Shown here: positions 1 to 64,000 of the stretch, piece after piece
Layout of the letters: each line of letters begins with the position of its first letter
How positions within the stretch are numbered: position 1 is the first letter of the stretch
Assembly: GCF_021284745.1 (NCBI RefSeq)
Contig: NZ_CP089925.1
Span: 372,001-436,000, forward strand
Reading direction: 5' to 3'
Source of the DNA: Lysobacter sp. KIS68-7
Lineage (GTDB): Bacteria > Pseudomonadota > Gammaproteobacteria > Xanthomonadales > Xanthomonadaceae
DNA: 64,000 bases
Notes under the pieces: model-generated
Databases searched by the model: none
What the model was told of the DNA's origin: nothing
Seen by the model: the letters and a program-made list of their open reading frames with translations, nothing else
Translations under genes and position numbers: made by a program

Positions 1-605
1 CCGAGCTGCCCGCCTTCACCCTGGCGGTCATCAACCTCTCCGAGTTCATGGTCAAGTGGTGGTGGCTGATCTTCCTGGTGGTCGCCGGCACGATCGTCGG
101 CTTCATCGCGCTGAAGAAACGTTCGCCGCCCTTCGCGCACCTGCTGGACCGCGTGGTCCTGAAGCTGCCGGTCATCGGCAAGATCATGAACGAGGCGGCC
201 CTCGCCCGGTTCTCGCGCACCCTCGCGGTGACCTTCGCCGCCGGCGTGCCGCTGGTCGAAGCGCTCGACACCGTGGCCGGCGCGTGCGGCAACACCGTCT
301 ACGAGAACGCCGTGCGCCGCATGCGCGACGACGTCTCGGTGGGCTACCAGGTCAACGTGGCGATGAAGCAGACGGGCCTGTTCCCGCACATGGTCACGCA
401 GATGACGGCGATCGGTGAAGAAGCCGGTGCGCTCGACACGATGCTGTACAAGGTGGCCGAGTTCTACGAGGCGGAGGTCAACAACGCCGTCGACGCGCTG
501 GCCAGCCTGCTCGAGCCGATCATCGTGGTCATGCTCGGCGTGATCGTGGGCTCGATGGTGATCGCCATGTACCTGCCGATCTTCAAGCTCGCATCGGTGG
601 TCTGA
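1..605 (+). CDS. pilC: Type IV pilus inner-membrane platform protein PilC, C-terminal part
   Basis: The gene is cut by the left edge; the reading frame is open from base 3 and ends at TGA 603-605. About 200 C-terminal residues are visible. They contain one transmembrane segment just after the edge, a second T2SSF-type cytoplasmic domain (from FARTL-like 'ARFSRTLAVTFAAGVPLVEAL' through 'IGEEAGALDTMLYKVAEFYE'), and a terminal hydrophobic hairpin. PilC is the inner-membrane platform on which the PilB and PilT ATPases act during pilus assembly and retraction. The next gene, pilD, starts immediately after the stop, giving the usual pilC-pilD-coaE order. The family could be confused with GspF, but the complete GspF of this genome lies at 49903-51120. 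Confidence 0.95.
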   Translation, partial: ELPAFTLAVINLSEFMVKWWWLIFLVVAGTIVGFIALKKRSPPFAHLLDRVVLKLPVIGKIMNEAALARFSRTLAVTFAAGVPLVEALDTVAGACGNTVYENAVRRMRDDVSVGYQVNVAMKQTGLFPHMVTQMTAIGEEAGALDTMLYKVAEFYEAEVNNAVDALASLLEPIIVVMLGVIVGSMVIAMYLPIFKLASVV

Positions 606-1472
606 TTGGCGTTCCTCGACCAGAACCCCGGCCTCGGCTATCCCGCCGCGGCCGCCTTGGGACTCGCGCTAGGCAGCTTCCTCAACGTGGTCATCCTCCG
701 CCTGCCCCGCAGGCTGGAGTGGCAGTGGCGTCGCGACAGCCGCGAAGTCCTCGGTGAGCCGGAGATCTACGATCCGCCGCCGCCGGGGATCGTGGTCGAG
801 CCTTCGCATTGCCCGCACTGCAAGCACAAGCTGTCGTGGTACGAAAACATTCCGGTGTTCAGCTGGCTGGTACTGCGCGGCAAGTGCCGGCATTGCCATG
901 CCCCGATCTCGGCGCAGTACCCGCTGGTCGAGTTCGCCACGATGCTCCTCGTGCTGGCCTGCGTGTGGCAGTTCGGTTTCGGGTGGCGCGGCTTCGGCGC
1001 CGTGCTGTTCACCTGCTTCCTGGTGTCGCTCGCGGGCATCGACCTGCGCACGCGCCTGCTCCCGGACCAGCTCACCCTGCCCTTGTTGTGGCTGGGCCTG
1101 ATCGCGAGTGTCGAGAATCTCTTCGTGGGCCAGAAGGCGGCGCTGCTCGGCGTCATGGCCGGCTACTTCTCGCTCTGGTCGGTGTACTGGGTGTTCAAGC
1201 AGCTCACCGGCAAGGAAGGCATGGGGTACGGCGACTTCAAGTTGCTCGCGGCCATCGGCGCGTGGGTCGGGTTGAAGGGCATCCTGCCGACGATCCTCAT
1301 CTCCTCGGTCGTGGGCGCGGTGGTCGGTTCGATCTGGCTGTACACGAAGGGCCGCGACCGCTCCACGCAGATTCCGTTCGGCCCGTACCTGGCCATCGCC
1401 GGGTGGATCGCGTTCTTCTGGAGCGATGCGCTGATCGACGGCTATCTCCACCTCGCGGGATTGCAGCGCTAA
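606..1472 (+). CDS. pilD: Prepilin leader peptidase / N-methyltransferase PilD (XpsO type)
   Basis: The 288-residue polytopic membrane protein cleaves and N-methylates type IV prepilins. In xanthomonads the same enzyme also serves the type II secretion pseudopilins, so it should process XpsG-K encoded at 47014-49902. The cytoplasmic four-cysteine zinc region is complete (Cys 69, 72, 94 and 97). Both catalytic aspartate regions are present: 'DLRTRLLPDQ' and 'GMGYGDFK', the GxGD motif of aspartic prepilin peptidases. The start is TTG directly abutting the pilC stop, which suggests translational coupling. The rest of the protein is a series of hydrophobic helices as expected for A24 peptidases. 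Confidence 0.97.
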   Translation: MAFLDQNPGLGYPAAAALGLALGSFLNVVILRLPRRLEWQWRRDSREVLGEPEIYDPPPPGIVVEPSHCPHCKHKLSWYENIPVFSWLVLRGKCRHCHAPISAQYPLVEFATMLLVLACVWQFGFGWRGFGAVLFTCFLVSLAGIDLRTRLLPDQLTLPLLWLGLIASVENLFVGQKAALLGVMAGYFSLWSVYWVFKQLTGKEGMGYGDFKLLAAIGAWVGLKGILPTILISSVVGAVVGSIWLYTKGRDRSTQIPFGPYLAIAGWIAFFWSDALIDGYLHLAGLQR

Positions 1473-1476
1473 GCCC

Positions 1477-2082
1477 ATGTACTGCGTCGGCCTGACCGGC
1501 GGCATCGCATCCGGCAAGAGCGCGGTCGCCGATCGCTTCGCCGCGAAGGGCATCGTGGTCGTGGATGCGGATGTCGCCGCGCGCGATGTCGTCGCGCTCG
1601 GCCAGCCCGCGCTGGCGGAGATCGCGGCGATGTTCGGCGAGGACGTATTGCAGGCCGACGGCACGCTGGATCGCGCGGCCCTGCGCCGCCATGTGTTCGG
1701 CGACGATGCGGCCCGCCGCAGGCTCGAAGGCCTCCTGCATCCGCGCATTCGCGTGCGCATGCACGAACAGGCGATGCGCGCCGCGGGGCCCTACGTGATC
1801 GTCGCCATTCCATTGCTGGCCGAAGGCGGCGGGCGGCTCGCCTATCCCTGGCTCGATCGCATCCTCGTGGTCGACGCGCCGCGCGAAGCGCAACGCGCGC
1901 GCTTGATGCAGCGCGACGGGATCGATGCGGCGCTGGCCGAACGCATGCTCGCCGCGCAGGTCGATCGCGCGGCGCGGCTGGCGATCGCGGACGATGTGAT
2001 CGTCAACGACGGGCCGATGGCCTCGCTCGATGCGGAAGTGGATGCGCTGGACCGGCGCTATCGCGCGCTCGCGTCGGGCTGA
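1477..2082 (+). CDS. coaE: Dephospho-CoA kinase
   Basis: The 201-residue P-loop kinase catalyses the last step of coenzyme A synthesis, phosphorylation of the 3'-hydroxyl of dephospho-CoA. The Walker A motif GGIASGKS lies at residues 8-15, followed by 'DADVAARDVV' with the family's conserved aspartates and a lid region near 'LMQRDG'. It starts four bases after pilD and ends three bases before the converging MutT-family gene, so it is the last gene of the pil operon. The length is normal for the family. Confidence 0.97.
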   Translation: MYCVGLTGGIASGKSAVADRFAAKGIVVVDADVAARDVVALGQPALAEIAAMFGEDVLQADGTLDRAALRRHVFGDDAARRRLEGLLHPRIRVRMHEQAMRAAGPYVIVAIPLLAEGGGRLAYPWLDRILVVDAPREAQRARLMQRDGIDAALAERMLAAQVDRAARLAIADDVIVNDGPMASLDAEVDALDRRYRALASG

Positions 2083-2085
2083 CGC

Positions 2086-3057
2086 TCAGATCGTCGGCCA
2101 CAAGCCGCGGATCGCGGCGATGCCCTGCGCACCGTGCGCACGCGCCACGGCGAGATCGTCCACCTGCAGTCCGCCGATCGCGTAGATCGGCAGTGCAGTT
2201 TCTTCGCGCAGCGCGGCGAACCCCTCCCAGCCCATCGGGCTTGCATCGGGATGCGACGGCGTGGGTTGCACCGAACCGAGCACGATGAAGTCGCAGGCCA
2301 GGGCTTCGGCGCGACGGATGTCGTCGAGCGAATGGCACGAGGCGGCGATGCGCGGACCTTCGGTCCAGGGGCGCGCGCTGAGTTCCGCGAGTTGCGCCGC
2401 GCGCAGGTGCACGCCGACATCGAGCGACTGCGCGAGCGCGACGTCGCCGTTCACCAGCGCTTCTGCGCCATGGCGCCGGCACGCATCGATCGCGGCTTCG
2501 GTGAGTCGCTGCCAGCGCGCCGGCGGGCAATGCGGCGCACGCAGTTGCACGCGGCGCACGCCCGCGTCGAGCGCGGCTTCCAGGTGTTCCAGCCACGCGT
2601 TGTCCGACGCCTCGGGCGCGGGCGTGACGAGGTAGCGATCCGGTTGCAGCAAGGCCGCGACGACGGGGATGTCGGCGGACGGCATCGCGTAGGAGGCGAG
2701 CGTGTGCGGCGGCACCCAGGCGAGCGCCTGGCCTTCGTGGCCCTTCACCGTGCCCGTCCAGCGCGCGATGTGGCGGACGTCCAGGCGCAAGCGTTTGTGC
2801 GGATAGCGCTGGGGCACCGCGATCAGCGGCGCGCCGCAGTCGATGTCGATGCCGAGTTCTTCCTGGAGTTCGCGGGCCAGTGCGCCTTCCGGCGTTTCAC
2901 CCGCTTCGCGCTTGCCGCCGGGAAATTCCCAGAGACCGGCCAGGTCGCGCCCTTCGGTGCGGCGCGCCAGCAGGATGCGGCCCGCCTTGTCGCGGATCAC
3001 CCCCGCGACGACGTCGACGGGGGTGGCACCTTCCGGACTTCGGCCTTCGCCGCCCAT
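2086..3057 (-). CDS. mutT: Nudix hydrolase (MutT) fused to a ThiE/TenI-like domain
   Basis: This 323-residue protein has two domains. Residues 1-140 form a MutT-type Nudix hydrolase with a full Nudix box at residues 48-70 (G-x5-E-x7-RE-L-x-EE-x-G-I), expected to hydrolyse oxidised purine nucleotides such as 8-oxo-dGTP. Residues 145-323 form a thiamine-phosphate-synthase-like barrel ('RVQLRAPH', 'DFIVLGSVQPTPSHP', 'IYAIGGLQ'). The usual catalytic lysine of the ThiE 'REK' motif is not there, so TMP synthase activity is doubtful. The ATG at 3057 is 13 bases after the secA stop, and the secA-mutT pair is conserved in gammaproteobacteria including E. coli. The open frame extends upstream into secA, but the homologous part begins here. 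Confidence 0.9.
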   Translation of the reverse strand: MGGEGRSPEGATPVDVVAGVIRDKAGRILLARRTEGRDLAGLWEFPGGKREAGETPEGALARELQEELGIDIDCGAPLIAVPQRYPHKRLRLDVRHIARWTGTVKGHEGQALAWVPPHTLASYAMPSADIPVVAALLQPDRYLVTPAPEASDNAWLEHLEAALDAGVRRVQLRAPHCPPARWQRLTEAAIDACRRHGAEALVNGDVALAQSLDVGVHLRAAQLAELSARPWTEGPRIAASCHSLDDIRRAEALACDFIVLGSVQPTPSHPDASPMGWEGFAALREETALPIYAIGGLQVDDLAVARAHGAQGIAAIRGLWPTI

Positions 3058-3070
3058 TACCTGGTGGCGA

Positions 3071-5812
3071 TCAGGCCAGCTGGCCGTGGCAGTGCTTGTA
3101 CTTCTTGCCGCTGCCGCAAGGGCAGGGATCGTTGCGGCCCACGCGCGCGGTGCGGCCCGGGGGCAGCAGTTCGAGCGACTGGCCGTCCAGCGCGGAAGCC
3201 ACTTGCGCGGCTTCTTCGTCGGCACCCAGGCCGCCCATTTCCGCATGCTGGAACTGCATCTGGCGGGCGAGCGCTTCGGCGCGCTGGCGCTCGGCGGCTT
3301 CGGCCTGCGCGATCTCTTCCTCGCTGCGGATGCGCACGCGGGCGAGCAGCGAGACCACTTCGCGCTTCACCTTGTCCAGCATCTGGCCGAACAGTTCGAA
3401 GGCCTCGCGCTTGTATTCCTGCTTCGGCTGCTTCTGCGCGTAACCGCGCAGGTGGATGCCCTGGCGCAGGTAGTCCATGCGGCCGAGGTGTTCCTTCCAG
3501 TTCTGGTCGAGCACGTTGAGCATGATGTGCTTTTCCAGCATGCGCATGTTCTCGGGGCCGATCTGCGCTTCCTTGTCCGTGAACAGGTGCTTGACGCGCT
3601 CCTGCACGACTTCGGCGATCTGCTCGGCGTCGACTTCGGTGCGTTCCTTGACGTAGCCGACCATGTCGGTGCGCACGCCGAATTCGGTGTCGATTTCCGC
3701 GTCCAGGCCCGGCAGGTCCCACTGCTCGTCGATCGAGTTCAGCGGCACGAAGCGGCCGACGATCTCGGCGACCACGTCCTCGCGGATGCCGTCGATGCTG
3801 TCCTGCACGCCGTCGGCGTCGAGCACTTCGTCGCGCTGCTGGTAGATCACCTTGCGCTGGTCGTTGTTGACGTCGTCGAAGTCGAGCAGGTTCTTGCGGA
3901 TGTCGAAGTTGTGGGCCTCGACCTTGCGCTGCGCGTTGGCGATCTGCTTGGTCACCAGCGGGCTTTCGATGATGTCGTCTTCCTTCAGGCCCATGCGCGC
4001 CATGACGCGCTGCACCCAGTCGGCCGCGAAGATGCGCATCAGGTTGTCTTCGAGCGACAGGTAGAAGCGCGAGGAACCCGGGTCGCCCTGGCGGCCCGAG
4101 CGGCCGCGCAGCTGGTTGTCGATGCGGCGCGATTCGTGACGTTCGGTGCCCACGATGTGCAGGCCGCCGGCGGACTTCACTTCTTCATGGCGTTGCTGCC
4201 AGGCGGCGCGCACGGCGCCCTTGTCGGCGTCGCTCGCCTCTTCGCCCAGCGCCTGCAGTTCGGCTTCCAGCGAACCGCCGAGCACGATGTCGGTACCGCG
4301 GCCGGCCATGTTGGTGGCGATGGTCACCGCACCCGGGCGGCCGGCGTGCGCGACGATCTGCGCTTCGCGTTCGTGCTGCTTGGCGTTGAGCACTTCGTGC
4401 GCGATGCCCGCGGCCTGCAGCTGTTCGGAGAGCAGTTCGGAGACTTCGATCGACGTGGTGCCGACCAGCACCGGCTGGTTCTTCGCGTTGGATTCCTTGA
4501 TCTCGTTGACCACCGCGCGGTACTTGCCGGCGCGGTTGAGGAACACGAGGTCGGAATGGTCCTTGCGCACCATCGGGCGGTGCGTCGGGATGACCACGAC
4601 TTCCAGGCCGTAGATGTTCTGGAATTCGTAGGCTTCGGTGTCCGCCGTACCGGTCATGCCGGACAGCTTGTTGTACATGCGGAACAGGTTCTGGAACGTG
4701 ATCGAGGCGAGCGTCTGGTTCTCGCGCTGGACCTCGACGCGCTCCTTGGCTTCCACCGCCTGGTGCAGGCCGTCGGACCAGCGGCGGCCCGGCAGCGTGC
4801 GACCGGTGAATTCGTCGACGATCACCACTTCGCCGTCGCGCACGATGTAGTCGACGTCGCGCTGGTAGATCGCATGCGCGCGCAGGGCGGCATTGAGATG
4901 GTGCACGACGTGGATGTTGTGCGCCGCGTACAGCGCGTCGTCGTCTTCCTTCAGCACGCCGGCGTTGCGCAGCAGCGCTTCGACATGCTCCATGCCCGCT
5001 TCGGACAGGTGGACCTGCTTGCCCTTCTCGTCCACCCAGTAATCGCCCTCGCCTTCCTCTTCCTTCTGGCGGGAGAGCGCCGGCACGATGGCGTCGACCT
5101 GGTGGTACAGCTCCTGCGATTCGTCCGCGGGGCCGGAGATGATCAGCGGCGTGCGCGCTTCGTCGATGAGGATCGAGTCGACTTCGTCGACGATCGCGTA
5201 GTGCAGGCCGCGCTGGTAACGGTCTTCCTTCGCCAGCGCCATGTTGTCGCGCAGGTAGTCGAAGCCGAATTCGTTGTTGGTGCCGTAGGTGATGTCGGCG
5301 GCATAGGCGCCGTGCTTGTCCGAATGCGGCATGCCCGGATACACCACGCCCACCGACAGGCCGAGCCAGTTGTACAGGCGGCCCATCCACGCCGAGTCGC
5401 GGCGTGCGAGGTAGTCGTTGACGGTGATGACGTGCGTGCCCTTGCCTTCGAGAGCGTTGAGGTAGGTCGGCAGCGTGGCGACCAGCGTCTTGCCTTCGCC
5501 CGTGCGCATCTCGGCGATCTTGCCCAGGTGCAGCACCATGCCGCCGATCAGCTGCACGTCGTAGTGGCGCATGCCGAGCACGCGGCGCGAGGCTTCGCGG
5601 CAGACGGCGAAGGCTTCGGGCAGCAGCTTGTCGAGCGTTTCGCCCTTGGCGATGCGTTCCTTGAACTCGGGCGTCTTGGCCTGGAGTTCGGCGTCGCTGA
5701 GCGCCTGCATCTGCGGCTCGAGCGCATTGATCTTCTTGACAATGCCACCGAGCTGGCCGAGCAAACGTTCGTTGCGGCTGCCGAAGACGCGGGTGAGCAG
5801 GCTGTTGAGCAT
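3071..5812 (-). CDS. secA: Preprotein translocase ATPase SecA
   Basis: The 913-residue motor ATPase drives unfolded proteins through SecYEG. Visible signatures are Walker A MRTGEGKT (residues 102-109), the DEVD box in '[16 protein letters not shown]', '[10 protein letters not shown]' of the second nucleotide-binding fold, and a C-terminal zinc motif '[12 protein letters not shown]' that binds SecB and phospholipid. The length is normal. A secM-like leader peptide is not evident: the 149 bases upstream hold a terminator for the previous gene and a short palindrome. It is co-transcribed with the downstream mutT fusion gene. Confidence 0.98.
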
Positions 5813-5845
5813 CGTGGTGTGGGACCGGAATTCGAGTGAGGGGAG

Positions 5846-5860
5846 TGGTTCTGCGAACCA
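5846..5860. repeat. 15-base palindrome in the secA leader
   Basis: TGGTTC-TGC-GAACCA, a perfect 6-bp inverted repeat with a 3-base centre, lies about 34 bases upstream of the secA start codon and just after the terminator hairpin at 5866-5886. It could be an operator or a small mRNA hairpin. No regulator can be named from the sequence. Confidence 0.4.
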
Positions 5861-5865
5861 TGAAA

Positions 5866-5886
5866 AAAGGGCGCGGGGCGCCCTTT
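5866..5886 (-). terminator. Rho-independent terminator of the M23 peptidase gene / possible secA attenuator
   Basis: On the minus strand AAAGGGCGC-CCC-GCGCCCTTT forms a 9-bp stem with a 3-base loop, followed immediately by a run of T (TTTTTTC counting the end of the stem). It lies 76 bases past the M23 peptidase stop and 53 bases before the secA start. Confidence 0.75.
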
Positions 5887-5961
5887 GTTCGGCAACGCGG
5901 CATTGTAGCTGGGGACCGGGATGCCGCCTATCAAGGTGGCACCACGGACGCCCGATTCACA

Positions 5962-6888
5962 TCACCCGCGCTGGACGGCGCTCCGCGAGCCGAGGAACTT
6001 CCGCGGATTCACCACGCGGCCGTTCTCCCACACTTCGAAATGCACGTGCGCGCCGGTGGAACGGCCGGTCGAGCCCGCCTTCGCGATGGTCTGGCCGGCG
6101 CGGATCAGGTCGCCGACGTGGCCGAGCAGGCGGGAGTTGTGGGCGTAGCGGGTCACGTAACCGTTGCCGTGGTCGATTTCGATCACGTTGCCGTAGCCCG
6201 AACGGACGCCGGAGAAGCTGACCACGCCATCGGCGACGGCCAGGACGGGATCGCCGACGTTCGCCTTGAAGTCGATGCCCTTGTGGAACTGGTGGCCGCC
6301 GACGATCGGGTCGGCACGGCCGCCGAAGCCGGAGGTGATGTAGCTGCCGGCGATCGGATCGCGCGAGGGCACGGCGTTGCGGTCGAGCTCGCGGTTGAAC
6401 AGCAGCGACTCCATGACGCCGAGCTGCTGGCCCGAAGCGGCGTATTCCTTTTCCAGCGAGGTCAGCTCGCGGGAGAGCTCGTCGCGCGGCATGTCGCGCA
6501 CCGGGCCGGCACCACCGGTCGGGACCGGCTGGTCGAAATCGAATTCGCCGTCCTCGAGCTGGCCGGCGCGCGTGAGGCGCTCGCCCAGGGCGTTGAGTCG
6601 GTTCGCCTGCGCCTGCAGCTCGCCCAGGCGGGCGGCGAGTGCGTTGATCTCGCGCTGCGAGTTGGCGTGGACCGCGGCGAGCTCGGCTTCCTGCTTCTCC
6701 ACCTTCGCGCTCAGCTGCGCGTTGCGCGCGGCGGCGAAACCGACGCTGGCGCCGAGGCCCAATACGAGCCCGGTCGAGAGCAGAATGCTCGCTGCGACTC
6801 CGGGACGGCGCTGCGCCGTATCCGCGAGTCGATCCACGAGGCGCGCCGAAGGGCGTCGCCGATTGTTCAGGATGATCTTGAAGCTCAT
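5962..6888 (-). CDS. Membrane-anchored M23 family peptidoglycan endopeptidase-like protein
   Basis: The 308-residue protein has a short cytoplasmic N-terminus, one transmembrane segment (about residues 32-52), a coiled-coil region (about 55-110) and a C-terminal M23 (LytM) domain. The domain carries the zinc-ligand motifs HxxxD ('HKGID') and HVH ('GAHVHFE'), so it looks catalytically intact. Such proteins cut peptide cross-links in the periplasm during cell growth or division. The ATG at 6888 is preferred to an in-frame codon at 6984, because the longer form would overlap the divergent dciA-like gene. Its place between secA and the dcw cluster fits a cell-wall role. The substrate cannot be read from the sequence. 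Confidence 0.88.
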   Translation of the reverse strand: MSFKIILNNRRRPSARLVDRLADTAQRRPGVAASILLSTGLVLGLGASVGFAAARNAQLSAKVEKQEAELAAVHANSQREINALAARLGELQAQANRLNALGERLTRAGQLEDGEFDFDQPVPTGGAGPVRDMPRDELSRELTSLEKEYAASGQQLGVMESLLFNRELDRNAVPSRDPIAGSYITSGFGGRADPIVGGHQFHKGIDFKANVGDPVLAVADGVVSFSGVRSGYGNVIEIDHGNGYVTRYAHNSRLLGHVGDLIRAGQTIAKAGSTGRSTGAHVHFEVWENGRVVNPRKFLGSRSAVQRG

Positions 6889-6961
6889 ATCGATGTCGGA
6901 TTCCAAGTCCAGCGGACCAAAGCCCGCACGCGTGTCTCGAACCGCGGGTCCCCAGGCAGCC

Positions 6962-7354
6962 ATGGAGGCCTTGCTTGGTGACACCGCCTTCGATCCCCTG
7001 CGTCGTGCCCTCTGGCTTGACGCGCTGGATCAGCGGTTGCGCCCATCCCTGCCTCCGTCGCTCGCCGGGCATGCCCGACTTGCGAATCTCGACGGCGGCA
7101 GGCTCGTCTACGTCGTGGATGCACCGGTGTGGCGGGCCAAACTGCGGCTCGTCGCACCCGACATCCTCGACGCGGCCCGATCCCTCGGGCTCGGTGTGGC
7201 GGAGCTGGTCGTCAAAACAACGACCCACCCGATCCACCCGGAAAAACGGGCGGAACCAAAGGCCAAACCGATGTCGGCGGCTGCGAAGGAAGCGTTGCAG
7301 GCCGCTCTGGCGTCCCTGAAAGATCCCGGTAAAACGGGACCCGAAGACTCCTGA
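6962..7354 (+). CDS. dciA: DUF721 / DciA-like replicative helicase loader
   Basis: This 130-residue protein has an N-terminal DUF721 domain: 'GRLVYVVDAPVWRAKLRLVAPDIL' matches the conserved beta-strand plus helix of DciA. A basic, proline- and alanine-rich tail of about 45 residues follows and is probably disordered. DciA is the ancestral loader of DnaB at the replication fork in bacteria lacking DnaC. The location between secA and lpxC is typical in gammaproteobacteria. The ATG at 6962 avoids an implausible N-terminal extension into the divergent M23 gene. No clear promoter is visible in the 73-base divergent gap. Confidence 0.8.
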   Translation: MEALLGDTAFDPLRRALWLDALDQRLRPSLPPSLAGHARLANLDGGRLVYVVDAPVWRAKLRLVAPDILDAARSLGLGVAELVVKTTTHPIHPEKRAEPKAKPMSAAAKEALQAALASLKDPGKTGPEDS

Positions 7355-7546
7355 CTCTGGCCGTTCCGGCCGTCCCGTTACGTTCTCCGCGGACGGCCTG
7401 TGATCGGCTGGTAGGGATGCTACCCCGGCCTTCCGTCACCAATCGCTAACGAATCATTCGATATTTGTTAAATCCGCGTTAAAGCGGCGCGTCCGATTCA
7501 CAAATCGATGACGCTCATCCGGGCACGGGACGTGCCGAGAAATGGA
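7355..7546. other. Convergent intergenic region between dciA and lpxC
   Basis: This non-coding gap is unusually AT-rich for the genome around 7440-7500. It holds a GGCCGTCC/GGACGGCC stem (7368-7375 with 7391-7398), CCGC-GTTAAA-GCGG (7474-7487), which on the minus strand is followed by an A/T-rich stretch and may weakly terminate lpxC, and GGCACG-GGA-CGTGCC (7522-7536). No small ORF or RNA family is recognised. Confidence 0.5.
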
Positions 7547-8455
7547 TCACGCGATCGCAGGGTTGCCGTAGACGACCGGGGCGGCCGCGGGGTCGTCGAA
7601 GGTGACTTCGTCCCAGGCCGTGACATCGTCCAACAGGGCGCGGACGAGTTTGTTGTTGAGCGCATGGCCCGACTTGTAACCCTCGAAGGCGCCGATGACC
7701 GGCCGGCCGGCGAGGTAGAGGTCGCCCACCGCGTCGAGGATCTTGTGGCGGACGAACTCATCCGCATAGCGCAGGCCGTCGTCGTTGAGGACGCGGAATT
7801 CATCGAGCACGATCGCGTTGTCCATCGAGCCGCCGAGGCCCAGGTTGCGCTCGCGCATGAATTCCAGGTCGCGCATGAAGCCGAAGGTGCGCGCGCGACT
7901 GACTTCCTTGACATAGGACGTCGTGGAGAAGTCGATCTCGGCGCGCGACTGCGCGGCCGGAATCGCGGGATGGTCGAAGACGACGGTGAAGCCGATGCGG
8001 AAGCCGTCGTGCGGGATGAAACGCGCGACCTTGTCGCCCTCGCGCACTTCCACGGGCTTGCGCACGCGGATGAAACGCTTCGGCGCGGTCTGCTCGGCGA
8101 TGCCGGCGGATTGCAGCAGGAACACGAAAGGACCGGCGGAGCCGTCCATGATCGGCACTTCCGGCGCCGACAGGTCGACGTACGCGTTGTCGATGCCGAG
8201 GCCGGCGAACGCGGACATCAGGTGTTCGATGGTCATGACCTTGCCGCCGTCGCGCGACAGGCCGGTGCACAACATGGTCTCGGTGACCAGGTGCGCGCTC
8301 GCGGGAATCTCCACCACCGGATCCAGGTCCACGCGCCGGAACACGATGCCGGTGTCGACGGCGGCAGGCCGCAGCGTGAGATACACCTTCTCTCCGCTGT
8401 GCAGGCCCACGCCAGTCGCGCGGATCACGTTCTTGAGGGTGCGTTGGGGCAGCAT
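7547..8455 (-). CDS. lpxC: UDP-3-O-acyl-N-acetylglucosamine deacetylase LpxC
   Basis: The 302-residue zinc enzyme catalyses the committed step of lipid A synthesis. The N-terminus '[23 protein letters not shown]' is the classic LpxC start. The zinc ligand region '[16 protein letters not shown]' and the C-terminal '[14 protein letters not shown]' with the other histidine are intact. The start at 8455 gives the family length; the frame is open 159 bases further upstream. It lies downstream of ftsZ, as in E. coli and Pseudomonas, but after a 205-base gap with its own possible promoter. Confidence 0.97.
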
Positions 8456-8529
8456 CGGGCGGTGGATCCGGACCTCGAGACGCGGTGAACGGGACGGCGG
8501 GGGGACGCGCTGTGTCGCAGCGGCCGCAA

Positions 8530-8538
8530 AGGGTAGCA
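8530..8538 (-). promoter_or_regulatory. Possible extended -10 promoter for lpxC
   Basis: TGC-TACCCT on the minus strand resembles an extended -10 element and lies about 75 bases upstream of the lpxC start codon. No good -35 is present. This is a weak call by eye. Confidence 0.3.
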
Positions 8539-8615
8539 CGCGACCCGCTGAACGCTTGGCGAAACCGGTCCCGAAAACAGCCCGCCGACGCACGGTCGAC
8601 GGGCCGAAGGTCATC

Positions 8616-8639
8616 AGGCCGGGCGGCGCAGCCCGGCCT
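8616..8639 (-). other. GC-rich hairpin between ftsZ and lpxC
   Basis: AGGCCGGGC and GCCCGGCCT form a perfect 9-bp stem with a 6-base loop, beginning 21 bases after the ftsZ stop. It lacks a T run on the minus strand, so it may protect the 3' end or partly attenuate rather than terminate. Confidence 0.5.
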
Positions 8640-8660
8640 TAAGAGGACAACGCGGACCGA

Positions 8661-9902
8661 TCAGTCCGCCTGGCGACGCAGGAACGCGGGAATGTCGAGG
8701 TAGCTGCTGTCCCCGCCGAAGTCCGCCGCCGCCGGTTCGCCGCGGCCACCGCCGCCCGAACGCAGGTTCGAGGAGGCCGCACCGAAGTTCGGCACCACCG
8801 GCTCGTTGAGGTTCGCCATGGCGTCGAAGTCCGGCTGGCCCGTGGTCGCGTTGCGGACGAGCTTGATCGGCGAGCGCACCGCGTGCTCGCGCTGGCCCTG
8901 CTGCTCGAAGCCGCGCGTCGGCAATGCCTGGCGCGACACCGCACGGTTGAGGCCGGTGGCGACGACGGTGACCTTCACCTCGTCCTGCATTTCCGGATCG
9001 AGCACGGTGCCGATGACGACCGTGGCGTCTTCCGACGCGAAGTTCTCGATCGTGCGGCCCACTTCGTCGAACTCGGCCATGGTGAAGTCCGGACCGGCCG
9101 TGATGTTGACCAGGATGCCGTTGGCGCCGGAGAGATTGACGTCGTCGAGCAGCGGATTCTGGATCGCCGATTCCGCGGCGGCCTGCGCACGATCGTCGCC
9201 GCGCGCCGAACCGGTGCCCATCATCGCCAGGCCCATTTCCGACATCACGGTGCGCACGTCGGCGAAGTCGACGTTGATCAGGCCGGGACGCACGATGAGG
9301 TCGGCGATGCCCTGCACCGCACCGAGCAGCACGTCGTTCGCCGCGCGGAAGGCCTGGATCATCGTCGCGTTGCGGCCGAGCACGGTGATCAGCTTTTCGT
9401 TCGGGATCGTGATCAGCGAGTCGCAGTGCTGGCTGAGCTCGTCGATGCCCTTGAGCGCGACCTGCATGCGGCGGCGCCCTTCGAACGGGAACGGCTTGGT
9501 CACGACCGCGACCGTCAGGATCCCCATTTCCTTGGCGAGCTGCGCCACGACGGGCGCAGCGCCCGTGCCCGTGCCGCCGCCCATGCCCGCGGTGATGAAC
9601 ACCATGTCCGAGCCCTGGAGGGCATCCATGATGCGTTCGCGATCTTCCAGCGCGGCCTGGCGGCCGACCTCCGGGTTCGCGCCCGCGCCCAGGCCCTTGG
9701 TGACGTTGCTGCCGAGCTGCAACTGCAGCTTCGCGCCGCAGTTCTTGATCGCCTGCGCGTCGGTGTTGGCGGTGATGAATTCCACGCCGTCGACGCTCCC
9801 GTTGACCATGTGCGCGACGGCGTTGCCGCCGCCACCGCCCACGCCAACGACCTTGATCACTGCATTCGGGGCCATCTTTTCAACCAATTCGAAGTGCGCC
9901 AT
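8661..9902 (-). CDS. ftsZ: Cell division GTPase FtsZ
   Basis: The 413-residue tubulin homologue forms the Z ring at midcell. The glycine-rich nucleotide site starts 'GVGGGGGNAV', the tubulin signature GGGTGTG is at residues 108-114, and the T7 synergy region reads 'LINVDFADV'. After a linker of about 60 residues the protein ends with the conserved C-terminal peptide 'YLDIPAFLRRQAD', which binds FtsA and ZipA. It follows ftsA after 87 bases that contain a candidate promoter, and the mRNA has AGAGGA upstream of the ATG. Confidence 0.99.
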   Translation of the reverse strand: MAHFELVEKMAPNAVIKVVGVGGGGGNAVAHMVNGSVDGVEFITANTDAQAIKNCGAKLQLQLGSNVTKGLGAGANPEVGRQAALEDRERIMDALQGSDMVFITAGMGGGTGTGAAPVVAQLAKEMGILTVAVVTKPFPFEGRRRMQVALKGIDELSQHCDSLITIPNEKLITVLGRNATMIQAFRAANDVLLGAVQGIADLIVRPGLINVDFADVRTVMSEMGLAMMGTGSARGDDRAQAAAESAIQNPLLDDVNLSGANGILVNITAGPDFTMAEFDEVGRTIENFASEDATVVIGTVLDPEMQDEVKVTVVATGLNRAVSRQALPTRGFEQQGQREHAVRSPIKLVRNATTGQPDFDAMANLNEPVVPNFGAASSNLRSGGGGRGEPAAADFGGDSSYLDIPAFLRRQAD

Positions 9903-9917
9903 GTCCGTGTCCTCTTA

Positions 9918-9946
9918 TAGGTATGTTTTGAACTACGTCCTGCCAA
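9918..9946 (-). promoter_or_regulatory. Candidate ftsZ promoter
   Basis: On the minus strand TTGGCA (9941-9946), a 17-bp spacer and TACCTA (9918-9923) make a plausible sigma-70 promoter, 15 bases before the ftsZ start codon. A dedicated ftsZ promoter downstream of ftsA would allow extra FtsZ expression. The very short leader is a caution. Confidence 0.4.
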
Positions 9947-9989
9947 AACCAAATTCGTTCGCTTCGCCGCGCCCGCCTTCCGCTCTCCG

Positions 9990-11225
9990 CTAGAACTCGC
10001 CGCGATACCAGTTCTTCACCTTGTTGAAGAACGACCCTGCGCGGCCGGCGCTGATCGACGGCCTGCGCGGGTTCTCGATCTGGCTGCCCATCAGCAGCAG
10101 GCCGACGCCGGTGGCGTGCACCGGGTTGCCGACCACTTCGCCGAGTCCCGTGACGTGCTGCGGGATGCCCACGCGCACCGGCATCTGCAGCATTTCCTCC
10201 GCGAGTTCGACCACGCCTTCCATCTTCGACGCGCCGCCCGTGAGCACCATCCCGGCGCGCACGTGCTGTTCGAACCCACTGCGGCGCAGTTCCGCCTGCA
10301 CCATTTCGAAGATTTCCTCGTAGCGCGCCTGCACCGCCTGCGCGAGCGAATGGCGCGGCAGCCGGCGCGGCGGACGATCGCCCACGCTCGGCACCTGGAT
10401 GCTTTCCTCCGCCGTGGCCAGCTGCGCGAGCGCGCAGGCGTAGCGCACCTTGATCTGCTCGGCTTCCGGCGTCGGCGTGCGCAGCATGTGCGCGATGTCT
10501 TCGGTGACCTTGTCGCCGGCGATCGGCAGCGAGGCCGAATGCGCGATCGCGCCCTGCACGAACACGGCGATGTCGGTGGTGCCTGCGCCGAGATCCACGA
10601 GCACGACGCCGAGTTCGCGTTCGTCCGGCGTGAGCACCGCGGTGCTGGATGCGAGCGAGGCGAGGATCAGATCGTCCACCTGCAGGCCGCAGCGCTGCAC
10701 GCACTTGCTGATGTTCGCCGCCGCCGACTGCGCGCACACCACCAGGTGCGCGTGCACTTCCAGGCGCACGCCCGTCATGCCCACCGGATTGCGGATGCCT
10801 TCCTGCGAATCGTCGAGCACGTAGTCGCGCGGGATCGCGTGGAGGATCTTCTGGTCGGCCGGGATGGCGACCGCCTTCGCGGCATCGAGCACGCGATCCA
10901 GGTCGGCGTAGGTGACCTCGCCGTCGCGGATCGGCGCGATGCCCTGCGAATTGCGGCACTGCACGTGGTTGCCGGAGATCGAGGCGTACACCGAGCGCAC
11001 TTCGCAGCCGGCCATCAGCTCGGCTTCCTCGACCGCGCGCTGGATCGACTGCACCGTCGATTCGATATCCACCACCACGCCGCGCTTGAGGCCGCGCGAT
11101 TCGTGCGAGCCGATGCCGATCACTTCGATCGGGCTGCCCGGTGAGTATTCGCCGACGAGCGCGGTGACCTTCGACGTGCCGATGTCGAGGCCCACGATCA
11201 GGGATTTGTCGCCTTTGCGGTTCAT
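9990..11225 (-). CDS. ftsA: Cell division protein FtsA
   Basis: The 411-residue actin-family ATPase tethers FtsZ filaments to the membrane and recruits later division proteins. Visible features are the phosphate-1 loop 'LIVGLDIGTSKVTALVGE' at the N-terminus, the SHS2/1C domain, 'VVLVDLGAGTTDIAVF' (phosphate-2), 'VLTGGASKMEGVVELAEEML' (adenosine region) and a C-terminal amphipathic end 'FFNKVKNWYRGEF' for membrane binding. The ATG at 11225 overlaps the ftsQ stop (ATGA). The frame stays open far upstream, but family length supports this start. Confidence 0.98.
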   Translation of the reverse strand: MNRKGDKSLIVGLDIGTSKVTALVGEYSPGSPIEVIGIGSHESRGLKRGVVVDIESTVQSIQRAVEEAELMAGCEVRSVYASISGNHVQCRNSQGIAPIRDGEVTYADLDRVLDAAKAVAIPADQKILHAIPRDYVLDDSQEGIRNPVGMTGVRLEVHAHLVVCAQSAAANISKCVQRCGLQVDDLILASLASSTAVLTPDERELGVVLVDLGAGTTDIAVFVQGAIAHSASLPIAGDKVTEDIAHMLRTPTPEAEQIKVRYACALAQLATAEESIQVPSVGDRPPRRLPRHSLAQAVQARYEEIFEMVQAELRRSGFEQHVRAGMVLTGGASKMEGVVELAEEMLQMPVRVGIPQHVTGLGEVVGNPVHATGVGLLLMGSQIENPRRPSISAGRAGSFFNKVKNWYRGEF

Positions 11226-11980
11226 GTGTTTCCTTGCGAAGTCGTACTGGCCGGCGCGGGTGCGGGCAACTCGCCCCACTGCAACGCGAAGCCATTGGTG
11301 TAGCGAAGATCGGCGCGACGCAGCAGGCCCTGCGGCTGCGCGAGCAGCTGCGGCAGCAGGCGCGCGAAGCGCGACAGGCGCGGGCGCGCATCGCTGCGGC
11401 CCACGATCACCTCGGTGCTGCCCGCGACCGGCGTGGTGCCCGCGAGCACCAGGGACCAGCTGCCGCGCGCATCGAGCTTCAGCGCGCGCACGTCCTGGCC
11501 GGTGCTGGCGAACAACACGCGCGATTCGTTGTAGAGCGCGACCACGTCCTGCACGCGCGCATCGGGGCCGCCAAGCAAGGGCAGCGAGGCCGGCACGCGA
11601 ATCCCCTTCACGGGGAACAGGCGGCCGTGTTCGGACAACAGGCGGTCCTCGCCCCAGCGCGCGAACGGGCGGTGCTCGACCACGTGCACTTCCAGCACGT
11701 CGGGCCAGTGCTTGCGCACTTCCGCGCGCTCCACCCACGGCAGGCGCGCCACCGCTTCCTGCGCGTCCTCGAGCTTCACGGCGAAGAAGCCGCGCTTCGC
11801 AAACGGCAGCACCGTCGCGCGCAACTGCTGCTCGTTGACGTTGTGCAACGACCCCTGCACGCGCAGCGTGCGCAACGGCCACCGCTCGGAAGCGATCCAG
11901 CCGTTGAGCAGCGCGACCACCGGCAGCGCGACGAGCGCCACCGCCAGGGTCCACGCGAGGATGCGCAGGAGGGCGTTCAC
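11222..11980 (-). CDS. ftsQ: Cell division protein FtsQ
   Basis: The 252-residue bitopic protein links cytoplasmic and periplasmic divisome parts in the FtsQBL complex. It has a short cytoplasmic N-terminus, a transmembrane helix (about residues 6-27), a POTRA domain ('[18 protein letters not shown]') and a beta domain ('[26 protein letters not shown]'). The start is GTG at 11980, overlapping the ddlB stop (GTGA). The stop overlaps ftsA (ATGA). No ftsB lies in the cluster, which is usual. Confidence 0.96.
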
Positions 11981-12966
11981 TTGCGCCCACCTCCGTCGCG
12001 GTCGAGCGAGGTTTCGAGCACGCGCCAGCACAGCTCGTCGAACTCGATGCCTTCCTGGCGCGCGGCCTTGGGCACCAGCGAGTGGCTGGTCATGCCCGGC
12101 GCGGTGTTCACTTCGAGCAGGTAGAACTTGCCGGTGGCGCGATCGCGCATCACGTCGACGCGCGCCCAGCCGCTGCAGTCCACGGCCTTGAACGCGGCCA
12201 CGGAGATGCGCTTGATTTCTTCTTCGGCTTCGCCGTCCAGGCCCGGGCACAGGTACTGCGTGTCTTCGGCCACGTACTTGGCGTGGTAGTCGTACCACTG
12301 GCCCTTCGGCACGATGCGGATCGAGGGCAGCGCGTTGTCGCCGAGCACGGCGACGGTGAGTTCGTCGCCTTCGATCAGCTGTTCCATCAGCAGTTCGCCG
12401 CGCGCTTCCTCATCGATGTAGCGCTTGGCCAGTTCGATCGCGGCATCCAGGTCGGCTTCGGAATACACGCGCGAAACGCCCACGCTGGAACCTTCGGCCG
12501 CGGGCTTCACGATCACCGGCAGGCCGAGCGACTTTGCCGCCGCATGCACGTCCGCGCCCTTGCCCAACTGCACGTAACGCGGCGTCGGCAGACCGAGCGA
12601 CAGCCACACCTGCTTGGTGCGGATCTTGTCCATGCTCAGCGCGGAGCCCAGCACGCCCGAGCCGGTGTACGGCACGCCCATCGCATCGAGCAGGCCCTGC
12701 AGCACGCCGTCCTCGCCGCCGCCGGCATGGCCGTGGAGGATGTTGAACACGCGCGTGAAATGCTTGTCCTGCAATTCGCGGATCAGGTTCGGAATGCCAT
12801 CGACCGCATCGGCGGCGATGCCGCGCGAACGCAGCGCATCGAGCACGTTGCGGCCGGAGTCGAGCGAAACCTCGCGCTCGGAACTGGTGCCGCCCATCAG
12901 CACGGCGACGCGGCCGAATGCGGCCGGATCGGTCACGCGCAGCGGGGGGAATTTGTCGCGGTTCAC
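11977..12966 (-). CDS. ddlB: D-alanine--D-alanine ligase
   Basis: The 329-residue ATP-grasp enzyme makes D-Ala-D-Ala for the muropeptide. Family signatures are '[17 protein letters not shown]' near the N-terminus, '[15 protein letters not shown]' (N-terminal signature), '[19 protein letters not shown]' (ATP binding) and '[20 protein letters not shown]' (C-terminal signature). Its ATG overlaps the murC stop by four bases and its stop overlaps the GTG of ftsQ. Confidence 0.98.
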
Positions 12967-14405
12967 TTGCCTGCTCCTTCGAAACCTTGCGTGGCGAGCT
13001 GCTGCGCCGCGGCGCCGATGTCGCCGGCCCCCATCAGCAACAGCAGGTCGCCGTCGTTCAACACATCCGGCAACACGTCGGCCAGGTCGCTTGCGCCCCC
13101 CACCACGATGGGATCCACGCGGCCACGCGTGCGGATCGCACGTGCCAGCGCCTTCGCATCGGCACCGGTGATCGGCGCTTCGCCGGCCGGATACACCTCG
13201 GTCAGCACCAGCGCATCCACCGTCGACAACACCGCCGCGAACTCATCGAACAGATCGCGCGTGCGGCTGTAGCGATGCGGCTGGAACGCGACGACCAGGC
13301 GCTTGTCCGGCCAACCGCCGCGCGCCGCGGCGAACACCGCTTCGAGCTCCTTCGGGTGGTGGCCGTAGTCGTCGACCAACTGCACGGTCGCGCCCTTCGC
13401 CGTCTTCAGCTGCGCGAGCACGTTGAAGCGGCGGCCGATGCCTTCGAACTTCGCGAGTGCAGCGGCGATCGCCGCCGGCGCCACGCCGAGCTGCCAACCG
13501 ATGGCCGCCGCGGCGAGCGCGTTCTGTACGTTGTGGCGTCCCGGCAGCGCGAGCTGCACCTGCGTGCGCGAACCATCGGGCAGGTGCAGCATGAAGTGCA
13601 TGCACGCGCCTTCCTGGCGGACGTCTTCGGCGCGCACGTCGGCCTCCGGCGCGAAGCCGTAGCTCATGACGTGGCGCGGCGTGTCCTTGGCAAGCGCTTC
13701 GACTTCCGGATCGTCGATGCACAGCACCGCCAGGCCGTAGAACGGCAGGCGATGCAGGAACTCGGCGAAGGCGGCCTGCACGTTCGCGAAGTCGCCGCCG
13801 TAGTTCTCGAGGTGGTCCGCGTCGATGTTGGTGACCACCGCGACCGCGGGGTTCAGGCGCAGGAAGCTGCCATCGCTTTCATCCGCTTCGGCCACCAGCC
13901 ACTGGCCGCCGCCGAGCCGCGCATTCGCGCCGGCCGCGAGCAGCTTGCCGCCGATGACGAAGGTTGGATCCATGCCGCCCTCGCCCAGCACGCTGGCGAC
14001 GAGCGAGGTCGTGGTCGTCTTGCCGTGCGTGCCGGCCACCGCGATGCCGCGGCGGAAGCGCATCAGCTCGGCAAGCATCTCCGCGCGCGGCACGATGGGG
14101 ATGCGCAGTGCGCGCGCTTCCATCAGTTCCGGGTTGTCCTTGCGGATCGCGCTTGACACCACCACGCAATCGGTATCGAGCACGTTGGCCGCGCTGTGGC
14201 CGCGATGTACCTTCGCGCCGAGCTGCGCGAGGCGACGCGTGACCGCGTTGTCCGCGTTGTCCGAGCCCGAGACCTGGTAGCCGAGCGTGCACAGCACCTC
14301 CGCGATCCCGCTCATCCCGACGCCGCCGATGCCGATGAAGTGCACGCGCGGATAGGCCTTCGCGAGGTCGCCGGTGGTCTGCAGGCGGCGTTGCACGTTG
14401 GGCAT
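12963..14405 (-). CDS. murC: UDP-N-acetylmuramate--L-alanine ligase
   Basis: The 480-residue Mur ligase adds L-Ala to UDP-MurNAc. Visible motifs are '[17 protein letters not shown]' (Rossmann-like N domain), the P-loop '[13 protein letters not shown]', and the C domain with '[13 protein letters not shown]' and '[16 protein letters not shown]'. The ATG at 14405 overlaps the murG stop by one base (TGATG). The open frame continues upstream inside murG as a shadow, but the family N-terminus fits here. Confidence 0.98.
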
Positions 14406-15499
14406 CACGCGGCCTCCCGCAGCTTGATTTCGTCGAGCACGATGTCCGCCACGCGCGCGGCGGCATCGGGCTTCGCGATGGCGCGCGCGGCTTGGGCCAT
14501 CGCCATGCGCTTGGCGGGATCGGCGCGCAGTTCGCGCAGCACGTCGACCAGGCGCGCGGCGAGTTGGTCGTCCTGCGGCAACAGTTCCGCCGCGCCGCGT
14601 TCGACGAGGAACTCGGCGTTGCGCGTCTGGTGGTCGTCTACCGCCTGCGGGAACGGCACCAGCACGCTGCCCACGCCCGCGGCGCACAGTTCGGCGAGCG
14701 TCAGCGCACCCGCGCGGCAGACCACGAGGTCCGCCCAGCCGTAGGCACCCGCCATGTCGGCGATGAAAGGTTCGACGCTCGCCTTCAGGCCGGCCTGCGC
14801 ATACGCGGCTTCGGCATCGGCGCGCAGCTTTTCGCCGCACTGGTGGCGCACTTCGATCCCCGCATCGGCGAGTTCGCGCAGCGCCTGCGGCACGGCCATG
14901 TTCAACGCACGCGCGCCCTGGCTGCCGCCGAGCACGAGCAGGCGGAAACGATCGCCGGCGTCGGCCAGGCGCAACTGCGGCGGCGCGACGGCCGCGATCT
15001 CGCCACGCACGGGATTGCCCACCACTTCTTCGATCATGTTGCGGAACGTCTGCGGAAAACCGGTGAGGACGCGGCGCGCGAAACGCGCGAGCACGCGATT
15101 GGTGAAGCCCGGCGCGCGGTTCTGTTCGTGGACGATCAGCGGCACGCCGGCGAGCTTCGCGGCCATGCCGCCTGGGCCCGCGGCGTAGCCGCCGAAACTG
15201 ATGACCGCGCGCGGCTTGCGTCGTGCGACGACGCGCGAGGCGGCGCGCACCGCGCCGATCACGCGCAGCGGCGCACCGAGCAGCGTGGCGATGCCCTTGC
15301 CGCGCAGGCCCTTCACCGCGATCGTGTCGATGGCGATGTCGTGCTGCGGCACCAGGCGCGTTTCCATGCCGCCGTCCGCACCGAGCCAGGTGACGTCGAC
15401 GCCGCGATCGCGCAGCGCGTGCGCGACCGCAAGGCCCGGAAAAATGTGCCCGCCGGTGCCGCCGGCGAGGATCATGACGCTGGGGGTTTGTGCGCTCAT
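14405..15499 (-). CDS. murG: Undecaprenyldiphospho-muramoylpentapeptide GlcNAc transferase MurG
   Basis: The 364-residue GT28 glycosyltransferase converts lipid I to lipid II on the cytoplasmic face of the membrane. The glycine-rich '[19 protein letters not shown]', '[25 protein letters not shown]' and the donor-site '[17 protein letters not shown]' are intact. It overlaps ftsW by four bases and murC by one. Confidence 0.98.
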
Positions 15500-16794
15500 C
15501 CGAGCTTCCCCAGGGTCGGTTCGATGCGCTGGCGCAGGCGGCTCGTGCCGCGCACGCTCGCCGTTGCCGCAACCGCTGCCGGCTGCGCGGTCGCCGGCAT
15601 GTTGCCCGGCGAGGGCTGCAGCGCTTCGCCGCGCAGGCGCGCGACCTGGCGTTCGGCGCGATCGAGTTCATAGGACACGCGCAGCAACAGGCCGAGCGCC
15701 ATGGACGTCATCAGCACGCTCGAGCCGCCGGAGGAAATCAGCGGCAGCGTCAGGCCCTTGGTGGGCAGCAGTCCGAGGTTCACGCCGATCGACACGAAAC
15801 TCTGCAGGCTCATCCACAGCGCGATGCCGAAGGCGCAATAGCCCGCGAAGTGGCGACGCATCTCCACGCACTTCAGGCCGATCCAGAACGCGCGGCCCGC
15901 GAGCAGCGCATACAAGCCCACCACCAGCGACACGCCGACCAGGCCGAGTTCCTCCGCGATGACCGCGAGGATGAAGTCGGTATGCGCTTCGGGCAGGTAG
16001 GAGAGCTTCTGCACCGACGCACCCAGGCCCACGCCGAACACTTCGCCGCGGCCCACGGCCATCAGCGCATTCGTTAGCTGGTAGCCGCTGTCGAAGGGAT
16101 CGGCCCAGGGATTCATGAAGGAGGTGAAGCGACGCACGCGATACGGTTCGGCGATCGCGATCGCCGCCAGGACCGGCAGGCCGACCAGCACCGGGCCGAA
16201 CATGCGCGGCATGTTCACGCCGCCGAGCACGAGCATGCCGGCGGTGATGGCGAGGATGAGCGAGAGCGAACCGAAGTCCGGCTGCAGGATCAGCAGGCCC
16301 ACCAGCGCCACGGCGACGCCGAGCGGCTTAAGCATCGCCTTCCACGTCGCATTGACCTCGTCGCGGAAACGCACGAGGTAGCTCGCCAGCCACACGATGT
16401 AGAGCAGCTTGACCGCTTCCACCGCCTGGAAATTCGAGACGCCCAGGTTGAGCCAGCGGCGCGCGCCGTTCACCGTGCGCCCGATGCCCGGCACGAACAC
16501 CGCCAGCAACAACACGAAGCAGGCCAGCAGCAACAACTGGTTGTGCGATTCGATCGTCTTCAGCTCGGTGCGCATCATCCACAGCGCCAGGCCGACGCCG
16601 CCGGCCAGGAACACGAGATGGCGCGTGAGGAAATAGAACGGCCCGACGTTCAGCCCCTCGCCGATCGCGATCGAGCTCGAAGCGACCATCACCACGCCCA
16701 TGCAGGCGAGCGCGATCGACGCGCCCAGCAGCCACGGATCGAAGCGGCCTTCGATGGCGTCGAGTCGTGTCGCCTGGCGCGGGGTGTCGGTCAT
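15496..16794 (-). CDS. ftsW: SEDS peptidoglycan glycosyltransferase FtsW
   Basis: The 432-residue SEDS protein has about ten membrane helices and polymerises lipid II at the septum with FtsI. The signature '[43 protein letters not shown]' region and the terminal '[24 protein letters not shown]' are present. About 50 residues after the last helix form a basic, alanine- and proline-rich tail. The ATG at 16794 overlaps the mraY stop by one base; the longer open frame upstream lies in mraY. Confidence 0.97.
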
Positions 16795-17879
16795 CAGCGC
16801 ACCTTCAACGTGGCCAAACCGACCAGCACGAGGATCACGGAGATGATCCAGAAGCGCACGATCACGCGCGGCTCCGGCCAACCCTTGAGCTCGAAGTGGT
16901 GGTGGATGGGGGCCATGCGGAACACCCGCTTGCCCGTGAGCTTGAACGAGGCGACCTGGATCATCACCGACAGCGTTTCGATCACGAACACGCCGCCCAT
17001 CACGACCAGCACGAGTTCCTGGCGCACGATCACCGCGATGCAACCGAGCACCGCGCCGAGCGCGAGCGCACCGATGTCGCCCATGAACACCATGGCCGGA
17101 TAGGTGTTGAACCAGAGGAATCCCAATCCCGCGCCTGCGATGGCGGCGCAGATGATCACGAGTTCACCTGCCCCGGGCACCGCTGGAATTTGCAGGTACT
17201 CGGAGAACACCGCGTTGCCCGACGCGTAGGCGAACACGCCCAGCGCGCAGGCGACGAGCACGCTCGGCATGATCGCGAGGCCATCGAGGCCGTCGGTGAG
17301 GTTCACCGCGTTGGAGAAACCGACGATCCAGAAGTACGCGATCGCCACGAACGTGATCGAGGCCAGCGGCAGCGCCACCGTCTTGAAGAACGGGATGTAG
17401 AAGTTCGTCGCCGCCGGTGCATCCGCCGTGTACCAGAGGAACAGGCCGGCCCCGAGGCCGAACAGCGACTGCAGCAGGTACTTCCAGCGCGACTTCATGC
17501 CGTTGGGATCGCGCTTGACGATCTTGATCCAGTCGTCCCACCAGCCGATCGCGCCGAAAGCCACCATCACCGCGAGCACGAGCCACACGTAGCGGTTGCG
17601 CAGGTCGCCCCACAGCAGCACCGAGGCGATGATCGTGAGCAGGATCAGCGCGCCGCCCATCGTCGGCGTGCCCGCCTTGGAGAAGTGCGACTGCGGGCCG
17701 TCCTTGCGGATCGGCTGGCCGCCCTTGAGCTGCGCCAGGCGGCGGATGACCGCCGGGCCCCACCACAGCGAGAGTGCGAGCGCAGTGAGCGCGCTGAGGA
17801 TGCCGCGGAACGTGAGGTAGCCGAAGAGTCCGAACAGGCTCTGCAGTTGTTCCAGCCAGCGGAAGAGTTCAAGCAGCAT
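16794..17879 (-). CDS. mraY: Phospho-N-acetylmuramoyl-pentapeptide transferase MraY
   Basis: The 361-residue membrane enzyme makes lipid I from UDP-MurNAc-pentapeptide and undecaprenyl phosphate. The aspartate-rich 'GWWDDWIKI', '[14 protein letters not shown]' and '[15 protein letters not shown]' motifs, and the '[11 protein letters not shown]' histidine motif, are all visible. The ATG at 17879 lies inside the end of murF (11-base overlap). Confidence 0.98.
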
Positions 17880-19251
17880 GCGGATCGTTCCCCTCGTCGC
17901 GCAGCAGCGCCGACACGATCTTGTCCATCGCGCTTCCGCGCGACCCCTTGACCAACACGCGTACGCCCTCGCGCAGGCCGCTGCGCAATGCTTCGGCCAG
18001 TTGCGCGTGCGTCGCGAAATGATGTCCGTCTTCGCCGAAGGCCTCGACCGCGTGCTGGCTGAGCGGACCCAGCGCATACAGGCGTTCGATGCCGGCGCTC
18101 TTCGCGCGGCGGCCGGCTTCGGCGTGCAGCAGTTCGGCGTCGGCGCCGAGTTCGCGCATGTCGCCGAGCACCAGCCAGGCGCGATCGCCACTGGAGGCGA
18201 GCGTGTCGATGGCGGCGTTGAGCGAACCCGGATTGGCGTTGTAGCTGTCGTCGATCAGCACCGCGCCGCTCGACAACTTGTGCGCGACCAGGCGACCGGC
18301 CACCGGGCGCGCGGCGGCCAGGCCGGCGGCGATCGCTTCCGGTTCCACACCCGCGCCCAACGCGATCGACGCGGCCGCGAGTGCGTTCAGGACGTTGTGA
18401 CGCCCCTGCATCGCCAGGTCCACTTCAACTTCGCCGATGGGCGTGACCATCAGGAAGCGCGCGCTTTCGGCATCGAGCTCGATCGCCTGCGCGGTCACGT
18501 CGCTGCTGGCGTCCAGGCCGAAGCGGATCAGGCGGCGGCCGTGTGCGCGCTCGGCGAAGTACGGCGCGAACGCGTCGTCGGCGTTGATCACGGCGACACC
18601 GTCCGCGGGCAGCGCGTCGTAGATCGCGCCCTTGGTGTCGGCCACGCCGAGCAGGCTGCCCATGCGTTCCAGGTGCGCCGGCGCGATGTTGTTCACCACG
18701 CTGATGTCCGGGCGCGCGATCGCAGTGAGATACGCGATGTCGCCCGGCTTGCCCGCGCCCATCTCGTACACGGCGAAGCGCGCGTCTTCCGGCGCTTCGA
18801 GTACGGCGAGCGGCAGGCCGATCTCGTTGTTGCGATTGCCCGGGTTGGCGTACACGTCGCCCGCTTGCGGGAACGCTTCGCGCAGGATGGACAGCACCAG
18901 CGTCTTCACGCTGGTCTTGCCGTTGCTGCCGGTGATCGCGATGACCTTGGTGCGGCGCTCGCGCTGCACCGCCGCGGCGAAGGCCGCAAGCGCGCGCTCG
19001 GTGTCGGCCACCAAGATCTGCGGCAGGCCCGCATCGGATTCGCGCGAGACCAGCGCGGCGACGGCGCCGTTGCGCACGGCTTCGCGCAGGTGGTCGTGGC
19101 CGTCGAAGCGCTCGCCCTTCAGCGCGATGAACAGCGCGCGTCCGCGCGGCATGTTGCGCGTGTCGGTCGCGGGCAGGTCGACGGTGACGTCCTCGCCGAT
19201 GACGCGCCCGCCCACCATGTTCGCGATCCGCGACAGCGGCATGGCGATCAT
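17869..19251 (-). CDS. murF: UDP-N-acetylmuramoyl-tripeptide--D-alanyl-D-alanine ligase
   Basis: The 460-residue Mur ligase attaches D-Ala-D-Ala to the tripeptide. It shows '[26 protein letters not shown]' (N domain), the P-loop '[16 protein letters not shown]', '[18 protein letters not shown]' and '[13 protein letters not shown]'. The ATG at 19251 overlaps the murE stop (ATGA); another ATG three codons on at 19242 is possible. Confidence 0.97.
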
Positions 19252-20732
19252 GCGTTGCCCCCAAGCGCGCGTCGCGCGACGTCCGTGTCGTCGAAGGGAT
19301 GCTTCACGCCGTGGATTTCCTGGTAGGGCTCGTGGCCCTTTCCGGCGATGAGCACGATGTCGTTCGGGCCCGCTTCGCCGACGGCGCGCGCGATGGCGGC
19401 GCCACGGTCGCGTTCGACCGCCAGGCGTGCATCGTGGCGCATCGCATCGCTGAAGCCGGCCATGATGTCGGCCACGATCACGTCGCCGTCCTCGCCGCGC
19501 GGATTGTCGTCGGTGACGAACACGCGGTCGGCGAGGCGCTCGGCGATCGCGGCCATCTGCGGGCGCTTGCCGCGGTCGCGTTCGCCGCCGCAGCCGAACA
19601 CGCAAACGAGCTTCGCCGCGGCGTGCGCGCGCAGCGAGGACAAGGCCTGGTCCAGCGCATCCGGCGTGTGGGCGTAATCGACCACGACCAGCGGCAGCGC
19701 ATCGTGTCCGCCCAGCCGATTCATGCGGCCGTGGATCGGCTGCAGGCGAGAGAGCACGTCGGCGACGTCGGCCGACGGCACGTCGAGCGCCGTGAGCACG
19801 CCGGCGACCGCGAGCAGGTTGTCGACGTTGAAGCGACCGAGCAGCGGCGATTCCACACGATGACGCGCGCCCTCGACCACGAGGTCGAATGCGACGCCGC
19901 GGTTGTCGAGCGCGATGTGCTCGGCGCGCACGTTCGCATCGTCCACGCCCCGCGCGCTCGTCCCGATGCTGCGCAGGCTCGGGTGCAGCGCGTCGAACAG
20001 TGCGCGGCCGTAATCGTCGTCGAGGTTGATCACCGCCGAGCGCAGGCCCGGCCAACCGAACAGCTTGGCCTTCGCCGCGCCGTAGGTCGCCATGTCGCCG
20101 TGGTAATCCAGGTGATCGCGCGTGAGGTTGGTGAACACCGCGACATCGAAGTGCACGCCCGCCACGCGCTGCTGGTCGAGCGCATGCGAGCTCACTTCCA
20201 TCGCAAGCGCCTGCGCGCCTTCGTCGCGGAGTTCGGCCAGCAGCTGGTGCATCTGCAGCACCAGCGGCGTGGTGAAGCCGGTCGGCACCGCCTGGCCGTA
20301 CAGGCCCGCGCCGAGCGTGCCGATGGTGCCGGCGCGCGTGCCGAGCAGCGTCCACGCCTGCGCAATCAGCTGCACGGTCGAGGTCTTGCCGTTCGTGCCC
20401 GTCACGCCGACGGTCGTCATCGCGTGGCTGGGGTGGTCGTGGAAGTGGTCGCCGAGTTCGCCCAGGCGCGCGCGCAGGCCCGGCACGGCGATGGCATCCG
20501 CAGGCGCGGGCGCATCGATCGGCGCCGGCGGTTCGAACAGGATCGCGCGCGCACCCGCGGCCTTCGCCTTGTCGGCGAACAGCAGACCGTGCGCACCGAA
20601 TCCGGCGATGGCGACGAAGCCATCGCCCGGCTTCACCGCACGGCTGTCCATCACCAGGCCGGTGATTTCCAGTGCGGCCGGCACGGCGGCGATATCGGGC
20701 AAAAGTTCGGACAGGCGCATCGCGCGGGTCAT
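19248..20732 (-). CDS. murE: UDP-MurNAc-L-Ala-D-Glu:meso-diaminopimelate ligase
   Basis: The 494-residue Mur ligase adds the third residue of the stem peptide. The P-loop is '[16 protein letters not shown]', and '[10 protein letters not shown]' marks the C domain. The '[10 protein letters not shown]' stretch contains DNPR, the signature of meso-diaminopimelate-specific MurE, as expected for a Gram-negative. The ATG at 20732 overlaps the ftsI stop (ATGA); an alternative ATG is at 20720. Confidence 0.98.
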
Positions 20733-22627
20733 CGCAGCGCTCCCGTCGTCGCGGCCGGCGTCGCTGCGGCAGGCGCCGCAGCGGTCGCGCCTGCGACCTG
20801 CGTGGCGCCGACCGGCACCGCCGGCTTCGGATGGCGCTTGGCTTCCGCTGCCGCCTGCGCGGCGAGCCATGCATCGAGATCGTCCGGTGCCACGTCCATC
20901 AAACGCAGCGCACCATCCATCACGTTGTGGAAGACCGGCGCGGAGACCAGGCCGCCGACGTAGGCGAGCTCCGGCGCGGGATCGTTGATCACCACCACCA
21001 TCGAGAAGCGCGGGTTGCTCGCGGGCACCAGGCCTGCGAAGAACGCGACGTAACGACGCGCATAACCGCCCGCGCTCGCCTTGCGCGCGGTGCCGGTCTT
21101 GCCTGCGACGCGGTAACCGAGGATGCGCGCCTGCGTGGCGGTGCCGCCCGGCAACGTCACGGTTTCCATCATGCGCAGCACTTCGTTGGCGACGACCGGG
21201 TCCATCACCTGGTGGGCCTCGTTGCGTTGGCCCTTCACGAACGTCGGCGCGATCATCTTGCCGCCGTTGCCAATGGCAGCGTACGCCTGCGCGACCTGCA
21301 ACGGCGTCACGCTCAAGCCGTAACCGTAGGCCATCGTCTGCTTCGTGGTGCCGCTCCAGCGTTCGGGCGACGGGAACAAACCCGCCGCTTCGCCGGGGAA
21401 ACCGCTGTGCGTGCTCTGGCCATAGCCGAGCTTGCGCACGTAGTTGTAGAAGGTTTGATCCGACAGGCGGTGCACGATCAACGCCGCGCCGATGTTGGAG
21501 CTCTTGGTGATCACGCCCGTCGTGTCGAGCACGCCGTAGTTGTGCGTGTCGGTCGTGCGGAAGCGGCCGTTCGGGATCCAGCCCGGATTCGTGTCGAACT
21601 TCGTCTGCGGCGTGATGGCGTGCGTTTCGAGCGCGGCGGCGACGGTGATGGGCTTCATCGTCGAGCCCGGCTCGAACAGGTCCGTCACCGAGCGGTTGCG
21701 GTGCGCATCGCGGTCGCTGCCTTCCACCGCGTTCGGGTTGAACGACGGCAGGTTCACCATCGCCAGCACTTCGCCCGTCGCCACGTCGAGCACGACGGCC
21801 GAACCGCTGGTCGCGCCCTTCTCCAGCAGCGCATTGCGCAGTTCGCGATACGCCAGGAACTGGATGCGGCGGTCGATCGACAGCGTGAGGTCCTTGCCGG
21901 GTTCGGCGGCGCGCACGAGGTCGACGTTCTCGACGATGCGGCCGCGGCGATCGCGGATCACCTTCTCGGCGCCCGGTGTACCGCGCAGCCATTCGTCGAA
22001 CGCGAGCTCCAGGCCTTCCTGGCCGCGGTCGTCGATGTTGGTGAAGCCGAGCACGTGCGCGATCGCATCGCCCTGCGGATAGAAGCGACGGTATTCGCGC
22101 TGTGAGAACACGCCCGGGATTTCGAGCTTGACGATCGCCTGCGCCGCTTCCGGCATCATCCGGCGCTGCAGGTAGACGAACTCCTTGTCCGCGCGCTGCG
22201 AGAGCTTGCGCGTCAGGTGGTCGACCGGCACGCCGAGCGCATCGGCGAGTTGCGGCAAACGCTGCGGGTACTTCAGCAGGATCTGCGGATTCGCCCAGAT
22301 CGATTCGACCGGCGTGGACACCGCGAGCGGCTCGCCGTTGCGGTCGGTGATCATGCCGCGCGAGGTCGGGATCGGAATCTCGCGCAGGAAGCGCGCCGCA
22401 CCCTGCGCCTGGTAGAAATCGTTGTCGACGACCTGCAGGTCGAACGCGCGACCGAGCAGCGTCAGCGAGCACAGGCCGAGCGTGCCGGCGACGATCGCCA
22501 GGCGACCGCGCAGGTTGAATTGCGCGCGCCCGCGCGGCTTCTGCCGGCTTTCGCCCTTCTGCAGCACGCGCCCCATCAAAGCGCGAAAGCCGCCCTGGCC
22601 GGCGGCGCGCTTGTCGGAGCCTGGCAT
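20729..22627 (-). CDS. ftsI: Septal peptidoglycan transpeptidase FtsI (PBP3)
   Basis: The 632-residue class B penicillin-binding protein is anchored by one helix (about residues 41-62). After a pedestal domain, the transpeptidase domain carries SxxK at 322-325 (STMK), SSN at 376-378 and KTG at 510-512, so it is catalytically complete. It cross-links septal peptidoglycan with FtsW. It ends in an alanine-rich tail of about 40 residues. The ATG at 22627 follows ftsL by eight bases. Confidence 0.98.
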
Positions 22628-22635
22628 GCCGGGCC

Positions 22636-22902
22636 TCACGGTCGCACCACCACGGTTTCGTCGGCCTCGGGGAACACCATGCCGAGGCGATTGCGTGCGA
22701 CCTGGTCGATGCGATTGCTTTCGGCCCAGGTGGCCTGTTCGAGCTGCAGCCTGCCGAAGTCGATGTTGAGCTCGTCGCGTTCGCGGATGAGCGACTTGAA
22801 GGAGACGAACAGCTGGCGATGTTCGTGGCGCGCATACACCACGGCGATCGCCGAAGCGACGTTCGCCACGATCAGGAACGCGAGGAAGAGGCGCAGGCTC
22901 AC
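22636..22902 (-). CDS. ftsL: Cell division protein FtsL
   Basis: The 88-residue bitopic protein has a short N-terminus, a transmembrane helix (about residues 3-22) and a periplasmic coiled coil ('[21 protein letters not shown]') ending in '[15 protein letters not shown]', the conserved FtsL motif. It works with FtsB and FtsQ to activate FtsWI. The start is GTG at 22902, overlapping the rsmH stop (GTGA). No ATG is available at a reasonable place. Confidence 0.93.
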
Positions 22903-23846
22903 GTCGGCACCGCCAGTTTTTCGGCGACGCGCAGCACGGCGCTGCGCGCGCGGGGATTGGCGGCGAGTTCGGCGGCGTCGGCCTTCGTTGCATCGCCGAT
23001 GGCCAGCAGCGTCGGGATGAAATCCGGCACGACGGGCATGCGGCGATTCGTCGGCGGCGCCTTCGCGTGGCGCGCGATGTACTGCTTGACGATGCGGTCT
23101 TCCAGCGAGTGGAAGGAAATCACCGCGAGGCGGCCGCCGGGCTTGAGGCACGCGTGTGCGGCGTCGAGGCCCGCTTCGAGATCGGCGAGCTCGCGGTTGA
23201 TGAAGATGCGGATGGCCTGGAACGAACGCGTGGCCGGATGGATCTTGGAATCGCCGCGCGGCATGACCGAGGCGATGAGATCGGCGAGCTGCGCGGTGCG
23301 TTCAAGCGGTTGCGTGGCGCGGCGCGCGACGATCGTGCGCGCGATGCGGCGCGACTGGCGTTCTTCGCCGTAGGTGAACAGCACATCGGCGATCTCGCGC
23401 TCGTCGGCGCGGGCGAGCCACTGCGCGGCGCTCTCGCCGGAATCCGGATCCATGCGCATGTCGAGCGGACCGTCCTTGGCGAAGCTGAAGCCGCGCTCGG
23501 CGACGTCCAGCTGCGGCGAGGACATACCGAGGTCGAGCAGGATGCCGTCGAGGCCTTCGCGTGCGAGGTCCCAGGTGCCGAGGTCCGCGAAGCTGCCGCG
23601 GCGGATCGAGACGCGCGCATCCGCACCGAAATTGCTTTCGGCCACCGCGATCGCCTCGGGGTCCTTGTCCATCAGCAGCAATCGCCCTCCCGGGCCCAAC
23701 TGTTCGAGCACGCCGCGGGCGTGACCGCCGCGACCGAACGTGCCATCCAGGTAACGTCCCTCCCGCACCACGCGAAGGCCTTCCATGACCTGCGCGTACA
23801 AGACCGGAAGGTGGGCGGACCGGGCATCCGCGCCACCGGCGGTCAC
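22899..23846 (-). CDS. rsmH: 16S rRNA (cytosine-1402-N4)-methyltransferase RsmH
   Basis: The 315-residue SAM-dependent enzyme methylates C1402 in the ribosomal P site together with RsmI, which is encoded at 26482-27306. The SAM motif '[17 protein letters not shown]', '[14 protein letters not shown]' and '[20 protein letters not shown]' are diagnostic. The start is GTG at 23846, overlapping the mraZ stop (GTGA). Confidence 0.97.
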
Positions 23847-24289
23847 AGTTGCAAGTCGAGCGGCACGTCGCTCAGATCGGCATCCGTGAGGGTTTGCCGG
23901 ATCTGCGCCAGGTGCGCCTGCTCGCTCCACAATTCGAACTTGTCGCCCATGCCCAGCAGCACCGCCTTCTTGTCGATGCCCACCGCATTGCGATGGCTCG
24001 CCGGCAGCGAAATGCGGCCGCTGCCATCGGGTTCGACGAAGGTGGCCGCGCCGACGAGCTTCAGCTGCAGGTTGCGGCTGACGCTCTTGGTGCGCGGCAA
24101 GGCGTTGACCTGGTCGCGCACGCGCTCCCAGACCGTTTGCGGGTACAGGTAGAGGCAACCGGAGTCGAAGGGGTTGTAGGTGACGACCAGCCGGTTTCCG
24201 CTCTCGCGCGCGACCTGGTCCCGGTAACTGGTCGGAATCGCCAGCCGGCCCTTGTCGTCGATTGTGATGGCGGTCTCACCCTGGAACAT
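23843..24289 (-). CDS. mraZ: Transcriptional regulator MraZ
   Basis: The 148-residue protein has two AbrB-like swapped-hairpin domains with the DxxxR motif ('[16 protein letters not shown]' and '[16 protein letters not shown]'). MraZ rings bind tandem short repeats upstream of their own gene and repress the dcw operon. Such repeats are visible at 24332-24371. It is the first gene of the cluster. Confidence 0.98.
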
Positions 24290-24331
24290 CGCCCTGCCCG
24301 GTTTCGCCCGTCTGTCGCGGACTGTTGATGG

Positions 24332-24371
24332 AGGAAAACCACGAATCTCCCGGTTTTCCCACGAGTCGCCA
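24332..24371 (-). promoter_or_regulatory. Probable MraZ operator: four 10-bp repeats
   Basis: Read on the minus strand from 24371, four consecutive 10-base units are TGGCGACTCG, TGGGAAAACC, GGGAGATTCG and TGGTTTTCCT. The TGG/GGG core recurs exactly every ten bases, which matches the TGGGN-N5 spacing of MraZ boxes known in E. coli. The repeats directly abut the -10 hexamer and cover the expected transcription start. Confidence 0.7.
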
Positions 24372-24399
24372 CGTTAGGCCCGGCCCACAGGGTTGTCAA
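24371..24399 (-). promoter_or_regulatory. Main dcw promoter (Pmra)
   Basis: TTGACA (24394-24399), a 17-bp spacer and TAACGT (24371-24376) on the minus strand form the strongest sigma-70-like promoter seen in the window. It lies 82 bases upstream of the mraZ start, with the MraZ-box repeats just downstream. Confidence 0.75.
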
Positions 24400-24454
24400 C
24401 AGGACTTTGGAGAACTTTTCGCTTTTCGCATCAATGGCTTGCAGCGAACTTCAG

Positions 24455-24506
24455 AGTCTTGTTCAAGACTTATCCACTAGCTGTTGAATCGTCTCAGATT
24501 GTGAGA
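24455..24506. other. Palindromes and a DnaA-box-like site between Pmra and rnpB
   Basis: AGTCTTG-TT-CAAGACT (24455-24470) is a 7-bp inverted repeat. TTATCCACT (24470-24478) differs from the DnaA box TTATCCACA at the last base. TCTCA-GATTG-TGAGA (24492-24506) is another inverted repeat. The remaining divergent region up to 24624 holds no recognised gene, and no convincing rnpB -35/-10 pair was found (CACAAT at 24612-24617 is a possible -10). Confidence 0.45.
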
Positions 24507-24624
24507 TTTCCGAGCCCGTGAAGGCCATGTGAGGCCCGGCCCTCCGGGCGCCCATCCCCGGGCGGCCGGCCGATGTTGCATCGCACCACCCCGCGACACC
24601 GCCGGCTGGTCCACAATGCGCCCC

Positions 24625-24976
24625 GGCGGAGTTGGTGGGACAGCCGCGTCGCGCGAAAGCGCGCCGAGGAAAGTCCGGGCTCCACAGGGCACGGTGCCAG
24701 GTAACGCCTGGGCGGCGCGAGCCGACGGAAAGTGCAACAGAAAGAAACCGCCGATGGCCCCTCGGGGATCAGGCAAGGGTGAAATGGTGCGGTAAGAGCG
24801 CACCGCGAGTCCGGCAACGGACCGGCACGGCAAACCCCACCGGGAGCAAGGCCAAATAGGGACCCCATGACGTTGCCCGCGTCAGGTCCGGGTAGGCCGC
24901 TCGAGCGTATCGGTGACGATGCGCCTAGAGGAATGGTTGTCTCAGACAGAACCCGGCTTATACGCCGACTCCGCCA
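24625..24976 (+). ncRNA. rnpB: RNase P RNA (bacterial class A)
   Basis: This is the catalytic RNA that matures tRNA 5' ends. The universal cores are visible: 'GAGGAAAGTCCGGGCTCC' near 24669, 'GGTAACGCC', 'CAGAAAGAAACCGCC', 'GGTAAGAGCGCACCG' and 'CAGAACCCGGCTTAT' near the 3' end. The ends were set by helix P1, where GGCGGAGT (24625-24632) pairs with ACTCCGCC (24968-24975). A terminator follows at once. The length of about 352 bases is normal for type A. Confidence 0.97.
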
Positions 24977-25010
24977 CTAAAAAGGCCCGCGCAAGCGGGC
25001 CTTTTTAGTG
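24975..25010. terminator. Bidirectional Rho-independent terminator of rnpB and the GT/MTase gene
   Basis: A perfect 16-bp stem (24975-24990 with 24995-25010) with a GCAA loop has a T5 run on the plus strand and, by symmetry, on the minus strand. It serves rnpB and the converging gene that ends at 25026. Confidence 0.9.
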
Positions 25011-25025
25011 GTGAAGCAACGAGGG

Positions 25026-26492
25026 TTACGCAACGGTGCTTTCGCGGAGGCGGTGGGCCAGGGCGCGGCCGGCTTCGCTTGTCGCGGCGAAATAGAGGGT
25101 GGTGTCGCGATATTCCATGAGGGGCACCGACTCCAGGACTTCAGGGAGCGATGCGAGCGTCGCGTGCAGCGGTTCGTGGAAATACGTGATGTGCGAGCTG
25201 ACGTGGGGATTGGCGTCGTAGCCGGCGACGAGCAGGCCGGTGCGTGCGAGCGGGGCGAGTCGTTGCAACAGCTGCGCGTAGTCCTCGCGACTGCGCTGGT
25301 GGATGAGGACGTCGAGGCAGAAGACGAAGTCGCGTGCCTGGCGGTCGTCGGCATCGAATTCCGCCGGCGTCATGAAGCGCCAGTCCGGGCGCTTCCCGCG
25401 CGCGACGCGCAGGGCTTCTGTCGCGATGTCCACGCCGGTGCCATCGGTGAAACGCAGCGTGCGCGAGACCTCCAGGTCGCCGCAGCCCCAGTCGAGCAGC
25501 GACGCCTCCGGTGCGAGCTCGGCCAGCGCGGCGAGCAGTGCGTGCTTGCGCTCCAGCACGTCGCCACGCGAGCCCAGGCCGCTGCCGAGCGCGGGATGGG
25601 CGGCATAACGGTGGTTCCAGAACGTGCGGTTGTCGAAGCCCTCGCGCTGGAAGGCATCGATCGCGGCATTTGCGCGCGCGATGGATGCGGCGGCTTCGGG
25701 CGCTGCGCGCGCGTCCAGGCGCATGTGCGGATCGAGGTGGCCGTGATGGTGCAGCAGCAGCGGTGCTTCTGCGGTCGGTGTCACGCGCATGTGCGTCGGG
25801 AAATTCCAGACGTCGGACAGCAGCTCCGCGTGCAGGCCGCTTTCGGCGAGCGCCAGGCAGAAGGCCACCTGGTCGACGTGCACGCGCCAGCGTTCGAGCA
25901 GGTCGAGTCGTTCGAGCAACCAACGGGCCCAGTGCGCCCAGCGCGGTCCCAGTGAATCGCGCAGGGCGCGCGCGTCGACGATGTACAGGCCGCCGTTGAA
26001 ATTGCCGGCCAAGGTATCGAACGGCACCAGCACGCCATTGGGATCGCGGCGCGCATTCGTGCGCACTTCCGGCAGTGGCAGGGCCGCGGCGGCGAACACG
26101 TTGCGCAACACGGGCAAGGGCGGATTGGCGGCATCCACGAGCTTGCCGGCGACAGGTGCCGCGATGCGCGCGATGGGCAGCGGCGCGGCAAATGCCATGT
26201 CGCAATCCATCAGCACCACGCACTGCGCGTCGCCGAAATCGGTTTCGACCTGGCGGATCTTGTTGCAATGCGGACTGCGCGGATCGAACTTCGCCACCGC
26301 CACCGTGCGCACGCCGCGCGCGCGGCACATCGCTTCGATGTCGGCGCGCAGCGGCGCTGCGTGGTGCACGACGATGTCGCGCGCCTCGATGCCGCCCGGG
26401 CCGAGCGCGGTCGCCAACCATGGGGTGAAGGAGGACCAGATCGACGGGACGTCGTCGAGGACGCAGGACCACGCGATTCTTTCAACTGCCAT
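25026..26492 (-). CDS. Two-domain protein: GT-A glycosyltransferase-like plus SAM methyltransferase
   Basis: The 488-residue protein is not recognised as a named gene. The N-terminal half looks like a nucleotide-sugar transferase of GT-A fold: DCD at residues 96-98 within 'VVLMDCDMAF' would be the DxD metal site, followed by 'FNGGLYIVDA' (165-174), a 'VDQVAFCLAL' helix (206-215) and 'LLLHHHGHLD' (245-254). The C-terminal half, from about residue 310, is a class I methyltransferase with motif I 'LLDWGCGDLEVS' (332-343) and 'DFVFCLDVLIHQ'. No signal peptide is seen, so it should be cytoplasmic. The ATG at 26492 overlaps the end of rsmI by 11 bases, so the two are probably co-expressed. The acceptor is unknown. 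Confidence 0.75.
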   Translation of the reverse strand: MAVERIAWSCVLDDVPSIWSSFTPWLATALGPGGIEARDIVVHHAAPLRADIEAMCRARGVRTVAVAKFDPRSPHCNKIRQVETDFGDAQCVVLMDCDMAFAAPLPIARIAAPVAGKLVDAANPPLPVLRNVFAAAALPLPEVRTNARRDPNGVLVPFDTLAGNFNGGLYIVDARALRDSLGPRWAHWARWLLERLDLLERWRVHVDQVAFCLALAESGLHAELLSDVWNFPTHMRVTPTAEAPLLLHHHGHLDPHMRLDARAAPEAAASIARANAAIDAFQREGFDNRTFWNHRYAAHPALGSGLGSRGDVLERKHALLAALAELAPEASLLDWGCGDLEVSRTLRFTDGTGVDIATEALRVARGKRPDWRFMTPAEFDADDRQARDFVFCLDVLIHQRSREDYAQLLQRLAPLARTGLLVAGYDANPHVSSHITYFHEPLHATLASLPEVLESVPLMEYRDTTLYFAATSEAGRALAHRLRESTVA

Positions 26493-27306
26493 ACAAAGCC
26501 TTGCGCGGCGCACCGCTGAGCTCGGCCGCGAGTTTCGCGGCGGTGGACGGCGGCAGGTGCTCGCCGAGTTTTGCGTACAGGCGCTTGCCTTCGGCGATGC
26601 GGGCGTCTGCGTCGTCGCCTGCGCCCTGGACGAGGACCACGAATTCGCCCTTGCGCTGGTTCGGGTCTTCGGCGACGCGGGCCTGCAGGTCCGCGAGCGT
26701 TCCGTCGAGGACGGTTTCGAAGAGCTTGGTGAGTTCGCGGGCGATCACGGCGCGGCGGTCGCCACCGAAGATCGTCGCCATGTCGGCGAGCGCTTCCTCG
26801 ATGCGGTGCGCGGATTCGTAGAAGGCGAGCGTGCGGGTTTCGGCGGCGAGCGGTGCGAGGCGCTCGCGGCGGGCGCTCGCCTTTGCCGGGAGGAAACCTT
26901 CGAAGACGAGGCGATCGCTCGGCAGGCCGGCCACGCTGAGGGCGGCGACGAAGGCACAGGCGCCAGGCACGGGGCTCACCTTCAGGCCGGCCGCGCGGGC
27001 GGCGCGCACGAGGCGGAAGCCGGGGTCGCTCACCAGCGGCGTGCCCGCATCGGACACCAGCGCGAGCGATTCACCGGCTTGCAGCCGCGCGACGAGGCGT
27101 TCGGCCAGCAGGTCTTCGTTGTGTTCGTGCAGCGCCACCAACGGCCGCTCGATGCCGTAATGCGAGAGCAGTTGGCGCGTGTGGCGCGTGTCCTCGGCGC
27201 AGATCGCATCGACGGTGCGCAGCGTTTCGAGCGCGCGCGGCGACAGGTCGCCCAGGTTTCCGATGGGCGTGGCGACGACGTGAAGGGTTCCGGGGCGAGG
27301 CTGCAT
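26482..27306 (-). CDS. rsmI: 16S rRNA (cytidine-1402-2'-O)-methyltransferase RsmI
   Basis: The 274-residue tetrapyrrole-methylase-fold enzyme adds the 2'-O-methyl at C1402. It shows 'LHVVATPIGNLGDLSPRALETL', 'AEDTRHTRQLL', 'LVSDAGTPLVSDPGF' and 'FEGFLPAKASARRERL', all characteristic. It is divergent from lpoA, as in E. coli. The chosen ATG at 27306 gives the family N-terminus, although the frame is open much further upstream. Confidence 0.97.
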   Translation of the reverse strand: MQPRPGTLHVVATPIGNLGDLSPRALETLRTVDAICAEDTRHTRQLLSHYGIERPLVALHEHNEDLLAERLVARLQAGESLALVSDAGTPLVSDPGFRLVRAARAAGLKVSPVPGACAFVAALSVAGLPSDRLVFEGFLPAKASARRERLAPLAAETRTLAFYESAHRIEEALADMATIFGGDRRAVIARELTKLFETVLDGTLADLQARVAEDPNQRKGEFVVLVQGAGDDADARIAEGKRLYAKLGEHLPPSTAAKLAAELSGAPRKALYGS

Positions 27307-27345
27307 TGGGGAAGTCCGTCGGCAACCGCGGCGACGGTCGGCAGG

Positions 27346-27355
27346 TAGAATCCTA
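27346..27355. promoter_or_regulatory. Overlapping -10-like elements between rsmI and lpoA
   Basis: TAGAAT on the plus strand (27346-27351) and TAGGAT on the minus strand (27350-27355) overlap in the 87-base divergent gap. Neither has a good -35. If both are used, lpoA and rsmI transcription would compete. Confidence 0.35.
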
Positions 27356-27393
27356 GCCGCTTCCCGCCATGCCGCGCCCGCACCGAGGACCCG

Positions 27394-28812
27394 ATGCCCG
27401 CAACCCCGCACCGCTTCGAATGGAAACGACTCCTGCGCGCGCTGCTCGTCGTCGCGCTGGCGGCCGGGATGGCCGCGTGTGCCACGGTCACCACCACGGG
27501 TCCGGCCGGTCCGTCTGAAGTGAAGCTGGATCCCGCCTTCGTGCAGGCGCGCGACCTGGCGAAGAACGAAGGCACGCTGCCCGCCGACCAGGTGGCCGCG
27601 AACCGCCGCAACATCGAACGCCTGCTCGCGGGCCTGGACAACGCCACGCTCTCGAGCAACGCCGCGGCGCTGCCCGCCGGCGATCCGCTCTACCCCTACG
27701 CCGGCCATGCGCTGCTCGCGCGCGGCCTGCCGCTTCCGCGGCCCTTCGATCGCGGCGCATGGCACTTCGACAAGCGCCCGCCCGCCGATCGCGACGGCTA
27801 TCGCCCGCCGGTGAAGCTCGCGGTGCTGCTGCCCTTGTCGGGCAGCCTCGCGCCGGCCGCCGCGCCGGTGCGCGACGGTTTCCTCACCGGTTACTACGGC
27901 GAAACGCGCGCGCGCCCGGAAGTGGCGTTCTACGACACCGCAGGCACGCCCGGCGGCGCGGTCGCCGCGTACGCCAAGGCCGTGGCGGAAGGCAACGATT
28001 TCGTCCTCGGCCCGCTGGGCCGGGATGAAGTCACGGCCGTGTTCCGCGATGCACAGCTGACGGTGCCGATGCTCGCGTTGAATCGCAGCAGCGTGGCGCC
28101 GCCGGCCGGCAGCGCGAGCTTCTCGCTGTCGCCGGAAGACGATGGCATCGCGGCCGCGGAATTCCTGCTCGCGCGCAACGCCAAGCGCGTGCTCGTGCTC
28201 ACCGGCAACGACGACGGCATGCGCCGCGCCGCCGCAGCGCTGCGCGATCGCCTGGCCGAACGCGGCGGTGCGGTCGTCGATACGCTCGACGTCGGTGCCG
28301 ATGCGCTGGCGTTCCAGCCGCGCCTGCAGGCCGCGGTGCAGAAAGCCGGCACCGTCGACGCGGTCTTCCTTGCGATGCGGGCATCGGAAGCGCGGATGGT
28401 CGCGCCGCTGCTCGGCACCGCCGGGCTCGCAGGCAAGCCGCGCGTGGCGACGTCGCAGCTGCTCACGGGCACGGGCGAAAAGCCTTCGGAAGACATGGTG
28501 CTCGACGGCATCGCCTATCCGACCGAACCCTGGACGGTGCGCGGCGTGTCCGGCCTGCCGTCCGCCAGCAGCGTCGCGTCGCGTCTGAAGTCCGCACGCG
28601 GCGGCGGCGCGCGTCTGTTCGCCTTCGGCTACGACGCGTGGCTGATCACTGCGTTCCTCGAGAAGCTCGCCCTCGACGCCAACGGCCGCATCGATGGCGC
28701 CACCGGCGTGCTGCGCCTGGATGGCTTCGGCAATGTCCTGCATACGCCCACGTGGTCGACCTTCAGCGGCGGTTCGCCCGTGCCGCTCCCGGATGCCGCC
28801 GCCGCGCGCTGA
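27394..28812 (+). CDS. lpoA: Penicillin-binding protein activator LpoA-like lipoprotein
   Basis: The 472-residue lipoprotein has its lipobox cysteine at residue 29 ('LAAGMAAC'). The C-terminal two thirds form a periplasmic-binding-protein-like fold beginning '[29 protein letters not shown]', as in LpoA, the outer-membrane activator of PBP1A. The N-terminal TPR-like part is much shorter than in E. coli LpoA. The neighbourhood rsmI-lpoA-yraN is the same as in enterobacteria. A good GAGGA precedes the ATG. Confidence 0.85.
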
Positions 28813-29209
28813 CACTGCTTCCCGGCCGCGCCGATCCGCGCGCGGCCTCGATCGCCGCGCACGCGGTTTCGCCGTCGAAGCCGCCGCCCGCAGGCATCTT
28901 TTGCTTGCGGGCCTGCACGACATCGCGGCCAACGCGCAGTGCCGCTTCGGCGAACTCGACCTGGTGATGCGCGAGGGCGACTGCATCGTGTTCATCGAAG
29001 TGCGTTACCGCGGCAGCGCGGCGTTCGGCGGTGGCGCGGCGTCGGTGGACCTGCGCAAGCAAGGGCGCCTGGTGCGCGCGGCGGCGATGTTCCTCAAGCG
29101 CTTCCCTGCCCTCGCGCAGCGGCCCTGCCGTTTCGACGTCATCGAGGCCAGCGGCGATCCCGAGCATCCCGACCTGCGCTGGATCCGCGCGGCGTTCGAT
29201 GCAGGCTGA
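28793..29209 (+). CDS. yraN: YraN family endonuclease-like protein (UPF0102)
   Basis: This 138-residue small protein has the YraN/UPF0102 restriction-endonuclease-like core: '[26 protein letters not shown]' contains the E-x-D...E-V-K-like active-site arrangement, with R in place of the usual K, and '[17 protein letters not shown]' follows. The function is uncertain in all bacteria. The start is not clear: the ATG at 28793 overlaps the lpoA end by 20 bases and is the best available. Confidence 0.8.
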
Positions 29210-29279
29210 TGCGCACTTGACGCCGCCCGCCGCCGGCGTTGCGATGGGCATCGGGATCGTTCGCCCGTGCGAGGGCCGC

Positions 29280-30119
29280 ATGCCGCAGGATCGTTCGCCG
29301 AATCGCTGGTCGCTCGTCGCCTTCGCGCTGGTCGTCGCTGCCGTCGCCGGGCCGGCCTTCGCACAGCCGAAACCCGCCGCGCCTGCGCGCACGCTGCGCG
29401 TCCTGTTCGTCGGCAACAGCCTCGTCTACGTGAACGATCTGCCCGCAACGCTGCGCGCACTCGCCGCGTCGCAGCCTGCACCCATCGCGATCGAAACGCA
29501 GACCTTCGTCGCCCCGGGCGGCACCGTCGCCGAACGATGGAAGGACGGCCGCGTGTCGAAGGCCCTCGCCGAAGGCCATTGGGATGCACTCGTGCTGCAG
29601 GAACGCGGCGGCCTCCTCGCCTGCATGGTCGATACGGAACAACGCACGTCCTCCGAATGCCGCGCGAGCGAACGCGCGCACAAGGACTTCGCGGCCCAGG
29701 CGAAGGCCGCAGGCGCGCGCACCTTCGTCCTCGCCACGTGGGGCCCGGACGCTGCGTGGCAGACCAAGCTCGACCGCGCCGCGAAACAACTCGCCGGCCG
29801 CATCGATGCGCAGGTGGTGCCCGCGGGTCCGGCTTTGCGCGCGTACGCAGCAAAGCATGGCGAAGCAGCGACGTTCCCCGACACGATCCATCCGAGCCTG
29901 CCCGCCACGCTCATCATGGCCGTGCAGTTGCACCGCGCCATCGTCGGCAACGCGCCCGTGCCCGCCGATGTCACGCTCGACTTCGCGCTGCTCCCTGCGC
30001 GCGCCGCGGTGACGCCGGATGCGCCGATGGAAACGCAGCCCCAGCTCAAGGGCGACGGCAAGAAAATGGTGGTGAAGGCCGATGCGATGGCGCTGCTGAT
30101 CGCCGCATCGCAGCCCTGA
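29280..30119 (+). CDS. Secreted SGNH/GDSL-type hydrolase-like protein
   Basis: The 279-residue protein has a signal peptide (residues 1-28, ending 'AGPAFA'). Block I is 'VLFVGNSLVYVNDLP', with the likely nucleophile Ser in GNS (45-47). Block V is D201-T-I-H204 ('PDTIHPSLPAT'), so a Ser-Asp-His triad is conceivable. SGNH enzymes of this kind are esterases or deacetylases, and the substrate is unknown. It starts 70 bases after yraN and converges on thiL. An in-frame ATG at 29244 is an alternative but would spoil the signal peptide. Confidence 0.7.
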   Translation: MPQDRSPNRWSLVAFALVVAAVAGPAFAQPKPAAPARTLRVLFVGNSLVYVNDLPATLRALAASQPAPIAIETQTFVAPGGTVAERWKDGRVSKALAEGHWDALVLQERGGLLACMVDTEQRTSSECRASERAHKDFAAQAKAAGARTFVLATWGPDAAWQTKLDRAAKQLAGRIDAQVVPAGPALRAYAAKHGEAATFPDTIHPSLPATLIMAVQLHRAIVGNAPVPADVTLDFALLPARAAVTPDAPMETQPQLKGDGKKMVVKADAMALLIAASQP

Positions 30120-30128
30120 GGTGATCCG

Positions 30129-31094
30129 CTAGGCGCGGAAGTGCCGATACCCCGCCACGCCCGTCGTCCACGCAACGCCATGCGCGGTGCGCGCTGCCAC
30201 GCTGCTGCCCTCGACGATGCGTCCGATGCGCGTCACGCGGGTTCCCGCCGTGTTCGCTGCACGCTCCACCGTCTCGCGCATGTCCTGCGATGCCGTGAAG
30301 CACAGCTCGTAGTCGTCGCCCCCCGTGGCCTGGAGTTCGCGTCGCAGTTCGACGTCGAAGGCGGCCTGCATGGCGTCCGACGCCGGCAACGCATCGACCT
30401 CGATCTCCGCCCCGACGCCGCTCGCCTCGCAAATGTGTCCCGCGTCTGCGATGAGGCCGTCGGACACATCGATCGCCGCATGCGCAATGCCCGCGAGCGC
30501 CAGGCCGAGCGTGACGCGCGGCGCCGGCCGATCCAGCCGCGCACGCAAGGTCGCATCGAACGCCCCGCCCGCACGCCATTGCACCAGCGCACCCGCTGCA
30601 TCACCGACCGTGCCGCTCACCCACACATCGTCGCCGACGCGCGCGCCGTCGCGACGCAACGCACTCCCCGGCGCAACGAGGCCGAGCACCGTCACGCAAA
30701 CGGACAAGGGGCCACGCGTCGTATCGCCGCCGATCAATGCAACGCCGTGCTGCGCTGCCAGCGCCAGGAAGCCATCGAGGAACGCATCCACCCACGCCGC
30801 ATCGCCTTCAGGCAGCGACAGCGACAACGTGCACCACGCGGGCGTCGCGCCCATCGCAGCGAGGTCGGAGAGGTTCACGGCGAGCGCCTTCCACCCGATG
30901 TCCGCAGGCGCCGTGGCCTCGGGGAAATGCACGCCCACGTTCAGGGCATCGGTGGCCACGACCAACTGCCGACCAGCCGGTACGGACACCACGGCCGCAT
31001 CGTCGCCGATGCCCAGCACCACGTCGTCGCGGCCGCTCGACGCACGCGCACGGATGCGCGCGATCAGGTCGAATTCGCCGGCCGCGTCGCTCAC
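30129..31094 (-). CDS. thiL: Thiamine-monophosphate kinase
   Basis: The 321-residue enzyme phosphorylates thiamine phosphate to the active diphosphate. 'DDVVLGIGDDAAVV', 'VVATDALNVGVHFPE', 'GWKALAVNLSDLAAMGA' and 'HAAIDVSDGLIADAGHI' are the metal- and ATP-binding motifs. It is the last gene of the glyA-nrdR-rib-nusB operon, with its ATG overlapping the nusB stop. A downstream pgpA, common in gammaproteobacteria, is absent. Confidence 0.97.
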   Translation of the reverse strand: MSDAAGEFDLIARIRARASSGRDDVVLGIGDDAAVVSVPAGRQLVVATDALNVGVHFPEATAPADIGWKALAVNLSDLAAMGATPAWCTLSLSLPEGDAAWVDAFLDGFLALAAQHGVALIGGDTTRGPLSVCVTVLGLVAPGSALRRDGARVGDDVWVSGTVGDAAGALVQWRAGGAFDATLRARLDRPAPRVTLGLALAGIAHAAIDVSDGLIADAGHICEASGVGAEIEVDALPASDAMQAAFDVELRRELQATGGDDYELCFTASQDMRETVERAANTAGTRVTRIGRIVEGSSVAARTAHGVAWTTGVAGYRHFRA

Positions 31095-31546
31095 TTGTGC
31101 GCCGCGTCGAACTCCGCACGACGCCAGGCGGCGGCCGCGTGGTCGAGCACGCCATTCACGTAGGTGTGGCCGTGTTCGGAACCGAAGCGCTTGGTGGAGT
31201 CGATGGCTTCGTTGATCACCACGCGATACGGCACGTCCGGGCGATGGCGCAATTCATACGAGGCGATGCGCAGCGCCGCGCGTTCGATCGGATCGACCTC
31301 TTCCACGGTGCGGTCGAGGAACTCGACGAGCGCCGTGTCGATGTCCTTCCTGTGCTTCATCACGCCGCGCACCAGGTCTTCGAAATATTCCAGGTCGGCG
31401 ATCTCGTGCGCCTGCTCGTGCGCGAACTGCGCGATCACCTGCTGTTCGTTGCCGCCCGAGATCTGCCAGGCGTAGATCGCCTGCAACGCACGGCGGCGCG
31501 CGCGCGAACGGTGGACCGGGTCGATGCCGTTGCGACGTCGATTCAA
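31091..31546 (-). CDS. nusB: Transcription antitermination factor NusB
   Basis: The 151-residue all-helical protein takes part in rRNA antitermination with NusE/S10. It shows '[17 protein letters not shown]' at the N-terminus and '[36 protein letters not shown]' further on, both strongly conserved. The start is TTG at 31546 overlapping the ribH stop (TTGA), which implies low, coupled translation. Confidence 0.96.
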
Positions 31547-32010
31547 GGCAGCTTCTCCAGCAGGTTGTGCATTTCGATGGCGGCCATCGCCGCTTCCTCG
31601 CCCTTGTTGCCGTGCGTGCCGCCGGCGCGCGCTTCCGCGTCTTCGAAGCGTTCGGCCGCCAGCACGCCGTTGAGCACCGGCAATTTGTAGTCGAGCGCGA
31701 CGCGCATCAGGCCTTCGGCACACTGGTCGGCGACATGTTCGTAATGCCGCGTGTCGCCGCGCACGACGCAACCGAGCGCGATGATCGCCACGTGCTTGCC
31801 CGCGGCGCCGAGGCGCGCGGCCGCCACCGGCAGTTCCCATGCGCCGGGCACGCGCACGACATCGACCGCCTCGGCCGCGACGCCGTTGTCCGCGAACGCC
31901 TTGCGCGCACCGGCCACCAGCGCATCGGTGATGCGCGGGTTCCAGCGGGCGGCGAGGATGGCGAAGCGGGCGCCGGGTGCGGCGCGCAGGTCGCCCTCGA
32001 GGTGGGTCAT
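31543..32010 (-). CDS. ribH: 6,7-dimethyl-8-ribityllumazine synthase
   Basis: The 155-residue lumazine synthase condenses the RibD product with dihydroxybutanone phosphate. It shows '[20 protein letters not shown]', '[16 protein letters not shown]' and '[28 protein letters not shown]', with the catalytic His in RGDTRHYEH. It follows ribBX after 34 bases and overlaps nusB. Confidence 0.97.
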
Positions 32011-32044
32011 TCGCGTGGCGGGCTTGTGCGAGGGGGGCGGCAGT

Positions 32045-33163
32045 TTAGCGCGCGGGCCATTCGACATGCGCCACGACCTCCAGGCCGAAGCCCGCCAGGC
32101 CCACCTGCTTGCGCGGGGTCCCCAGCACGCGCAGCTTGCCCAGGCCCAGGTCGGCGAGGATCTGCGAGCCCGCGCCGGTGCGGCGCCATTCGGCCAGCGT
32201 GCCCGCGCGACCGGCCTGCGGCAGCGGCTGCTCGCGGATGCGCGCCAGCACGGCCTCCGCATCCTGCGGCTCGCCCAGCAGGACCAGGGCGCCGCGGCCT
32301 TCCTCGGCGATGGCCCTGAGCACGTCGCCCACCGCGGGACCGAAATCCGGGCGGCGCCAGTGCACCGCGTCGGCCAGCGGATTGAGCGCATGCACGCGAA
32401 CGAGCGTCGGGATCGCAGCGTCCGCCTCCCCGCGCAGCAGCGCGAAGTGCAGCGCGCGGCTCAGGCGGTCGCGATAGGTGTGCAGCGTGAACGCGCCGTG
32501 CTCGGTGTCGATGTCGCGGCTGTCCACGCGCTCGATGGTGTGTTCGGTTTCGAGGCGATGGCGGATGAGGTCCTCGATCGAACCGATCTTCAACCCGTGC
32601 TCGCGCGCGAACACTTCGAGCTCGGGACGGCGCGCCATGCTGCCGTCGGGATTGAGGATTTCGACGAGCACGCCGGCCGGCTCGAAACCCGCCAACTGCG
32701 CCAGGTCGCTGGCCGCTTCCGTGTGGCCCGCACGGCTGAGCACGCCGCCGGGTTGCGCCATCAGCGGGAAGATGTGGCCGGGCTGGGAGAGATCGTCGGG
32801 CGTCGCATCGGGGCGCACCGCGGTGCGCACCGTATGGGCGCGGTCGTAGGCGGAGATGCCGGTGGTGACGCCTTCGGCCGCTTCGATCGACACGGTGAAG
32901 TTGGTGCCGTGCGGCGAGGTGTTGTCGCGCACCATCGGCGGCAGGCCGAGCTGGCGGCAGCGCTCGCGCGTGAGCGACAGGCACACCAAACCGCGCGCGT
33001 GCGTGACCATGAAGTTGATGTCGCCCGGGCGCACGAGCTCGGCGGGCATGATGAGGTCGCCTTCGTTCTCGCGATCCTCGTCGTCGACGATCACGACCAT
33101 GCGGCCGGCGCGCAGTTCGTCGAGCAATTCCGGAATGCTGGCGAACGTCGATTCAGTGCTCAT
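32045..33163 (-). CDS. ribB: 3,4-dihydroxy-2-butanone 4-phosphate synthase with degenerate GTP cyclohydrolase II domain (RibBX)
   Basis: The 372-residue protein has an N-terminal RibB domain with the acidic loop '[12 protein letters not shown]' (27-38) and '[16 protein letters not shown]', so DHBP synthase should be active. The C-terminal half aligns with the GTP cyclohydrolase II fold but lacks the zinc cysteines and RCDCG motif: the equivalent region reads '[22 protein letters not shown]'. This corresponds to the RibBX variant known in proteobacteria, in which the X domain lacks cyclohydrolase activity. A separate ribA is then needed elsewhere. Its ATG overlaps the ribE stop by 11 bases. 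Confidence 0.93.
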
Positions 33164-33770
33164 GGGTGTCCTTGGATGCGAGCAGGCGTTCGACGTAGCG
33201 GGCCAGCATGTCGACTTCGAGGTTGATCGCATCGCCCGGTTTCGTTTCGGCGAAGGCGGTGTGCGCGAGGGTGTGCGGGACGAGCGCGACTTCGAAGCCG
33301 GAATCGTCGATCGCATTGACCGTGAGGCTCACGCCATCCACGCAGATCGAGCCCTTCGCGGCGATGTAGCGGCGCAATTGCGGCGGCACGGCGAACAGCC
33401 AGCGTTGTGCGCGCCCGTCGTCCCACACGTGCACCACATTGCCGACGCCATCCACGTGGCCGCTGACCAGGTGCCCGCCGAGGCGATCGGTCGGGCGCAT
33501 CGCGCGTTCCAGGTTCAGCGCACGACCGAGCGGCAGGTCGCCGAGCGTGGTGAGTGCGAGCGTTTCGTTCGACGCATCGGCTTCGAAACCCGTGGCATCG
33601 AACGCGACGACCGTCAGGCACGTGCCGTTGACCGAAATGCTTTCGCCCATGCGCACGTCGGCGGCCGCGCCCCATGGCAGCGTGCCGACCTCGATGCGCA
33701 AGCGTGCGTCGCCGCCACGCATTTCGCGCGCGGCCAGTCGCCCCACGCCTTCGATCAAACCGGTGAACAT
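33153..33770 (-). CDS. ribE: Riboflavin synthase, alpha chain
   Basis: The 205-residue enzyme dismutates two lumazines into riboflavin. It has two lumazine-binding repeats: 'MFTGLIEGVGRL...GESISVNGTCLTVV' and 'GHLVSGHVDGVGNV...AKGSICVDGVSLTVN'. The ATG at 33770 overlaps the methyltransferase stop by one base. Confidence 0.97.
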   Translation of the reverse strand: MFTGLIEGVGRLAAREMRGGDARLRIEVGTLPWGAAADVRMGESISVNGTCLTVVAFDATGFEADASNETLALTTLGDLPLGRALNLERAMRPTDRLGGHLVSGHVDGVGNVVHVWDDGRAQRWLFAVPPQLRRYIAAKGSICVDGVSLTVNAIDDSGFEVALVPHTLAHTAFAETKPGDAINLEVDMLARYVERLLASKDTHEH

Positions 33771-34522
33771 CAGGACTCCTTGCGGCGTGCGTGCACGAAC
33801 AGCGGCCAGCGCAGCGTGCGCACGCGGGACGGATCGCCCCAGGCCGCGCGAATCGCATCGGCGTGCGCGGCGACGGGGTCGTGCCCATGCGCATCGATGT
33901 AACGCTTGGTCGCGGAATAACTGGAGAAGTAGCCGAGCATGCGCGGGAGGGTCCATTCCGCGGTGAGCTCGAGTTGCGGCGGTGCGATCGGCGCGAACGG
34001 GAACTCGAACGAGGCATAGGCCTCGTCGATGAAATCGCGTTCCGGCGGCCAGTAAGGTTCAACGACCTCCTGGAACGCGTGCACGGCTTGCGCGATGTCG
34101 TCGGGCACGATGATGTCCCGGTAACCCCACGCCAGCAGCACGCCGTCCGGCTTCAGCACGCGCGCGCATTCGGCGAAGAAGCGCGACAGGTCGAACCAGT
34201 GCAGCGCCTGCGCCACGCAGATCGCATCCACGCTCGCATCGCCCAGCGCGCAACGCTCGCCCGGTTCGACCGCGAAGGTGGCATTCGACGGCCCATGCGC
34301 CTGCGCGATCTGCGCGGCACTCGGGTCGGTGGCATGGACGTGGTCGAAGATCGTCGCGAGGTCGCGCGTGGCCTGGCCGCTGCCGCAACCGGGCTCCCAT
34401 GCGAGGCCGCGTTGCGGCACCACCGACGCGATCCAATCGAACAAGGCGCGCGGATACTCCGGCCGCGCATTCGCGTACTGCGCCGCGACCGCGGAGAAGT
34501 GATCCGGGAACGGCGCACTCAT
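33770..34522 (-). CDS. Class I SAM-dependent methyltransferase in the riboflavin operon
   Basis: This 250-residue enzyme has motif I 'WEPGCGSGQATRDLA' (about residues 42-56), 'VDAICVAQALHWFDLSRFFAE' and 'ARVLKPDGVLLAWGY'. This is the pattern of the trans-aconitate-type small-molecule methyltransferases. It sits between ribD (ATGA overlap) and ribE (1-base overlap), so it is translated with riboflavin enzymes. Neither substrate nor link to flavins can be read from the sequence; the position may be hitch-hiking. Confidence 0.85.
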   Translation of the reverse strand: MSAPFPDHFSAVAAQYANARPEYPRALFDWIASVVPQRGLAWEPGCGSGQATRDLATIFDHVHATDPSAAQIAQAHGPSNATFAVEPGERCALGDASVDAICVAQALHWFDLSRFFAECARVLKPDGVLLAWGYRDIIVPDDIAQAVHAFQEVVEPYWPPERDFIDEAYASFEFPFAPIAPPQLELTAEWTLPRMLGYFSSYSATKRYIDAHGHDPVAAHADAIRAAWGDPSRVRTLRWPLFVHARRKES

Positions 34523-35631
34523 GCGCCCGGCGCCTTCGGCTGCAGCAACACGCGTACGTCCTCGCCGATGCGCCGCGTCTCCACGATCCGCAACTGCAGC
34601 CGCTCGGTCATCTCGTCGATGTGCAGGCCGTCGAACAGGGGCCGCGCGCGTTCGCCGAGCATGACCGGCGCGACGTAGAGCAACAGCTCGTCGACAAGGC
34701 CGGCAGTGAGGAAGGCACCCGCGAGCGTTGCGCCCGCCTCCACCTGCACTTCGTTGATGCCGCGCTCGCCCAGCAGCGCAAGCACGGCGGTCAGATCGAA
34801 CTTGCCTGCCGTCACCGGCGCCGCAGCATGGTCCGCTTCGATGCCGCGCGGCATGCGCGCGTCCGGCGCGGAGATGTAGAGCGTAGGTGCCCCGCCCTCG
34901 CGGATGTGGCCGCGCGCCACGGTCGCCAGGCCCGGATCGAGCACCACGCGCACCGGCGGAACGAAGGCGGTGTCGTCGCCCAGGCGCACGGTGAGATGCG
35001 GATCGTCGATCAGCACGGTGCCCGCGCCGGTGAGGAGCGCGCCGGCGCGTGCGCGCCACTTCTGCACGTCGCGCCGCGCGGCTTCGCCGCTGATCCATTT
35101 CGAATCGCCGGAGGCCAACGCACTGCGACCGTCGAGGCTCGTCGCCAGCTTCACGCGCAACCACGGGCGCTTGCGTTCGATGCGCGAGAGGAAGCCGCGG
35201 TTCAAGGCGCGCGCCTGCGCTTCCATGAGGCCGATGTCGACCTGGATCCCGGCGGCGCGCAGCTTGTCGAAGCCAGCGCCGTCGACCTGCGGGAAGGGAT
35301 CGCGCATCGCACCGACGACCCGCACGACGCCCGCGGCGATCAGCGCATCCGCGCACGGCCCGGTGCTGCCGACGTGCGCACAAGGTTCCAGCGTCACGTA
35401 AGCAGTCGCGCCGCGCGCGCGTTCTCCGGCGGCCTGCAGCGCGAACACTTCCGCGTGCGGCCCACCTTTGCGTTCATGCCAGCCGGTGCCGACGACCTCT
35501 TCGCCCTGCGCAATGACGCAGCCGACCATCGGGTTCGGCTTGGTGGTATAGGCGCCACGCTCGGCCAGGCGCAGTGCGCGCGCCATCATCGCGTGGTCGG
35601 TGGCGGTGAATCCTTGCGGGGGCACGGACAT
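34519..35631 (-). CDS. ribD: Bifunctional riboflavin deaminase/reductase RibD
   Basis: The 370-residue enzyme carries out two successive riboflavin steps. The N-terminal deaminase has the zinc motif HAE ('GPHAEVFAL') and PCAHVGSTGPC. The C-terminal reductase starts around 'RPWLRVKLATSLDGRSALASGDSKWIS' and binds NADPH. It follows the secreted 141-residue protein after 12 bases. Confidence 0.97.
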   Translation of the reverse strand: MSVPPQGFTATDHAMMARALRLAERGAYTTKPNPMVGCVIAQGEEVVGTGWHERKGGPHAEVFALQAAGERARGATAYVTLEPCAHVGSTGPCADALIAAGVVRVVGAMRDPFPQVDGAGFDKLRAAGIQVDIGLMEAQARALNRGFLSRIERKRPWLRVKLATSLDGRSALASGDSKWISGEAARRDVQKWRARAGALLTGAGTVLIDDPHLTVRLGDDTAFVPPVRVVLDPGLATVARGHIREGGAPTLYISAPDARMPRGIEADHAAAPVTAGKFDLTAVLALLGERGINEVQVEAGATLAGAFLTAGLVDELLLYVAPVMLGERARPLFDGLHIDEMTERLQLRIVETRRIGEDVRVLLQPKAPGA

Positions 35632-35643
35632 GCGCGACTCGAT

Positions 35644-36069
35644 TCAATCGTGGACGTAGTGACCGCGCTCTTCACCCTTGCGGAATGCATCCATGTCCCA
35701 CGGCCAGCTCGGCACGAGGTTGGCGCCTTCCACGCGCAGGTGCATGCGGTCGAATTTCGTTTGCGGGAACTGCGGCGGGAAGCCCATGTCGACGACCTGC
35801 AGCTCGACGGCGTCGCCCTGGTGCGTCCACTTGCCGCGCGCGGCGAGGTCGAGCGCACCGTAGGTGAAGTACCAGTCGAAGGTGCCATCGTCCTTCAGGC
35901 GCAAACCCGAACCCGTCTCCATCACGCCTTCGAGATGGTATTCGCCGAGCAAGGCGGTGCCGGCGGCAGGCGCTGCACGCTGTGTTGCAGTGGCCGCGTG
36001 CTGCGCCATCGCGACCGGCGCGCCGCATGCGAGCGCGATGGCGACGAGCAGCGCGCGCGGGAGGCTCAT
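35644..36069 (-). CDS. Secreted protein of unknown function between nrdR and ribD
   Basis: This 141-residue protein is not recognised. It has a clear signal peptide (residues 1-22, ending 'GAPVAMA'). After a short alanine-rich stretch comes a compact beta-rich sequence ('[44 protein letters not shown]') that resembles small lipocalin-like or copper-resistance-type beta barrels only in general style. There are no cysteines after the signal. The ATG overlaps the nrdR stop (ATGA), so it is firmly in the operon although its neighbours are cytoplasmic. Confidence 0.75.
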
Positions 36070-36581
36070 CGCCGCCGCACCTTCTCCGCGGGCTCGCCTT
36101 CGAGCAGGTTCAACTGGCCTTCGCCCGGCAGGTCGCGTTCCAGCCGATCGAGTTCCTCGCGGAAGTCCGCGACGTCCTCGAAGGAGCGATACACCGAGGC
36201 GAAGCGCACGTAGCCGACGTGGTCGAGCTTGCGCAGTTCCGCCATCACGAACTCGCCGACGCGGCGCGAGGCGAGTTCGCGTTCGGTGGTCATGCGCAAC
36301 TGGTGCACGACCGCGCGCACCGCGGCTTCGATCTGTTCTTCCGACACCGGGCGCTTCTGCAGCGCGCGATCGAAGCCCAGGCGCAGCTTGCGCGCATCGA
36401 AGGCCTCGCGCCGACCGTCGCTCTTGATGATCAGCGGCAGCTTGAGTTCGATGGTTTCCAGCGTGCTGAACCGCTCACCGCAGGCTTCGCATTCGCGACG
36501 CCTGCGGATGGTCGCCCCGTCTTCGCTCACGCGCGAGTCGATCACGCGCGTGTCGACGTGCTGGCAGAAGGGGCAATGCAT
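36066..36581 (-). CDS. nrdR: Ribonucleotide reductase transcriptional repressor NrdR
   Basis: The 171-residue repressor senses ATP/dATP. The zinc ribbon cysteines are C3, C6, C31 and C34, and the ATP-cone follows ('[27 protein letters not shown]'). A basic tail ends the protein. It is next to glyA (11-base gap) and upstream of the rib genes, as in E. coli nrdR-ribD. Confidence 0.97.
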
Positions 36582-36592
36582 GGGTCAGCGGC

Positions 36593-37843
36593 TCAACCGT
36601 ACACCGGGTAGGTCTTGCACTGCTTCGTGACCTCGTCGCGAACGCGCGCGATCACCGCGGCATCGTTCGGCGCGTCCAGCACGTCGCAGATCCAGTTGGC
36701 CAGCGCCACGCACTCGGCTTCGTTGTAGCCGCGCGTGGTCACCGCCGGCGTGCCAAGGCGCAGGCCCGAGGTCACGAAGGGCTTTTCCGGGTCGTTCGGC
36801 ACCGCGTTCTTGTTCACGGTGATGTGCGCCTTGCCCAGCGCGGCTTCCGCGTCCTTGCCGGTGATGCCCTTGCCGATCATGTCGACGAGCATCAGGTGGT
36901 TCTGCGTGCCGCCGCTGACGATCTTGTAGCCGCGCTTGATGATGGTGTTCGCCATCGCCTGCGCGTTCTTCACCACCTGCTGCTGGTAGGCCTTGAACTC
37001 CGGTTCCAGCGCTTCCTTGAACGCGACGGCCTTCGCGGCGATCACGTGCATGAGCGGGCCGCCCTGGATGCCGGGGAACACGATCGACTGCAGCTTCTTT
37101 TCGATTTCTTCGTTGGCCTTGGCCACGATGATGCCGCCGCGCGGGCCGCGCAGCGTCTTGTGCGTGGTGGAGGTCACCACGTGCGCGTGCGGCACGGGGT
37201 TGGGGTACACGCCCGCGGCGACGAGGCCGGCGACGTGCGCCATGTCGACGAACAGGTAGGCACCGACCTTGTCGGCGATCGCGCGGAACTTCGACCAGTC
37301 GATGATCTGCGAGTACGCGCTGAAGCCGGCGACGATCATCTTCGGCTTGTGTTCCAGCGCCAGGCGCTCGACTTCGGCGTAATCGATCACGCCCTGGTCG
37401 TTCACGCCGTACTGCACGGCGTTGAAGAGCTTGCCGCTGATGTTCACCTTCGCGCCGTGCGTGAGGTGGCCGCCGTGGGCGAGCGACATGCCGAGGATGG
37501 TGTCGCCCGGGTTCAGCAACGCCAGGTACACGGCCTGGTTGGCCTGCGAACCCGAATGCGGCTGCACGTTCGCGTAGTCGGCGCCGAACAGCTGCTTGCA
37601 GCGTTCGATGGCCAGGCGCTCGGCGACGTCGACGTATTCGCAACCGCCGTAGTAGCGCTTGCCGGGGTAGCCCTCGGCGTACTTGTTGGTCAGGCGGCTG
37701 CCCTGCGCTTCCATGACGCGCGGGCTGGCGTAGTTTTCCGACGCGATCAGCTCGACGTGGTCTTCCTGGCGGCGGTTTTCGCCGGCAATGGCGGCGGCGA
37801 GTTCGGGGTCGAAACCTTCGATGCGGGCGTCGCGAGGAAACAT
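36593..37843 (-). CDS. glyA: Serine hydroxymethyltransferase
   Basis: The 416-residue PLP enzyme interconverts serine and glycine and supplies one-carbon units. It shows '[42 protein letters not shown]' near the N-terminus and the PLP lysine in '[14 protein letters not shown]'. The first gene of the ten-gene operon, it is preceded by a promoter candidate at 37876-37903. The ATG at 37843 gives the standard length. Confidence 0.98.
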
Positions 37844-37875
37844 CGGGCTGTCCGGGTACGTGGGGAAAGGCGGCA

Positions 37876-37903
37876 AGTTTAGCGTTTCGCGACGCCCTGC
37901 CAC
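37876..37903 (-). promoter_or_regulatory. Candidate promoter for the glyA-nrdR-rib-thiL operon
   Basis: GTGGCA (37898-37903), a 16-bp spacer and TAAACT (37876-37881) on the minus strand give a moderate sigma-70 match, 32 bases before the start codon of glyA. No riboswitch fits in the 149-base divergent gap. Confidence 0.4.
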
Positions 37904-37914
37904 GCCGCCTCCCC

Positions 37915-37920
37915 TATAAT
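37915..37920 (+). promoter_or_regulatory. -10 element of the ettA promoter
   Basis: A perfect TATAAT lies 72 bases upstream of the ettA start. The -35 is poor (GACGCC at 37891-37896, 18-bp spacer). Confidence 0.5.
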
Positions 37921-37992
37921 CCGCGCCCATCCCGATCTACATCGCGCGGCCTTGCCCCCGGCAGGACCCCTGCGCCCGCCTGCGGAGCTTCC

Positions 37993-39654
<1,662 letters not shown>

Positions 39655-39665
39655 GGAGACGATCG

Positions 39666-40478
39666 ATGGGCTTCATGCAGGCGCTGAAACAACGCTGGAA
39701 TGCCAGTGGTTCGCTTGTCTGCGTGGGGCTCGATCCGGAGCCGGCGAAGTTCCCGAAGGAATTCGCCGGCGACGACGATGCGGTCTTCCACTTCTGCCGC
39801 GACATCGCCGATGCGACCGCGGAATTCGCCTGCGCGTTCAAGCCGCAGATCGCGCACTTCGCCGCGCTGCGCGCCGAAGGGGCGCTCGAGCGCCTGATCG
39901 CGCACATCCACGCCACGCACCCCGGCATCCCGGTGATCCTGGATGCCAAGCGCGGCGACATCGGCAGCACGGCGCAGCAATACGCGCGTGAAGCCTTCGA
40001 CCGGTTCGCCGCCGATGCGGTGACGGCCAATCCCTACCTCGGCCGCGATTCGGTGCAGCCCTTCCTCGAGCGCGCCGACCGCGGCGTGGTGATCCTGTGC
40101 CGCACGTCCAACCCGGGCGCGGGCGATCTGCAGGACCTCGCGATCGAGGGTCGTCCGCTTTACCAGCACGTGGCCGAAAAAGTGGCCCGCGAGTGGAATG
40201 GCAACGGCAACTGCGCGCTCGTCGTCGGTGCGACGTGGCCGGAACAACTGCGCGAAGTGCGCGCGATCATCGGCGACATGCCGATCCTGGTGCCGGGCGT
40301 CGGCGCGCAGGGCGGCGATGCGGAAGCGGTGGTGCGCAATGCAGCCTCGGCCGACGGCACGGGCCTGCTGGTGAGTTCTTCGCGCGCGATCCTCTATGCC
40401 TCCGCCGGCGCGGACTACGCCGAAGCCGCGGCCCGCGCCGCGCGCGAGCTGCGCGACACCATCAACGCCGCGCGCTGA
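39666..40478 (+). CDS. pyrF: Orotidine 5'-phosphate decarboxylase, type 2
   Basis: This 270-residue enzyme catalyses the last step of UMP synthesis. 'VILDAKRGDIGSTAQQYAREAF' contains the catalytic Lys/Asp pair (DAKRGDIG) of the longer OMPDC group, and 'ANPYLGRDSVQPFLE' follows. The AAGGAGA Shine-Dalgarno and short gap suggest an operon with ettA. It ends three bases before the converging glycosyltransferase gene. Confidence 0.97.
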   Translation: MGFMQALKQRWNASGSLVCVGLDPEPAKFPKEFAGDDDAVFHFCRDIADATAEFACAFKPQIAHFAALRAEGALERLIAHIHATHPGIPVILDAKRGDIGSTAQQYAREAFDRFAADAVTANPYLGRDSVQPFLERADRGVVILCRTSNPGAGDLQDLAIEGRPLYQHVAEKVAREWNGNGNCALVVGATWPEQLREVRAIIGDMPILVPGVGAQGGDAEAVVRNAASADGTGLLVSSSRAILYASAGADYAEAAARAARELRDTINAAR

Positions 40479-40481
40479 CCT

Positions 40482-41348
40482 TCAGGCGGCCACCGACCGG
40501 ACCACCGCACGCGCCATCGCGAACGGAAAGCGGCCCCAGATCATCGCGAACACCGCGGCGCGTTCCACCGCCGTGCGACGTTCGGCTTCGAACTTGCGGA
40601 AGTAGCGCCATAGCCCGCGGTGCTTGTGCCATTCGACGAACACCGGCCGCGCGCGCGAGGACACACCGCGCACGTGCACCACGCGCACGGCATTCGCCAC
40701 CGCAATCGTCGCGCCCAGGGCGCGTGCGCGGCGGCACAGGTCCAGGTCTTCGGCGTGCAGGCGATAGCCTTCGTCGAAGCCGCCCAGTCGGTTGAACAGC
40801 GCGCGCGGCATCAGCATCAACGCGCCGGAGATCGCATCGACGACCTGCAGCGCTTGTGCATCGTCGGGGGCGATGCCGAGGTTCGCCTGCTTCGGGTTGC
40901 GGAGCATCGCGGCGAAATCGGGATCGCGGCGGCGGGTGGCCGCATCGCGTTCGCCGTCCTCGCCGACCTGGTCGGCGCCGACCAGCGCAGCGCTGCCGAG
41001 GTCTTCGGCGGCTTCGCGCAGGCGCACCAACGTATCGCGTTCGACCAGGCAATCCGGGTTCACGAAAGCGAGCCACGGACGATCGGTGTCGGCGGCGCCC
41101 TGGTTGCACGCGACGGCGAAGCCGGGGTTGTCGGGATTGGCGACGAAGCGCACGCGCAGGTCCGCGGCGGCGTGGCGCTGCATGATCGAGAGCGTCTCGT
41201 CGTGCGAGGCGTTGTCGACGATGCGCACCTGGCCGACGCCTTCGGCGTCGCGGACGCGGCGCAGGCATTCGTCGAGCGTCTCGCTGCTTTCGTGCGCCAC
41301 GATGACGACGGCGATGTCGCCGGGTGCGTTGTCGGCCGGCGTGGTCAT
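40482..41348 (-). CDS. Family 2 glycosyltransferase
   Basis: The 288-residue cytoplasmic GT-A enzyme begins 'IAVVIVAHESSETLDECLRRV' and continues 'VRIVDNASHDETL', 'NPGFAVACNQGA' and 'PWLAFVNPDCLVERDTL'. These are the rhamnosyltransferase/WbbL-like GT2 signatures, with NPDC at the DxD position. 'GGFDEGYRLHAEDLDLCRRARALG' is the acceptor-site ED motif. It is the last gene of the xps operon, overlapping the preceding gene (ATGA). The sugar and acceptor are unknown. Confidence 0.85.
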   Translation of the reverse strand: MTTPADNAPGDIAVVIVAHESSETLDECLRRVRDAEGVGQVRIVDNASHDETLSIMQRHAAADLRVRFVANPDNPGFAVACNQGAADTDRPWLAFVNPDCLVERDTLVRLREAAEDLGSAALVGADQVGEDGERDAATRRRDPDFAAMLRNPKQANLGIAPDDAQALQVVDAISGALMLMPRALFNRLGGFDEGYRLHAEDLDLCRRARALGATIAVANAVRVVHVRGVSSRARPVFVEWHKHRGLWRYFRKFEAERRTAVERAAVFAMIWGRFPFAMARAVVRSVAA

Positions 41349-42199
41349 GCGAACAACTCCCGCTGCGGCGCCGGCGGCCCGACGGTCGCGACGGTGTCCT
41401 GCAACTGCTCGCGCAATGCGCGCAGCGGATCGGCCATCAGGAATTGCGCCAGGCGCGCATGCCACGCGGGCCAGCGCGCGGCGAGCGCATCCATATCGCC
41501 ATCGCCGACGAGGCCTTCATCGAGGCGCGCGACGAACGCGGTCTCGCACAAGGCATTGCGCCAACCCAGCCCCGCGAGACGCAGGGACAGATCCACGAGC
41601 GCCGCGGTCCACGACGCATAACTTGCCGCATCCAATCCCCCCGCGCGACGCCGCGCCTTGCCGCGCAGCGCCACCGCGTGGCCGATGGCCGCGGGCAATT
41701 CGGGATGCAGCGGCGGCATCGCGGCGCAGGCGCGCGCGAGGCGTTCGAGGTCCGCGGGGATCGCATCGATTTCGCCGATGCGCGGCCATGCCGCGGCTTC
41801 GCCCGCGTTGCACCAGGGCGTGGCGGTCGCGATGGCGGGATCGCGTGCGAGGCACGCGGTGAGTTGCACGAGCCACCCCGGCGCCGGGCGCGCATCGGGC
41901 GCGAGCACGACGACATCGGCATCGCCGCAGGCATTCAAGGCTTCGTCGAGGTGCGCGACATCGCCCACCATCCGCTGCCGTCGCGTGTAGTGCGCCTGCA
42001 TCTGCGTGCGCGCGAGCCAGCGTTCGACGATGGCATGCGCGCGCGGGCCGGCGCGCGCGTCGTCGGCCAACCACACGCGCGTGCCGGGCGGCGTGCCGGC
42101 GTCGAGGGCGCCGAGGCAGGCATCGAGGGCGTCGTCGTCGACGCCCACCGGGAGGAGGACGATGGGCAGCGCCACCCCGGGCGCGGCGGGCACGGTCAC
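41345..42199 (-). CDS. Glycosyltransferase-like protein (GT2-related, atypical DxD)
   Basis: The 284-residue protein follows the GT2 order of elements ('PIVLLPVGVDDDALDACLGAL', 'VWLADDARAG', 'DVVVLAPDARPAPGWLVQL'). At the metal site it has D-A-R instead of D-x-D, and the rest is weakly conserved. It may be a divergent or inactive partner of the next gene. The start is GTG at 42199, overlapping the xpsD stop (GTGA), so it is translationally tied to the secretin gene. Confidence 0.65.
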   Translation of the reverse strand: MTVPAAPGVALPIVLLPVGVDDDALDACLGALDAGTPPGTRVWLADDARAGPRAHAIVERWLARTQMQAHYTRRQRMVGDVAHLDEALNACGDADVVVLAPDARPAPGWLVQLTACLARDPAIATATPWCNAGEAAAWPRIGEIDAIPADLERLARACAAMPPLHPELPAAIGHAVALRGKARRRAGGLDAASYASWTAALVDLSLRLAGLGWRNALCETAFVARLDEGLVGDGDMDALAARWPAWHARLAQFLMADPLRALREQLQDTVATVGPPAPQRELFA

Positions 42200-44442
42200 T
42201 GCGCCTTCGACGGCCTGGCTTTGTACAGCGGTTCCAGGGCGCGGAAGCGCTGGCCGTATTCGTCGGTCAGGTCGCGTGCTTCCTGCGGATTCCGGATGAT
42301 CTTCGGCGTCAGCAGGATGATCACTTCCGTGCGTTCGGTGCGCGTGGTCTGCGTGCCGAACAGGCCGCCGATCCACGGGATGCGGCTCAGGCCCGGAAGC
42401 CCCGACGATCCCTTCGTCGCATTGTCCTGGATCAGGCCGGCGAGCATCACGGTCTCGCCGCTCTGGATCGCCGCTTCGGTCTTCAGGCGCCGCGTGTTGA
42501 TGCGCACGTTGCCGTTGATGTCGGGGTCGCCGCCGGGCGAGCTGACTTCCTGCACGATGTCCAGGAAGACCATGCCGTCCTTGGTGATGCGCGGGCGCAC
42601 CTTGAGGATCACGCCGGTATCCAGGTACTGCACCTGGCTGATCGTGTCGCCGGTGCTGCCCGAGTTCGGATTGAAGGTGACCGACGCGATCGGAATGCGG
42701 CTGCCGACGTTGAACGTGGCCTCGGCGTTGTTGCGCACGACCACCGACGGCGTCTGCAGCAGGTTCACGTCGGAGACCTGGTCGAGCGCGTTGATCACCG
42801 CCATCGCGTTCGGGCCGAGGAAGGTCCAGCTCAGGCCACCGAGGACATTGCCGGCCGCATCCGTCGTCACGCCGCCGATGCTGCCGGCGGTCGAGCCCCA
42901 GATGTTGCGCGTGAGCGCGAGGTTGCGCAGCGCCGGATCGGGGATCGCATTCTCGAAGTACCAGTTCACGCCGTACTTCAGCGCGCCGGTCAGGCCCACT
43001 TCGGCGACCTGCGCTTCGATCTGCACCTGCATCGGCATGATGTCGAGGCGTTCGATCACTTCGCGGATCGAGCGCCACGCCGCGGAGTTGGCGCGCACCA
43101 GCAGCGTGTTGGTTTCATCCACCGCGGACACGCCCACCGTGCTGCCTTCCACCTGCAGGGTCACGCTCGAGTTGCCGCTGCTCTGCGGTTCCAGCGAGAG
43201 CGAGCTGCCGCCGCCGGTGTTGCCGCTGTTGCCGCCGCCGATGGACACCGCGCTGTTGCCCGTGTCGTCCACGCCGCTGTCCTTGATCTCCGTCGGTTCC
43301 AGGCCCGGCATCAGCGTGCCCGAGCCCGTCGAGGAGCCTTCGGCGCGACGCGCGCTGCCGCCGTACACCTCGGACAGCCGGTCGGCGAGGTCTTTTGCCT
43401 TGACGTACTTCAGCTCGTAGGAGAACAACTGCTCCTCGCCCGCCGCGCCTTCGATGCGGTCGAGCCAGGACTGGATTTCGTCGAGGTAGCGCGCCTGCGG
43501 CGTGATCACGAGCACCGCGTTCGCGCCTTCCAGCGGGAGGAAGCGGAACATGCCGGCGACCGGCGACTTGCTCTGCTCGCCGAACACCTTCTCGAGATCC
43601 GCGACGACCTTGCTCGCATGGCCGGAGCGGATCGGGAACACGCCCACCGACATGCCCTGCAGCCAGTCGACGTCGAAGATCTCGATCGTCCGCATGTAGT
43701 TCTCGAGTTCCGCGCGCGTGCCGCCGATGGTGATGACGTTGCGCGCGGAATCGGTGGTGATGACGGCGTTCGGACGCGCGTACGGCGTCAGCACCTTCTT
43801 CATCTCCTCGGCGGCGATGAACTTGAGCGGCACCACGCGCGCCTCGAAGCCGCGTGCGAGCGCGGGCGAACCGGTGCGCGGGGCCACCGTGCCGGCGAGC
43901 GCACTGTCGGCAGCCACGATGTTGTAGCGCCCGTCGGCGAACACCATGCGCGCGTTGTTCCAGCTCAGCACCTGCTCCAGCAGCGACATCGCCTGCGCGG
44001 GGCTCACCGGCTTCGGCGTGGCGAGCGTCACGGTGCCCTGCACGCCCGGCGCGATGACGTAGTTCTGGCCCAGCATGTCGCCCAGGATCGCCTTCACCAC
44101 GGCCTGCAGCGACTCGCCTTCGAAGTTGAACGTGGCCGCGCCGCTGCTGGCGCCGAGGTTCGGCGGCGGCGCGGCGGCCGCGGCTTGGTTGATCACGCGG
44201 CCGTCGCCGCGACGGATCTGCGGTTTCGGTTCGCCTGCTTCGCTCGGTGCCTGGCGATCGGGCGACGGCGCGGTCTCGGTGCCGGTCTGGTCGAGCGTGG
44301 AGGTGGTCTGCTCGCCGTGCTGCATGCGCACGGCCCGATCGCCTTCGCGCGAGATCGTGGCGACCGGCGTGGTCTGGCAGCCGACCAGTACGACCGTGGC
44401 CGCGGCGAGCAACAACGTCGCGATGTGGGTTCGAAGGGCCAT
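42196..44442 (-). CDS. xpsD: Type II secretion secretin GspD/XpsD
   Basis: The 748-residue outer-membrane channel is a lipoprotein with a lipobox cysteine at residue 22 ('VVLVGC'). It then has N0-N3 domains ('FNFEGESLQAVVKAILGDMLGQNYVIAP', 'FIAAEEMKKVLTPYARPNAVITTDS') and a serine/glycine-rich insert of about 70 residues. The secretin core includes 'VPIASVTFNPNSG'-like and 'RINTRRLKTEAAIQSGETVMLAGLI' stretches, ending in 'RTEVIILLTPKII'. It is the last xps gene, as in Xanthomonas. Confidence 0.96.
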   Translation of the reverse strand: MALRTHIATLLLAAATVVLVGCQTTPVATISREGDRAVRMQHGEQTTSTLDQTGTETAPSPDRQAPSEAGEPKPQIRRGDGRVINQAAAAAPPPNLGASSGAATFNFEGESLQAVVKAILGDMLGQNYVIAPGVQGTVTLATPKPVSPAQAMSLLEQVLSWNNARMVFADGRYNIVAADSALAGTVAPRTGSPALARGFEARVVPLKFIAAEEMKKVLTPYARPNAVITTDSARNVITIGGTRAELENYMRTIEIFDVDWLQGMSVGVFPIRSGHASKVVADLEKVFGEQSKSPVAGMFRFLPLEGANAVLVITPQARYLDEIQSWLDRIEGAAGEEQLFSYELKYVKAKDLADRLSEVYGGSARRAEGSSTGSGTLMPGLEPTEIKDSGVDDTGNSAVSIGGGNSGNTGGGSSLSLEPQSSGNSSVTLQVEGSTVGVSAVDETNTLLVRANSAAWRSIREVIERLDIMPMQVQIEAQVAEVGLTGALKYGVNWYFENAIPDPALRNLALTRNIWGSTAGSIGGVTTDAAGNVLGGLSWTFLGPNAMAVINALDQVSDVNLLQTPSVVVRNNAEATFNVGSRIPIASVTFNPNSGSTGDTISQVQYLDTGVILKVRPRITKDGMVFLDIVQEVSSPGGDPDINGNVRINTRRLKTEAAIQSGETVMLAGLIQDNATKGSSGLPGLSRIPWIGGLFGTQTTRTERTEVIILLTPKIIRNPQEARDLTDEYGQRFRALEPLYKARPSKAQ

Positions 44443-44444
44443 GG

Positions 44445-45236
44445 TTAGTCCTGTTTGTTTTGTTGCGGCTGGCGCTGCTGTTCCTGGCGCAGCTGGGCTC
44501 GACGCTGTTCGATGCGTTTGCGGATCGCGTCCATCTGTTGCTCCGGCGTCATCGGTTGGTCGGGCAAGGTGGATCCGGTGGTCGCGGGTTTGTTCGCCGT
44601 CGCTTCCGGCGCCGGCGCGGGAACGGCCGCGGGCGGCGGTGGCACGGCGTCGTCCGCGTTTTCCATCACGACCGGTTGCGGGGGTTCCTGCGTGGCGGCG
44701 GCGGTCGGCGTGGTGCGCGTGGGCGCCGTGCCGCCGGCACCGTTGAACACGCGTAGGTCGAGCGTCTTGCTGCCCTGCGGGCCTTCGAAGGTGGCGCGGC
44801 GCGGTTCGAGCGCGACCAGGCGCCAGCCCTGCGCTTCGGCCGGCGACTCGTCCATCTTCATGCGCACCGATTCGCCGCCGGCGGTGGGCTGCACGATCGC
44901 CATGCGGAAGGTCGGCGTGAGCAGCACGCTGGTCAGCACGAAGTCGAAGGCCTGCGCCTGCTGGTCGTCGCCCTGCGCCTGCAGGAAGAACGGTTGCGGG
45001 CGGCGATCCTCGGAGAAAAGGGGACGCGCGCCGACTTCCGCATATTGCGAGAGCGGGCCGATGCGTTCGGCCTGCGCCTTGGCGGCCACGGGCAGTTTGC
45101 GCAGCAGCGAGGGATCGTTCGGCAGGCGTGCAATGGTGCCGCCCATGCCGGCGAGCGCGCCCACCCAGGTGAGCAACGCCCAGCCGGCGACGGAGGCCAG
45201 CAACCAGGTGCGCGGGCCGGCGTCACTGAGTCGCAC
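44445..45236 (-). CDS. xpsN: Type II secretion protein XpsN (GspC-like role)
   Basis: The 263-residue bitopic protein has one membrane helix (about residues 10-31), a periplasmic domain with 'ARPLFSEDRRPQPF', which matches GspC/XpsN homology regions, and a Pro/Ala- then Gln-rich tail. In X. campestris XpsN bridges XpsM/L and the secretin XpsD. The GTG at 45236 is preferred for its AGGGGGG ribosome-binding site; a GTG at 45251 is possible. It overlaps xpsM by 14 bases and precedes xpsD by two. Confidence 0.85.
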   Translation of the reverse strand: MRLSDAGPRTWLLASVAGWALLTWVGALAGMGGTIARLPNDPSLLRKLPVAAKAQAERIGPLSQYAEVGARPLFSEDRRPQPFFLQAQGDDQQAQAFDFVLTSVLLTPTFRMAIVQPTAGGESVRMKMDESPAEAQGWRLVALEPRRATFEGPQGSKTLDLRVFNGAGGTAPTRTTPTAAATQEPPQPVVMENADDAVPPPPAAVPAPAPEATANKPATTGSTLPDQPMTPEQQMDAIRKRIEQRRAQLRQEQQRQPQQNKQD

Positions 45237-45867
45237 GACGCCCCCCTGCACGCACCTGCGTGCTCGCCGGTCGCGGCCGGATGTAGCCGTACAGGTCGAA
45301 GCTCACGTCGAGCCCGCCGCTCTGCGCCTTGCCCTGCCCCGGCATGTAGAAGTAACGCTGCGCGAGGATGTTGAGGTTGTCGACGAACACGCGCGGGCTG
45401 CCGCTTTCGATTTCGTGCAGCACGGTGGCCAGTTCCGGCGCGCCGCAACGCAGGCGCACCTGGATGGTCACGCGCGGGAAGCGTTCGGCCGGGCGCGTTT
45501 CCGTCAGCGGCGAGCGATTGGTGATCGCGCAACTGCGATTGCCCGGGCTCGCCTGCTGCACCACGCCTTCCAGGCGCTGCACGAGGCCGGCGGTGGCGAG
45601 TTCGGGCGTGGGCTCGGGCAGGAAACCGGGGCGACCGCGGTTGGCCGCCTGCACCTGCGCATAGCGGCGTTCCACTTCGGGCGCCTGCTGCAATTGCGTG
45701 CGCACGCGAAGTTCGCGTTCCTGCAGATCGTGGATGCGCGATTCGACGTCGAGCATCGGCACCGTCCACCACGGGTGCAGCAGCACGAAATAGGCGAGCG
45801 CGAGCGCGGCCACGAGCAAGCCGAGCGCGACCCAGCGATCGCGGTCAGTCGGTCCCTGCGGCGGCAC
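45223..45867 (-). CDS. xpsM: Type II secretion protein XpsM (GspM)
   Basis: This 214-residue protein has one transmembrane helix (about residues 13-30) and a periplasmic ferredoxin-like domain. It binds XpsL and places the inner-membrane platform at the secretin. Start is GTG within the last codons of xpsL. Identity rests mainly on operon position and topology. Confidence 0.85.
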   Translation of the reverse strand: MPPQGPTDRDRWVALGLLVAALALAYFVLLHPWWTVPMLDVESRIHDLQERELRVRTQLQQAPEVERRYAQVQAANRGRPGFLPEPTPELATAGLVQRLEGVVQQASPGNRSCAITNRSPLTETRPAERFPRVTIQVRLRCGAPELATVLHEIESGSPRVFVDNLNILAQRYFYMPGQGKAQSGGLDVSFDLYGYIRPRPASTQVRAGGRRATQ

Positions 45868-47017
45868 GCGGCGCCTCCTGCTGTCGGTTCTGCACGGTGG
45901 GCGGTGTGACGGCGAGGTCCGCGGTGAGCGTGAAGCGATCCTTGCCCGAGCGCGGATCCGGTTGGAGCGCGCCGGTGAGCGCGGGCGCGCGCCACAGCGG
46001 CGAACCTTCCAGGCGGCCGACGAGCGAGGAGGCCTCGCTGCTCAAACCGATCAGCGTGAGCCGATCGTTTTCGATCGCGACCTTTTCCATGTACGTCGTG
46101 TCGGGCAGGCGACGCGTGAGTTCGTCGAGGACCTCCACCGCGCTCGGGCGCCCGCGGCGCATCTGGTCGAGGTAGGCCTGCCCTTCCACGGCATCGATGA
46201 GCGCCTGCCGGCGCGCGGAGGCCTGGCGCGCCTGCGCGGTGCGCGCATTCACGTCGCTCTCGAATTCATCGGCCGCGTTGCGGCGGTTGTCGAGTACCTG
46301 CCACAGGCCGGCGGCGACGGCGACCACGGCGAAGGCACCCAGCACCCAGTTCCACACGCCCCACGGGTCCGCGCGATGGCGGCGTTGCGCGGGCGGCAGC
46401 AGGTTCACGCCGAGCGGGATGCCGCTCGTGTCGGCGAGGTCGATGCCCGCGAGCGTGGCGGTGACGCCACCGAGTGCATCCAGCCGCGGTTGGATCGCGG
46501 TGCGCGGCACGGCGACGAGTTCGACATCGAGCTGGCCGTCGGCGCGACGATCCAGGATGCGCGCATCGAAGGCGGCGCTGTCGGCGGTGAACGGCGTCTG
46601 CCGATCGATTTCGAAGGAGACGACATCGCGCAGGCGATCGGCGGCGGCGGCGGGCAGCACGAGGCGGCGACGCAGGCCCGCGTTGGCGGGCAGCACCAGC
46701 CAGCGCGGAAGATCGGCGATGGAGGGGGCGAGGATGGTGGCGAGCGGATCGACGTCGACGGCGAGCACTTCACTCGCGGGGAGACGGCCGACATCGCGCA
46801 CCACCGGACCTTCGACGCCGTCGAAGGTCTGCAGGCGCAGGTGCAGCGCATCGGGATCCTGCGCCAGCAACAGGCGATCGAGCCCGAGGCCAAGCGCGGC
46901 GCGCCAGCGCACCGGCAACCACGCCGCGAGCGAGCGCGACCACCACGACAGCCATCCGCCCGCGCCCGGCAGGACACGAGTCTGGATGCGGCCGATGCGG
47001 TCGCGCAGTGCATTCAT
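45845..47017 (-). CDS. xpsL: Type II secretion protein XpsL (GspL)
   Basis: The 390-residue protein has a cytoplasmic actin-like domain ('DRLLLAQDPDALHLRLQTFDGVEG...'), one transmembrane helix ('WGVWNWVLGAFAVVAVAAGLW', broken here by quotation) and a periplasmic ferredoxin-like domain. It recruits the ATPase XpsE to the membrane. The ATG at 47017 overlaps the xpsK stop. Confidence 0.88.
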   Translation of the reverse strand: MNALRDRIGRIQTRVLPGAGGWLSWWSRSLAAWLPVRWRAALGLGLDRLLLAQDPDALHLRLQTFDGVEGPVVRDVGRLPASEVLAVDVDPLATILAPSIADLPRWLVLPANAGLRRRLVLPAAAADRLRDVVSFEIDRQTPFTADSAAFDARILDRRADGQLDVELVAVPRTAIQPRLDALGGVTATLAGIDLADTSGIPLGVNLLPPAQRRHRADPWGVWNWVLGAFAVVAVAAGLWQVLDNRRNAADEFESDVNARTAQARQASARRQALIDAVEGQAYLDQMRRGRPSAVEVLDELTRRLPDTTYMEKVAIENDRLTLIGLSSEASSLVGRLEGSPLWRAPALTGALQPDPRSGKDRFTLTADLAVTPPTVQNRQQEAPRAAAGTD

Positions 47018-47919
47018 CGCGGCGATGCTCCCTCCTCCCAACGCAGCGGCGTGTACGCCGAACCCGGCAATCCGTTCCCGCCAGCACGCACCACGACGCG
47101 CAGCATCGCTTCGCGTCCATCGCGAAGCCGTGCACGGCTGTCGATACTATACGTGCCGCTGCCACTGCTCACGAGCGGCTCGCCTCCTTCGAGGACGGGC
47201 GCGGGGCCTCCCGACGACGGATCCCATGCGCGTCGGCGACCGATCGCGCTGTCCGCGTCGATGCCCATCGCCTGCAACACCCCTGCCGACGCGAACGCCG
47301 GATCCGGGCGCGTTCGGCCGCTGTAGACGGTCAGGTCCGGGGCCACCTTCGCGTAGAGCGCGGGCGTCATGCCGAGGACCTGTTCGAGTTCGGCGACGCT
47401 TTCGAAGGGCGCGTCCTTCGCGCCGTAGGGGCGTTCGGCCGCGGCGTATTCGCCGTCCTCGGCGCCACCCTCGGGCTGCGTGAGCGAATCCGGGTCGCGC
47501 CAGTCCAGCACCGCGGCGGCCACGCGCCGCGCCTGTTCGTTGTCCAGGCCGCCCACGTTCTGGAACAGGGAGGCGAGCAAGGCGAGGTCCGCCTGGTTGA
47601 GGTCGATCTTGCCGTTCTCGTCGACGAGCGAGACCTGCACCTGTGCGTCGCCGAAGGTCCACTGGTAGGGACGACCGTCGGGCAGCCATTGGCGGCGCGG
47701 ATCGGGATCGGCCGCGCGGACCAGTGCGTATTCGAGCCCCGCGCGCGCGACTTCGCCCGCGATCACGCCGCGGTGCAGCACGCGGCCCTGCAGGCCTTCG
47801 ATGCTCGCGGTGAGCGCGAACGCACCGATCAGCGCGGTCAGCAGCGCGATCAGCCACAGCACGAGCAGCAAGGCCGCACCGCGCATGCGTGCGATGCGCA
47901 CGGGTCGCGGGCGGCTCAC
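47014..47919 (-). CDS. xpsK: Type II secretion minor pseudopilin XpsK (GspK)
   Basis: The 301-residue large pseudopilin caps the pseudopilus tip with XpsI and XpsJ. The leader is cleaved at G|AALLLVLW. The body shows 'VDENGKIDLNQADLALLASLFQNVGG' and 'AVLDWRDPDSLTQPEGGAEDGEYAAAERPYG', the GspK calcium-domain signature. GTG start at 47919 overlaps xpsJ (GTGA). Confidence 0.93.
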   Translation of the reverse strand: MSRPRPVRIARMRGAALLLVLWLIALLTALIGAFALTASIEGLQGRVLHRGVIAGEVARAGLEYALVRAADPDPRRQWLPDGRPYQWTFGDAQVQVSLVDENGKIDLNQADLALLASLFQNVGGLDNEQARRVAAAVLDWRDPDSLTQPEGGAEDGEYAAAERPYGAKDAPFESVAELEQVLGMTPALYAKVAPDLTVYSGRTRPDPAFASAGVLQAMGIDADSAIGRRRAWDPSSGGPAPVLEGGEPLVSSGSGTYSIDSRARLRDGREAMLRVVVRAGGNGLPGSAYTPLRWEEGASPR

Positions 47920-48554
47920 AGCGCAGCCCCCTGGTATCCGCCGGCCAGCGGCAAGGCGACGATCATCGGAGGCCACGTGCGGCCGTCGGCATCGCGCAAG
48001 GTGATCTCGACCTGCACGGGCAGGTTGTCGCCGTTGTTCCAGGTCTCCACCCAGTCGGAGAGCCTGTTGTCTTCCGTCATGGCGCGGTAGCGGAAGGTCG
48101 CATCGTGCAGGTGGTCGGCGAGCACTTCCGGTTTGCGCGGCGGGTTGTCCGCGACGGTGGTGGCGCCGAGCACCATCGTGAACGCCACTTCCAGGCGCGG
48201 ACCATCGGGCCCGTCGACGATGGTGAGCTCGTGCAGGTACGGGCCGCCGCGCCCGAGGTAGTCCGGCAGGTCGGCGACGAAGCGCATGTGGTCGCGGTCG
48301 CCTTCGAAACGGCGCGGCATGCCGGTGTCGGTGTTCATGCCGAACGCGATGGGGCGCGCGTTGCCGATGCGGCGGCGCAGGAACAGTTCGACCGCGCGCA
48401 TGTGTTCGTTGCGTTGCGCGATCGCTTCGCCGCGTTGCGCGGTGGCGGTCGCCGCGCGCAGCGTGGCGAAGGCGAGCGCCAGGCCGGCCGCGAGCAGGAT
48501 CGTCGCGAGCAGCACTTCGATCAGCGTGAAACCGCGGGCATGGCGGGCGCTCAT
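47916..48554 (-). CDS. xpsJ: Type II secretion minor pseudopilin XpsJ (GspJ)
   Basis: The 212-residue pseudopilin has leader site ARG|FTLIEVLLATILLA. The rest resembles GspJ in 'DHLHDATFRYRAMTEDNRLSDWVETWNNGDNLPVQVEITL'. It forms the tip complex with XpsI and XpsK. ATG at 48554 overlaps the xpsI stop. Confidence 0.92.
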   Translation of the reverse strand: MSARHARGFTLIEVLLATILLAAGLALAFATLRAATATAQRGEAIAQRNEHMRAVELFLRRRIGNARPIAFGMNTDTGMPRRFEGDRDHMRFVADLPDYLGRGGPYLHELTIVDGPDGPRLEVAFTMVLGATTVADNPPRKPEVLADHLHDATFRYRAMTEDNRLSDWVETWNNGDNLPVQVEITLRDADGRTWPPMIVALPLAGGYQGAAL

Positions 48555-48988
48555 TGCGGCGCTCCGTCCAACGCGTCGGGCGTCACCAGGCGCAGCGATT
48601 GCAGGTGCAGGCTGTCGCGCGGCGTGCCGTCGCCCCACTTCACCTGCAGGTCGAGCGACAGCAAGCGCGGCGCGGCGGGGTCGATGAGTTGCTGCGCAGC
48701 GTCGGATTCGCTCGGGTCCCGCCACGGCGCGACATCGAGCGCCCAGCGGTAACGCCCTTCTTCGAAATCGCCTTCGGTGTGGCCCGGGCGCAGCGGTTCG
48801 CCGACACCGAGTTGCGCGAGCAGCGATTGCGCGTGCATCGCCGCGCGCCCCGCATCGTCGGCCCAGCGCACCTGCCGCGTCGCGCCGGACAGTGTGCCGA
48901 GCAACAGGGTCAACGCGAGCGCGAGCACCGCGAAGGCGATGATCACCTCGATGAGCGTGTAACCCGCTTGGGTTGCGCGGCGCATCAC
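48551..48988 (-). CDS. xpsI: Type II secretion minor pseudopilin XpsI (GspI)
   Basis: The 145-residue pseudopilin has leader site QAG|YTLIEVIIAFAVLALAL. The GTG at 48988 overlaps the xpsH stop; an ATG is the next codon. It nucleates the tip complex. Confidence 0.9.
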   Translation of the reverse strand: MMRRATQAGYTLIEVIIAFAVLALALTLLLGTLSGATRQVRWADDAGRAAMHAQSLLAQLGVGEPLRPGHTEGDFEEGRYRWALDVAPWRDPSESDAAQQLIDPAAPRLLSLDLQVKWGDGTPRDSLHLQSLRLVTPDALDGAPQ

Positions 48989-49464
48989 GGCGCTGCCGCT
49001 CCGCGCGTGAGTTTCACTTCACCCGTGAGCCAGGCGACGTCGATATTCCACGCCGCGCCCTTCGCGGTGAGTTGCACGCGGCCGCCCGTGGACGCCCCGT
49101 CGGAGAAGAACTGGATCGCGCCCACGCCGCGCGTGGGCTGCACTTCGCGCGCGCCGAAGAAATTGATGCCGAACGCCTTGCCGACCTGGCCCTTGCGATT
49201 GTTCGGCGCAAGCCAGGTGCGCGCGGCCGGGTCGATGAGGAAACGCTGCGACTGTCCGGTGGAGATGGCCTGCGCGCGCGTGTAGCGCAACTGCGCGGCG
49301 ATCTCCTTGGCCTCGGCGCGCACGCGCATGCCTGCGAATCCGCCCGTCACCATCGCGGCGGCGAGCACGCTCATCGCCGCGATGAGCAGCATCACGAGCA
49401 TCACTTCCAACAGCGAGAAGCCGGACGCCCGGCGGTGCATCGCGCGGCGTCCGTGGGTGCGCAT
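48985..49464 (-). CDS. xpsH: Type II secretion minor pseudopilin XpsH (GspH)
   Basis: The 159-residue pseudopilin has leader site ASG|FSLLEVMLVMLLIAAM and a GspH-type body ('RAEAKEIAAQLRYTRAQAISTGQSQRFLID'). It joins the tip complex to XpsG. Confidence 0.92.
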   Translation of the reverse strand: MRTHGRRAMHRRASGFSLLEVMLVMLLIAAMSVLAAAMVTGGFAGMRVRAEAKEIAAQLRYTRAQAISTGQSQRFLIDPAARTWLAPNNRKGQVGKAFGINFFGAREVQPTRGVGAIQFFSDGASTGGRVQLTAKGAAWNIDVAWLTGEVKLTRGAAAP

Positions 49465-49467
49465 GGC

Positions 49468-49902
49468 TTACTCGAATGCGATGTCGGCGTCGACGCTGGA
49501 GCCGCCCGGCTTGCCGTCCTTGCCGAAGCTGACCAGGTCGAAGGGCTTGTTCTCGCCCGGCGCCTTGTATTCGAAGGGGTGGTTCCAGGGATCCTTGAGC
49601 TCGGACGTCTTGGCGTACGGGCCGAGCCAACCTTGTGCATCGCTCTGCACGAGTTCGTCGAGGTTGGCCGGCAGCGCGCCGGTGTCGCCCTGGAACTGCT
49701 GCACTTTCTCGGCGAGCGTCTGCACCTGCGCCTTGGCGAGGTTGACCTTGGCGCGGTCGCCGCCGCCGAGGATGCGCGTGGCGGCGAAGGCCACGATGCC
49801 GCCGATCAGCACGACGACCAGGATGATCTCGATGAGGCTGAAGCCGGACTGCGCCTGGCGCGGTGCGGGAGCACGAAGGGAACGATGAAAGGTCATGGGC
49901 AT
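49468..49902 (-). CDS. xpsG: Type II secretion major pseudopilin XpsG (GspG)
   Basis: The 144-residue major pseudopilin has leader site QSG|FSLIEIILVVVLIGG and the C-terminal calcium-loop region ('DPWNHPFEYKAPGENKPFDLVSFGKDGKPGG'), diagnostic for GspG. It polymerises into the pseudopilus that pushes substrates out. Confidence 0.97.
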   Translation of the reverse strand: MPMTFHRSLRAPAPRQAQSGFSLIEIILVVVLIGGIVAFAATRILGGGDRAKVNLAKAQVQTLAEKVQQFQGDTGALPANLDELVQSDAQGWLGPYAKTSELKDPWNHPFEYKAPGENKPFDLVSFGKDGKPGGSSVDADIAFE

Positions 49903-51120
49903 TTATCCGATGGCGTTCGTCAGATCGTAGATGGGGGTGAGCACGGCGAGGATGACGACCATGACGACGCCCGCGAGCAGCATCGTCACCACCGGCACCA
50001 GCGCCGCCAGCATGCGGTCGAGCGCCAGGCTCGTTTCCGCTTCGAACGTGTCGGCGGTCTTCAGCAGCATCGTGTCGAGCGCGCCGGATTCTTCGCCGAC
50101 CTGGATCATCTGCAGCGCCAGGCGCGGGAAGCGCTTGCCGCGGCCCAGGGCCGTGGACAGGCCGACGCCGCCCTTCACTTCATTGGCTGCGGTTTCGACA
50201 TCCGCCGCCAGCACGAGGTTCCCCAACACATTGCGGCCGATGCCCAGCGCGGTCAGCAAGGGCACGCCGTTGCGCAGCAGGGTGCCGAGCGTGCGCGCCA
50301 ATCGTGCGGTTTCCAGCCGTGCCACCAACGGGCCGACGAATTTCTGCCGCAGCAGCCATTCATCGAACTTCACGCGAAATTCCGGGTCCCGCCGCTTGCG
50401 GTCGAACCACCACACCGCGAGCGCGGGGATGGCCACCAGCACGATCCACCAGTCGCGCACGAACAGGCCGATGCCCAGCACGATGCGGGTGAAGATCGGC
50501 AGCGTGGCATCCAGGCTCTCGTACATCGCGGCGAACTGCGGGACGACGTAGCCCAGCAGGAACAGCAGGCTGAAGCCGACCATCACCAGCAGGATGATCG
50601 GGTAGATCAACGCGTTGATCACCTTCCCGCGCAACGCGCGACTGCGCTCGAGGTAATCGGCCAGGCGCTGCAGCGTTTCGTGCAGCGAACCGCCCGCCTC
50701 GCCCGCGCGCACCATGTTCACGTACAGGCGGCCGAAGGTGCCGTGCTGGCGCTCCAGCGCCGTCGACAACGCACTGCCGCCGCGCACCGCATCGCGGATG
50801 TCGGCGATGGTGCGGCGTGCGCCTTCGTCTTCCGGCAATTCCAGCAGGATGGTCAGCGCGCGATCCAACGGCTGACCCGCGGCGAGCAGCGTCGCCAGCT
50901 GCTGCGTGAACTGCACGAGCCGCTCGCCCGCGAAGGGCTTGGGCTTGAACAGCATCTTCCATGTCGACTCGCCACCGCCTTCCGAAGCGAGCTTCGTTTC
51001 GACAGGCAAATGTCCCTGCTCCTGCAGGCGCACGGCCACTTCGCCGACGCTCGCGGCTTCCATCTGGCCGTCGAGCAGCTCGCCGCGTGAATTGAGGGCC
51101 TTGTAGCGGAACAGGGGCAT
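49903..51120 (-). CDS. xpsF: Type II secretion inner-membrane platform protein XpsF (GspF)
   Basis: The 405-residue protein has two T2SSF domains, with 'GERLVQFTQQLATLLAAGQPLDRALTIL' and 'ARLARTLGTLLRNGVPLLTALGIG' as paired repeats, and three membrane helices. It transmits motion of the ATPase XpsE to the pseudopilus. It directly precedes xpsG with no gap. Confidence 0.96.
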   Translation of the reverse strand: MPLFRYKALNSRGELLDGQMEAASVGEVAVRLQEQGHLPVETKLASEGGGESTWKMLFKPKPFAGERLVQFTQQLATLLAAGQPLDRALTILLELPEDEGARRTIADIRDAVRGGSALSTALERQHGTFGRLYVNMVRAGEAGGSLHETLQRLADYLERSRALRGKVINALIYPIILLVMVGFSLLFLLGYVVPQFAAMYESLDATLPIFTRIVLGIGLFVRDWWIVLVAIPALAVWWFDRKRRDPEFRVKFDEWLLRQKFVGPLVARLETARLARTLGTLLRNGVPLLTALGIGRNVLGNLVLAADVETAANEVKGGVGLSTALGRGKRFPRLALQMIQVGEESGALDTMLLKTADTFEAETSLALDRMLAALVPVVTMLLAGVVMVVILAVLTPIYDLTNAIG

Positions 51121-51127
51121 CGTGGCC

Positions 51128-52852
51128 TCAGGCGTCTTCGGTGACGCGCAACACTTCTTCGATCGTCGTGACGCCGGCCAGCGCCTTCGTGATGCCGTCC
51201 TCGTACATCGTGCGCATGCCCGCCTTGCGCGCGAGCTGTTCGAGTTCGCCCATGCCGGCGTGGCGCATCACTGCGCGGCGGAGTTCGTCGTCCATGACGA
51301 GGAACTCCATGATCGTCGTGCGGCCGAGGTAACCGGTGGGCGAGAGTTCGGACGGACGCGGGTGGTACAGGTAGATGTCGCCTTCGCGCTGCCAGCGGCG
51401 CAGGCTGAACTTCTCGATCTCTTCCGGCGACGCGAGGTAACGCTCGGCATTCGTCGGTTCCAGGCGGCGCACGAGGCGCTGGGCGAGGATGCCGTTCACC
51501 GTGGACGTCAGCAGATAGTCTTCCACGCCCATGTCGAGCAGGCGCGTGATGCCACCGGCGGCGTTGTTCGTGTGCAGGGTGGAGAGCACCAGGTGGCCGG
51601 TGAGCGCGGACTGGATCGCGATGCGCGCGGTTTCCAGGTCGCGCATTTCGCCGATCATGATGATGTCCGGATCCTGGCGCACGATCGAACGCAGCGCGTT
51701 CGCGAAGTCCAATCCGATCTGCGGCTTGGCCTGGATCTGGTTGATGCCTTCGATCTGGTATTCGATCGGGTCTTCGACCGTGATGATCTTGACGTCGCTG
51801 GTGTTGAGCTTGCTCAGCGCCGTGTAGAGCGTGGTCGTCTTGCCCGAGCCGGTCGGGCCCGTCACCAGCAGGATGCCGTGCGGCTGCTCCAGCACGTGCT
51901 GGAACTGCGGGAGGAATTCGTCGGTGAAGCCGAGGCGGTGGAAGTCGAACACCACCGTTTCGCGATCGAGCAGGCGCATCACCACGCTTTCGCCGTGCGC
52001 GGTGGGCATGCTGCTCACGCGCAGGTCGAGTTCCTTGCCCTGCACGCGCAGCATGATGCGGCCGTCCTGCGGCAGGCGGCGTTCGGCGATGTTGAGCTTC
52101 GCCATGATCTTGATGCGGCTGATGATCGCGGCGGTGAGGTTGGCCGGCGGACCTTCGGATTCCTCGAGCACGCCGTCGATGCGGTAGCGCACCTTCAGGC
52201 GGTTTTCGAAGGGTTCGATATGGATGTCCGACGCACGCAGTTCCACCGCGCGCTGGATGATCAGGTTGACCAGGCGGATCACCGGCGCTTCGGACGCGAG
52301 GTCGCGCAGGTGTTCGACGTCGTCCATGTCGCCGGTTTCGCCTTCGGCGGTTTCGACGATCGCGCCCATCGCGCTGCGGCCCTGGCCGTGCCAGCGTTCG
52401 ATCAGGTCGTCGATCTCCGAACGCAGCGCGATGCTCGCGCGCACCTCGCGGCCCGTGGCCAGGCGCACGGCGTCGAGCGCATAGAGGTCCTGCGGATCGG
52501 CGACCAGCACGTCCACGCCCTGCTCGGTCTCGGCGACCGGCACGACGTGGAACTGCTTCATGAATTTCGGGGAGAGCGCGACCGTCTCGGGCGGCAGCTC
52601 GGGGGCGTCCTTCGCACTGACCAGCGGCAGGCCGAGCACGGCCGAGGCGGTCTCGGCGTGGTCGCGCTCGGAGACCAGGCCCAGGCGTGCGAGCAGGCTC
52701 AGCAGGCTGCCCCCGGTTTCCTCCTGGAGGCGGCGGGCGCGGGCGAGGTCGGCGTCCTTCAGGCGGCCACGTTCGACCAGCGCCGACACGATGCGCTCGT
52801 CGGCAGCGACTTCGGTTCCACCCCCTGGCGGGGCGTCGACGATGGCGTTCAT
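51128..52852 (-). CDS. xpsE: Type II secretion ATPase XpsE (GspE)
   Basis: The 574-residue secretion ATPase has an N-terminal domain that binds XpsL and a C-terminal motor with Walker A 'LVTGPTGSGKTTTLY', Asp box 'ITVEDPIEYQ', Walker B 'RQDPDIIMIGEMRD' and a His box ('GHLVLSTLHTNNA'). There are no cysteines at all, so the tetracysteine zinc motif of most GspE proteins is missing; this is known for xanthomonad XpsE. The ATG at 52852 is supported by GGAGG seven bases upstream. First gene of the operon. Confidence 0.96.
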   Translation of the reverse strand: MNAIVDAPPGGGTEVAADERIVSALVERGRLKDADLARARRLQEETGGSLLSLLARLGLVSERDHAETASAVLGLPLVSAKDAPELPPETVALSPKFMKQFHVVPVAETEQGVDVLVADPQDLYALDAVRLATGREVRASIALRSEIDDLIERWHGQGRSAMGAIVETAEGETGDMDDVEHLRDLASEAPVIRLVNLIIQRAVELRASDIHIEPFENRLKVRYRIDGVLEESEGPPANLTAAIISRIKIMAKLNIAERRLPQDGRIMLRVQGKELDLRVSSMPTAHGESVVMRLLDRETVVFDFHRLGFTDEFLPQFQHVLEQPHGILLVTGPTGSGKTTTLYTALSKLNTSDVKIITVEDPIEYQIEGINQIQAKPQIGLDFANALRSIVRQDPDIIMIGEMRDLETARIAIQSALTGHLVLSTLHTNNAAGGITRLLDMGVEDYLLTSTVNGILAQRLVRRLEPTNAERYLASPEEIEKFSLRRWQREGDIYLYHPRPSELSPTGYLGRTTIMEFLVMDDELRRAVMRHAGMGELEQLARKAGMRTMYEDGITKALAGVTTIEEVLRVTEDA

Positions 52853-52899
52853 TCCGTCCTCCGGGCGCGGTTCTTGGGCCATCCGTGACCCGGGTCGCG

Positions 52900-52908
52900 A
52901 CTGTAGCA
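52900..52908 (-). promoter_or_regulatory. Candidate extended -10 of the xps operon
   Basis: TGC-TACAGT on the minus strand is a good extended -10, 48 bases upstream of xpsE. A GACCCGGGTC palindrome (52887-52896) overlaps the likely start site. No clear -35. The rest of the divergent gap to 53044 has no recognised riboswitch. Confidence 0.4.
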
Positions 52909-53044
52909 GAGCGGTCGTGGGGGCCGACTCCCGCATGGGGGCCGGGGTCACTTGAAGCGTTCAGGCCTTTTGTCGGGAAGGATGACCGGCTTGAAGGAGG
53001 CGCGGCGTTCGCTGGAATTACCAGTCCTACAGGGGGACACCCTC

Positions 53045-56000
53045 ATGTCATCGCGCCTCGCGTTCAGCCGGGGGTGGGCGACTGCCTTCCTCGTTTTGTC
53101 TGCTGCTTGTGTCCAGCCCGCCTGGGCGGCCTGCAACGGGAATCCCAAAGCCAAGATCGACCCGGACACGCAGACCGTGCCCGAGCGCACCGGGGGCAAT
53201 CCCACCGTCGTGACGCTCGATGGATCGAAGTCGACGCCGGGGAACAACGATCTCGTGTTCGCCTGGACCTATCTCGGCAGCACGCCATCGGGCCTGACGG
53301 TGACCCTCAACAACACGACCGTGCAGAAACCGACGTTCGCCGCGCCGAGCGTGGGCGCCGCCGGCGCCGCGCTGAACTTCCGGCTCACGGTGACTTGCGG
53401 GAACCAGACCGATACCACCACCACGGTCATCAACGTCACCGACGTGTTCGTGAATTCCCCACCGGTCGCCTCCGGGTTCATCGCGCCGCTCAATGCAACC
53501 GAAGGCCAGACCGTCACCCTGGACGGCACCGGTTCGTCCGATCCCGACAACCAACCTCTGACGTATTCCTGGACACAGATTTCCGGCTCGCCGACGGTGA
53601 CGCTCGCGGGCGCAGGCGCCGTGCGCACGTTCATCGCGCCGAACCTCCCCGCCACGACCACGCTCGGGTTTCGCCTCACGGTCTCCGACGGCACGTTGAG
53701 CAGCTTCACCGACAAAACGGTCAGCATCGTCTTCACCAACGATCCGCCGATCGCGGTGCTGGGTTGCCCCGCCGGCGGGGTGCGCAATGTCGATGAAGGC
53801 CAGTCGGTCACTTTCGACGCCAGCGGATCGAGCGATCCCGAAGGCGGCGCGCTGGCCTGGGCCTGGAGCCAGAACGCCGGCCTGCCGAACCTCGGCATCG
53901 GCGGTTTGACCACGTCTTCGATCACGTTCAACGCACCACACCTCGGCTTCCAGCAGCTCGGCGGCATGACCGTGACCGCGACGGTCACCGATCCGCTGCT
54001 GGCGTCCGCTTCGAAGTCCTGCGGCCTCTTCATCCGCGACGTGACCGCACCGGTGATCGTCGTCCCGAACGACATCACGGCCGAAGCGACCTCCGCCGCG
54101 GGCGCAAGCGTGCCCTACAGCGTGACGTCGCAGGATGCGGTGGAAGACCAGATCCCGCAGCCGCTCGCGTGCGTGCCGGCGTCCAACAGCGTGTTCGCGC
54201 TCGATGCGAACACCACGGTCAACTGCACCGACCACGACGCGAACAACAACACGTCGAACGCCAGCTTCAAGATCCTCGTGCGCGACACGACGCCGCCGAT
54301 CCTCACGGTCCCCGGCGACACCGCCGTCGATGCGATCGACGCCAGCGGCGCGCCCGCGACGTTCACTGCAACGAAAGCCGACCTCGTCGACGGCACCGCG
54401 CCGGCGACCTGCGCGCCCGCCTCCGGCAGCCAGTTCCCGCTCGGCAACACGACGGTGAACTGCACCGCCGTCGATGCGCACAACAATTCAGCGGCGCCGA
54501 AGTCCTTCGTGCTCAGCGTGATGGACGTGACGAAGCCGACGATCGCGGGGCACGGCGACGAAGGCCCGCTGGAAGCGACCAGTGCGGCCGGCGCCGTATC
54601 GAACTACACACCGCCCGCCACGCACGACAACGTCGATCCGGACGGCGTCGCGACCTGCGTTCCGCCGCCGGGCACGACGTTCGCGCTGGGTAGCACGGAC
54701 GTGAACTGCAGCGCGACGGACACTTCGGGCAACCACGCCGACGCCACGAGCTTCAAGGTCCTGGTGCACGACACGACGAAGCCGGTGATCGCTGCGCATT
54801 CGAACATCGACAACGTCGAAGCGACGTCCGCCGCGGGCGCACTGGTCGACTATCTCGCACCGACGTGGACGGACGCGGTCGACGGCAGCGGCAGCGCGAG
54901 CTGCACACCCGCCTCGCACACGACCTTCGCGCTCGACACGACCACCGTGCATTGCAACTACACCGACAACGCGGGCAACCCCGCGGATGAAACGACGTTC
55001 ACGATCACGGTCGTCGACCACACGCCGCCGGGGATCGAGGTCCACGACAACCTTGCTGACGTCGAAGCGACCGGACCGAGCGGCGCCGTCGTTCAATACG
55101 ATCCGCCGAAGTGGCACGACCTCGTGGACGGATCGGGCGATGCGGAATGCACGCCGGCGTCGGGCGGGACGTTCCCGCTCGGCCCGACGATCATCACCTG
55201 CTCGAAGACCGATGCGCACGGCAACGTCGCGGTCCCGACGACGTTCACCGTCGATGTCGTCGATACGACGCCGCCTGCAATCGATGACGTCGCGAACATC
55301 ACCGGCATCGAAGCCACCGGCCCGAACGGCGCACCGGTCCACTACACCAATCCCGCCTGGCACGACCTCGTCAGCGGCGACGGCACCGCAAACTGCCTGC
55401 CGGCCGCGGACTCGACCTTCGCGCTCGGCACGACCACGGTGCATTGCCGCGCGCAGGACGGTGCGGGCAACAAGGCGACCAGCAGCTTCACCGTCACCGT
55501 GGTCGACACGACGCCGCCCACGCTGACGCTGCCTGCGGACATCACCGAAGAAGCGACCTCCCCCGCCGGCGCCGAGGTGACGTTCACCGCGACGGCCCAC
55601 GACATCGTCAGCGGCGACGTGCCGGTGACATGTGCACCGCCCTCCGGCAGCACGTTCGGCCTGACCAATACCGAAGTGCAGTGCAGCGCGACGGATGGCG
55701 CCAACAACACCGCATCAGGCAGCTTCCACGTGCTCGTGCGCGACACGACGCCGCCGGCGCTCACGCTGCCGTCGACCACCACGCAGGAAGCCACCTCCGC
55801 AGCGGGCGCCGCCGTGACCTTCACCGCCACCGCGAACGACATCGTGAGCGGCAGCGTGCCGGTCGTGTGCACGCCCGCGTCGGGCGCCACCTTCGCGCTC
55901 GGCGACACCACCGTGCAATGCAGCGCAACCGACGGCGCGAGCAACACGGGGCATGGCAGCTTCCTGGTCAAAGTCGTCGACACCACGCCACCCTCGATCG

Positions 56001-57283
56001 CCCACAGCGATGACATCGCCGGCATCGAAGCGACAGGCCCGAGCGGCGCAGTCGTGACCTACACGAGCCCCAACTGGACCGACGCCGTCAGCGGCACCGG
56101 CACCGCGAGCTGCCTGCCCGCGTCCGGTTCGACCTTCGCGCTGGGCACGAGCGCCGTGACTTGCAGCGCGCAGGACGGCGCCGGCAACCATTCGACGAGT
56201 TCCTTCAACGTCACGGTCGCCGACACCACTGCGCCTGGGCTGACGCTGCCCGCGAACTTCTCGAAGGAAGCCACCGGTCCGGGCGGCGCGGTGGCAACAT
56301 TCAGCGCTTCGGCCTACGACCTCGTGAGCGGCAACGTGCCGATCTCGTGCGCGCCGACTTCAGGCAGCACGTTTGCCCTCGGCACGACGACGGTGAACTG
56401 CAGCGCCTCCGACACGCACGGCAACACCGGGCACGGATCGTTCCAGGTCACGGTGGTCGACACGACGAAGCCCGTGCTCTCGCTGCCGACGGACTACACC
56501 GGTGAAGCCACCGGCCCGTCGGGCCGCGCGGTGACCTTCAGCCCGACCGCCAACGACATCGTCAGCGGCAACGTGCCCGTCTCCTGCACGCCGGCCTCGG
56601 GCAGCACCTTTGCGATCACCACCACGGCGGTGAACTGCAGCGCCACCGACGGCGCCGGCAACACTGCGAACGGGAGCTTCAACATCACCATCCGCGACAC
56701 GACGCCCCCGAACATCTCGGCCCATGCGGCGGTGAATGCGATCGCCGCGGCCAGCGCCGGTGCCTACGTGACCTGGACCGACCCGACCGCCAACGACATC
56801 GTCGACGGCGCACGCCCGGTCACGTGCACGCCGGCATCGGGCACGTGGTTCAACGCGGGCGGGAGCACGGTGACGTGCAAGTCGAAGGACACGCGCAACA
56901 ACGAAGCCACGAGCACCTTCCCGGTGAACGTCACCTTCGCGTTCAGCGGGTTCTTCAGCCCGGTCGACAACCTGCCGACCGTCAACATCGTGAACTCCGG
57001 CCAGGCGATCCCGGTGAAGTTCTCGCTCGGCGGCAACCAGGGCCTGGCGATCTTCGCGGACGGCTATCCGCGCTCGGTGGTGATGACGTGCACCGGCACG
57101 CTGACCGACGCGATCGAGGAAACGGTCACCGCCGGCAACAGCTCGCTGAGCTACGACACCGGCACCGCGCGCTACAACTACGTGTGGAAGACCGACAAGG
57201 CGTGGGCTGGCACGTGCCGCCAGTTGCAATTGAAGTTCATCGACGGCTCGATGCAGACCGCGAACTTCAACTTCAAGAAGTGA
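53045..57283 (+). CDS. Large secreted protein with PKD-like and twelve HYR repeats
   Basis: The 1412-residue protein has a signal peptide (1-28, ending 'VQPAWA'). Residues 30-330 form three PKD/REJ-like domains ('VTLDGSKSTPGNNDLVFAW', 'VTLDGTGSSDPDNQPLTYSW', 'VTFDASGSSDPEGGALAWAW'). Residues 332-1298 are twelve HYR (immunoglobulin-like) repeats of about 80 residues, each with one cysteine pair. The C-terminal 110 residues ('SGFFSPVDNLPTVNIVNSGQAIPVKFSLGG') form a further domain often found at the end of HYR proteins. No LPxTG, autotransporter barrel or lipobox is present. A role in adhesion or the extracellular matrix, and export by the adjacent type II system, are inferences. The ATG at 53045 has an AGGGGGA ribosome-binding site. 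Confidence 0.85.
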   Translation: MSSRLAFSRGWATAFLVLSAACVQPAWAACNGNPKAKIDPDTQTVPERTGGNPTVVTLDGSKSTPGNNDLVFAWTYLGSTPSGLTVTLNNTTVQKPTFAAPSVGAAGAALNFRLTVTCGNQTDTTTTVINVTDVFVNSPPVASGFIAPLNATEGQTVTLDGTGSSDPDNQPLTYSWTQISGSPTVTLAGAGAVRTFIAPNLPATTTLGFRLTVSDGTLSSFTDKTVSIVFTNDPPIAVLGCPAGGVRNVDEGQSVTFDASGSSDPEGGALAWAWSQNAGLPNLGIGGLTTSSITFNAPHLGFQQLGGMTVTATVTDPLLASASKSCGLFIRDVTAPVIVVPNDITAEATSAAGASVPYSVTSQDAVEDQIPQPLACVPASNSVFALDANTTVNCTDHDANNNTSNASFKILVRDTTPPILTVPGDTAVDAIDASGAPATFTATKADLVDGTAPATCAPASGSQFPLGNTTVNCTAVDAHNNSAAPKSFVLSVMDVTKPTIAGHGDEGPLEATSAAGAVSNYTPPATHDNVDPDGVATCVPPPGTTFALGSTDVNCSATDTSGNHADATSFKVLVHDTTKPVIAAHSNIDNVEATSAAGALVDYLAPTWTDAVDGSGSASCTPASHTTFALDTTTVHCNYTDNAGNPADETTFTITVVDHTPPGIEVHDNLADVEATGPSGAVVQYDPPKWHDLVDGSGDAECTPASGGTFPLGPTIITCSKTDAHGNVAVPTTFTVDVVDTTPPAIDDVANITGIEATGPNGAPVHYTNPAWHDLVSGDGTANCLPAADSTFALGTTTVHCRAQDGAGNKATSSFTVTVVDTTPPTLTLPADITEEATSPAGAEVTFTATAHDIVSGDVPVTCAPPSGSTFGLTNTEVQCSATDGANNTASGSFHVLVRDTTPPALTLPSTTTQEATSAAGAAVTFTATANDIVSGSVPVVCTPASGATFALGDTTVQCSATDGASNTGHGSFLVKVVDTTPPSIAHSDDIAGIEATGPSGAVVTYTSPNWTDAVSGTGTASCLPASGSTFALGTSAVTCSAQDGAGNHSTSSFNVTVADTTAPGLTLPANFSKEATGPGGAVATFSASAYDLVSGNVPISCAPTSGSTFALGTTTVNCSASDTHGNTGHGSFQVTVVDTTKPVLSLPTDYTGEATGPSGRAVTFSPTANDIVSGNVPVSCTPASGSTFAITTTAVNCSATDGAGNTANGSFNITIRDTTPPNISAHAAVNAIAAASAGAYVTWTDPTANDIVDGARPVTCTPASGTWFNAGGSTVTCKSKDTRNNEATSTFPVNVTFAFSGFFSPVDNLPTVNIVNSGQAIPVKFSLGGNQGLAIFADGYPRSVVMTCTGTLTDAIEETVTAGNSSLSYDTGTARYNYVWKTDKAWAGTCRQLQLKFIDGSMQTANFNFKK
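54038..56940 (+). repeat. Twelve tandem HYR-encoding units of 237-246 bases
   Basis: Units start (codon for D in the 'DTTPP'-type link) at 54038, 54284, 54524, 54770, 55016, 55262, 55505, 55742, 55979, 56222, 56459 and 56696. Two subtypes are visible: a '..LTLP..EAT..VTF.A.A.DIVSG' type (units 7, 8, 10, 11) and an 'H..I..IEATGPSGA..Y..P.W.D.VSG' type (units 4, 5, 6, 9). Strong nucleotide similarity within subtypes indicates recent duplication. Confidence 0.85.
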
Positions 57284-57291
57284 TGCAACGA

Positions 57292-57319
57292 AGAAGGCCC
57301 GGGGAAACCCGGGCCTTCT
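57292..57319. terminator. Bidirectional terminator between the HYR gene and purL
   Basis: AGAAGGCCCGGG-GAAA-CCCGGGCCTTCT forms a perfect 12-bp stem with a GAAA tetraloop, eight bases after the HYR gene stop and four bases beyond the converging purL stop. Confidence 0.8.
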
Positions 57320-57323
57320 GCTT

Positions 57324-60300
57324 TCAACCGATCGCCTTGCGCGCGTTGCGGAAAATCCGCATCCACGGGCTGTCGTCGGCCCACTCGCGCGGTGCCCAGC
57401 TGTAGTTCGCGCTGCGCAGCGTGCGCTCCGGGTGCGGCATCAGGATGGTGACGCGGCCGTCGGTGGTGGTCAGGCCGGCGATCGCATCGGGCGAGCCGTT
57501 CGGATTGGCGGGATACACGCCGGCGGGGCGACCGTCGCCATCGACGTAGCGCAGGGCGACATGCGCCTTCCCTGCATCCGTGTCGTTCGCGAACGACGCG
57601 CGGCCTTCGCCGTGCGCCACTGCCACGGGGATGCGCGAACCGACCATATCGCGCAGGAACAGCGACGGCGATTCGAACACTTCCAGCAGCGCCAGGCGTG
57701 CTTCGTACTGTTCGCTGCGGTTGCGCAGGAAGCGCGGCCAGTGCTCCGCACCCGGGATGATCGGCTTGAGCTGCGCGAGCATCTGGCAGCCGTTGCACAC
57801 GCCCAGCGCAAAGGTATCGGCGCGTTCGAAGAAGCGCGCGAAGGCTTCGCGCATCTCCGGGCGTTCGAGCACCGAGGTGGCCCAACCGCGGCCGGCGCCC
57901 AGCACGTCGCCGTAGCTGAAGCCGCCGCACGCGACGAAACCGCTGAAGTCTTCCAGGCGCGCGCGACCAGCGATGAGGTCGCTCATGTGCACGTCCACCG
58001 CGGCGAAACCGGCGCGGTCGAACCCGTAGGCCGTCTCGACCTGGCTGTTGACGCCCTGCTCGCGCAGGATCGCCACGCGCGGACGCGCACCCGTCGAAAT
58101 GTACGGCGCGGCGATGTCTTCGGCCGGATCGAACGTGAGCTTCGGCTGCAGGCCCGGCGCGTCGAAGCGACGCACGCTGGCGTGTTCCTCGTCCGCGCAT
58201 TCAGGGTTGTCGCGCAGGCGCTGCATGGCGTGCGTGACCGACCACCAGGCATCGAACAAGGTTTCCCAACGCCACTCGGTGACCAGGCTGCCGTCGGACA
58301 TGACGCGCACGGCCGGCGCCGTGGTCGGGCGTGCGATGCGCTGCGCGCAATCGATCAGGCCGTGGCGCGCCACCATGTCGGCGAACTCGGCGCGGTCTTC
58401 CGCACAGATCTGCACCAGCGCACCGAGTTCCTCGTTGAACAACGTGCGGAACGGATCCTCGCCCCAGCCGTCGAGCGAGATGTCGAGGCCGAGGTGCGAG
58501 GCGAAGGCCATTTCGCACAACGCAGCGAACGCGCCGCCGTCGGAACGGTCGTGGTAGGCGCACAGGAGGCCGGCGTTGCGCGCGTCGCGGATCAGCTCGA
58601 AGAAGGCGCGCAGGCGCTGCGGATCGTCGAGGTCCGGCACCGGGCCCGCGAACGCAGGCAGCGCATGCGTGCCGGCGCCCGCATCGGGATGGCACTGCGC
58701 CAGCACGGAACCGCCGAGGCGCTGCTTGCCGCCGCCCAGGCCGATCAGCCAGATTTCCGAATCGGTGTCGCGCGCCAGCAGCGGCGTGAGTTGCTTGCGC
58801 ACATCGTCGACCGGCGCGAAGGCGGACACGATGAGCGACACCGGCGACACGGACTTCTGCGCGATGCCATCGCAGTGCCACTGCGCCTGCATCGAAAGCG
58901 AATCCTTGCCCACCGGGATGCTGAGGTCGAGTTGCGGCGCGAGCTCCAGGCCCACGGCGCGCACGGCATCGAACAGCTTGGCGTCTTCGCCCGGGTGGCC
59001 GGCGGCGGCCATCCAGTTGGCGGAGAGCTTGATGCGATCGAGGGCTTGCACCGGCGCGGCGCACAGGTTGGTGATCGCTTCGCCCACGGCCATGCGCGCG
59101 GCGGCGGCGGCGTCGAGCAGCGCGAGCGGCGTGCGTTCGCCCACGGACATCGCTTCGCCCGCGAAGGTCGCGTAATCGGCGAGCGTCATCGCGCAGTCCG
59201 CGACGGGCATCTGCCACGGGCCGACCATCTGGTCGCGCGCGGTGAGGCCGCCGACGGTGCGGTCGCCGATGGTGATCAGGAAGTTCTTCGACGCGACGGT
59301 GGGATGCGCGAGCACGCGCAGGCCGGCATCGTTGAGGTCGAGCGCGTGCGTGAGCAGTTCCGGCCAACGCGGCGCAGGCGGCGTGGTGGTGTCGCGATGC
59401 ATCTTCGGCGGCTTGCCGAAGAGCACGTCCATCGGCAGGTCGATCGCACGGTCGTCCGGGAGCGCATCGACCGTGGCGCCCTTGGCGACCACGAGGCGTT
59501 CTTCCGCGGTCGCATGGCCGACGACGGCGAAGGGGCAACGTTCGCGCAGGCACAGCGCCGCGAATTCGCCGACGCGATCGGGCGCGATGCCCAGCACGTA
59601 GCGTTCCTGCGATTCGTTGCACCACAACTGCATCGGCGACAGCGACGGGTCGTCGGTCGGCACACGGTCCAGGTCGATCACGCCGCCCACGCCCGAGTCG
59701 TGCAGCAATTCGGGGATCGCGTTCGACAAACCACCCGCACCCACGTCGTGGATCGAGAGGATCGGATTGTCGTCGCCGAGCGCGACGCAGCGATCGATCA
59801 CTTCCTGCGCGCGACGCTCCATCTCGGGGTTGTCGCGCTGCACGGAGGCGAAGTCGAGGTCTTCGGCGCTTTCGCCCGAGGCCACCGAACTCGCGGCGCC
59901 GCCGCCGAGGCCGATGAGCATCGCCGGGCCACCGAGCACGATCACCGCATCGCCCGGCGAGAGCGGACGCTTGGCCACCATGCTGCGATCCATCGCGCCG
60001 TATCCGCCGGCGAGCATGATCGGCTTGTCGTAGGCGCGGACCAGGCCATCGCCTTCGGCGAGCTCGAACGCGCGGAAGTAACCGTTGAGGTTCGGACGAC
60101 CGAATTCGTTGTTGAACGCGGCGGCGCCGAGCGGACCGTCGGTCATGATCTCGAACGCGGAGGCCATGCGCGGGTTCAGCGCGCGCGGCGATTCCCAGGC
60201 TTGCGGCAGCGTCGGGATGCGCAGGTGCGAAACGGAGAAGCCGCACAGGCCCGCCTTCGGGCGGCCGCCGCGACCGGTGGCGCCTTCGTCGCGGATTTCA

Positions 60301-61238
60301 CCGCCCGCGCCGGTGGACGCACCTGGGAACGGCGAGATCGCCGTCGGATGGTTGTGCGTTTCGACCTTGATGCAGAACGCGCCGGGCGTGGCCGGCTCGC
60401 TGCGGTATTCGTGCGTGTGCGGATCGGGGCGGAAGCGTTGCACCACTTCGCCCTCCACCACCGCCGCGTTGTCGCTGTAGGCCGAAAGCGTGTGCTGCGG
60501 CGTCTTCGCGTGCGTGTGCTTGATCATGCGGAACAGCGAGGTCGCCTGTCCGTTCGCATGCTGGTCGCGGCCGTCGATGGTCCACGACGCATTGAAGATC
60601 TTGTGGCGGCAGTGCTCGGAATTCGCCTGCGCGAACATCATCAGTTCGACGTCGTGCGGGTCGCGGGCGAGTTCGCCGTAGCGATCGCGCAGGTAGTCGA
60701 CTTCGTCCTGCGCCAGCGCAAGGCCGAGGCGCGTGTTGGCGGATTCGAGCGCCGGGACAGGCACGACTTCCAGCGGCGACTTCGGCGGCGTGCGGAACAA
60801 CGCGGCGCCGGCATCGCGGTCGGCGACGAGCGATTGCGTCATCGGATCGTGCAGCAGGCGGGCGAGCGCGGTCTGCGTCGCCAAATCGTCCGGCCAACCG
60901 GTGAGGTCGATGCGCAGGCCGCGTTCGACGCGCTGCACGGGCAGGCTCGCGCCGTGCAGGAGTTCGGTGGCCTTGCTGGCCCACGGCGAAATCGTGCCCA
61001 GGCGCGGCAGGACGTAGCGCGATACCGCGCCGTCGGCGCGCGGCGCCGTGGCGTCGCCTGCCTCGAGGATGCGGTCGAGTGCGGCGCGATCGATGCGGGC
61101 GTCCGCGTCGGCGGGCTGCACCCAGTATGTGAACCAGGCACCGGCGATGCGGAGCGAGGGAGCCAGCGCGCGGAGGCGCGCTTCGAGCCGTTCGCGACGG
61201 AACGGCGACAGGGCCTGTTGGCCCTCGAGAACGATCAT
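57324..61238 (-). CDS. purL: Phosphoribosylformylglycinamidine synthase, large form
   Basis: The 1304-residue enzyme catalyses the fourth step of purine synthesis. It contains an N-terminal PurS-like domain, two FGAM synthase domains ('[14 protein letters not shown]', '[27 protein letters not shown]', '[18 protein letters not shown]', '[11 protein letters not shown]'-like) and a C-terminal class I glutaminase with catalytic Cys in '[12 protein letters not shown]' and 'MPHPERTLR'. Length is typical of the gammaproteobacterial single-chain enzyme. Confidence 0.98.
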
Positions 61239-61258
61239 CGGGTGGGAGACCGTTGGAA

Positions 61259-61283
61259 CGGGCCCGGCATTGTACCGGGCCCG
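61259..61283 (-). promoter_or_regulatory. Inverted repeat enclosing the probable purL -10
   Basis: CGGGCCCGG and CCGGGCCCG (9-bp arms) enclose a 7-base centre that on the minus strand reads TACAATG. TACAAT (61269-61274) is the best -10 for purL, about 30 bases upstream of the start codon. The repeat may be an operator or a terminator of the preceding dsbC gene; it lacks a T run. Nothing else is seen in the 81-base gap. Confidence 0.5.
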
Positions 61284-61319
61284 CGCGCCGCGTTCCTCTT
61301 TACGGCCCGGGGACCGGTC

Positions 61320-62186
61320 TTATCGGCTCCCGCCGGCGGTGGCGACCTTGTCGGTGGCGCCCGATTTGGTCGTGTCCTTGCCTGCGGCCAGTTCGTCCAG
61401 GGCGGCGCGCAGCTTGGCGGGCTCGAGGTAGCCGCCCAGTTCGGTGCCGTCGGGGGCCAGGATCATGGGGGTGCCCGTGAGCCCGGCGCGGCGGCCGATG
61501 TCGTATTCCATCGTCACCGGGTTGGCGCAGTTGCTCGGCGGCGGCGGGCGGTCCTGCTTGGCGTCGGTCAGGGCCTTGCGGCGGTCCGGGGCGCACCACA
61601 CGGCCACCATCTTCTTGTAGTCGTCGCTGCCCAGGCCCATGCGCGGGAAGGCCAGGTACTGCACGGCGATGCCCTGCTTGTTGTATTCGGCGATCTGGCT
61701 GTGGAACTTGCGGCAGTAGCCGCATTCCACGTCGGTGAAGACCGAGACCGTGTACTTGGCGTTCGGCGGCGCGAACACGATGCGATCCTTCGCGGGCACG
61801 GTCGCCAGCAGCTTGCGGCGGAGCTTGTTCATGCTCTCCTTCGCAAGGTTTTCCTTCGAGGCGGTGTCGTACAGCGCGCCCTGGAACAGGTACTTGCCGT
61901 CGTCGCTGATGTAGAAGACCTGGCCGTCGACGATCGCTTCGCGGAAACCCTTCATGGGCGCGGCGCCGATCGCGTCGATGCGGACGGCCGGATTGATCCC
62001 GCGGATCACGTCGCGGGCGCGGGCTTCGGGCGAGCCGGCCACGACCGGGACATCGAGGCTCGCGCCGGAGGCGACCACGCGACGCGATTGCGCGCCGGGC
62101 TTGGCGGCGACGGCCGGGGCGGCGTCCTGCGCGCAGGCCGCCAGGCTGAGGACGGCGCAGGTCAGGGCGAGGAGGAGACGATTCAT
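61320..62186 (-). CDS. dsbC: DsbC-like thiol:disulphide interchange protein
   Basis: The 288-residue thioredoxin-fold protein has an N-terminal dimerisation domain ('DVIRGINPAVRIDAIGAAPMKGFREAIVDGQVFYISDDGKYL') and active site CGYC (155-158) in 'FTDVECGYCRKFHSQI', plus a second cysteine pair near residues 196 and 219 as in DsbC. It isomerises wrong disulphides in the periplasm. The signal sequence ends in 'LSLAACAQ', where Cys 18 fits a lipobox, so it may be a lipoprotein. An ATG two codons upstream (62192) is possible. Confidence 0.88.
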   Translation of the reverse strand: MNRLLLALTCAVLSLAACAQDAAPAVAAKPGAQSRRVVASGASLDVPVVAGSPEARARDVIRGINPAVRIDAIGAAPMKGFREAIVDGQVFYISDDGKYLFQGALYDTASKENLAKESMNKLRRKLLATVPAKDRIVFAPPNAKYTVSVFTDVECGYCRKFHSQIAEYNKQGIAVQYLAFPRMGLGSDDYKKMVAVWCAPDRRKALTDAKQDRPPPPSNCANPVTMEYDIGRRAGLTGTPMILAPDGTELGGYLEPAKLRAALDELAAGKDTTKSGATDKVATAGGSR

Positions 62187-62243
62187 CGGCATTTCCGTGA
62201 GGGGAAGCCCGAGGCCGGGGGGCCGGGGCGATGGACGGGATTC

Positions 62244-62292
62244 TGGCACGGTGCCACGGGCGGGCCAGTACCGCTGGTCACGCTTAAGCGTG
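62244..62292. other. Two short palindromes between dsbC and xerD
   Basis: TGGCAC-G-GTGCCA (62244-62256) and CACGCTTAAGCGTG (62279-62292) are perfect inverted repeats. The second is 15 bases past the xerD stop and may mark its transcript end; there is no T run. TGCCAGAAT on the minus strand overlapping the first repeat could be an extended -10 for dsbC. Confidence 0.35.
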
Positions 62293-62306
62293 CGGTCGGC
62301 GCCCAT

Positions 62307-63257
62307 TCATCCCCTTGGATGATGTTTCGCATGCAGCTTCTGCAAATGTTCGCGTGCCACGAGCGTGTAGATCTGCGTGGTCGACAGCGAACTGTGGCCG
62401 AGGAGCAACTGCAGCGCGCGCAGATCCGCGCCACGGTTGAGCAGGTGGGTGGCGAAGCTGTGGCGCAGACCGTGCGGGCTGATGCGGCGCGGATCGATGC
62501 CGGCGACGACGGCGTATTGCTTTACCAGGCGCCAGAAACGGCCGCGCGTGGGCGCTTCCCCGTCGGGTTCGAGGAACAGCGGCGCGAGCGCGCGCTTGCC
62601 CGCCAGGTGCGGGCGCGATTCCGCGAGATAGCGTTCGAGCCAGTGCTGCGCTTCTTCGCCGAGCGGCACCATGCGTTCCTTGCTGCCCTTGCCCATCACG
62701 CGCAGCACGCCCTGGCGCAGGTTGAGCCCGGTGGCCGGCAGGTTGACCAGCTCGCTCACGCGCAGGCCGCAGGCATACATCAGTTCGAACATCGCGCGGT
62801 CGCGCAGGCCGAGCGGCGTGGCGACGTCCGGCGCGGACAGCAGCGCGTCGATCTGCGCTTCCGTCAGCGCCTTGGGCAGTGAACGCGGCAGCTTGGGCGG
62901 ATCGATCAGCGCGCTGGGATCGTCTTCGCGTTCGCGGCGCCGCACGCAATGCGCGAAGAAGGCGCGCAGCGTCGACAGCAAACGCGAATTGCTGCGCGGC
63001 GAGTAGCCTTCGCGCGTGCGCTCGGCGAAATATTCGAACAGGGCCGCGCGATCGGCACCCGCGAGCCCGCCGCCGCGGCCTTCGCGCCAGCGTGCATACC
63101 CCTCCAGGTCGCGGCGGTAGCTTTCGAGCGTGGCCTGCGCGACGCCCGATTCGGCCCACAGCGCATCGAGGAACCGGGCGATGGCGCGTTCGTCCTCCTC
63201 CGGCACCGGTGCGCGGCTCAGCGCGAGGGAACGACGTTGCGCGGGCGTGGACGACAT
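62307..63257 (-). CDS. xerD: Site-specific tyrosine recombinase XerD
   Basis: The 316-residue recombinase resolves chromosome dimers at dif with XerC. The catalytic residues are visible: Arg in '[14 protein letters not shown]', Lys in '[12 protein letters not shown]', the H-x-x-R of '[21 protein letters not shown]', and '[16 protein letters not shown]' with the Tyr nucleophile. The SAM-like N domain is complete. It is next to dsbC, as in E. coli (xerD-dsbC). The start codon has no Shine-Dalgarno sequence and may be leaderless. Confidence 0.97.
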
Positions 63258-63263
63258 GCGTCG

Positions 63264-63299
63264 AGCTTAGCGCGCGCACCGGGTGGCGACGGCTATCCT
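63264..63299. promoter_or_regulatory. Divergent TAnnnT elements next to the xerD and RDD gene start codons
   Basis: On the minus strand TAAGCT (63264-63269) ends six bases before the xerD ATG. On the plus strand TATCCT (63294-63299) ends six bases before the RDD gene ATG. Neither gene has a Shine-Dalgarno sequence, so both could start as leaderless transcripts. Confidence 0.4.
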
Positions 63300-63305
63300 T
63301 GTGCG

Positions 63306-63785
63306 ATGACCGACACCGCCGCCCCGCCCGCCCCTGCCCCCAAGCCCGCCGCGCTGGTGTTCTGGCGCCTGCTCGCCCTGTGTTACGACGCGCTGCCCGT
63401 CATTGCGTTGTGGATGGTGATCGGCACGGCGTTCGTCGTCGGCATGGCGGCCATCCTCCACGACCCGCGCGCCTACGTGCATCCGTGGAGCGCGCTCAAC
63501 TGGATCGAATGGGCGATCTGCTGGTTCGTGGGCGGCCTGTATGCGGTGGTCAGCTGGCGTCGCGGCGGACAGACGCTCGGCATGCGTCCGTGGCGTTTGT
63601 TCGTGAGCCTGGACGACGGCGCGCGCCCGGGTTGGCGTGCGCTGTGGATCCGCTACGCCGTCGGCACGCTGTCGCTGCTCGCGGGGGGACTCGGATTCTG
63701 GTGGGCGTGGTTCGACCGCGACCGCAAGACCTGGCACGACCGCGCCAGCGGCACGATCATGCGGCGCAGACGCAAGGGCGAGTGA
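63306..63785 (+). CDS. RDD family membrane protein
   Basis: The 159-residue protein has an RDD domain with about three helices: 'FWRLLALCYDALPVIALWMV' has the R...D start of the family, then 'GGQTLGMRPWRLFV' and 'RKTWHDRASGT', the latter being the D-x-x-(S/A)-x-T-like terminal motif. The function is unknown, and transport has been suggested for some members. It is divergent from xerD and converges on lptG. Confidence 0.85.
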   Translation: MTDTAAPPAPAPKPAALVFWRLLALCYDALPVIALWMVIGTAFVVGMAAILHDPRAYVHPWSALNWIEWAICWFVGGLYAVVSWRRGGQTLGMRPWRLFVSLDDGARPGWRALWIRYAVGTLSLLAGGLGFWWAWFDRDRKTWHDRASGTIMRRRRKGE

Positions 63786-63789
63786 CGCG

Positions 63790-64000
63790 CTAGCCGCTGC
63801 GGCGGCGGAACAGCGCGAAGGACGTTCCCAGCATCACGATGAGCGGCAATGCGTACGCGATGCGGATGTCGAAGCGATACGCCTGCGCCAGGTTGCCGAA
63901 CATCGTCTGCAGCATCCAGAACCCGAGCGCGAACACGATGCCGATGAACAAGCGCTTGCCCGCGCCGCCGCTGCGCAGCGAACCGAACGCAAAGGGCACG
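63790..64000 (-). CDS. lptG: LPS export permease LptG, C-terminal end
   Basis: The gene is cut by the right edge; the last 69-70 residues are seen. 'PFAFGSLRSGGAGKRLFIGIVFALGF' and the final membrane helices match the C-terminus of LptG, an inner-membrane permease of the Lpt lipopolysaccharide export ABC transporter. LptF is a possible alternative but its C-terminus differs. Confidence 0.88.
   Translation of the reverse strand, partial: VPFAFGSLRSGGAGKRLFIGIVFALGFWMLQTMFGNLAQAYRFDIRIAYALPLIVMLGTSFALFRRRSG

Follow-up and report, generated by a model that had tools for sequence, protein, structure and literature searches.

A putative glycosyltransferase–methyltransferase fusion of Lysobacter and its unnamed GT-A family

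In a 64,000-nucleotide stretch of the genome of Lysobacter sp. KIS68-7 (contig NZ_CP089925.1; hereafter the window), we found a gene whose product very probably joins a GT-A glycosyltransferase domain of an unnamed GT8-like family to a class I SAM methyltransferase domain. Glycosyltransferase–methyltransferase fusions as such are already known; the new part is the unnamed GT-A family with its exchangeable methyl- and sulfo-transferring partners. An earlier note, made from the letters alone, had described the gene as a glycosyltransferase/methyltransferase fusion coupled to rsmI. The architecture it gave is right and both halves are very probably right too, with the fold search, the conserved residues and the partner domains pointing to a GT-A domain plus a methyltransferase; however, it leaned too heavily on rsmI, and functional coupling to that gene did not hold up. 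The features discussed below are as follows:

25026..26492, minus strand: fusion gene, predicted GT-A/class I SAM methyltransferase, 488 aa plus stop (open reading frame and orthologues)
25641..26492, minus strand: N-terminal GT-A-like domain, residues 1–284 (fold model, fold searches, 11-member alignment)
26199..26207, minus strand: DxD motif, putative metal/nucleotide-sugar site, D96-C97-D98 (sequence and alignment)
25983..26000, minus strand: FNGGLY motif, residues 165–170 (sequence and alignment)
25740..25751, minus strand: HHHG, residues 248–251 (H248 invariant in the alignment)
25029..25640, minus strand: probable C-terminal class I SAM methyltransferase domain, residues 285–488 (Pfam, profile match to 4qdj)
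25476..25499, minus strand: SAM motif I, LLDWGCGD, residues 332–339 (sequence)
26482..26492, minus strand: 11-nt overlap of the fusion-gene start with the rsmI end (sequence)
26482..27306, minus strand: rsmI, upstream neighbour, outside the enzyme (open reading frame)
24628..24976, plus strand: rnpB (RNase P RNA class A), converging neighbour (RF00010, 314.5 bits)
24976..25009, no strand: perfect 15-bp inverted repeat with a 4-nt loop (sequence)

The fusion gene and its two halves

The open reading frame and the motifs to which the earlier note had pointed are all present: DCD (residues 96–98), FNGGLY (165–170) and a complete SAM motif I, LLDWGCGDLEVS (332–343). The reported 11-base overlap with rsmI, whose product we take by name and function to be a 16S rRNA 2'-O-ribose methyltransferase, is likewise there, the shared letters being ATGGCAGTTGA at 26492–26482. 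At the other end rnpB converges on the fusion gene, and the inverted repeat, flanked by A- and T-runs, lies between rnpB and the fusion-gene stop codon; it is probably a two-way terminator common to both genes. This repeat is absent from the output of the promoter and terminator scan, which also gave no sigma-70-like promoter in 24550–27500. The fusion gene is coding, because its GC3 (0.84) is like that of rsmI (0.85) and its dN/dS against the orthologue in genome G075 is 0.37 for the glycosyltransferase half and 0.32 for the methyltransferase half. The window protein has no evident membrane segment (highest 19-residue Kyte–Doolittle mean 1.40). Among the open reading frames of 22.5–29 kb there is no glycan gene cluster directly beside it, and the nearest GT2 match among those listed in the window is at 40899–41309.

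In the window protein Pfam recovers methyltransferase models only, within residues 318–422 and all below cut-off, with Methyltransf_11 at 20.9 bits against a cut-off of 21.2. Among the three orthologues scanned, the one from Lysobacter (now Cognatiluteimonas) profundi (L040) passes this cut-off (22.6 vs 21.2), and those from Lysobacter (now Noviluteimonas) lactosilyticus (L039) and genome G127 (protein P0004) fall under it. NCBIfam and PHROGs likewise give weak methyltransferase matches only. A three-sequence profile of the C-half matches solved class I methyltransferases, the best being the Mg-protoporphyrin O-methyltransferase 4qdj (E 4e-4), and SAM motif I is kept in all four fused proteins. 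The W-RY-SG lead-in and motif I are shared with standalone YWxxRYxxGGxSGxGS methyltransferases of the window's family (L006–L011 and L020), which are ~27–37% identical to the C-half (L010, 23% by tblastn) but have no glycosyltransferase domain in the frames read. These sequence matches make the C-half very probably a class I SAM methyltransferase domain.

The window N-half has no family in Pfam, even at E 1, and no match in NCBIfam at E 1. We modelled it with AlphaFold from four sequences (the window protein and three homologues), a shallow alignment; the best of five models reached a pLDDT of 65.7 and a pTM of 0.67, the other four had a pLDDT of 42–45, and the whole-protein model (39.6) was too poor for use. 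Foldseek against the PDB returned 64 rows with E no higher than 0.001 (best E 1.7e-6). Nearly all of the best 50, judged by title and with two AvpGT rows set aside, are either GT-A glycosyltransferases or nucleotidyltransferases that share this fold; the matches include LH3, glycogenin, a GT8 protein and IspD. The TM-scores on the query are modest (0.25–0.44), as expected from a shallow model. VIA-align places a bacterial histo-blood-group glycosyltransferase at the top (4ayl; Z 11.6, rmsd 3.4, 167 aligned), followed by mannosylglycerate synthase (2y4j; Z 11.4), and since rows less than 1 Z apart count as tied, the search does not point to any one family. In the viral structure library, many of the best 50 rows are named glycosyltransferases, the rest being uncharacterized or otherwise named. 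The GT-A fold proposed for this half is thus matched in both Foldseek and VIA-align, on a shallow model.

An alignment of 11 family members, including the window domain, has N77, K78, D96, D98, P141, G168, W185, D207, Q208, A214, L225, N230 and H248 invariant, with N166 of FNGGLY at 90% or more; H248 is presumably the counterpart of the late histidine of GT8. Both aspartates of the DxD are kept in 11/11 aligned domains. The earlier note had named a lack of these residues in homologues as grounds for refutation, and one of the four fused proteins, the further orthologue P0004 of G127, has indeed lost the motif. The order DxD, NGG, DQ, late H is one that we take to be the layout of GT8 enzymes. 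With GT8 (PF01501) the domain would accordingly have both the GT-A fold and this layout in common; it differs in that the window domain does not reach the PF01501 gathering cut-off and has no match at E 1. One of the 11 members matches at E 0.0026.

With the halves searched as separate profiles, the C-half leads to class I methyltransferases as above, and the N-half leads to GT8 by way of its distant members. The core N-half family scores 98.9% (E 1e-17) against the distant members, and these in turn 81.5% (E 1e-5) against one GT8 set and 3.6% against the other. The core family reaches GT8 directly at only 1.5% and 1.3% (two sets), and all 11 members together at 26% and 39%. GT2 and methyltransferase controls score at most 0.2% with the core profile, at most 0.5% with the distant profile, and 0.6% or less against all three N-half profiles; PF03407-type proteins give no profile signal with the core family (0.8%). 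Shallow profiles are insensitive here, because the two GT8 sets score only 11.8% against each other; both sets are small, one including L094 and L095 (below the PF01501 cut-off) and the other L099 (found with PF03407). In sequence searches of the PDB, the 11-member profile found no chain at E 10 or better, and the distant-member profile found only two rows, judged to be chance.

Taken with the fold model, these comparisons make the N-half very probably a GT-A domain of an unnamed GT8-like family. We regard it as very improbable that this half is instead a sugar nucleotidyltransferase with that fold: while IspD, HddC and CMP-sugar synthetases are among the Foldseek rows listed, the profile chain leads to GT8 (the profiles compared being GT8, GT2, methyltransferase and PF03407), the motif order matches the presumed GT8 layout, and the VIA-align rows listed are nearly all glycosyltransferases, with one nucleotidyltransferase, KdsB.

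Relatives of the N-half and their partners

Relatives of the N-half were drawn from 398 genomes of the phylum, 369 of the class, 299 of the order and 144 of a second family, plus the 297-genome and named-genome scans. We accepted 13 outside the clade of the fusion and dropped five further matches; no relatives were found in plasmids, phages or five viral-contig scans. A match in G1056 lies in a frame that looks like a beta-propeller protein and was dropped.

A sulfotransferase or sulfotransferase-like protein is fused or adjacent to the N-half relative in seven of the 13. Three of these are fusions recognized by Pfam Sulfotransfer_3 (G357, G1177 and G1243), and one relative (G070) adjoins a gene that passes the Sulfotransfer_2 cut-off and is itself closely followed by another sulfotransferase-like stretch. 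The remaining three stand on weaker evidence, below Pfam cut-offs or by motif and BLAST similarity: the fused domain of G875 has a sulfotransferase-like loop and no Pfam match, and the genes adjoining the relatives in G796 and G1160 are under the Pfam cut-off yet similar to those sulfotransferases. A GT8-like protein of G810, not found by tblastn, is not among the 13; its inclusion would make the sulfotransferase count 7/14. Between them, the seven sulfotransferases form three groups that do not cross-match in blastp at E 1e-3, and tblastn gives one marginal match between two of the groups (E 6e-4). Homologues of these sulfotransferases occur in 0/84 control loci (25 GT2, 30 rnpB, 10 GT8/PF03407 and 19 methyltransferase), a control in which the sulfotransferases themselves were the queries, the loci came mostly from the window's family and the flanks were 1.5 kb. 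This tblastn search replaced a regular expression for the sulfotransferase loop, which had matched 6/25 control GT2 and 2/30 rnpB loci, taken as false.

The fusions with a sulfotransferase or sulfotransferase-like domain (L031, L137, L138 and L046) have, like the window protein, an N-half of the same family first and then a group-transferring domain, but this domain takes the place of the methyltransferase; the N-halves of L031 and L046 are 21% and 31% identical to that of the window protein. A further relative, in G468, is fused to a different methyltransferase (1/13). In the other five (L041, L032, L018, L140 and L141) no decorating partner was seen in the stretches examined, for which the tblastn queries were the seven sulfotransferases and the window methyltransferase half, and Pfam was applied to some neighbours only. 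Among these, L041 is a standalone protein from a Hyphomonadaceae MAG with 48% identity to the window N-half, and L032 is fused to Glyco_tranf_2_4. The earlier note had proposed checking whether homologues always keep both halves and the link to rsmI; they do not, given these standalone and other-partner N-halves and the lack of rsmI near any of the 13: neither rsmI nor mraZ (at E 1e-3), nor any Rfam family, was found in the outside loci, each of 2–12 kb.

The repeated joining of this GT-A domain to methyl- and sulfo-transferring enzymes is best read as a sugar being added and the partner decorating it. We tentatively suggest, with rather less than even confidence, that the N-half family serves as a chassis whose capping domain has been exchanged among two methyltransferase and three sulfotransferase lineages, fused or neighbouring.

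Several loci have further neighbours of their own. In G070 (L024:3598-5247) and G1177 (L137:4-444) a second stretch is similar to another sulfotransferase group, and these loci may be sulfated-glycan clusters. The closest standalone relative (L041:1264-8426) lies between genes that read as murC-like and murB-like, beside a WD40/beta-propeller gene. The fusion in Lysobacteraceae, too, has mraZ in its vicinity. A more distant relative (L018:1-3342, G239) adjoins a gene that reads as ABC-transporter-like, and for that branch the acceptor is perhaps a peptide or protein.

Probable insertion site, history and selection

The full fusion is rare and was found in four of the 297 genomes searched in the window's family, namely the window genome, G075, G127 and G002; in many genomes only part of the first-pass candidates was scored, and the named-genome scan relied on two peptide patterns and so undercounts. 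Matches in G201, G249 and G260 were dropped as chance, since they lie inside an open frame that we take from its sequence to be a cyclopropane-fatty-acid synthase.

All four fused copies lie between rsmI and rnpB. Three of the five genomes examined from the window's genus have the fusion; in the other two, G039 and G102, the site is empty, with rsmI ~40 nt from rnpB, and matches over the methyltransferase part only occur elsewhere in the genome. The site is also without a copy in G054, placed in the same genus as G002. The 11-nt rsmI overlap (ATGGC-A/G-GTTGA) is present in the window and G002 copies and missing in those of G075 and G127. In an RsmI+MraZ tree of 18 genomes, the window's genus is supported at 0.996, G102 as sister of G127 at 0.994, and the wider clade with G002 and G054 at 0.911, whereas the node uniting G002 with the window's genus without G054 has only 0.301. 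The simplest history is a single ancestral gain with two or three later losses; alternatively, the gene may have passed from one of the two lineages to the other at the rsmI–rnpB site. Most likely, the rsmI neighbourhood represents one insertion site, and the place beside rsmI is an accident of a single insertion.

A functional tie to rsmI or RNase P, for instance as an RNA-modifying enzyme, we hold to be barely credible. The constant position between the two genes and the overlap in half of the copies would favor such a tie, but the shared site is explicable by one ancestral insertion and is empty in two of five genomes of the genus, rsmI, mraZ and rnpB are absent from the stretches around all 13 outside relatives, and the GT-A fold and the sulfotransferase-linked relatives point to carbohydrates. 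We therefore reject the coupling to rsmI or rnpB.

Two observations concern rnpB itself. In G002 (Cognatiluteimonas profundi; L003:1003-1363) it is on the same strand as rsmI and mraZ, opposite to its orientation in the window, G075 and G127, and this is a one-gene inversion relative to the neighbours. G034 has two different rnpB genes ~60 kb apart on one contig (L082:6763-7112 and L083:6864-7223); both are full-length matches, with the second half nearly identical and the first half differing in two stretches.

Scored separately by NG86, the two halves are under purifying selection in intact copies: alongside the window–G075 values given above, the window–G002 pair has dN/dS of 0.38 in the glycosyltransferase half and 0.41 in the methyltransferase half. 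The G075–G127 pair departs from this, with 0.58 in the glycosyltransferase half vs 0.25 in the methyltransferase half and 32 gap columns in the former, none in the latter. The G127 glycosyltransferase half has D-x-A for DxD (D98 lost), LDSG for FNGG and no WNFPTH, while its methyltransferase half is kept. To judge from these residues, the G127 glycosyltransferase half is probably catalytically dead by now, and it looks like a domain decaying while its partner is retained. Because G127 retains the methyltransferase half after motif loss, the two halves are not strictly interdependent.

Such a copy is what one would expect if the protein were mainly a methyltransferase whose GT-A half, inactive or dispensable, served to bind or position the glycan or nucleotide sugar, with G127 keeping its methyltransferase half intact after losing D98, FNGG and about 32 residues of the other. 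We nonetheless find this unlikely. The other three fusions and all 11 aligned members, standalone proteins without a methyltransferase included, retain D96, D98, DQ, N230 and H248; constraint on both halves is similar in the window–G075 and window–G002 pairs; and G102, the sister of G127, has no copy at the site, so that decay fits better than repurposing. G127 establishes that glycosyltransferase function can be lost and says nothing on its never having existed. The intact, decayed and absent states inside one genus form a natural experiment on the role of the glycosyltransferase half.

Proposed function and precedents

Sugar transfer and SAM-dependent methylation are the activities predicted for the window protein from its sequence. 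In the mechanism that we propose, it would be a soluble bifunctional enzyme whose N-terminal GT-A domain moves the sugar of a nucleotide-sugar donor onto an acceptor by way of the DxD metal site, whereupon the C-terminal class I SAM domain would O-methylate the added sugar to give a capped product. We infer the order of the reactions, the action of both halves on the same sugar, and a surface glycan or small molecule as the acceptor.

The nearest precedent in architecture is A064R of chlorovirus PBCV-1, a single polypeptide that starts with a metal-dependent GT-A domain and ends with a class I SAM domain, as the window protein would; in vitro it transfers rhamnose and puts an O-methyl group on the terminal rhamnose (PMC9614988). 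It differs in having a middle glycosyltransferase domain, a second rhamnosyltransferase, on whose sugar the methyl group goes (PMC9614988). The likeness is one of architecture, the N-half profile having no PDB match at E 10; a GT-A domain and a methyltransferase on one chain with both motif sets intact are found in the window, G075 and G002 copies but not in that of G127. Weighing the evidence, we incline, if only slightly, to a GT-A plus SAM methyltransferase enzyme of the A064R kind that adds a sugar and then decorates it, both activities falling on that one sugar.

Both halves could also be active in different steps, the methyltransferase acting, for example, on the acceptor or on the terminal residue left by another enzyme, as in methyl-terminated O-antigens. 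Klebsiella O7 ORF6 offers a bacterial parallel with methyltransferase and glycosyltransferase modules on one chain, a chain-terminating methyltransferase-kinase module being fused to two GT2 modules and the steps being separate (PMC11231755). It is set apart from the window protein by its N-terminal methyltransferase, kinase, coiled coil and GT2 modules and its O-antigen cluster (PMC11231755). Pfam finds no kinase module in the window protein, the gene does not directly adjoin an O-antigen cluster, and the exchange of sulfotransferase partners agrees no less well with a modification of the added sugar, so that a division into separate steps appears to us a fairly improbable reading. A linked fungal pair of glycosyltransferase and methyltransferase genes carries out methylglucosylation (PMC8669486). 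Among the open-licence papers listed for architecture precedents, gene neighbourhood and genus, we found none on the N-half GT-A family.

As the family lacks a Pfam or NCBIfam match, its members will probably escape annotation as glycosyltransferases. If the partners do decorate the added sugar, the partner would predict the product, methylated or sulfated, making the family directly testable; and, if this is true, the family would serve as a tool to cap glycans with methyl or sulfate.
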